From positions 1 through 26,781 of IMG/VR virus record IMGVR_UViG_3300008517_000125: 26,781 nucleotides of DNA, one strand, 5' to 3'. The notes beneath the pieces are model-generated. The model worked only from the letters and a program-made list of their open reading frames with translations. It did not search any database and was not told where the DNA came from. Shown here piece after piece: positions 1-26,781 of this stretch. The stretch's first letter is position 1; every line of letters begins with the position of its first letter. The translations under genes were made by a program, and so were the position numbers. The DNA comes from a virus.

Positions 1-6
1 AGGGTT

Positions 7-159
7 TCAGGCATTTATTTCATCCAAGCTTTCAATCATTGTCTCGATTTCACCGATAAGTGAATTTAAGTTTTCCTCTGCTTCCCTTTGCGATACAGAC
101 GTATCATTGAATAATGTCTGTATAGCCACTAAAGCTTTTTCATAAAGATCTTCATTCAT
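7..159 (-). CDS. small acidic phage protein, unknown
   Basis: A 50-residue leftward reading frame that starts MNEDLYEKAL and ends in ESLDEINA. The start follows a GGGGGAATC ribosome binding site seven to eight bases upstream. It is acidic, mostly helical in appearance and lacks cysteines or membrane segments. It is the last gene of the leftward early operon in this window and lies about 350 bp from its neighbour, beyond the structured non-coding stretch. I do not recognise the family; small helical acidic proteins in this place are often host-takeover factors, but that is inference only. Confidence 0.6.
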   Translation of the reverse strand: MNEDLYEKALVAIQTLFNDTSVSQREAEENLNSLIGEIETMIESLDEINA

Positions 160-263
160 GATTCCCCCTTTCCGAGGGAGGGTTACGGGTTCCCCCGGCC
201 CCGTTTGAAGAAAAAAGTTTCAGTTTGAGATATAGGGAGTTTGCCCCGAATCTCCTTTTTGGT

Positions 264-339
264 TGGGGCTAAATCCGATTTGATGGCAAGCGGTCTGATG
301 ATATAGACTCTGCCCTTACCAATTCTGCAATTTAGCCCC
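264..339 (-). ncRNA. tRNA-like cloverleaf, probably degenerate
   Basis: Read leftward, 76 bases are closed by a perfect 10-bp stem (GGGGCTAAAT with ATTTAGCCCC). Inside are a D-arm-like segment containing TTGGTAA with TTGC/GCAG pairing, an anticodon-arm-like hairpin GTCT/AGAC with an 8-base loop, and a segment holding ATCAAAT that resembles a T-loop. The length matches a tRNA and the extra base A after the stem fits a discriminator. Against a working tRNA: the T-stem does not pair (about two of five pairs), the anticodon loop is one base too long and no clear anticodon can be set. Best read as a decayed tRNA or a tRNA mimic. Confidence 0.35.
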
Positions 340-392
340 TTGCCACCACCCTACAACTTCCCCTCCGCGTCCACCACTTAGGTGCAGTAGCA

Positions 393-498
393 ATTATGGT
401 GCTGGCATTGCATGAGGGAACGGAATCGCCGCCCGGAACTTTTTTCCCACCTGTACCCTACCAACAGGCTATCCGCTATTCAATGGTGCCAGCATAAT
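393..498. repeat. 106-bp inverted-repeat element with bulged 15-bp stem
   Basis: ATTA, TGCTGGCA and TTG on the left arm pair with CAA, TGCCAGCA and TAAT on the right arm, giving 15 pairs interrupted by two three-base TGG bulges, one on each strand. The interior holds a CCTG/CAGG hairpin near 450-470 and a GGGAA/TTCCC-type pairing. It begins just beyond the stop of the gene 506-727 in the leftward transcript. Confidence 0.5.
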
Positions 499-505
499 CA
501 AAGAA

Positions 506-727
506 CTAAAACAAATCTCTCTCCTCACCAGTCACTACCCGGTAAGCTATCTCAAAAGTTTCCTTTGGGGACCAACTTATATAGCCATCAGGATAAGTTA
601 CCTGATAGCCTTCTCGTGTCTCTCGATTGGTTGTATCTTCCCCTTTGACGCGACGCAAAAAAGTGCATTCATCACAAGGGAAGGCTCTGATCAATTTTGC
701 TCCGATGTATAATAATTCCTCTGGCAT
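506..727 (-). CDS. phage protein with GYQVTYPDGYISWSP motif
   Basis: A 73-residue protein starting MPEELLYIGAKLIRA. The upstream in-frame ATG at 739 is rejected because GGGAGG sits exactly four bases before the ATG at 727. The C-terminal half carries YPDGYISWSPKETFEIAYR, a pattern I know from many small phage proteins of unknown function that have the form LYIGxKxIxA..GYxVxYxDGYxSWSPKxxFExAYR. Two cysteines (PCDEC) lie in the middle. It is a member of the leftward early operon. Family membership is fairly sure; function is not known. Confidence 0.75.
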   Translation of the reverse strand: MPEELLYIGAKLIRAFPCDECTFLRRVKGEDTTNRETREGYQVTYPDGYISWSPKETFEIAYRVVTGEERDLF

Positions 728-775
728 AAAACCTCCCATTAAGATTAATGTTCTAGCCCTAGCCTTCTCTATCTT

Positions 776-964
776 CTATCCTTTAGCAAATTCCTCTCCA
801 TGAGTAGGTTGTTGTGGATATAAGAATAGAGTCTCATCCGGTTCATCGACCAAAGCGAGTGAATCAGATGAGAGAAAACGCTTAAAAGCATTGTATAGAC
901 CTTTACGTGTAGGTGACATTAAGATGATTGGCCCTGAACGGGTTAGGAGTTCTATTTCGTGCAT
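776..964 (-). CDS. small phage protein, unknown
   Basis: A 62-residue protein starting MHEIELLTRSGPI. Its ATG is two bases after the TAA of the upstream gene, and the binding site GAAGGAC is formed by the last codons of that gene, so translation is probably coupled. A basic central helix (SPTRKGLYNAFKRFL) is followed by an acidic tail. I do not recognise it. Confidence 0.6.
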   Translation of the reverse strand: MHEIELLTRSGPIILMSPTRKGLYNAFKRFLSSDSLALVDEPDETLFLYPQQPTHGEEFAKG

Positions 965-966
965 GG

Positions 967-1383
967 TTAGTCCTTCGGTGGTCTTTTGGTCTTATCGCAA
1001 ACGTAGCGTTCACGGGCTACTATGGTTTTGTATTTTTTACGAGAAGTTTTAGGAGAAGTTATATTTTGGTAGCCTTTCGCCACTGTTTTCCGAAAATAGA
1101 CTTTTTTTACAATATCGCCTCTCCACTCCCAGGCATATGATTCAGCACCTTTTTTTGAAAGAGTAACGTGGAATCCAGTCTGATAATCAAAATCGGATGG
1201 GGAATAATTAAGTATTTGATATTCATTCGGATCTTCTTGCCACTTATCAAATTCTACAAGAAAAGGTGACCGCATATGGGCAGCATGGCTATATCGAGCA
1301 CATATTTCCCCTGTTTCAGTTCTAAAACATTGCCACCCCCAATTTTGCTTAACTTCAAAATCTGCTAATTTGTCTAAGCACAT
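967..1383 (-). CDS. 138-residue early protein, unknown
   Basis: Starts MCLDKLADFEVKQNWG after a near-perfect TAGGAGGGAATC binding site. It is rich in aromatic residues (several W, Y and F in the first 100 residues) and has a lysine- and arginine-rich last 40 residues, suggesting a small folded domain with a basic tail that could contact nucleic acid. No catalytic motif is evident. The gene is in the leftward operon between a one-helix membrane peptide and a coupled 62-residue protein. Function unknown. Confidence 0.65.
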   Translation of the reverse strand: MCLDKLADFEVKQNWGWQCFRTETGEICARYSHAAHMRSPFLVEFDKWQEDPNEYQILNYSPSDFDYQTGFHVTLSKKGAESYAWEWRGDIVKKVYFRKTVAKGYQNITSPKTSRKKYKTIVARERYVCDKTKRPPKD

Positions 1384-1392
1384 GATTCCCTC

Positions 1393-1494
1393 CTACGGTG
1401 TGCAATACACAAGGTTGATGAAAAAGGCTAAACCCACCAAGAGGAAAAAAGTGATTCCTGTTGCGAATGCTGTTAGGGTGCCTGTGGTTCTCAT
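1393..1494 (-). CDS. 33-residue single-pass membrane peptide
   Basis: The peptide starts MRTTGTLTAFATG and has one hydrophobic stretch (ITFFLLVGLAFFINLVY, about residues 14-30), then ends CTP. A GAGGGAATT binding site precedes the ATG, and the stop lies about ten bases before the next ATG, within that gene's binding site. The hydrophobic stretch is long enough to cross the inner membrane. Too short for family assignment; peptides like this in early phage operons can inhibit host membrane proteins, which is inference. Confidence 0.55.
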   Translation of the reverse strand: MRTTGTLTAFATGITFFLLVGLAFFINLVYCTP

Positions 1495-1507
1495 AATTCC
1501 CTCTTCT

Positions 1508-1676
1508 CTACTTATTCATCTTGTCTTCTATGCGCCAAAGGCTAGCGACCATATCCTGAAAGATATCCCGGATGTCTATCAAGACTTCTAATAATAATCT
1601 TTTTTCACTTCTATCTTTGTTAATTGATTTGATGCTTTTCCTGAGGTCTGCTAAAATTTGAACATTTGTTCTCATG
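1508..1676 (-). pseudogene. frameshifted small helical protein
   Basis: The ATG at 1676 overlaps the stop of the upstream gene (ATGA) and follows GAGGAGGGAATC, a strong start. Read straight it gives only 21 residues (MRTNVQILADLRKSIKSIKQR) before a TAG. Skipping one base within AAA at 1620-1622 joins it to an open frame that ends at 1508 (NKDRSEKRLLLEVLIDIRD, then IFQDMVASLWRIEDKMNK). The joined 55-residue product is a continuous amphipathic helix, and the second half has no start codon of its own near the junction. Either a one-base insertion, a sequencing error or +1 frameshifting explains this. Confidence 0.45.
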
Positions 1677-1866
1677 ATTCCCTCCTCTTAAACTTACATT
1701 CATTACCCTGCTTCTCCTGCTCTTCAATGATTTGCCCGACTTGATCGCCAGTTTTGCCAGTGATTTCGATTTCTCCTATTTTGTGAAATGCTTCATACGG
1801 CGGTTCTTCCGAATCCCAATCAATGAGATGGTCTTCGTAGATTTCGAGGAAGTAATGGGGGTGCAT
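1672..1866 (-). CDS. small acidic phage protein, first gene of leftward operon
   Basis: A 64-residue protein starting MHPHYFLEIYEDHLI with an acidic middle and a glutamate-rich C-terminal helix ending FKRRES. The start is preceded by AAAGG about eight bases upstream, weaker than its neighbours. It is the first gene after the leftward promoter at 1922-1894, with an untranslated leader of only about 20 bases. Function unknown. Confidence 0.6.
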   Translation of the reverse strand: MHPHYFLEIYEDHLIDWDSEEPPYEAFHKIGEIEITGKTGDQVGQIIEEQEKQGNECKFKRRES

Positions 1867-1893
1867 GTTGAACCTTTTTTCAAGCTGGATATA

Positions 1894-1922
1894 AGGGTAC
1901 TAAAGTCTTTCGGGAAAGTCAA
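1894..1922 (-). promoter_or_regulatory. leftward early promoter
   Basis: Read leftward, TTGACT (1922-1917), a 17-bp spacer and TACCCT (1899-1894). The start of transcription would be near 1887, about 20 bases before the first gene of the leftward operon. The -10 hexamer TACCCT is the same as in the promoters at 9001 and 18998. Confidence 0.6.
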
Positions 1923-1924
1923 GC

Positions 1925-1951
1925 TTTTTCTTACGTTTGATGTAAGAAAAA
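1925..1951. promoter_or_regulatory. perfect 10-bp inverted repeat, candidate operator
   Basis: TTTTTCTTAC and GTAAGAAAAA flank a 7-base spacer. The repeat begins three bases upstream of the -35 box of the leftward promoter and abuts the stop codon of the repressor gene. There is no U-tract after the stem in either direction, so an operator or activator site fits better than a terminator. Confidence 0.45.
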
Positions 1952-2236
1952 TTATTTGAGGGCTTTGTGGAGGGCTTTTAAGATATCTGCCTCTTTTTCA
2001 TCAGAGGCAAATAAAAGGGAATGTTTAACATGAAATATTTCACAGCATTTTTCTATAAACTCTTTACTGTAACTATTTTCACCGGCTTCAATCCGGCTGA
2101 TAGTGGCATGACTCAGGCCAACTAGCTCACCTAGTTTTTCCTGAGACATTTTCTTTCCGCTATCATTTTTTTTCCGCAAAATTCGAATCATATATCCAGG
2201 CGGTTTTAATTGTTCTAATGGTTTAGTTTTAGGCAT
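1952..2236 (-). CDS. Cro/CI-type XRE repressor (leftward)
   Basis: A 94-residue DNA-binding protein. Residues about 28-75 form a helix-turn-helix of the XRE family: KKMSQEKLGELVGLSHATISRIEAGE, with the recognition helix SHATISRIEAG. A basic arm (MPKTKPLEQLKPPG.. RILRKKND) precedes it. There is no C-terminal RecA-sensitive protease domain, so it is Cro-like in size. The ATG follows AAGGA by seven T bases. It is divergent from a second XRE protein starting at 2284, an arrangement like cI/cro or two antagonistic switch repressors. Family assignment is firm; which role each plays is inferred. Confidence 0.85.
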   Translation of the reverse strand: MPKTKPLEQLKPPGYMIRILRKKNDSGKKMSQEKLGELVGLSHATISRIEAGENSYSKEFIEKCCEIFHVKHSLLFASDEKEADILKALHKALK

Positions 2237-2246
2237 AAAAAAATCC

Positions 2247-2274
2247 TTGACTTTTTGTGCGTAAAGCGTACAAT
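2247..2274 (+). promoter_or_regulatory. rightward repressor promoter with overlapping operator
   Basis: TTGACT (2247-2252), 16 bp, TACAAT (2269-2274). Transcription should begin near 2281-2283, at or just before the ATG at 2284. A near-palindrome TTGTGCG-TAAAG-CGTACAA (2255-2273) covers the spacer and the -10 box and is a likely repressor operator. Confidence 0.6.
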
Positions 2275-2283
2275 AAGCTCACT

Positions 2284-2559
2284 ATGGATTTACACCCATT
2301 CAAGGAATACCGACAAAAGAACAATCTTACGCAAGCTGATTTAGGAAATATTCTCAATACATCCCATGCTTCGGTTTCACGAATAGAGGCGGGAAAGCAA
2401 GAGGTTACTCTTGAACTTGCCATGAAGTGTGAAGAGCTGCTTGGCATTTCCCGCCTGTCAATTCTTTATCCTAACCCCCCAATCAAATCAAAAACACATA
2501 CCACATTGATTGATAAAATCAAGAACTTTTTGGGGGTAAAACTACCTAACCCTAAGTAG
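2284..2559 (+). CDS. Cro/CI-type XRE repressor (rightward), probably leaderless
   Basis: A 91-residue XRE-family protein starting MDLHPFKEYRQKNN. The helix-turn-helix is LTQADLGNILNTSHASVSRIEAGK, residues about 15-38; its recognition helix SHASVSRIEAGK is nearly the same as SHATISRIEAGE of the divergent repressor, so both probably read the same operator. An in-frame GTG at 2257 lies inside the promoter and is rejected. The ATG has no ribosome binding site and is only about 10 bases past the -10 box, as for leaderless lambda cI from PRM. The C-terminal 30 residues are basic and proline-rich. Confidence 0.85.
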   Translation: MDLHPFKEYRQKNNLTQADLGNILNTSHASVSRIEAGKQEVTLELAMKCEELLGISRLSILYPNPPIKSKTHTTLIDKIKNFLGVKLPNPK

Positions 2560-2563
2560 GTAG
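2542..2563 (+). terminator. hairpin at repressor gene end
   Basis: CTACCTA and TAGGTAG form a 7-bp stem with an 8-base loop overlapping the stop codon. There is no U-tract after it, so it may be a weak terminator or a stability element. Confidence 0.3.
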
Positions 2564-2617
2564 AAATACTTATACAACAAGATAAAAAAAATATGCTGGA
2601 GCTACTTTATCCTAAAA

Positions 2618-3082
2618 CTAGTTAACGGAGATGAAAACTTTAAATATGTTGCTTTCATGGCCTAACGAATCTTCTATTTGAAATTCTTCTCTATAACCCC
2701 CAATAGGGCCAGTGATTTCAAGTGGATCAATATTACAAAAAGTCATTTCCGCAGAAGATTGAGAGGGAAACAAAAATATAACAGGCCCAGAATAAATATC
2801 TTGGCTATCGGATGGATAATATTCAGTAACTAAAAGCGTTTCCATATCTAAATCAGGATCGGAGGCATAAACACAAAAATATGCAAGTTCACCAATATTG
2901 AAGGAATATTCTTCAAACCAATATTCATCATAGATTGTAACATCAATAATTTTAGGTGCAGTTTGTGGGGGACTTTGTGGGGGACTTTGTGGGGGGCTTT
3001 GTGGGGAGCTTCCTCCATCTCCACCTCCGCCACAACCATTAATAAAGAGGAAAATGATAGAAATTAATAATAGCTTTTTCAT
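2618..3082 (-). CDS. lipoprotein, probable lysogenic-conversion (moron) gene
   Basis: A 154-residue secreted lipoprotein. Residues 1-17 are a signal peptide (MKKLLLISIIFLFINGC) with the lipobox INGC at 14-17, so Cys17 would be lipidated. Then come a glycine-rich linker (GGGGDGGSS) and four tandem PPQS-like units, followed by a beta-rich domain of about 110 residues with two cysteines that could form a disulfide. The start follows GGAGG by eight bases. It is an isolated leftward gene beside the immunity region, the usual place for genes expressed from a prophage, such as surface exclusion lipoproteins. Function is inferred from place and signal only. Confidence 0.75.
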   Translation of the reverse strand: MKKLLLISIIFLFINGCGGGGDGGSSPQSPPQSPPQSPPQTAPKIIDVTIYDEYWFEEYSFNIGELAYFCVYASDPDLDMETLLVTEYYPSDSQDIYSGPVIFLFPSQSSAEMTFCNIDPLEITGPIGGYREEFQIEDSLGHESNIFKVFISVN

Positions 3083-3128
3083 TAAAAGCCTCCATTTAAA
3101 GGTGAATGATTGATAAACATTACCTTAT

Positions 3129-3201
3129 GTCCCACACAAGGAACTGGCACGGTACACATAACCGCCCGAACCTTACGGTTATCGGATTCCTTGTGTGAGA
3201 C
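3129..3201 (-). ncRNA. branched RNA element 1 of 3
   Basis: Read leftward, a 15-bp stem (GTCTCACACAAGGAA with TTCCTTGTGTGGGAC) closes a junction. Its one non-Watson-Crick pair is U-G leftward but C-A rightward, which favours a leftward RNA. Inside are a hairpin CCG..AACC-GTAA-GGTT..CGG with a GNRA-type loop (3169-3180) and a second hairpin CGGT/ACCG. An alternative ATAACCG/CGGTTAT pairing is also possible. Confidence 0.55.
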
Positions 3202-3209
3202 TTAATAAT

Positions 3210-3271
3210 AGGTGCAAGGCAACCAATTTCTTGGCTGGAGATAGCGTTATGACAACCCTCGCCTTGCACCT
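3210..3271 (-). ncRNA. branched RNA element 2 of 3
   Basis: A perfect 11-bp stem (AGGTGCAAGGC with GCCTTGCACCT) closes a junction holding a small GTT/AAC hairpin and, read leftward, a CCAA-GAAA-TTGG hairpin with a GNRA loop (3223-3234). Confidence 0.55.
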
Positions 3272-3276
3272 GAATC

Positions 3277-3347
3277 AGGGTATGGAACCGTCCAGTTTCC
3301 TGGTAAGGAATAGTGAGTATGGCTCCCACTACCGGCCCCATACCCCT
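3277..3347 (-). ncRNA. branched RNA element 3 of 3
   Basis: An 8-bp stem (GGGTATGG with CCATACCC) closes a junction holding a TAGTG/CACTA hairpin and, read leftward, a CCAG-GAAA-CTGG hairpin with a GNRA loop (3292-3303). Same order of parts as element 2 but different stem sequences. Confidence 0.5.
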
Positions 3348-3406
3348 TAATTGCATTAGATAGCACATTTCTCGATAAAGGAAAAAACTTTTTTTAGGAG
3401 ACCAGC

Positions 3407-3607
3407 ATGCCCCGAGACAACGGTAAAGAAGGTTTCACCGTCCATGCCGATGCTTGGCTTGTTACTGTCATTGACAGGGAAGCTGCCAGGCTCGACCTTA
3501 ATCGCTCTCAATTCTGTGTCCGGGCTATCAAAAAGTATATTGGATATCATCATGCCGATAGCGTTTGTAAATCATTATCCAAAAAATATGAAAGCAAGTC
3601 AAAATAG
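3407..3607 (+). CDS. ribbon-helix-helix-like regulator
   Basis: A 66-residue protein with an AGGAG site six bases before the ATG. The middle (GFTVHADAWLVTVIDREAAR, then LDLNRSQFCVRAIKKYI) fits a short beta strand followed by two helices with the LNRSQF turn seen in Arc/CopG-type ribbon-helix-helix DNA-binding proteins. The C-terminal tail is lysine- and serine-rich. It opens the rightward early operon, so a regulatory role is plausible. The fold assignment is from pattern only. Confidence 0.6.
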   Translation: MPRDNGKEGFTVHADAWLVTVIDREAARLDLNRSQFCVRAIKKYIGYHHADSVCKSLSKKYESKSK

Positions 3608-3608
3608 A

Positions 3609-3629
3609 AACTATTTTTAAAAAATAGTT
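3609..3629. repeat. 21-bp AT-rich palindrome
   Basis: AACTATTTTT and AAAAATAGTT are perfect inverted repeats around one base, directly after the stop of the ribbon-helix-helix-like gene and about 30 bases before the next ATG. A third copy of the half-site ATAGTT follows at 3634. Candidate operator or small hairpin. Confidence 0.4.
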
Positions 3630-3657
3630 CACAATAGTTAGGTGATTTCAGGAAGTT

Positions 3658-3858
3658 ATGACCATCAAATCTTATCCCAAAAGCAACAAAGTCATAATTT
3701 TACATGAATATTTTGCTCAATGCCCTAACTGTGGAGAGACAGATTGGCAAATTTTATTGGATAAACCAGATTTTGAGTTCACAACAATTGTCGCCTTCCG
3801 ATGTTCTGAATGTAACTACGAGGTACTCATCAATATAACAGAACGTAAACTTGACTGA
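3658..3858 (+). CDS. small zinc-ribbon protein
   Basis: A 66-residue protein with two CxxC knuckles (CPNC at about 22-25, CSEC at about 49-52) about 24 residues apart, the layout of a zinc ribbon. AGGA lies four bases before the start. Such proteins in phage early regions often bind nucleic acids or host RNA polymerase, but no specific partner can be named. Confidence 0.65.
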   Translation: MTIKSYPKSNKVIILHEYFAQCPNCGETDWQILLDKPDFEFTTIVAFRCSECNYEVLINITERKLD

Positions 3859-3864
3859 TTCCCT

Positions 3865-4260
3865 ATGACCATCCTCCATCATATCAGTACCGGCAGAGGC
3901 GCAAAATGTCTCATCAAATGCGATGCCTGCGGGGCCACCTACGAGCGCCTTTGCTCCATTGCCAAACAATCCAAGCTACATTTCTGTGATATGCGGTGCA
4001 AATCAAAATATGGATGGATAAGGGGCTATACTGACCATGAATACCGGAAAGACAGAACAGCAGAGCGCAAGGATGCCAAGAACAAAAAGAAGGATGAGGT
4101 CAAGAAGCGATGTATGGCATGTGGCCACATTTACTATGGGCCTCCGGGTGCCTTTCCTAAAGACAGAGACCCTGAGAAGCCTGAGCCCGGACTATGTCCT
4201 GTTTGTTCACAAAGAATCCCTTATGATGAAGGGGAGACCGCGGGGGTGGTGATGATATGA
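3865..4260 (+). CDS. double zinc-finger protein
   Basis: A 131-residue protein with two cysteine clusters: CDAC...CDMRC at residues about 19-45, and CMAC...CPVC at about 83-114. Between them lies a highly charged lysine-rich linker (DRTAERKDAKNKKKDEVKKR). This suggests two zinc-binding modules and nucleic-acid contact. No clear ribosome binding site precedes the ATG, which lies just after the stop of the previous gene, so translation may be coupled. Its end overlaps the next gene by four bases. Confidence 0.65.
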   Translation: MTILHHISTGRGAKCLIKCDACGATYERLCSIAKQSKLHFCDMRCKSKYGWIRGYTDHEYRKDRTAERKDAKNKKKDEVKKRCMACGHIYYGPPGAFPKDRDPEKPEPGLCPVCSQRIPYDEGETAGVVMI

Positions 4261-4436
4261 CAAAATATCAATTCGTCAACTGGTTTCCTGAATGGCGAGG
4301 TTTTGGTTTTGGTAAAGTGATGTTTGGATTAGCTTTAATCTATGATTGGATTTTATATCTAGGCTTTTGGGAAATCAGAAAATGGCATGATCTTAAACCG
4401 GGAGATATTGAGAGGTATAATAAGGAGACTAAATAA
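4257..4436 (+). CDS. 59-residue membrane-associated protein
   Basis: Starts MTKYQFVNWFPEWRG; overlaps the previous stop (ATGA) with GGTGGTGATGAT upstream. A hydrophobic, aromatic stretch at about residues 21-38 (VMFGLALIYDWILYLGFW) may be one membrane segment, followed by a charged C-terminus (PGDIERYNKETK). Unknown family. Confidence 0.55.
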   Translation: MTKYQFVNWFPEWRGFGFGKVMFGLALIYDWILYLGFWEIRKWHDLKPGDIERYNKETK

Positions 4437-4612
4437 TGCCTGAATCCCAACAAAAAGAATCCCAAAACCGCATTAATTCAATCATCGCGCTGATGAGGGA
4501 AGAAGCCAAGACTGTGCTGCCGGGTAAAAAGCTTAGTGAAAAAACACGGCTCTATCATGTACTGACAAACGTAAATGTGCAGATAACGAAAATTATGAGG
4601 ACGCTGGAATGA
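4436..4612 (+). CDS. 58-residue helical protein, unknown
   Basis: Starts MPESQQKESQNRINSI after AAGGAG; its ATG overlaps the previous TAA (TAATG) and its stop overlaps the next ATG (ATGA). It is polar and helical, without cysteines. Tight packing and a good binding site support it as a real gene. Function unknown. Confidence 0.55.
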   Translation: MPESQQKESQNRINSIIALMREEAKTVLPGKKLSEKTRLYHVLTNVNVQITKIMRTLE

Positions 4613-4950
4613 CCCGCAAATCTAAACGCCCTAAAATTATCACTCTCTGTGGTTCATCTCGCTTCGTTGATATTATGGCTGTCATAGCATGGCAGCTAGA
4701 ACGAGATGAACATGTTATCACGATGAGTCTTCATTTGCTCCCTCAATGGTATGCTAAGGACATCCCTAACCATTTAGCAGAACATGAGGGGGTCGCCGAT
4801 GCTATGGATGAGCTTCATTTACGCAAGATTGACATATCAGATGAAATTTTTGTGGTGAATTATGAAGACTATATCGGAAATAGCACAAAGAAAGAAATTA
4901 AATATGCCAAAAAACAGGGGAAACTAATTAGATACTTGGAGCCTAAATGA
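4609..4950 (+). CDS. nucleoside 2-deoxyribosyltransferase-like protein
   Basis: A 113-residue protein starting with KIITLCGSSRF (residues about 9-19), the first strand and glycine-serine loop typical of the nucleoside 2-deoxyribosyltransferase and related Rossmann-like hydrolase fold. Further on, SDEIFVVNYEDYIGNSTKKEI matches the family pattern DxxxVVNxxxYIGxSTxxEIxYA, and the end GKLIRYLE is also typical. These phage proteins may act on nucleotides or NAD-like ligands, but the reaction is not established. The start overlaps the previous stop. Confidence 0.75.
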   Translation: MTRKSKRPKIITLCGSSRFVDIMAVIAWQLERDEHVITMSLHLLPQWYAKDIPNHLAEHEGVADAMDELHLRKIDISDEIFVVNYEDYIGNSTKKEIKYAKKQGKLIRYLEPK

Positions 4951-5333
4951 CCCACATGACCGAAGAAGACCATCTGATTATCCAACAGCGCATGAACCCT
5001 GCCCCGAATACTCGTGGTGACGACCACCCAGATCCCGGACCCGAGAGCAATCTTGTAAAGAAAATCCGTAAATCGATTAAAGCCAATGGCTTTATAGGCT
5101 TCTGTGCGCCGGAACATCCTATGATTAGAAAAATTCTTCCCCGGGGGTGGCCTGATTGAGTAATTGCAATATGGAAGGGCCGGGTGCTCTGGATAGAAAC
5201 GAAAAGCGCAAAAGGGGAGTTAAGGGAAAAGCAGATATTGACCAGAAATATCCTTGTGCACTTAGGACATGAGTATCATAAAATCAAGAGTTATGTGGCG
5301 TATAATAGGATTGTGAATGGAGCGACCAGATGA
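4947..5333 (+). pseudogene. VRR-NUC nuclease interrupted by in-frame TGA
   Basis: The first 70 residues (MTHMTEEDHL.. to GFIGFC.. RKILPRGWPD) end at a TGA at 5157-5159. The same frame then continues without a stop for 57 codons: VIAIWKGRVLWIETKSAKGE and then LREKQILTRNILVHLGHEY to NGATR. Together they make a complete VRR-NUC (PD-(D/E)XK) domain with GWPD, the IETK core and the final helix. The TGA replaces the residue after PD, often R, V or L in the family, so a CGA to TGA change is likely. The next gene overlaps the tail by 17 bases. This is a nonsense mutant, or readthrough occurs. Confidence 0.7.
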
Positions 5334-5511
5334 AATCAAACCCGACTACTGGTGCCCGGTCTGTGACAGCTATCCTATGAGGCCTTCGCACCATGATGGA
5401 GAGTATTTCTATTATGTGTGTAAAGAAGAGTGCACAGGGAAGCGAGGCTTTCTTATGACTCGGTTTAATAAATTTAAGGATGTAATGAGGCCGAAAGAAA
5501 GGCCTGTTTAA
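5317..5511 (+). CDS. small zinc-finger protein
   Basis: A 64-residue protein, MERPDEIKPDYWCPVCDSYP.., with CPVC and then C..EECTG, a four-cysteine zinc site with about 20 residues between the knuckles. It overlaps the end of the VRR-NUC frame. It is the last gene of the rightward early operon. Function unknown; nucleic-acid binding is likely. Confidence 0.65.
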   Translation: MERPDEIKPDYWCPVCDSYPMRPSHHDGEYFYYVCKEECTGKRGFLMTRFNKFKDVMRPKERPV

Positions 5512-5548
5512 TTGATAGCTCTTTGACATTCAAATCGGCAAATAAAAT

Positions 5549-5575
5549 CCCTGTTATGGTAGAGATTTAACAGGG
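5549..5575 (+). terminator. hairpin at end of rightward early operon
   Basis: CCCTGTTA and TAACAGGG form a perfect 8-bp stem with an 11-base loop, 40 bases after the last stop codon. There is no U-tract, so any termination would be weak or factor-dependent. Confidence 0.4.
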
Positions 5576-5587
5576 TGGGGTTAAGAC

Positions 5588-5652
5588 AAAAAAATCCCCC
5601 GATCTTACCTTTACTGAAGAGTAGGTCCATGACCTATTCTTAAGGTCGGGGG
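5588..5652 (-). terminator. branched terminator of leftward operon
   Basis: CCCCCGATCTTA and TAAGGTCGGGGG form a 12-bp stem with one wobble, around two small hairpins (ACT/AGT and AGGTC/GACCT). Read leftward the GC-rich stem is followed directly by A and seven T, the mark of an intrinsic terminator. It lies seven bases past the stop of the last leftward gene and between convergent operons. Confidence 0.65.
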
Positions 5653-5659
5653 GTAGGGG

Positions 5660-6034
5660 TTACTTTGTGGCTTTGGCTAGGGCTTGTTTGAGGTCTTTAA
5701 CGAATTTGCCTGTAACATGGATTTCAAGTATTTCATCATTGACATACACTTCACCCTCATCGCCACCAACCGCATAATCTATATATTGGCATAAATCAAC
5801 CAATTCCTCATGGCAGTTGCAGGCTTTGACGATGAATTGGCCGTCTTCTTCGCCCATTTCCATAAAACATATATCCTCATCTAATTCTTGCTCAATTTTC
5901 ATAAGGAGTAATTCAGGATTTTGAGCGTGTACCCAACATAAAACTATTTCATCATCGTTATTCATCAAAGCATGATAAGTCCCCGGTCCATTATCTGCTT
6001 TTTGCCATTTCCAGGGTAATGCTGTATGTTTCAT
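5660..6034 (-). CDS. phage protein with GQFIVKACNCHEELV motif
   Basis: A 124-residue protein starting MKHTALPWKW, with the segment GQFIVKACNCHEELVDLCQY that I know from many phage proteins that begin TPWxV and carry DAxFIVxACNxHxxLv. The C-terminal half differs from that common type and is acidic with a basic end. Function of the family is unknown. The ATG overlaps the stop of the upstream regulator (ATGA) and follows GGAGGGCGAGAG. Confidence 0.65.
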   Translation of the reverse strand: MKHTALPWKWQKADNGPGTYHALMNNDDEIVLCWVHAQNPELLLMKIEQELDEDICFMEMGEEDGQFIVKACNCHEELVDLCQYIDYAVGGDEGEVYVNDEILEIHVTGKFVKDLKQALAKATK

Positions 6035-6180
6035 CTCTCGCCCTCCTTTCCCTGCACAAAGGCACGCAGGATCTTAATGATTAGTGCTGACACTCCGGTA
6101 TGCTCGTCAATGGCAAGTTTTCTGAGCTTATCCCAGAGTTCCTGAGGTACGTTTTTGATGGTTTTGTTTTTGTAGTTCAT
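6031..6180 (-). CDS. ribbon-helix-helix-like small protein
   Basis: A 49-residue protein starting MNYKNKTIKNVPQELWDKL. A short strand (KNKTIKNVP), then helix (ELWDKLRKLAIDEH) and helix (SALIIKILRAFVQG) fit the Arc/CopG ribbon-helix-helix pattern. AAGGAGCCCAC precedes the ATG. Likely a DNA-binding regulator, by fold pattern only. Confidence 0.65.
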   Translation of the reverse strand: MNYKNKTIKNVPQELWDKLRKLAIDEHTGVSALIIKILRAFVQGKEGER

Positions 6181-6199
6181 GTGGGCTCCTTTCTAATGG

Positions 6200-6403
6200 T
6201 TAAAGTTTAGAAACGTGTTCTATGTATTCTTTGCTGCTCATACTATAGATATTAGGCTTATGATATAACAACATTCTAATAGTGGCCTCTTTTGGGGTGT
6301 CATAGTATTGTCCTACTTGGCCTATTGGTTTTCCTTGATTGTTTAACCTGTTATCCATGATGAAATACTTACCGTTCAAACTTGATCTGTTTACTGTAAA
6401 CAT
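6200..6403 (-). CDS. 67-residue phage protein, unknown
   Basis: Starts MFTVNRSSLNGKYFIMD after AGGGGGACAAG. It has a beta-rich first half and a helical second half (KEATIRMLLYHKP). Unknown family. It is preceded in the leftward transcript by a rod-like hairpin at 6424-6481. Confidence 0.55.
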   Translation of the reverse strand: MFTVNRSSLNGKYFIMDNRLNNQGKPIGQVGQYYDTPKEATIRMLLYHKPNIYSMSSKEYIEHVSKL

Positions 6404-6423
6404 CTTGTCCCCCTATGTTTAGG

Positions 6424-6481
6424 TTAACACTCACTCGCCCCTACCTACGGGATACGGGAGATAGAGGCTGGTGAGGGTTAA
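6424..6481 (-). repeat. rod-like hairpin between leftward genes
   Basis: TTAACACTCAC and GTGAGGGTTAA pair with one mismatch; inside, read leftward, GCCTCTATCT pairs with AGGTAGGGGC over ten positions including two G-U pairs. Those two become A-C mismatches on the other strand, so the leftward RNA is the one that folds. Confidence 0.5.
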
Positions 6482-6682
6482 TCATCCTGGTACTTTGGCT
6501 AGTTTGGCTGTCCATAATGCACGACTATCAAATTGTGTATAATCAGCAACTATAGCTTCACACATACGAACAGCCCAGTCAGCGGAACCTGCTTGGACGT
6601 AACCTGCTTCCATTCTTTTTCGGAAGCCTTCCAGTTTTTGAAGGATTGCCAATCCAATTACATCATTTTGTGTTTGTCTCAT
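6482..6682 (-). CDS. 66-residue phage protein, unknown
   Basis: Starts MRQTQNDVIGLAILQKLEGF after GGGAGGATGAACG. It is mostly helical with a single cysteine (RMCEAIVADY). No domain recognised. A member of the leftward operon with one of the shared leaders. Confidence 0.55.
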   Translation of the reverse strand: MRQTQNDVIGLAILQKLEGFRKRMEAGYVQAGSADWAVRMCEAIVADYTQFDSRALWTAKLAKVPG

Positions 6683-6697
6683 CGTTCATCCTCCCTG

Positions 6698-6988
6698 TTA
6701 ATGGTTTAAGGTTTTGGGTGTGATACAAACTACTTTACCAGTTGCATAATCACCTGAGTTAAAGAACTTGCTGCCTTGGTAGTCAACTGTATCAAGTATG
6801 TCAATGTTAGGCTCTTGGTTGGCTTCTGTTTCCTGGTCCTGCTCTATCTGCTCCACAAAGGACTGTATTTCCTTTAGATAGAGCAGGATCGCCCGGGCCT
6901 TAGAAAAACCAAAAGTGAATTTGCGCCTTTCTGTGATAGGAACACTAATGACAGGGTATCCTTTGTAAATTGATGTTACTGCATCCAT
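6698..6988 (-). CDS. 96-residue phage protein, unknown
   Basis: Starts MDAVTSIYKGYPVISVPI after CGGAGGATAAT. A basic, aromatic stretch (ERRKFTFGFSKARAILLYL) and an acidic helix follow. The short beta-rich start and the helix beginning at FSKARAILLYLKEI recall small phage proteins of unknown function. No catalytic motif seen. Confidence 0.6.
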   Translation of the reverse strand: MDAVTSIYKGYPVISVPITERRKFTFGFSKARAILLYLKEIQSFVEQIEQDQETEANQEPNIDILDTVDYQGSKFFNSGDYATGKVVCITPKTLNH

Positions 6989-7006
6989 ATTATCCTCCGT
7001 GTTAAG

Positions 7007-7058
7007 GTTTAACTCCTTGCCTAAGCCCTCCAGGGAGGGCAGAGGTAAAGGGTTAAAC
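7007..7058. repeat. long imperfect hairpin between leftward genes
   Basis: GTTTAAC..CTTGCCT pairs with AGGTAAAGGGTTAAAC over 16 positions with one mismatch and two wobbles, and an inner perfect GCCCTC-CAGG-GAGGGC hairpin caps it. It overlaps the stop codon of the gene 7053-7340 and ends just before the binding site of the next gene. Confidence 0.5.
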
Positions 7059-7340
7059 TAGTTTACCGGCATTTTGAATTGTTGCTGACATTCTCTCTAT
7101 GATAGCTGCTCTGTATGCCTTATATGCTTCAAGCGTTACAAAGCGAGTGCCACCATGACCCTTGTATTCCTCTGAGAACATAACGGTTGCTAAAGCTTTC
7201 ATTTCTCGGCCATCCTCAAAGTCAATATCGTAAAATTCGCCCCATCGGTCACGATAGGCTCTCTTGATAGTGCCAAAACCTTCATCGTTTGCCATGTCTC
7301 CACCATAATAAATTCTTGTTCCTGCTGGTAATGTTTTCAT
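7053..7340 (-). CDS. phage protein with GTRIYYGGDMAN motif
   Basis: A 95-residue protein starting MKTLPAGTRIYYGGDMAN. GGAGGATAGCAAG lies before this ATG, so the longer frame reaching upstream into the previous gene (start 7397) is rejected. The pattern GTxIYYxGDxAN.. GxGxIxxxxxDRWGxxxDIxxxDGR.. FSxxYxGHGGTRFVT recalls small beta-barrel phage proteins of unknown function. It is in the second place of the leftward operon. Confidence 0.65.
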   Translation of the reverse strand: MKTLPAGTRIYYGGDMANDEGFGTIKRAYRDRWGEFYDIDFEDGREMKALATVMFSEEYKGHGGTRFVTLEAYKAYRAAIIERMSATIQNAGKLV

Positions 7341-7360
7341 CTTGCTATCCTCCATTAAGG

Positions 7361-7576
7361 TTAGTGGTTGACTCTGATTATATGTTCTGAAGCCCATCCT
7401 GCTATTGATGGGGAAATGCCTGTTACTGGATCTGTTTTAGGTAGTGGATACCAAGTATAACGCCAGCCAGGAATGGTTCCTGCACGTCTTATATATGGTT
7501 CATATTTTTGCAATCTGGCTGTTGCCCATTTTCTTTGATTCCAGATTTGAACTATTTGATCTACTTTATAAAGCAT
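7361..7576 (-). CDS. 71-residue phage protein, first of leftward operon
   Basis: Starts MLYKVDQIVQIWNQRKW. An upstream ATG at 7603 is rejected because transcription from the promoter at 7634-7605 would begin near 7598, and because AAAGGA lies eight bases before the ATG at 7576. The protein is rich in W, Y and R, consistent with a small beta-barrel. Unknown function. Confidence 0.6.
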   Translation of the reverse strand: MLYKVDQIVQIWNQRKWATARLQKYEPYIRRAGTIPGWRYTWYPLPKTDPVTGISPSIAGWASEHIIRVNH

Positions 7577-7604
7577 GTGATATATCCTTTTATTGTTTGA
7601 CAAG

Positions 7605-7634
7605 ATTATAAATCGGATAAATCATGCTTGTCAA
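7605..7634 (-). promoter_or_regulatory. leftward promoter
   Basis: Read leftward, TTGACA (7634-7629), 18 bp, TATAAT (7610-7605): both hexamers are consensus. The -35 box and the start site are part of an inverted repeat TTGACAAG/CTTGTCAA, which could serve as an operator. Confidence 0.75.
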
Positions 7635-7765
7635 GTCCAGAATAACCCTAAATTTGCCGAGATTCAGTGATTAGAGGTCAAAAACATATCAATATCAATT
7701 AAGTTTATAGTTGTTCGGACTTAATCAGAGCTAATCGTGGTTTTATGATGAGAGGAGAAAGAAAA

Positions 7766-7936
7766 ATGAAAAAAAAGATAGGCGTAGTCCATGCTATTGC
7801 ATGGTGTGAAACTTGCGGTAAGGAATTTACCTATTACAAAAATGCACAAGCTCTTGGGGCGCAACATGCCAAGAAATATGGGCATCTTGTAAGAGGGGAA
7901 GTTGGTTTATCTTTTGAGTATGATGCCACAAAATAA
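7766..7936 (+). CDS. small C2H2-type zinc protein
   Basis: A 56-residue protein starting MKKKIGVVHAIAWCETCG. The ATG at 7766 is chosen over 7745 because GAGAGGAG lies just before it. CETC followed by about 20 residues and QHAKKYGH gives a C2H2-type zinc site. It opens the rightward replication module, so DNA binding is plausible. Confidence 0.65.
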   Translation: MKKKIGVVHAIAWCETCGKEFTYYKNAQALGAQHAKKYGHLVRGEVGLSFEYDATK

Positions 7937-7949
7937 ATAAGGAGAAATA

Positions 7950-8774
7950 ATGCCAGCAGGAAGGATACTACTCAAGAGCATATCAGAGAGTAAGAAATTA
8001 TCTGAATTAGATACTGACGGTGCTAGGCTGTTGTTCACTTGGCTGATACCTCACGTTGATGTAAATGGATGTTTTAGCGGAGATCCGGAGGTAATAAAAG
8101 GCCAGATATTTACACGCCTCAATAAATCGGTAGAAGAAATAGAAGATTACCTAGTTGACCTTCAACAAAGAAAACTAATTGTACGTTATGAGACTAATGG
8201 TGATGTATTTCTCTATATGCCAAGTTTTGTTGATAAGCAGCCCCAGCTTAATCCAGAGCGTGAAGGCAAGCCAAGAATACCAACACCTACTCCTGAGCAA
8301 CTCAAGAGTAAATCCAGACCTACTCTTGACCAATTCCAGACCAACTCCAACACAAGTAAAGTAAAGGAAAGTAAAGTAAATATATATAGTCCATTTTTAA
8401 CCTTTTGGGATTTATGGCCTAACAAGGTTGGTCGCAAGCAGGCAGAAAAGGCATGGAGTAAATTAAAGCTATCAGATGAGTTATTGGATGAAATCACAAG
8501 AGGATTAGCTAAACAACTCAAAGAACATCGGATGAGAACAGATAATGGAGTATGGTGTCCTGATTGGCCTAATCCTGCTACTTGGATTAACGGCGAGCGA
8601 TGGAAGGATGAAGTAGAAGATATACAAGACTCTGGGATACACCTAGGCATAGAACACGATAACACGGCTGTTGATGAAGCGCGAGAGCAATTAGCAAAGA
8701 TCAGCCCAGAGCAATATGAGAAGAACAGGGCAAAGCTCCGTGAATTAGCTGGGGGAGCAACTAAGAAGATATGA
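7950..8774 (+). CDS. phage replication initiator / replisome organizer
   Basis: A 274-residue protein. The N-terminal 100 residues (MPAGRILLKSISESKKL.. LDTDGARLLFTWLIPHVDVNG.. RKLIVRYETNGDVFLYMPSF) fit the winged-helix DNA-binding domain of phage replication proteins. A proline- and serine-rich linker follows at about 105-145, then a C-terminal domain with FWDLWPNKVGRKQAEKAW and PNPATWINGERW, which is the usual helicase-loader-interacting end of O-like and Rep organizer proteins. AAGGAGAAATA precedes the ATG. The linker DNA holds tandem repeats that may be an origin. It is probably coupled to the next gene by a four-base overlap. Confidence 0.75.
   Translation: MPAGRILLKSISESKKLSELDTDGARLLFTWLIPHVDVNGCFSGDPEVIKGQIFTRLNKSVEEIEDYLVDLQQRKLIVRYETNGDVFLYMPSFVDKQPQLNPEREGKPRIPTPTPEQLKSKSRPTLDQFQTNSNTSKVKESKVNIYSPFLTFWDLWPNKVGRKQAEKAWSKLKLSDELLDEITRGLAKQLKEHRMRTDNGVWCPDWPNPATWINGERWKDEVEDIQDSGIHLGIEHDNTAVDEAREQLAKISPEQYEKNRAKLRELAGGATKKI
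8303..8388 (+). other. candidate replication origin inside the initiator gene
   Basis: Tandem AGTAAAG-like repeats (8355-8380) run into TATATATA (8381-8388), and two TCCAGACC-type repeats lie just upstream. Repeats plus an AT-rich tract within the initiator coding linker is the layout of the lambda-type origin. Confidence 0.35.
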
Positions 8775-9004
8775 CCCAAGAACAACCATTAGTATCCATA
8801 GGAGAGATAGCAAAACATCTTAGCTGCTCAAAAGATACAGCTAGAAAGGTGCTTAAAACTTATAAAGTGCCTAGCTTTTTAATTGGTCGGTGTGTGGCTG
8901 TTTATCCATCTAGTCTTAAAACATGCTTAGAGCGGTTCAATGATATACTAAATAGGTCTGACAGCATACTAAACAGGTCTGAGAGCAAGGGTTCAGCAAC
9001 TTGA
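8771..9004 (+). CDS. helix-turn-helix DNA-binding protein
   Basis: A 77-residue protein with a MerR/excisionase-like helix-turn-helix at residues about 8-35 (VSIGEIAKHLSCSKDTARKV). The following VPSFLIGRCVAVYPSSL fits the wing segment of this fold. The tail carries a short repeat (ILNRSDSILNRSES). Overlaps the initiator stop by four bases. It may be an excisionase-like or regulatory protein; which one cannot be told. Confidence 0.65.
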   Translation: MTQEQPLVSIGEIAKHLSCSKDTARKVLKTYKVPSFLIGRCVAVYPSSLKTCLERFNDILNRSDSILNRSESKGSAT

Positions 9005-9030
9005 CAACTGATTATTGAGTAATTTACCCT
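9001..9030 (+). promoter_or_regulatory. rightward promoter (TACCCT type)
   Basis: TTGACA (9001-9006), 18 bp, TACCCT (9025-9030), overlapping the stop of the preceding gene. The string TAATTTACCCTAT is shared exactly with the promoter at 18998. Confidence 0.6.
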
Positions 9031-9052
9031 ATTAATAACTCTTTACCTCCAA

Positions 9053-9080
9053 GCCCAAGGTACCTAACACGGCCTTGGGC
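9053..9080 (+). promoter_or_regulatory. leader hairpin before gene 9088
   Basis: GCCCAAGG and CCTTGGGC form a perfect 8-bp stem with a 12-base loop, ending seven bases before the ATG. No free ribosome binding site follows it; the only AAGG is inside the stem, so the hairpin may control translation. Confidence 0.5.
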
Positions 9081-9087
9081 ACACCTA

Positions 9088-9720
9088 ATGGCAAAGATAG
9101 ATTTCAAGGAAGTAGTTAAGAAAGCTACGGATGAGTTTCTTGATAAAAACATGGTTGATAAACGCAAAATACGCAAAGCGAAGAAAATTGATAGGGAAAA
9201 AGTGGAGCAATTAGCAGGACAAGGTTTATGTGCATCAGATATTGCCAAACATCAGGATGTAGTGCCATCTACCATTACAAGATACTTAGATAAAATAGAT
9301 AAGAAAAACGAACAGTTAAAGCGATACAAAGATAACCAATTGCAGGTAGTTTATCATAGACAACTCAAGAAGGATTATGTGGCAGATATTATAGTTGATA
9401 GTTGGATAGAAGAGGGAGGTGAATCTATTAAAGCAAAGTCCGATTCAACTAAAAAAGAGATATTACATACCTTGCAAGGTGGTACGCGTTATGATTTTGA
9501 GCAACAACGACTGTTAGAGGATAAATCAACAACTAATGTATCATATCCAGCTATGGAAGCAGGCTTCAAAGACCTTGAAAGGCAGAGGCAAGTAGAGATT
9601 ACCAAGCTGGGCTATGACCCTGCTGATGTGGTTGAGGGTGAGGTTATAGAGGATGATCTACCACAAGATGTAGTGGTTGACCCTGATTTAGATGTGATTG
9701 AGTCTGATAATAATGGGTAG
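9088..9720 (+). CDS. HTH protein, possible small terminase or regulator
   Basis: A 210-residue protein. Residues about 38-75 (KIDREKVEQLAGQGLCASDI.. VVPSTITRYLDKI) form a homeodomain-like helix-turn-helix. A charged helical middle and a very acidic C-terminus (GEVIEDDLPQDVVVDPDLDV) follow. An N-terminal HTH with an acidic tail fits either a small terminase subunit or a late regulator; it lies 4 kb before TerL, which is unusual for a small terminase. It has its own promoter at 9001 and lacks an exposed ribosome binding site. Confidence 0.6.
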   Translation: MAKIDFKEVVKKATDEFLDKNMVDKRKIRKAKKIDREKVEQLAGQGLCASDIAKHQDVVPSTITRYLDKIDKKNEQLKRYKDNQLQVVYHRQLKKDYVADIIVDSWIEEGGESIKAKSDSTKKEILHTLQGGTRYDFEQQRLLEDKSTTNVSYPAMEAGFKDLERQRQVEITKLGYDPADVVEGEVIEDDLPQDVVVDPDLDVIESDNNG

Positions 9721-9936
9721 ATAATAGGATTATGTGAGTGATATCCATAGGTTAAGGTGATAATGGTAGAGTCTGATAATAATCATTATCAGACGCAGAG
9801 GCCGCGGTAGGCGGGGATGATGGGGGAGATCGGATTATCCGGCTTCGCGAGGCCCAGGGTAGTCACCCCCTCCCCCCGTCTTAATATATGATATGTGTAC
9901 CACCTCTGTATACGGCAAAAACAAAAGGAGTAAGCT
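9721..9936 (+). other. structured, partly GC-rich intergenic region
   Basis: Contains a perfect 10-bp hairpin GTCTGATAAT-AATC-ATTATCAGAC (9771-9794). A 15-bp direct repeat GAGTCTGATAATAAT occurs at 9700-9714 (in the end of the gene before) and 9769-9783. A GC-rich island follows (9795-9880) with CCGC/GCGG, GGGGGAG/CTCCCCC (9822-9828 with 9870-9876), CGGA/TCCG and GGGT-AGTC-ACCC pairings. An AT-rich stretch (9881-9895) could include a late promoter. No gene seen. Confidence 0.5.
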
Positions 9937-10155
9937 ATGTACACTGAGAAAGGAAAAGAAAATTATATTGAACGCCAGATAAGGGCAGCTATAAGCGTTG
10001 CCATCAAAGATGAGTGCGATAAGGTTATCGAAGAGTCTAAGGCAACCCTAGAACGCCGGCTCAAAGAGGTGTTAGCGAAAGCTGCTGTTGACATTACAAG
10101 TTATTTAGAGTTTGAAACGCACAATAATAGGCTCATCATCACCTTAAAGATTTAA
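9937..10155 (+). CDS. 72-residue helical protein, unknown
   Basis: Starts MYTEKGKENYIERQIRAAI after AAAGGAGTAAGCT. Long charged helices (residues about 8-52) suggest a coiled coil; the last 20 residues form two short strands (YLEFETHNNRLIITLKI). Unknown function. First gene after the structured intergenic region. Confidence 0.6.
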   Translation: MYTEKGKENYIERQIRAAISVAIKDECDKVIEESKATLERRLKEVLAKAAVDITSYLEFETHNNRLIITLKI

Positions 10156-10165
10156 AAAGGACTCT

Positions 10166-10471
10166 ATGACCCTCCGCCACCTATACCATCGCATTATGGG
10201 CCACATCAGGCCGTTTGATACCAAAGATGCGGTACTTACGGTCACATGGCGAGATAACTCTATTTATCCCTTTTTAATGCCAGGTATCCGTAAGTTCCTT
10301 GAATCTAATGGCTGTAGGTATCAAAACAATTTTCCGAATGCCCTATGTTGTTTTGCAGCCAATAAAATCGAAATTGATCGAGAAGGCATATTGGCCTTGG
10401 CAAGCAAAGACTATTATAAATCGATAACTAACTATCTATGTTATCTAATAAAGCAGGTGAAATATACTTAA
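10166..10471 (+). CDS. 101-residue phage protein, unknown
   Basis: Starts MTLRHLYHRIMGHIRPF after AAAAAGGACTCT. Mixed alpha/beta, with two cysteines (NALCCFAANK). It ends at a TAA at 10469-10471, after which another frame stays open for 52 codons without a start codon, so the original protein may have been longer. Confidence 0.5.
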   Translation: MTLRHLYHRIMGHIRPFDTKDAVLTVTWRDNSIYPFLMPGIRKFLESNGCRYQNNFPNALCCFAANKIEIDREGILALASKDYYKSITNYLCYLIKQVKYT

Positions 10472-10631
10472 CTACACCGATAAAAGTATAGAGGAAGAGG
10501 CATATAAAGCTTATGTACCAAGTGCAAAGGCAGTAGTAGCCTTAGAACTTATCAAAGAGTTAGAAAGTTGGCATTACTGGGAAGCTTTTAAAAAACAATT
10601 ACTATCCTTTCTGCTTAAAAAGGAGACCTAA
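10461..10631 (+). pseudogene. open frame without start; possible frameshifted extension
   Basis: From the end of the previous gene one frame over, an open frame encodes YTDKSIEEEAYKAYVPSAKA and then VVALELIKELESWHYWEAFK, with natural composition but no ATG, GTG or TTG. It ends at a TAA overlapping the next ATG (TAATG), the gene packing typical here. A +1 shift at ACTTAAC (10466-10472) would fuse it to the previous gene. Confidence 0.4.
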
Positions 10632-10816
10632 TGCCTAAACACACCTCATCACCAGAGCGCATAATGTTGACCACTGTAACAGAAGTAATAGGTACTGCTC
10701 AGGGTTGTAGATATGTCGGTACTTGTCCCCTTATGAATAAACTACTCAAAATCAAGAAAAGCCTTCAAACCGAAGTCAAGAACTTAGGTGAAAATGATAG
10801 AGAGGTAAAAATATGA
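10631..10816 (+). CDS. 61-residue protein, unknown
   Basis: Starts MPKHTSSPERIMLTTVTEV after AAAAAGGAGACCTA. Contains two cysteines (CRYVGTC) and a basic C-terminal helix. It overlaps the next gene by four bases. Unknown family. Confidence 0.55.
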   Translation: MPKHTSSPERIMLTTVTEVIGTAQGCRYVGTCPLMNKLLKIKKSLQTEVKNLGENDREVKI

Positions 10817-10944
10817 GCAAACGGTTAATCTGTAAATATTGTGGAGATCCGATATTAGATTTCCAAAAAAAGACTATGCGTGATGGTATGCACAAGGGAT
10901 GTGCTGAATTGAAGAAAGCAAATGATAGAAATCAAAGACCCTAA
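10813..10944 (+). CDS. 43-residue zinc-knuckle protein
   Basis: Starts MSKRLICKYCGDPILDFQKK; a CxxC (CKYC) at 7-10 with HKGC at about 27-30 gives a four-ligand zinc site. GAGG lies about ten bases upstream. It overlaps the start of the lysozyme gene by 23 bases. Function unknown. Confidence 0.55.
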   Translation: MSKRLICKYCGDPILDFQKKTMRDGMHKGCAELKKANDRNQRP

Positions 10945-11356
10945 CAAAGAAATCCGCAAAACCATCATTGAGAAGGTAAAACGTCATGAAACATGGCGTT
11001 CTAAGCCTTACCGCTGTTCTGCTGGTAAGCTGACCATCGGTTGGGGTACAATGATTGAGGAAATCAGCAAATCAGAAGGTGAACTGTTTCTCCTATCCCG
11101 GCTTAACGATATCTTTGAATATGCCCTTCCCCAGTTATCTGAATACAAAACCCTCAACATTGCACGTAAACTTGTTTACCTTGACATGCTCTACAACCTT
11201 GGTTTTACGGGCTTTATGGGCTTCAAGAAGATGCGGAACCGTATTCAGGCCGGCAACTGGCATGGGGCAGCCAATGAGATTGAGAATAGTAAATATTATA
11301 AGCAAGTAGGTTTACGGGGAAAGGAGAATGCTGACATGATGAGGTTTGGGAGATGA
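10922..11356 (+). CDS. T4-type lysozyme (GH24 endolysin)
   Basis: A 144-residue endolysin that cleaves the glycan strands of peptidoglycan at lysis. The GH24 signature KVKRHETWRSKPYR.. AGKLTIGWGT is present: Glu23, Cys32 and Thr38 match the E-8-(D/C)-5-T catalytic spacing, with Cys in the place of Asp20 of T4 lysozyme. Later residues (LVYLDMLYNLGFTGFMGFKK) match the family's second lobe. No signal peptide or signal-anchor segment is seen, so a holin is needed for release. The start overlaps the previous gene and lacks a strong binding site. Confidence 0.85.
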   Translation: MIEIKDPNKEIRKTIIEKVKRHETWRSKPYRCSAGKLTIGWGTMIEEISKSEGELFLLSRLNDIFEYALPQLSEYKTLNIARKLVYLDMLYNLGFTGFMGFKKMRNRIQAGNWHGAANEIENSKYYKQVGLRGKENADMMRFGR

Positions 11357-11378
11357 AACCAGTACCGGGAGGATTATA

Positions 11379-11417
11379 ATGAAACCAACATTTATTGAAT
11401 TTGATCCGGGATCATGA
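11379..11417 (+). CDS. 12-codon minigene MKPTFIEFDPGS
   Basis: A tiny frame with a strong binding site (GGGAGGATTATA before the ATG). It may be a real leader peptide, or the surviving start of a deleted gene. It ends at the first copy of a 10-bp direct repeat AAAGGCGCTT (11417-11426 and 11472-11481). Confidence 0.25.
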   Translation: MKPTFIEFDPGS

Positions 11418-11497
11418 AAGGCGCTTCATTAAGTGTGTGAAATTATTACAATATGCTATGTAAAGTGCACAAAAGGCGCTTTAAGCCATAACCAACA

Positions 11498-11629
11498 TGC
11501 CACCAGTCCAGCGTGAGGTCATGGGTGATTCGCACCGGGCAACTGGCGGCATTAACATACCCCCCAGGGTTTCGACCTTGGGGCGCGGGGTCGCTGCTTT
11601 TCTCAGTGGCGGTTACGCTGGGCGACCCC
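11498..11629. other. GC-rich block of three stable folds
   Basis: Three adjoining folds: (a) 11498-11551, TGCCaCCAGT with ACTGGcGGCA around hairpins CGTG-AGGT-CATG and GGTG-ATTCG-CACC; (b) 11562-11583, a 9-bp stem CCCCAGGGT-TTCG-ACCTTGGGG with a UUCG loop; (c) 11587-11629, GGGGTCGC with GCGACCCC around CAGTG/CGCTG. The block is much richer in GC than its neighbours and has no credible gene. It lies just before the binding site of the lipoprotein gene at 11654. Confidence 0.5.
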
Positions 11630-11653
11630 TGCTAAACAATAATAGGAGTTATT

Positions 11654-11959
11654 ATGAAATCAACACTGCAAGCTGCTGGCATTATAACTGCCGTTTTCAT
11701 GTTAATTGCTCTAGGCATATTATGTCAGGGGTGTAACTTAGAAACTGAACTAACAGAGGATTGTGGAACAATTGAACTTGTGGAGCCCGAGGTTTGCTAT
11801 TGTCCTCCCCAAGACATCGTGGAATGGTTTTATATTCCTGGTGTTGGCTTTATACCATATCAAACCGACAAGGGCTCTTATAATGAAGTTCATCACTCTG
11901 TTGATTTGTTTAAGCTGGGTATGGGTTGTGGATTACCGTTGAAGAGTATAATAAGTTGA
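11654..11959 (+). CDS. small lipoprotein, possible spanin component
   Basis: A 101-residue protein whose N-terminal hydrophobic segment (IITAVFMLIALGILC) ends in the lipobox LCQGC, so Cys27 would be lipidated. The mature part has several cysteines and many E, D and P residues. AGGAG lies before the ATG. Its place after the lysozyme suggests an outer-membrane spanin subunit, but the usual proline-rich o-spanin pattern is not clear. Function is inferred from place. Confidence 0.55.
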   Translation: MKSTLQAAGIITAVFMLIALGILCQGCNLETELTEDCGTIELVEPEVCYCPPQDIVEWFYIPGVGFIPYQTDKGSYNEVHHSVDLFKLGMGCGLPLKSIIS

Positions 11960-12008
11960 CGGATGAAATAAATGAAGAAACCACTAAACAAATGGAGGGA
12001 AGCATATA

Positions 12009-12746
12009 ATGAGAACATATCCAACTGGATGGTTAAGACTCTTTATCCTGGGGCTGATTCTCGTGTTCCTTGGTGGCTGTGCAAGCATTCCAGTGAAGCT
12101 ACCTCCCCAAGAGATTAATCTGAATATCAAGGTCGTAGATGCTATTCAAGTTAAAGAAGAGGGCGATGTTGTAGCCAAAAGCATGATTATTCCTAACGAA
12201 GAAGGCTCCCTTTCGCATATGTCCTTTACTATTAAGGATGAAGCCTTCATTAAAATCTTTTCCGCATTAAGTGTTGGAGATGTGACGAATCTATGGAACG
12301 ACATCTGTGTGCTTAGTAAGAGTACAACCATACGCATAATAAATCTGTTCATCAATTCCCCTGGTGGTGATGCTTTCTCTGGGCTCGCTCTTGCAGATCA
12401 GATTGAGAGGGCCAAGAATGAAGGCTTCCACGTTATAGCCCATGCCTCTGGCATTGTAGCGAGTGCTGCTGTACCTATCTTTGCAGTGTGCAATGAACGT
12501 CTGGCTGCACCGGGAACGATCTTTATGGTACATGAAACCTCAATATGGAAGTGGCCAGGGCGTGAGACAGCCTCGGATATTCGTTCGCAGAATGAATTAA
12601 TGGATCTTCTCCGAGAACGGTATATCGAAAAACTGGCAAGATACAGTAACCTTGATCCTAAAGACTGGGAAGAACTAGGGAGTAAAAACACTTGGTTCAG
12701 CGCGGAAAAGGCTAAGAGCTGGGGCATGGTGGATAAAATAGAATGA
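12009..12746 (+). CDS. ClpP/crotonase-fold serine protease with lipoprotein anchor
   Basis: A 245-residue protein. Residues 1-24 form a lipoprotein signal with lipobox LGGC (Cys24). The rest is a ClpP-like domain: FINSPGGDAFSGLALADQI at about 114-132, HASGIVASAAVPIFAV at 145-160 with Ser152 as candidate nucleophile, and IFMVHET at 171-177 with His175, giving the usual Ser-to-His spacing. FSAEKAKSWGMVDKIE at the end matches the ClpP tail. The third catalytic residue is not clear. Such folds are known as capsid maturation proteases in phages, but here a lipid anchor puts it outside the cytoplasm among lysis genes. Confidence 0.8.
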   Translation: MRTYPTGWLRLFILGLILVFLGGCASIPVKLPPQEINLNIKVVDAIQVKEEGDVVAKSMIIPNEEGSLSHMSFTIKDEAFIKIFSALSVGDVTNLWNDICVLSKSTTIRIINLFINSPGGDAFSGLALADQIERAKNEGFHVIAHASGIVASAAVPIFAVCNERLAAPGTIFMVHETSIWKWPGRETASDIRSQNELMDLLRERYIEKLARYSNLDPKDWEELGSKNTWFSAEKAKSWGMVDKIE

Positions 12747-12841
12747 ACCTACCATATGCGATATTTGTAGGCTTTTTGAAAGAAACATGGCCGTTGTGGG
12801 CTATCGCGGCTGTAGTAGCCTTAATTGCAATATTAATCTAA
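12743..12841 (+). CDS. 32-residue single-pass membrane peptide
   Basis: Starts MNLPYAIFVGFLKETWPLWA and continues into IAAVVALIAILI, one long hydrophobic helix. It overlaps the stop of the protease gene (ATGA). Possibly a pinholin-like or holin-associated peptide from its place; too short to be sure. Confidence 0.45.
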   Translation: MNLPYAIFVGFLKETWPLWAIAAVVALIAILI

Positions 12842-12857
12842 AACAAGGAGTATGAAC

Positions 12858-13106
12858 ATGGAATTAGATTGGGCAAGTGTTGTAAATGCAGCATTAATTA
12901 TTGTAACCATGATTTTGGGAGCTGGATGGAAAGGTGCCAAGTCAAAGAGTAGGGAAACCGTTTCTTTGGTTAGCACTAAGGCAAATCAAGCTATTGATCT
13001 AGTAAATACTCTCATGGATGTAATTGAAGATAACAACATCAGTCCCGAAGAGGAGCAAAAAGTTGTAGGGAAGTATAGACTTTTAGTTCCCAAAAAGGAA
13101 ATATGA
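12858..13106 (+). CDS. holin-like membrane protein
   Basis: An 82-residue protein starting MELDWASVVNAALIIVT. The ATG at 12858 is chosen over 12852 because AAGGAG is then seven bases away instead of one. One hydrophobic helix at residues about 8-26 is followed by a basic patch (KGAKSKSRE) and an amphipathic helical tail. Size, one N-terminal membrane segment and place in the lysis region fit a class III-like holin or a related phage membrane protein. Confidence 0.5.
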   Translation: MELDWASVVNAALIIVTMILGAGWKGAKSKSRETVSLVSTKANQAIDLVNTLMDVIEDNNISPEEEQKVVGKYRLLVPKKEI

Positions 13107-13234
13107 TGGAAGAGAAAGAAGCGAAACTAGCAGCCCTACCAGCAGCCGGATGGGTAGCAATAAGTGTTCTCATCAAGGAGTTTTTTGCTTGGCTGAAAAG
13201 CCGTAAGAAACCTAAGAAGGAGGAGGAGAAATGA
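13103..13234 (+). CDS. small amphipathic basic protein
   Basis: A 43-residue protein starting MMEEKEAKLAALPAAG with a short hydrophobic helix (WVAISVLIKEFFAWL) and a highly charged tail (KSRKKPKKEEEK). Two ATGs follow AAGGA; the second, at 13106, has the better spacing. It overlaps both neighbours by four bases. The hydrophobic helix and lysine-rich tail recall holin ends. Confidence 0.5.
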   Translation: MMEEKEAKLAALPAAGWVAISVLIKEFFAWLKSRKKPKKEEEK

Positions 13235-13905
13235 AAAATATGATTTTGGGCTTCTTATCTGAAGCCACGAGAAGATGCAACAATAGTCATGTGTTGCTGA
13301 GATCATTTGGAGTTTATGGGCGGGATAGTTTCACTGTTTTCTTTTGGCGATTCTATCGAAGGCTAGAAATGAAAAGACTTAGCATTATCCTAGTTTTACT
13401 GGCATTTGCCTTGACATTAGGTTGTGCTTCTATGGGCATGCAGTTCAAGGCACCTGACCTTGGCAAAGCAATCACAGGCTCAGGCCCTCGCTTGGTCGGG
13501 TTCTTTGTGGGTAAGGAAAATCCTGAACTTGCAGACAAGATCATTAAATACTGTGATTTATTAGCTGGTAAAGATGAACCTGTGGACTTCAAAGCCAAAC
13601 TGGATGAAGGCATAGACTGGCTTTTAAATCAGTATCTTGATGAACCTTATATTGTCATGGAGCTTGAGAACCTTTTGCCAGACATCGAAATCCAGACCAC
13701 AGAGATACCCACCCCGGCCTGGATGGATAAAGTGAAGCCGATGATAGAGAATTTTAAGATAGGCGTTAACTTTGGGTCTGCTTCTGTGACTACTTCAGAC
13801 CAAGGCTTTATCCAACGCTATTGCGAAATCTACGAGGCCAATTATCTCAAGTTTCTTCTTAGTAGGGGATTCCCGAACGATATCATAATTAAATTAGAGG
13901 AATAA
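13231..13905 (+). CDS. lipoprotein of lysis region, two possible starts
   Basis: The open frame has a very strong site (GGAGGAGGAG) before the ATG at 13231, but a lipoprotein signal begins only at the internal ATG at 13369 (MKRLSIILVLLAFALTLGC, lipobox LTLGC). From 13369 the protein is 178 residues with a helical C-terminal domain. With the first start, a 46-residue basic N-terminal extension would precede the signal. Either the strong site serves a separate short peptide, or two products are made. Unknown function; the gene directly precedes TerL. Confidence 0.6.
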   Translation: MKNMILGFLSEATRRCNNSHVLLRSFGVYGRDSFTVFFWRFYRRLEMKRLSIILVLLAFALTLGCASMGMQFKAPDLGKAITGSGPRLVGFFVGKENPELADKIIKYCDLLAGKDEPVDFKAKLDEGIDWLLNQYLDEPYIVMELENLLPDIEIQTTEIPTPAWMDKVKPMIENFKIGVNFGSASVTTSDQGFIQRYCEIYEANYLKFLLSRGFPNDIIIKLEE

Positions 13906-13908
13906 CTA

Positions 13909-15372
13909 TTGGGCTTAAAAGAACTCAAAGAAATTGAAATAAAGAAGCTTGAAATGCTCAAACAGATGAATGAGTATCGGGCGAATAATAAGATTGAGTT
14001 CTTTTGTCATCCCAATAAACCAAGACCTAACCCAATTCAAAAGGAACTCTTGGATGCGTGGGAACAATTTCAATATAAAACCTTTACGATTACAGGTGGA
14101 AACCGGATAGGCAAAACATCGATTCTTTCTATTATTGCTTTTTCTGTTATGTTTGGCGAATTTCCTTGGAATCATGAAAAAATTCATTTTCCGCACAGTG
14201 AACCAAGAAAGATACGATATGTCGGACAGGATTGGCACAATCAGATAAAAGCTGTCGTGATTCCAGAATTAAAGAAATGGTGGCCGATGAGTAGTTCCTT
14301 TTACAAACCACCGAAATTATCAGGAAACGGAATTATTCCCGATACTACCTGGCTGGATGTAAAAACTGGAAGTACCCTTGAGATAATGAGCAATAAGCAG
14401 GAACCGGCTGTATTTGAGGGATGGAGTGGTGATTTGCTTATCTATGATGAACCTCCGCGAAGAGAGATATATATTGCCAATGCCCGAGGTCTTGTAGATA
14501 GGCAGGGTAGAGAGCTTTTTGGCTGTACCTTGCTCAAAGAAGCTTGGATACACAGAGACGTTATAAATAAAAAAAATGAGGATGGCACACCTGATAGGAG
14601 CGTCTTTAGCGTAGATGGCGATATTTACGTTAATGTCGGGTATGGCATCACAGAAGAAGGCGTAGACGATTTTAAAAACAAACTGAATGCAGATGAGACC
14701 GATGCCCGAATTAAGGGTATACCTGGTTATATGAGCGGACTTGTCTTGCCAACTTATAGCAGGAAACTACATCTCAAAACTCGCTTTCAGGTGCCTCTTG
14801 ACTGGATTGTGGATATAGCGATTGATGTGCATCCCAGAGAGAATCAGGCCATTCTTTTTCTGGCTACTGCCCCCGATAATAGGCGATATCTTGTAAACGA
14901 GATATGGGAGCATGGGGACGGAACCTGGATTGGGGAACAGATTGTCAGATGTATTTCACAAAATGCCTACCGGATGGGAACGATAATCTGTGATCCACTT
15001 GCAAAAGGCGACAGAAACGAAGAGAATACCACATTCGACAAGATAGAGCGTGTTTTGATGAGGCATGGATATATCCTTGAGACAGCAAGCAAGGATAAGG
15101 CCTCTGGCATACTTGAGATCAAGAATCACCTTATCGGACCGAACAAGGAGCCCTCTTTGTTCTTTTTTGATGATCTCAAAAGAACGATTTATGAGATTGA
15201 GGGTTGGATGTATGATGAGGATACGCAAAAGCCACAGGACAAGGATGATCATTTCATGGAAAATCTTTATCGCCTACTTCTTTTGAACACGCAATATACA
15301 GAACCAGAAGAAGATGGTTATGAAGAATCTTCTTATGCAATGGGAGGCAGAGATGCGCAGACCGGTTACTAA
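13909..15372 (+). CDS. terL: terminase large subunit (TerL)
   Basis: A 487-residue packaging motor. It pumps DNA into the prohead with its ATPase domain and cuts it with its nuclease domain. The Walker A-like motif is GGNRIGKT (63-70), Walker B is DLLIYDE (175-181). The nuclease domain carries Asp306 (AIDVHP), Asp362 (CDPLAKGD) and the DKDDHF cluster at 444-449, in the order expected for the RNase H-like fold. The start is TTG with GAGGAA before it, and no in-frame ATG has a better site. It heads the head-morphogenesis genes. Confidence 0.9.
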   Translation: MGLKELKEIEIKKLEMLKQMNEYRANNKIEFFCHPNKPRPNPIQKELLDAWEQFQYKTFTITGGNRIGKTSILSIIAFSVMFGEFPWNHEKIHFPHSEPRKIRYVGQDWHNQIKAVVIPELKKWWPMSSSFYKPPKLSGNGIIPDTTWLDVKTGSTLEIMSNKQEPAVFEGWSGDLLIYDEPPRREIYIANARGLVDRQGRELFGCTLLKEAWIHRDVINKKNEDGTPDRSVFSVDGDIYVNVGYGITEEGVDDFKNKLNADETDARIKGIPGYMSGLVLPTYSRKLHLKTRFQVPLDWIVDIAIDVHPRENQAILFLATAPDNRRYLVNEIWEHGDGTWIGEQIVRCISQNAYRMGTIICDPLAKGDRNEENTTFDKIERVLMRHGYILETASKDKASGILEIKNHLIGPNKEPSLFFFDDLKRTIYEIEGWMYDEDTQKPQDKDDHFMENLYRLLLLNTQYTEPEEDGYEESSYAMGGRDAQTGY

Positions 15373-15532
15373 TAAAAAGTATGGCGAAAACCTTATAAAA
15401 CTAGAAGAAGGTTATTATAGCCTTTCAGATATAAAAGATATTCTTTTAAAATTGAAGTTAGCCAATAAAGAACGAAAAAGAATGTTAGAGAAATCAATGA
15501 AAAAAACAAATGGAAAATCAGATGCCAGATGA
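15353..15532 (+). CDS. 59-residue basic protein between terL and portal
   Basis: Starts MRRPVTNKKYGENLIKLEEG; the ATG at 15353 is chosen because GGGAGG lies five bases before it, whereas the ATG at 15314 lacks one. It overlaps the ends of both neighbours. The protein is a lysine-rich helix-forming polypeptide. Unknown function. Confidence 0.55.
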   Translation: MRRPVTNKKYGENLIKLEEGYYSLSDIKDILLKLKLANKERKRMLEKSMKKTNGKSDAR

Positions 15533-17417
15533 TATTAAAACCAAACTCGATATTTTCTTAGCTTCCAACAACATAGCGGAAACCCTGGATGAAGAGATCT
15601 TGAACAAAATAGGCTCTAAAGTCGTGGAGGATTACGAGAAGGATGAGACAAGCCGGGAAGAATGGAAAGAACGAAATATAGAGATCATAAAACTCGCCAA
15701 TCAGACCCTTGAGCAGAAAAATGAGCCGTTTGATAATGCGGCGAACATAAAGTATCCCCTTCTGTCGATTGCAGCTATACAATTCTCCGCGCGCGCATAT
15801 CCGGCCATAGTCAAAGGCAGAAACATAGTTAAGGGCAAAGTTACCGGCAAGGATGAGGGAGGCCAGAAAGCTGCCAGGTCGCAACGTATAAGTACCCATA
15901 TGAATTATCAGCTTTTAGAAGAAATGGAAGAATGGGAAGATCAAATGGACAGGCTCCTGACAGTTCTTCCTATTGAGGGCTGTGAGTTCAAGAAAACATA
16001 TTTTGATCCGGCGCTTGGTCGGAATGTATCAGAATTGGTGAGGCCTGATGATCTGGTCGTGAACTACAAGGCAAAAAGCCTAGAGCCAAGGGCAACACAT
16101 AAGTTATTCCTGACAAAGAACGAGTATGTTGAAAGAGTAAGGGCAGGAATGTATTTGGACATTGAGAATCTTGATATACCTGCCGCAAGTGAGAATGAGC
16201 CCAATCCCGATGAAGATACTCCCCATCTTTTCCTTGAGCAACACAGATATTGGGATCTGGATGATGATGATTACAAGGAACCCTATATTTGCACTGTCCA
16301 TAATGATACCAAAAAGGTTGTCCGGGTTCTTGCGCGATATGATAGCGATGGCATAAAGATCAACAGAAAAGGCAAGATATATAGGATAGGGCCAGTTCAA
16401 TATTTCACAAAATATGCCATGATACCTGCCTTTGATGGTGGATTTTATGAGATGGGATTTGGATCCCTTGCAAGCCCGATAAACAAAACCATCAATACCA
16501 CGATCAATCAGATGCTCGATGCAGGGACGATTGATAATTATGGCGGTGGATTTTTAGGGAAAGGCGTAAGTCTGGTTAAGGGTGGAGGCGGAGGTGTAGT
16601 AAAATTCAAACTAAATGAATGGATACACATAAACTATTCGGGCGATGACATAAGAAAATCTGTTTTGCCAAGACCCAGAATTGAACCCTCACAGGTTCTT
16701 TTTATGCTTCTGGGCATGATGACTGAAGCCGGGGAAAGACTTGTTAGCGTCACAGAATCTCTCGCTGGCGAAAATCCACCCAAAGGCACACCCGCGACAA
16801 CGACCATCAATTTAATCAAGCAAGGCCTGAAAGTTTTCTCGGCCGTCTACAAACGAACTCATAGATCCTTAAAGAGTGAATTTAAGAAACTGTACCGGTT
16901 GAACAGAATTTTCCTCGATGATATTGCTTATTTCACGGTTTTGGATCAAACTAAAGCTATTGCAAAAAAGGATTATGAAGAGAAGGATTGTGATGTTCAG
17001 CCTGTGAGCAATCCCGAAGAAGTATCCGATGCTGAAAAAGCGATGAAAGCTGAGGCCTTAATGCAATTCTTAGGAAAGGGTGTGTATAACGATGAGGTCA
17101 TCAAAAGACGTTTTCTTGAAGCCTTGGATATCTCTGATACTGAAGAATTGATGGAAGTGGGAGAAGCACCTCCGGACCCGAAGATAGTGCTCGAACAACA
17201 AAAGTTGCAGCTTGAGGGACAAAAATTCCAGCTCGATTTAGTGAAATCGCATTATGAGATGGTTAAACTCCAGGCAGATACGATCAAATCATTGGCAGAG
17301 GCAGAGGCGAAGGAAGCCGGACCCCAACTTGAGATTTACAAGGCTCAGATGACTGCTTTAACTACACAAATGAGCAATATGAATAAACCTACAGAGGAAG
17401 GAACAAAAAATGAGTAA
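15510..17417 (+). CDS. portal protein
   Basis: A 635-residue protein that forms the dodecameric ring through which DNA enters the head. Its place directly after terL, its length, and segments such as EEWKERNIEIIKLANQTLEQ, KYPLLSIAAIQFSARAYPAI, GCEFKKTYFDP and the NKTINTTINQMLDAG helix fit the P22-like (SPP1/P22 fold) portal family. The last 90 residues (KIVLEQQKLQLEGQKFQLDL..) form a long coiled coil, in the position of the P22 barrel. An ATG at 15522 is an alternative start. Confidence 0.85.
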   Translation: MENQMPDDIKTKLDIFLASNNIAETLDEEILNKIGSKVVEDYEKDETSREEWKERNIEIIKLANQTLEQKNEPFDNAANIKYPLLSIAAIQFSARAYPAIVKGRNIVKGKVTGKDEGGQKAARSQRISTHMNYQLLEEMEEWEDQMDRLLTVLPIEGCEFKKTYFDPALGRNVSELVRPDDLVVNYKAKSLEPRATHKLFLTKNEYVERVRAGMYLDIENLDIPAASENEPNPDEDTPHLFLEQHRYWDLDDDDYKEPYICTVHNDTKKVVRVLARYDSDGIKINRKGKIYRIGPVQYFTKYAMIPAFDGGFYEMGFGSLASPINKTINTTINQMLDAGTIDNYGGGFLGKGVSLVKGGGGGVVKFKLNEWIHINYSGDDIRKSVLPRPRIEPSQVLFMLLGMMTEAGERLVSVTESLAGENPPKGTPATTTINLIKQGLKVFSAVYKRTHRSLKSEFKKLYRLNRIFLDDIAYFTVLDQTKAIAKKDYEEKDCDVQPVSNPEEVSDAEKAMKAEALMQFLGKGVYNDEVIKRRFLEALDISDTEELMEVGEAPPDPKIVLEQQKLQLEGQKFQLDLVKSHYEMVKLQADTIKSLAEAEAKEAGPQLEIYKAQMTALTTQMSNMNKPTEEGTKNE

Positions 17418-17559
17418 TTATAATGTAGATCGCGAAATTATACAGGATCTTATTGCATGGTTGCTCAGCCATGAAAGTGATATAGCATATGAGATAAACG
17501 ATTTTGGAGACCTACAAACTATTTTTAAAGCATTGATTGGTAGAAAGGCAAAAAAGTGA
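17410..17559 (+). CDS. 49-residue protein after portal, unknown
   Basis: Starts MSNYNVDREIIQDLIAW after GAAGGAAC. It overlaps the portal end and the next GTG start. Helical and acidic with a basic tail (GRKAKK). Unknown function. Confidence 0.55.
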   Translation: MSNYNVDREIIQDLIAWLLSHESDIAYEINDFGDLQTIFKALIGRKAKK

Positions 17560-18011
17560 AAATCACAAGATACGAAAAAATGGAAGGTGAAATTTTACCC
17601 CCCTGGTATTATGGGTTGGCTTATTATCAATGGGAAGCTGATATTGCAATATTTTATCCGATTCCATTGAATTATTTTGTGAAAATTGGGATTACAATTA
17701 ATCATATTTGGAATAAATTTCGGTCTCGTCCAAGTTGGTTCGATAAGCAAATAATGAAAGCAAGAGGTGATATTACTAGATATTGGCTTGATAGAATAGA
17801 GCAAGAGAGAACTGAACAAGCAAAATATGAACACATTCGTTATGGTCCTATTTTTAAAAGAGAAGGAAACGGATTTATCTTTTCGCATATAGGAAGCATG
17901 ACAGATAAAGAAGTTCAAGTATGTGATGAAGCTATAGCGTTTCTTAGTAAGAACCTTAATAATGCCTTTGAGAAAGGAAAACAAAATGAACGATCAACTA
18001 AAAGACAATGA
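17556..18011 (+). CDS. 151-residue protein, unknown
   Basis: Begins with GTG (MKITRYEKMEGEILPPWYYG), with AAAGG upstream and a four-base overlap with the previous gene. The first half is aromatic (WYYGLAYYQWEADIAIFYPI) and may contact a membrane or form a hydrophobic core; the second half is helical and charged. No known domain recognised. Confidence 0.55.
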   Translation: MKITRYEKMEGEILPPWYYGLAYYQWEADIAIFYPIPLNYFVKIGITINHIWNKFRSRPSWFDKQIMKARGDITRYWLDRIEQERTEQAKYEHIRYGPIFKREGNGFIFSHIGSMTDKEVQVCDEAIAFLSKNLNNAFEKGKQNERSTKRQ

Positions 18012-18315
18012 GATATTCATGGAACAACCGGATTCTTGTAAAGTCTGTGGATGGAAGCCAATTGTGGCGAATAACGAGAATCAGGAAATTAGCATCAGCA
18101 ATTCTTGGCTGGTTATGCCTATTCCCAATTCTCCCATATGGCTTTTTGTCTGCCCAAAGTGCAATGTGGTGATGACTAATAAGAATTGTGTTGAAAATGC
18201 AGAAAAACTACAGAAATTGAAGGAAACAAGATCCCCGATTCTTAAACCATCGGATGTCATTAAACCAGTCCCGACTCTCATATTACCAGGCAAAGGGCAT
18301 ATAGGAAGGAATTGA
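17986..18315 (+). CDS. zinc-ribbon protein
   Basis: A 109-residue protein starting MNDQLKDNEIFMEQPDSC; AAAGGA lies seven bases before this ATG, so the start at 17962 is rejected. Two CxxC knuckles (CKVC, residues about 18-21, and CPKC, about 56-59) form a zinc ribbon, and a proline-rich tail follows. Function unknown. Confidence 0.6.
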   Translation: MNDQLKDNEIFMEQPDSCKVCGWKPIVANNENQEISISNSWLVMPIPNSPIWLFVCPKCNVVMTNKNCVENAEKLQKLKETRSPILKPSDVIKPVPTLILPGKGHIGRN

Positions 18316-18317
18316 GA

Positions 18318-18560
18318 ATGGCTGAAAAAGATATTATCGAACGCTTGGATAAAATCATTGAATTGCTTGAAATACGAAATTCTATTTCAACAGCTCAAAC
18401 CCAATTAAAAAAGGGCACTATTTATTTTAATACGGATGAAGTGTTTAAACCAGCTACAGATAATACAGCGAACGATGAGAGAATATGTAACTGTGGCAAT
18501 CACAAGCATGGTGAAGATACTGGTGCTTGGTGGTGTCCTATACATGGGCATATTTTTTAA
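18318..18560 (+). CDS. small zinc-binding protein
   Basis: An 80-residue protein starting MAEKDIIERLDKIIELLE. AAGGAA lies before the ATG. An N-terminal coiled-coil helix is followed by a C-terminal metal site with CNCGNHKHGED and WWCPIHGH. Unknown function. Confidence 0.55.
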   Translation: MAEKDIIERLDKIIELLEIRNSISTAQTQLKKGTIYFNTDEVFKPATDNTANDERICNCGNHKHGEDTGAWWCPIHGHIF

Positions 18561-18577
18561 TGATGTAAGGAGCATAA

Positions 18578-18790
18578 ATGGACAAAGAACACTTTCTCGG
18601 ATGGCGCCAAGACCCTATGACGATAGAGGTCTTTAAGCGATTAGAAAAGAGAATCACGGAGATTGAGGAGGTGCTTGGCAGCGGGGGAACTCTCAATCAT
18701 TCATCGGCGATAGAAACACTTGCGAACACTTCAGAACAGGTAGGGATAATTGCAGGTATAAGGGAAATCTTTGATCTGGTGATAGAATGA
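18578..18790 (+). CDS. 70-residue protein, unknown
   Basis: Starts MDKEHFLGWRQDPMTIEVFK after TAAGGAGCATAA. Helical, with a glycine turn (GSGGTLNHSS). The WRQDPMT.. F start recalls small head-region proteins of phages. Overlaps the next gene by four bases. Confidence 0.55.
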   Translation: MDKEHFLGWRQDPMTIEVFKRLEKRITEIEEVLGSGGTLNHSSAIETLANTSEQVGIIAGIREIFDLVIE

Positions 18791-18996
18791 TTGACCTAAA
18801 CAGAATTTGTTATAACTGTAAAAAGACAATAGTGGTTGGTGCAGATTTGTATTATCAAATAGATATTTCTTTCAAAGGCTTTTATGGGCATAATATTTCG
18901 CGGGGCAAACTAGAAGAAAAACACGCCGCATTTTGCCAGAATTGCGGTAAGGGAGCCGAGAAACTGTTTGATAGAATTAAAATCCCTAAGAAATAA
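18787..18996 (+). CDS. 69-residue zinc-ribbon protein
   Basis: Starts MIDLNRICYNCKKTIVVG; CYNC and CQNC knuckles about 43 residues apart form a zinc ribbon. Its stop is followed by the promoter at 18998. Unknown function. Confidence 0.6.
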   Translation: MIDLNRICYNCKKTIVVGADLYYQIDISFKGFYGHNISRGKLEEKHAAFCQNCGKGAEKLFDRIKIPKK

Positions 18997-18997
18997 T

Positions 18998-19027
18998 TTG
19001 ACAAACGCTATTTAAATAATTTACCCT
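18998..19027 (+). promoter_or_regulatory. rightward promoter (TACCCT type)
   Basis: TTGACA (18998-19003), 18 bp, TACCCT (19022-19027). Shares TAATTTACCCTAT and the 18-bp spacer with the promoter at 9001. Transcription would start near 19034. Confidence 0.65.
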
Positions 19028-19033
19028 ATATGG

Positions 19034-19212
19034 AATATCAGACAATACAAGTAATTAGAGCATTCATCAGATCGCTAAGACAGTTAGCGGCTCTGTTGGA
19101 AAAAGCTCTAAAAGGGGAGAAAGTATGAGATAGAGTAACTAACATTTTGTAAGATCCACCTAACCACGGAACTAGCCCTCGTTAGATTCATTTCTAACGG
19201 GGGCTTTTTTAT
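19034..19212 (+). ncRNA. self-contained non-coding RNA with own promoter and terminator
   Basis: Starts at the promoter above and ends at the terminator 19174-19210. Inside, TTAGAGC/GCTCTAA (19055-19061 with 19105-19111) closes around a CGCTAA-GACAG-TTAGCG hairpin; GCTCT at 19091-19095 is an alternative partner. A two-codon frame ATG-AGA-TAG at 19125-19133 follows GGGGAG with five bases spacing. Three CTAAC segments could pair with GTTAG at 19181-19185, so it could also act as an attenuator for the GroES gene. Confidence 0.6.
19174..19210 (+). terminator. intrinsic terminator
   Basis: AGCCCTCGTTAG and CTAACGGGGGCT form a 12-bp stem with one U-G pair and an 8-base loop, directly followed by TTTTTT and ATTTT. 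The best intrinsic terminator in the window. Confidence 0.9.
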
Positions 19213-19237
19213 TTTAACGAGAAAGAAGGAGATAGAG

Positions 19238-19549
19238 ATGCAAAACGAGTCAGAGATAGATCCGATAGAATATAAGGTTTTGGTTCTACTGGATAAGGTT
19301 GAGGAAACGACAGAAGGGGGAATTTATTTCCCCGAACAAACCAGAGAGAGAGAAGAATGGGCTTCACAGAGAGGAACACTCATAGCACTTGGCGGAAACG
19401 CCTTTGACGATGTTAAGGAGCCCATACCCAAACCAGGAGATAGGGTATATGTCGCCAGATACGCAGGAAGCAATGTAGATGGCAAGGATGGAAAAACATA
19501 CCAGCTCATGAACGACAAAGAGTTGAGTGCAATCATAAGGGAGGAATGA
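19238..19549 (+). CDS. phage GroES-like co-chaperonin
   Basis: A 103-residue Cpn10 homologue. YKVLVLLDKVEETTEGGIYFPE fits the first strands of GroES (with the GG of the mobile loop region), and GTLIALGGNAF, PGDRVYVARYAGSNVD and YQLMNDKELSAII fit the later strands and C-terminus. It would replace host GroES with GroEL during folding of capsid proteins, as T4 gp31 does. AGAAGGAGATAGAG precedes the ATG. It stands directly after the terminator at 19174, before the scaffold gene. Confidence 0.85.
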   Translation: MQNESEIDPIEYKVLVLLDKVEETTEGGIYFPEQTREREEWASQRGTLIALGGNAFDDVKEPIPKPGDRVYVARYAGSNVDGKDGKTYQLMNDKELSAIIREE

Positions 19550-19551
19550 AA

Positions 19552-20379
19552 ATGGCAACACCAGAGGAAGAGGCCGCTGCACAAGCAGCACTAGAAGGAA
19601 ACCAAGACGAATCAACAGAAGAAGAAAAAGAAAGGGCAAAACTACAGGGTTGGGTTCCGAAAGATGAGTTCAGGGGAGATCCTGAACAATGGAAACCAGC
19701 AAAAGAATTTTTGAAATTCGGTGAGGATTTTCAGCCGATCTTGAAAGAGCGGCTGAAGGATTTGGAAACCAAGCTCATTGATATTACGAGCAAATTTGAT
19801 GCACAGACAAAAGCCATAGAGAAATTTACAACGTATCACGAACAAACAGAAGACAGGGCTTACAAGAAAGCCATAAGAGATTTAAAGGCCTTGCAATTAG
19901 AGGCCGTTGAGCTGGGGGATAAAGACAAGTTTACTGAAATTGAGGGAGAGATTGATAAGTTAGAAGATATCCAAACGAAACCCCCAGAAAGCAAGACAAA
20001 AGAAGGGGAAGCTGCTGCATTAAAGGAGTTCACAGATTTTGTAAAGGATAACGACTGGTACGAAAACGATTTTGAAATGGCTACCTTTGCCGATTTTACG
20101 AGCAAGAAGGTTAGAAGAGATAATCCAACTTTAATCGGTAGAGCCTTCTTTGAGAAAGTAAAAGAAGCAGTGAAAGAGAAATTCCCTGAAAGATTTGGAA
20201 ATCAAGATAGATATAAACCACCTGCCGTTGATGGCGGTGGTGGCGGGGGTGGACCTTCAGGGAAAAAGAAAACATATTCTGATTTACCAGCGGAGGCAAA
20301 GAAAGCCTGTGAGGATTTTATCAAAGAGATACCAGGCTTTACCAAAGAACAATATCTCAAAGATTATGAATGGGATTAA
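19552..20379 (+). CDS. scaffolding protein
   Basis: A 275-residue, highly charged helical protein. The ATG at 19552 is chosen because GGAGG lies seven bases before it. KLQGWVPKDEFRGDPEQWKP, residues about 30-50, is a typical segment of phage scaffolding proteins; a long coiled coil follows at 60-140 and a glycine-rich linker (DGGGGGGGPSG) precedes the basic C-terminal helices that usually bind the coat protein. Just upstream of the coat genes, as expected. Confidence 0.8.
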   Translation: MATPEEEAAAQAALEGNQDESTEEEKERAKLQGWVPKDEFRGDPEQWKPAKEFLKFGEDFQPILKERLKDLETKLIDITSKFDAQTKAIEKFTTYHEQTEDRAYKKAIRDLKALQLEAVELGDKDKFTEIEGEIDKLEDIQTKPPESKTKEGEAAALKEFTDFVKDNDWYENDFEMATFADFTSKKVRRDNPTLIGRAFFEKVKEAVKEKFPERFGNQDRYKPPAVDGGGGGGGPSGKKKTYSDLPAEAKKACEDFIKEIPGFTKEQYLKDYEWD

Positions 20380-20391
20380 GGAGGAAGACTG

Positions 20392-20856
20392 ATGGCAAGA
20401 CCAAAGAGATCAGAAACAACCAAAGAAGCAAGAAAAGAGAGAGTACCATTGGGTAGGATGAGAAGGAAGTTGTCAATACCGGATGGCCTTATTCCAAAAA
20501 ATAAGGTTGCCCGTTGGATTAATGATAAGACAGGCAGGCTTCAGGCAGCGCAGGAAGGCGGATACGCATTCGTAGATGATCCTTTAGCCAAAATTGGCGA
20601 AGGCTCTGAAGACGGAAGAGATTCTTTGGACACTAAGATATCCCGGGTGGTTGGAACGAAAGAAGATGGTTCGCCACTCAAAGCATATCTCATGGTCATA
20701 AATAAGTCTCTTTATGATGCAGACCAAGCAGAGAAAGACAGGCATTTAGATGAGATAGATGCTTCAATTAGGCGAGGAAATGTAGAAGGAGAAGTTGGAC
20801 GAGACGGAAGATATATCCCAAGTTCCGGGATAAGTGTTGTTTCAAAAGTACAATAA
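20392..20856 (+). CDS. head-region protein, unknown
   Basis: A 154-residue basic protein starting MARPKRSETTKEARKERVPL. The form RPKRSE.. RVPLG..  KLSIPDGL.. ARWINDKTGRLQAAQEGGYAFV is known to me from head genes lying between scaffold and coat in several phage groups; its role is not firmly known. GGAGG precedes the ATG. Confidence 0.65.
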   Translation: MARPKRSETTKEARKERVPLGRMRRKLSIPDGLIPKNKVARWINDKTGRLQAAQEGGYAFVDDPLAKIGEGSEDGRDSLDTKISRVVGTKEDGSPLKAYLMVINKSLYDADQAEKDRHLDEIDASIRRGNVEGEVGRDGRYIPSSGISVVSKVQ

Positions 20857-20872
20857 ATAAGGAGATTTAATT

Positions 20873-21481
20873 ATGGCAAATGCACACAATTTTTGGGGTT
20901 TAAGACCCGTGAGGCATTTTGATGGAAGCCCTTGGAATGGGCAGACTTTAAGATGTTATGTTGCTGCTGGCGATGGCACTGCGATGTATATCGGCGATCC
21001 CGTTGCTCTTACTACTGAATCTGATGATATCGTTACAGATGGAAAAGCTATGAGCATAATGGCACCAGCAAATCTTACAGGTTCATTGATGCTTGGAGTC
21101 ATTACGTCATGGGAGACCACTAAAGATTACGAGACGGTCTATCGTGTTGCATCCACTGCAAGATACTGTCAGGTTTGCTTGGCTAGTGACATAGTTTTTC
21201 GGATTAGGGGAGATGGTGCTGGAACACCTCTTAATACATGGCAGGGAATGAATGCTTCAATGGTGGCTGGTACATCCAGTACGGTGACAGGTCTTTCTGG
21301 TATCGGGCTTGGCGAAGCTAGTCCAGCAGCAACTCAAACTTTTCCTCTGGTACTTTTACATGTATCAGATGTTGAGGATAACGAATTAGCTGCCTATGCA
21401 CAGTGGGATGTAATAATTAACACTCCCCAGCTATTGACTACGACATCAGGCCTATTCGTTGGAGTTTTAGCAACAACCTAA
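20873..21481 (+). CDS. structural protein next to major capsid
   Basis: A 202-residue beta-rich protein starting MANAHNFWGLRPVRHFDGSP. The start pattern MANAxxxxGLRPVRxxDGSPWNG is typical of a phage virion protein found beside the capsid gene, perhaps a decoration protein. Rich in G, S, T and A. AAGGAGATTTAATT precedes the ATG. Confidence 0.65.
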   Translation: MANAHNFWGLRPVRHFDGSPWNGQTLRCYVAAGDGTAMYIGDPVALTTESDDIVTDGKAMSIMAPANLTGSLMLGVITSWETTKDYETVYRVASTARYCQVCLASDIVFRIRGDGAGTPLNTWQGMNASMVAGTSSTVTGLSGIGLGEASPAATQTFPLVLLHVSDVEDNELAAYAQWDVIINTPQLLTTTSGLFVGVLATT

Positions 21482-21518
21482 TCAGAATTAACGGTTTGAA
21501 TATATAGGAGGATAAATT

Positions 21519-22430
21519 ATGGCTGGTGTAATAGCAACTGGCAATCATCCCGCAGCCTTCTGGCCAGGGGTCAAGGCATGGTGGGGTCGTCAGTATAATG
21601 AACACGCAGTTGAGTATACCGACCTTTTCGATATGGAGTCTTCCAATAGGTTATATGAGGAAGATGTCCAGGTCACTGGGTTCGGTATTGCTCCTGTAAA
21701 ACGGCAAGGCAAAAGTGTCGATTACGACAGCGAGTCTCAAGGATTCACCACGCGCTATACCCATGTAACTTATGGCTTGGGTTATATCGTGACGATGGAA
21801 GAGTTGAGATTCAATATGTATCCTGTTGTGTCGAAACGGAGATCACAGGCCAACGCCTTTTCTATGAGGCAGACCAAGGAATTGGTAGCTGCCAATGTAT
21901 ATAACAGGTGTGTCACAGCTGGTTATACATATGGTGATGGTCAGGTTCTTGCGTATGCTTCACATCCGAGCAAGGCGGGAACATGGAGCAATATTCTGGC
22001 TCCTGCTGCCGACCTTTCGGAAACAGCAATAGAAGACATGATTATCATGATTATGGGTGCTACCAATGATCGTGGTCTGAAGATCAATCTTATGCCTCAA
22101 TCTTTGCATGTCCACAGGAATGATTGGTTTGAGGCCAACCGGATTTTGAGGTCAACGCTTCAGAGTTGGACAGCCAACAATGCAGAAAATGTTCTGAAAT
22201 CGACCAATGCGCTTCCGAAGGGCATCAAGGTAAACCATTATTTCACAGACACAAATGCATGGTTTATCAGGACCAATGCTCCACGGGGTATGATCGGCTA
22301 TGACGCTATACCGATTGCGTTTACGCAGGACAATGATTTCGACACTGAGAACGCGAAGGCGAAGTCAATTGAGATGTATTCAATGGGATGCACAGATCCT
22401 CGCGGACTGTATACTAGCGTAGGCGCGTAA
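21519..22430 (+). CDS. major capsid protein
   Basis: A 303-residue protein starting MAGVIATGNHPAAFWPG; it follows scaffold and structural genes and has the size of an HK97-fold coat protein. Features include HAVEYTDLFDMESSNRLYEE near the N-terminus, and YASHPSKAGTWSN in the middle. The helix SETAIEDMIIMIMGATNDRG and the segment KGIKVNHYFTDTNAWFI fit the A and P domains of phage coat proteins. A strong site (AGGAGGATAAATT) supports high expression. Confidence 0.8.
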   Translation: MAGVIATGNHPAAFWPGVKAWWGRQYNEHAVEYTDLFDMESSNRLYEEDVQVTGFGIAPVKRQGKSVDYDSESQGFTTRYTHVTYGLGYIVTMEELRFNMYPVVSKRRSQANAFSMRQTKELVAANVYNRCVTAGYTYGDGQVLAYASHPSKAGTWSNILAPAADLSETAIEDMIIMIMGATNDRGLKINLMPQSLHVHRNDWFEANRILRSTLQSWTANNAENVLKSTNALPKGIKVNHYFTDTNAWFIRTNAPRGMIGYDAIPIAFTQDNDFDTENAKAKSIEMYSMGCTDPRGLYTSVGA

Positions 22431-22446
22431 TGCGATTTAACGGTGT

Positions 22447-22475
22447 GGGCTCTTTGTAATCGGGCTAAAGAGCCC
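22447..22475 (+). terminator. hairpin after capsid gene
   Basis: GGGCTCTTT and AAAGAGCCC form a perfect 9-bp stem with an 11-base loop, 17 bases after the capsid stop. There is no U-tract, so partial termination or mRNA protection is likely. A second small hairpin CCGA-TTA-TCGG lies at 22504-22514. Confidence 0.5.
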
Positions 22476-22553
22476 ATGTCATAACAGTGTTCCCAGGCCG
22501 AATCCGATTATCGGTGATCCGAAAGAGATGGGGCAAATAAAGGAGATTTGATT

Positions 22554-23522
22554 ATGACAACTGTAACAGATGGGCTTTACCAATATGGAGGTATGCCCGT
22601 AGGAGCAAATTTGATGGGTGTCGGCAATGTCTATTATGTCTGTTATACAACTGACACGCAGGGGACAACTGTTTATGCTGATATGGTTCAGCGGTTTGGC
22701 GGGCAGAAGTATAAGAATGACCATTCCAATATACTCCATACTACAATTCAGTCTGCTCTGGATGCGACAGTGGAATGCAGGAATGACTATGTTATTCTTC
22801 AGCCTAAAAACATTGACTATGACATTGCCGCAGCATTGACCATGAGCAAGAAAACCGTTCATCTTATCTGTCCCGCTGGCCTGGGTTACGATATGGGATC
22901 TAACAATTCTTGCAGGATAGAAATGATTACCGATTCTCTTAATGTTATACAGGTTTCTGATTCAGGGATTGAGATAGCTGGTATTTATCTCAAGCCTGAT
23001 TTGTCAGCTTCAGCATCTATAATAACATTGGCGGCTAACTCATACGGTCTGAACATACATCACAATTATTTTACGCTGAAAGCCTCTGTTGCTGCTGGGG
23101 CTGGTATTCTGGCTTCAGGTACAGGCGGAGCTTGGGGTCAAATTGTAAGAAATAAATTTGAATCTCAGCATTCCAGCGCTACCTACGGTACCGTTGTTCA
23201 GATACCATCCACGGCTACAGGAGCAGAAGTGAGTTATAATCACTTCAGTATCGGTAATACCTCTTGTGTGGCCACCCTAGTTATCCAAAATGGTGCGGTT
23301 CTAGGAAATACGAACTTCAATGTCTTTAGCACCTGTGGTGGAAACGCAGTTGCGAGTGGTGGTGAAATAGGACATTGCATCAGCATTGCAGCTACAGGAA
23401 ATGCTATTGGCAACATGGGTGCAGTTGGTGATGGCGAGGTGGTAACTGGTGGAACGGCAAACCACTCATTCTGTGAGAATTATGATGGCAACAGTGGCGG
23501 TTCTCTTGATCCTGGTTCGTGA
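22554..23522 (+). CDS. parallel beta-helix virion protein
   Basis: A 322-residue protein starting MTTVTDGLYQYGGMPVG; AAGGAG lies eight bases before this ATG. From residue about 55 (TTIQSALDATVECRNDYVIL) it has the repeating strand and turn pattern of a right-handed beta-helix: IEIAGIYLKP, YGLNIHHNYF, GQIVRNKFES, AEVSYNHFSI. This fold is common in phage fibre and surface proteins that bind or cut polysaccharide; no catalytic residues are clear. Its place after capsid suggests a head fibre or decoration. Confidence 0.7.
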   Translation: MTTVTDGLYQYGGMPVGANLMGVGNVYYVCYTTDTQGTTVYADMVQRFGGQKYKNDHSNILHTTIQSALDATVECRNDYVILQPKNIDYDIAAALTMSKKTVHLICPAGLGYDMGSNNSCRIEMITDSLNVIQVSDSGIEIAGIYLKPDLSASASIITLAANSYGLNIHHNYFTLKASVAAGAGILASGTGGAWGQIVRNKFESQHSSATYGTVVQIPSTATGAEVSYNHFSIGNTSCVATLVIQNGAVLGNTNFNVFSTCGGNAVASGGEIGHCISIAATGNAIGNMGAVGDGEVVTGGTANHSFCENYDGNSGGSLDPGS

Positions 23523-23537
23523 TTACAGGCAATAATA

Positions 23538-23810
23538 ATGCCATTCTATGCCTATAAATGCCCTGACCATGCCGAATTTGAGGTATGGCAGGGCATGAAC
23601 GATGAACATCTGGCTCAATGTCCTGAATGTGGTGGGGATACGGTACAGATGCTTTATCCGTCTGCATTGCACAATTTGCCTAACTCGGATCAACGCATGG
23701 GCAAGACCAGAGAAGAATTATTTCAAAATCTAGGCAAAGAAGGTTGGGCAGACAGGGATATGTGGAAGGGTGATAAACAGTTTAGGGAAGAACATCCGAT
23801 AGGAGGATAA
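23538..23810 (+). CDS. FmdB-type zinc-ribbon protein
   Basis: A 90-residue protein starting MPFYAYKCPDHAEFEVWQ. The start MPxYxYxC followed by CPECGG fits the FmdB family zinc ribbon, though the first knuckle has C-P-D-H in place of CxxC. A helical tail (GKTREELFQNLG..) ends in HPIGG. Found in phages next to virion genes, role unknown. Confidence 0.7.
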   Translation: MPFYAYKCPDHAEFEVWQGMNDEHLAQCPECGGDTVQMLYPSALHNLPNSDQRMGKTREELFQNLGKEGWADRDMWKGDKQFREEHPIGG

Positions 23811-23811
23811 A

Positions 23812-24006
23812 ATGAGTAAAATGGATAAAATAGCAAAGAAAATGTATTTATGCCAACAGTGCGCAAAAGAATCGAAAGGAACCGAAATTCGCATAGACGA
23901 ACAAGGCTATGAACATTGCCCTAAATGTGACGGTTTAGTTGTTGGCATAGATATGGTTGAACGGGAACGACGGGCAAAAGCGGCCAAAAAGGCTGCCAAA
24001 AAGTAA
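23812..24006 (+). CDS. small zinc-ribbon protein
   Basis: A 64-residue protein starting MSKMDKIAKKMYLCQQC. CQQC and CPKC knuckles form a zinc ribbon; the tail is an alanine-lysine helix (RRAKAAKKAAKK). AGGAGG precedes the start. Unknown role. Confidence 0.6.
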   Translation: MSKMDKIAKKMYLCQQCAKESKGTEIRIDEQGYEHCPKCDGLVVGIDMVERERRAKAAKKAAKK

Positions 24007-24027
24007 ACGGTTGGCAGGAAATAAATT

Positions 24028-24074
24028 ATAAAAGCGTCCCATTGTGGGACGTTCTTAAACAAGAACGCTTTTAT
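24028..24074 (+). repeat. compact three-way junction before gene 24089
   Basis: ATAAAAG and CTTTTAT close around CGTCCCA-TTG-TGGGACG and TTCTT-AAAC-AAGAA, leaving almost no unpaired bases (47 bases in all). The CG at 24066-24067 can pair either with 24035-24036 or with 24050-24051. The binding site AAGGAG follows directly. Confidence 0.6.
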
Positions 24075-24088
24075 AAGGAGAACAAATT

Positions 24089-24847
24089 ATGAGCGCACCT
24101 AAACGCTTTCTAAATGGCATTGCCAGTGTATCATCTTCAGATCCACTAGGACAATTACCATATCTCGATCCCACAAAATGGGTCATGTATTATGAAGATT
24201 TTTGTGGGCCTATGTTCAACGCAGCTTCTCTCACCAGTGGCACAACAAACATAGGAGGACTTAGTTTCGTAGTCTCAACTAATACGACTGTGACATTAGA
24301 GACGGATGCCACAGATGCCCCCAATGGCTGCCTAAAATATATAACAACCGCAGCAGACAATGAGAGTTGTGTGATGACTACATTCTCAGGTGGATGGGCG
24401 ATGACATCCGGCAAAAAGTTTCTCATGGAATCCAAATTTGAGATTACGGCTGCCACTATCGCATCATGTGAGCTTTTTATCGGGCTTACCGAACAGGAAG
24501 TCACTACAGCTTATTTTGCCTCTAATGGAAGTGCCCGAACCTTCGATGACGGTATCGGATGGTACAGCCCGGATGCGGATACGGATATTGATGTGATCTG
24601 CGGCGAGAATGATGTCTTTGACAACGTGACCGTGAAGGCAACCTATGTGACTGCCACATGGTACACAATGAGTATTTACTATGACGGTACGGATATCTAC
24701 ACATGGGTAGATGGCGTGGATTCAGGAAAACTAACTCCGGCTCAAATACCTGTATCAAAAGTGGGTCCATCTATTTATTTTAAGAGTGGTGCAGCAGCAA
24801 TTCAGTCATTGCTGGTCGATTATCTATTCGTCGCTAAAGAGCGATAG
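24089..24847 (+). CDS. virion protein with lectin-like (LamG/concanavalin) pattern
   Basis: A 252-residue beta-rich protein starting MSAPKRFLNGIASVSSSDPL. YYEDFCGPMF and the strands KKFLMESKFEITAATIASCE, LFIGLTEQEV.. and WYTMSIYYDGTDIYTWVDG match the concanavalin-like jelly roll found in phage capsid-decoration and fibre proteins. The binding site follows the three-way junction at 24028-24074. Confidence 0.65.
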   Translation: MSAPKRFLNGIASVSSSDPLGQLPYLDPTKWVMYYEDFCGPMFNAASLTSGTTNIGGLSFVVSTNTTVTLETDATDAPNGCLKYITTAADNESCVMTTFSGGWAMTSGKKFLMESKFEITAATIASCELFIGLTEQEVTTAYFASNGSARTFDDGIGWYSPDADTDIDVICGENDVFDNVTVKATYVTATWYTMSIYYDGTDIYTWVDGVDSGKLTPAQIPVSKVGPSIYFKSGAAAIQSLLVDYLFVAKER

Positions 24848-24858
24848 GAGGGTAAATC

Positions 24859-25299
24859 ATGGCCGATACTATATTTACCAAGTGGATTTATCCACCAAAT
24901 TGGCATGGCGACCTTCCAGATAAAGGCGGGTGGAAAAAAGTACATATTATGCGTACCTGCCAAAGTGATGGTACCGGGGAAACAGATGCCATTGTCTTGA
25001 CTATAGCAGATTTACGAACCACAGAAGGGAAGGTAGTCAAGAGAACCGTGATAGAAAGAATCAAGTGGCATACGGAAGCTTATACACGGATAGCACTAGA
25101 ATGGGATAGGACACCTGATGAGCATATTTATACAATATCCGGTGATACAACCGGAGATATGGATTTCAGGAGTTCAGGCGGTCTCGTAGATCCAGGGGAG
25201 GCAGATATCGGGACAGGCAATATCCTAATTACCACTACTGGATATGATAGTGGTGACAATTACACCATCGAACTCGTTGTCAGACTAAAAGACCATTAA
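24859..25299 (+). CDS. structural protein, unknown
   Basis: A 146-residue beta-rich protein starting MADTIFTKWIYPPNWHGDLP after AGGAGGGTAAATC. Strands such as RTVIERIKWHTEAYTRIALE and YTIELVVRLKDH suggest a beta sandwich. No known family recognised; place suggests a virion part. Confidence 0.6.
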   Translation: MADTIFTKWIYPPNWHGDLPDKGGWKKVHIMRTCQSDGTGETDAIVLTIADLRTTEGKVVKRTVIERIKWHTEAYTRIALEWDRTPDEHIYTISGDTTGDMDFRSSGGLVDPGEADIGTGNILITTTGYDSGDNYTIELVVRLKDH

Positions 25300-25311
25300 G
25301 GAGGTGAAGGC

Positions 25312-25797
25312 ATGTCCTACATCTCCGGCGACCATAACGTAATCTGCGACAGGTGCGGACGCAAAAAACATCGTAGCCAATGCAGGAAAACATACGATGG
25401 TCTGATTGTCTGTGCCGATACCTGTTGGTTCCCAAAGCATCCGCAAGAGTCTGTTAAAGCCAGGGTTGACAAGCAATCTGTTTCCGATCCTCGCCCTGAT
25501 CCCGGAGATGCCTTCAAAACCACTACTCTTTCAGCCGGCGCCTCTAAGGGTGACCTTACCATTACCGTTGCTTCCGTAACCAACATAGCTGACGGCGATA
25601 GCATAGGGATAGTTCTCGATTACTATGTTCTAAATGCTGGCGATCAGGTTCACTGGACTTTTGTAACCGCTGATCCTTCAGACAGCACGGTTACGTTGAA
25701 AGAGGCTTTGTCCGGAGATGCCGCTTCGGGAAATACAGTTTACATAACCGGGGACCACTTTTTAAGTACCAATGAGATAAGTTCAACAGATTTATAA
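25312..25797 (+). CDS. zinc-knuckle plus beta-domain virion protein
   Basis: A 161-residue protein with an N-terminal metal site (CDRCGRKKHRSQC.. CADTCWFPKH, residues about 12-42) followed by a linker and a beta domain (GDLTITVASVTNIADGDSIG..). The first part recalls small phage proteins with ICDRCGxKxxxSxxxxxWDGLxVCxxxCWEPRHPQ, here shortened; the second is like short adhesion or surface domains. A fusion of the two is likely. Confidence 0.65.
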   Translation: MSYISGDHNVICDRCGRKKHRSQCRKTYDGLIVCADTCWFPKHPQESVKARVDKQSVSDPRPDPGDAFKTTTLSAGASKGDLTITVASVTNIADGDSIGIVLDYYVLNAGDQVHWTFVTADPSDSTVTLKEALSGDAASGNTVYITGDHFLSTNEISSTDL

Positions 25798-25807
25798 GGA
25801 GAATAAA

Positions 25808-25930
25808 ATGGCAAAAGGAAAACCATGCCCGGGTTCAAAAATCCGTAGCAAAGGGCAAGGACAAGGATTAGGCCGAGGTAAAGGCAAAGGGCCTCTCGGC
25901 GTTCCTATAAAACGTAAAAGGAGTAGGTAA
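25808..25930 (+). CDS. 40-residue basic glycine-rich peptide
   Basis: Starts MAKGKPCPGSKIRSKGQGQG and continues as a run of G, K and R to the end. AAGGAG precedes the ATG. Very basic, so nucleic-acid or capsid binding is plausible. Its stop overlaps the next ATG (TAATG). Confidence 0.55.
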   Translation: MAKGKPCPGSKIRSKGQGQGLGRGKGKGPLGVPIKRKRSR

Positions 25931-26097
25931 TGCCAGTAAAAGTGAAAAAAGTTAATGGTTATCGTGTAACTCACGGAAAAAAAGTGAGTGCGAAATCCAC
26001 GACAAAGGTGAAAGCCCAAAGACAGGCGAATCTTTTACGTGCGGTAAGACATGGTTGGAAACCAACTGGTAAACCTGCACGGAATAAAAAGAGGTAG
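25930..26097 (+). CDS. 55-residue basic phage protein
   Basis: Starts MPVKVKKVNGYRVTHGKKVS; the segment KSTTKVKAQRQANLLRAVRH fits a common small phage protein of the form MPVKKVxGxYxxxxxGKxxxxKxxAxxQxxAI. Very basic. Preceded by AAAAGGAGTAGGTA. Role unknown; found among virion genes. Confidence 0.65.
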   Translation: MPVKVKKVNGYRVTHGKKVSAKSTTKVKAQRQANLLRAVRHGWKPTGKPARNKKR

Positions 26098-26100
26098 ACA

Positions 26101-26781
26101 ATGGCGGTCTCCGCATCAAGTGATTTTTCTGTCAACAGAGATGAACTCATATCTGCCGCAATGAGGATAGTAGGCATACTTGCCCCTGGGGATACTCCTT
26201 TGGCTGCCAGGGTAACTACTGCGAGTGAAGCTCTGAACATGATGATTAAATCCTGGCAGAGCGAGGGTATAGGATTGTGGCTTAACCAGACAGTGACCTT
26301 GCTGTTACAGGCGGATGATATTGATTATTCTCTGGGTCCGTCAGGAGACAATTGCTCATCTACCGTTGTAAAGACAGAGGTTGCCACTGCCGCGGCCGCG
26401 GCCGCTACTTCTATCGTGGTCGATTCGATTACAGGCATGACAGATGGCGACTATGTGGGAGTGGAGACCGATAATGGAGATATCCATTGGAGTACGATAA
26501 CCGGAGATCCGGCTGATGCTACGTTTGTACTTACAACTGGCCTTGACTATGCCGCTGCCGTAGATAACCATGTTTACACCTATACCACTAAGATCCAAAG
26601 GCCTCTTGAGATAATAGAGGCAAGACTTGTCGATGCAGATGATAAGGAAAGACCTTTGGGAATTATCAGTAGGGCTAAATACATGGCTATAGCGAATAAG
26701 AATCTTGAGGGAACGCCTAATCAGATTTACGTTGATGCCCAGCTCACTGACATAGTGGTTTACGTCTGGCCTGAACCCAAT
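26101..26781 (+). CDS. gp4-like head-completion / tail accessory factor (partial)
   Basis: Open to the window end (227 codons seen). It starts MAVSASSDFSVNRDELISAA. The N-terminal pattern RDELISAAMRIVGILAPGDT followed by SEALNMMIKSWQSEGIGLW is typical of the P22 gp4-like tail accessory factor that binds below the portal. A segment at about residues 93-160 (alanine-rich start, then SIVVDSITGMTDGDYVGVET) looks like an inserted beta domain. Its sequence resembles the end domain of the protein at 25312. AGAGG lies just before the ATG. Confidence 0.7.
   Translation, partial: MAVSASSDFSVNRDELISAAMRIVGILAPGDTPLAARVTTASEALNMMIKSWQSEGIGLWLNQTVTLLLQADDIDYSLGPSGDNCSSTVVKTEVATAAAAAATSIVVDSITGMTDGDYVGVETDNGDIHWSTITGDPADATFVLTTGLDYAAAVDNHVYTYTTKIQRPLEIIEARLVDADDKERPLGIISRAKYMAIANKNLEGTPNQIYVDAQLTDIVVYVWPEPN

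Follow-up and report, generated by a model that had tools for sequence, protein, structure and literature searches.

Three tandem closed RNA elements upstream of a predicted viral lipoprotein gene, apparently a new and so far tiny family of leader RNA

Among phage leader structures and translational operators, those of the T4 gene 32 type are other RNA folds tied to a known protein. GNRA-loop three-way-junction aptamers of riboswitches, such as c-di-GMP-I, have a variable P1 and a conserved junction, and tandem arrangements of them are known. The put RNAs of HK022 (putL and putR) are cis-acting elements of ~70 nt, which are located in the leaders of the early operons downstream of the early promoters and need no phage protein (PMC9378689).

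The locus compared with these systems here lies in a 26.8-kb linear virus contig from IMG/VR (the whole analysed stretch of 26,781 nucleotides is referred to as the window), whose right side holds the terminase, portal and major-capsid module. The elements sit in a gap of 324 nt, flanked by a predicted lipoprotein gene (leftward, 2618-3082) and by a small rightward ORF (3407-3607), to which no PHROG or Pfam family was assigned by search. To the left of the gap every gene but one, an HTH gene, runs leftward as far as the end of the contig, and on the other side the genes run rightward; these orientations point to a divergent early control region. In the order of the leftward RNA, the features of the region are as follows:

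3355..3384, minus strand: weak promoter-like site TTTCCT-18-TCTAAT (8/12), the best candidate in the window
3277..3347, minus strand: E3 (class F2), 14-pair closing stem, hairpin with a 7-nt loop and CCAG-GAAA-CUGG hairpin; leads in the leftward RNA
3210..3271, minus strand: E2 (class F2), 11-pair closing stem, one weak hairpin and CCAA-GAAA-UUGG hairpin
3129..3201, minus strand: E1 (class F1), closing stem P1 of 16 pairs, hairpin P2 capped by GUAA and hairpin P3; conserved core GGAAUCC..CGUAAGGUU..GGGCGG..CCGNGC..GUUCC
3120-3368, minus strand: 82-aa ORF, open across all three elements
3083..3128, minus strand: remaining leader and GGAGG ribosome site of the lipoprotein gene, as read from the sequence
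2618..3082, minus strand: predicted lipoprotein gene (its ORF has a signal-like start and a GCGGGG stretch resembling a lipobox), nearest gene downstream of the elements

The promoter-like site, if used, would start the RNA right at the edge of E3; since 8/12 matches are common, it is not taken as evidence of function. The distance from the end of E1 to the ATG of the lipoprotein gene is 46 nt, that is to say, the unit is directly upstream of this gene on the same strand, which agrees with the position expected by the original prediction for a leader of the lipoprotein gene. The product of the gene has a weak PHROG match, to a family of unknown function. Directly after its lipobox-like region, four 12-base tandem repeats (2962-3009) encode a proline-rich (SPPQ) stretch. 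In addition, two divergent Cro/C1-type HTH genes, with ~20 bases between them, are located near the elements at 1952-2559.

The three elements measure 73, 62 and 71 bases with gaps of 8 and 5 bases, just as had been described, and the spacers are short and AU-rich. In the minus-strand folds, each of them has two inner hairpins enclosed by a long stem (16, 11 and 14 pairs), and the GNRA loops claimed for the leftward reading are present as GUAA, GAAA and GAAA. The idea that the stems differ in sequence and the layout is kept was right as regards two hairpins per closed stem; it did not hold for the order of the hairpins, the GNRA hairpin being the first in E1 and the second in E2 and E3. The leftward minimum-energy folds of E1, E2 and E3 reach -37.1, -27.7 and -37.2 kcal/mol, with z of about -5.6, -4.1 and -5.0 against dinucleotide-preserving shuffles, and the folds of the opposite strand are weaker (-28.7, -23.1 and -25.2 kcal/mol). 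The whole 219-nt unit, read leftward, folds at -103.2 kcal/mol (z -8.4, dinucleotide shuffles), which is 33.8 kcal/mol below its own shuffles, compared with a mean of -2.2 (sd 5.8) for the sampled 219-nt windows, and it is the strongest fold among the 219-nt windows sampled in the window. The choice of the leftward strand as the RNA, already made in the original prediction, is borne out by the G-U pairs, of which E1, E2 and E3 have 3, 2 and 5 on the minus strand against 0, 1 and 1 when the complement is folded. Other strong structures were also seen in the window: an inverted repeat in a noncoding gap at 262-342 (leftward z -4.4), for which no sequence relation was found in the relatives searched, and terminator-looking stem-loops at 5590-5660 (plus strand, z -4.5) and at 19174-19205 (followed by a T run).

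When relatives of the terminase were gathered and scanned for closed inverted repeats, a homologue of E1 was found in L020, a phage with a related capsid/terminase module. The element (L020:531-603) is 73 nt long and aligns with E1 without gaps, with a local alignment score of 42 against a maximum of 32 in 2000 shuffles, and the two have the following core in common: GGAAUCC..UAA.CGUAAGGUU..GG.CGG..CCG.GC..GUUCC. All 16 pairs of P1 are kept between them; in 9 of these both partners differ and in 1 a single partner, whereas sliding the partner by 1-3 columns gave 1-4 double changes as a control. Hardly any of the sequence in the 11 outer pairs of P1 is shared, yet each of them pairs, and the pairing of P2 is preserved through a change from C-G to U-G. 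The L020 element has 4 G-U pairs on its own strand and 0 on the complement. The covariation of class F1 is that of two sequences (E1 and L020), a number at which there is no R-scape-type statistic. In the open frame of the window, 18 of 24 codons are non-synonymous between E1 and L020 and 1 is synonymous, and since every P1 pair is nevertheless kept, it is the RNA structure, not a protein, that has been preserved. Moreover, when homologues of the window's early proteins were sought in L020's record and in other relatives, there were none, the exceptions being two late-early genes with matches elsewhere. The early proteins being unrelated between both phages, the E1 core appears to have been kept for itself. 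As far as comparison of sequences can tell, E1 is a covarying structured RNA, with compensatory changes in its closing stem. It had been proposed that selection acts on RNA shape and that covarying stems in homologues would support this, and for E1 the L020 element provides them.

E2 and E3 are collinear over their length, with a local score of 19 (shuffle p 0.03). In a hand-set register, both partners differ in 4 of the 10 pairs of their common closing stem and a single partner in 1, without loss of pairing; in the CCAn-GAAA-nUGG hairpin, whose register was likewise set by hand, 1 of 4 pairs is changed on both sides. These double changes would also suit selection on RNA shape, and on this alignment E2 and E3, designated class F2, resemble tandem duplicates that have diverged. 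By contrast, E1 has no detectable sequence similarity to E2 or E3 (p about 0.63), so the tandem is made up of two classes, and aligning all four elements as a single family gave no consensus structure. That is to say, the view of three elements of one kind survives for E2 and E3 and fails for E1. Each class is known from one pair, E1 with L020 (F1) and E2 with E3 (F2), and conservation is thinly sampled to that extent.

In L020, a sigma-70-like promoter-like site TTGACA-17-TTTAAT (11/12), of a quality that occurs in L020 at ~0.05 per kb per strand, ends at 486; it is followed by the element (531-603), by GGAGG at 611-615, which is 8 nt from the element, and by the TTG start of the replication-protein gene at 621, a choice of start made by inference. 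It is therefore very likely that the L020 element lies within a 5′ leader. In both phages the element is directly upstream of, and on the same strand as, a gene; these genes differ (lipoprotein and replication protein) and do not point to a regulated function in common.

As for known families, Rfam 15 gave no match in the whole window at gathering thresholds, and permissive thresholds brought up only noise in 3083-3406 and in L020 450-660, in line with the earlier statement that the elements match no known riboswitch or ribozyme. ARAGORN found 0 tRNA or tmRNA genes in the window, and direct DNA similarity to phage and plasmid records yielded no useful match. In pattern scans of 2.9 million viral contigs, L020's record was the only real match, and there was no third E1-type member, among the matches listed; L325 and L344 were rejected as E1-type members, their matches lying in coding regions and being due to chance. 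A covariance model (R1), which was built from two sequences and which more diverged members would escape, found no third E1-type member in the records of terminase and major-capsid relatives, in 27 genome loci or in roughly 1,500 bacterial genomes of several phyla. Profile and fuzzy-pattern searches for E1 and E2/E3 in about 3 Mb of sequence found none. Altogether, about 1,600 genomes or records were covered without a third E1-type member. The unit is real and appears to be a viral leader RNA, its family being new to the libraries searched and tiny so far. As a separate observation on terminase genes, that of L002 (635-3286) and the start of L003 contain an apparent intein, a long in-frame insertion ending ...FAGGIVHHN-T, and in L002 an HNH-like ORF lies antisense inside it; the window's own terminase is without this insertion.

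A leader that combines three closed junctions, variable stems and a conserved core is best understood as an element which acts in cis and which a factor recognises. With a probability of roughly 0.45, the 219-nt unit is a cis-acting folded 5′ leader of a leftward early transcript, controlling the output of the downstream early gene. The leftward RNA would fold during transcription into three closed three-way-junction elements in the order F2, F2, F1. In the long closing stems pairing alone would be needed, and the junction core of E1 would be held in sequence and may be recognised by a protein or by RNA polymerase itself. The leader, bound or merely folded, would then set the amount of the early gene product through translation start or mRNA survival. 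We infer here the transcription of the unit, the binding of a factor and the direction of the effect. Control of translation start or mRNA stability is given more weight than processed small RNAs, put-like antitermination, a DNA function or a riboswitch.

That the stems are processed, for example by RNase III, into products of 60-75 nt acting in trans on host or phage targets would suit the tRNA-like size of the elements, their separation as closed units by short spacers and the great stability of the stems; the single copy in L020, standing 8 nt from a ribosome site, fits a leader better, and we consider such processing unlikely. A decoy RNA, which the original prediction had mentioned, did not find support. 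Antitermination in the manner of HK022 put, in which the elements would bind RNA polymerase in cis and cause read-through of early-operon terminators, is unlikely. Put measures about 70 nt, does without a phage protein and lies downstream of an early promoter, features which speak for this reading, and the L020 element likewise follows a promoter-like site; but put is described as two side-by-side stem-loops and the elements here have a long closing helix, one put copy per operon stands against three elements of two classes, and the E1 and E2/E3 models gave only noise in the immunity region of HK022 (25500-31500), a record in which the put positions are unannotated. A bolder idea, that the two unrelated classes in tandem form one cis-acting machine which, with no phage protein involved and independently of put, modifies RNA polymerase or the ribosome, is regarded as distinctly unlikely.

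It is improbable that the palindromes act as DNA, be it as a replication origin, a recombination site or a cruciform. The L020 element stands directly before a replication gene, and the cumulative GC skew of the window is lowest near 4 kb, both of which would suit such a role; in L020's record, however, the skew minimum is elsewhere than the element, and the pairs preserved as G-U would read A-C on the opposite strand. A riboswitch or attenuator, with a ligand at the conserved junction choosing between P1 and a competing hairpin, is quite improbable. A conserved junction core with a freely varying P1 is typical of aptamers, and in the window there is an alternative hairpin, with a T-rich tail, into which the 3′ arm of P1 can fold (3123-3141); this hairpin is weak (-7.1 kcal/mol) beside a 16-pair P1 in an element of about -37 kcal/mol, by which the switch would be locked, and L020 has no terminator-like counterpart, so a switch is unlikely. 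Moreover, no Rfam class matches and the terminator count is no higher than chance. Very improbable indeed is the explanation of the repeats as by-products of the 82-aa ORF or of a general richness in palindromes. This ORF is open across all three elements, and the genomes taken as a whole show no excess of such branched inverted repeats (2234, against 2099 after shuffling); the codon comparison with L020 led to the rejection of protein coding for E1.

If the reading as a cis-acting leader is true, the unit would represent a new phage RNA family, the core of which survives while the neighbouring early proteins all turn over. Such survival suggests a recogniser common to both phages, perhaps a host factor. 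The unit also supplies a definite sequence model with which more sequence can be searched, as well as a compact object on which structure probing can be done.

Compared with the systems mentioned at the beginning, the elements share with HK022 put the size of ~70 nt and the phage origin, and also, as proposed here, the action in cis and the position in an early leader. They differ from it in being closed three-way junctions rather than two adjacent stem-loops, and the window, with its three tandem elements in two classes, has no sequence or model match to put. With aptamers of the c-di-GMP-I type they have in common a variable P1, a conserved junction, a GNRA-capped arm and a tandem arrangement; unlike these, they have no Rfam match and no convincing expression platform, and their P1 is very long. 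Like leaders of the T4 gene 32 type, they are 5′-leader structures which stand near the ribosome site of an early or replication gene, but they have no known binder, and they are branched and closed, arranged in tandem and provided with a conserved core.
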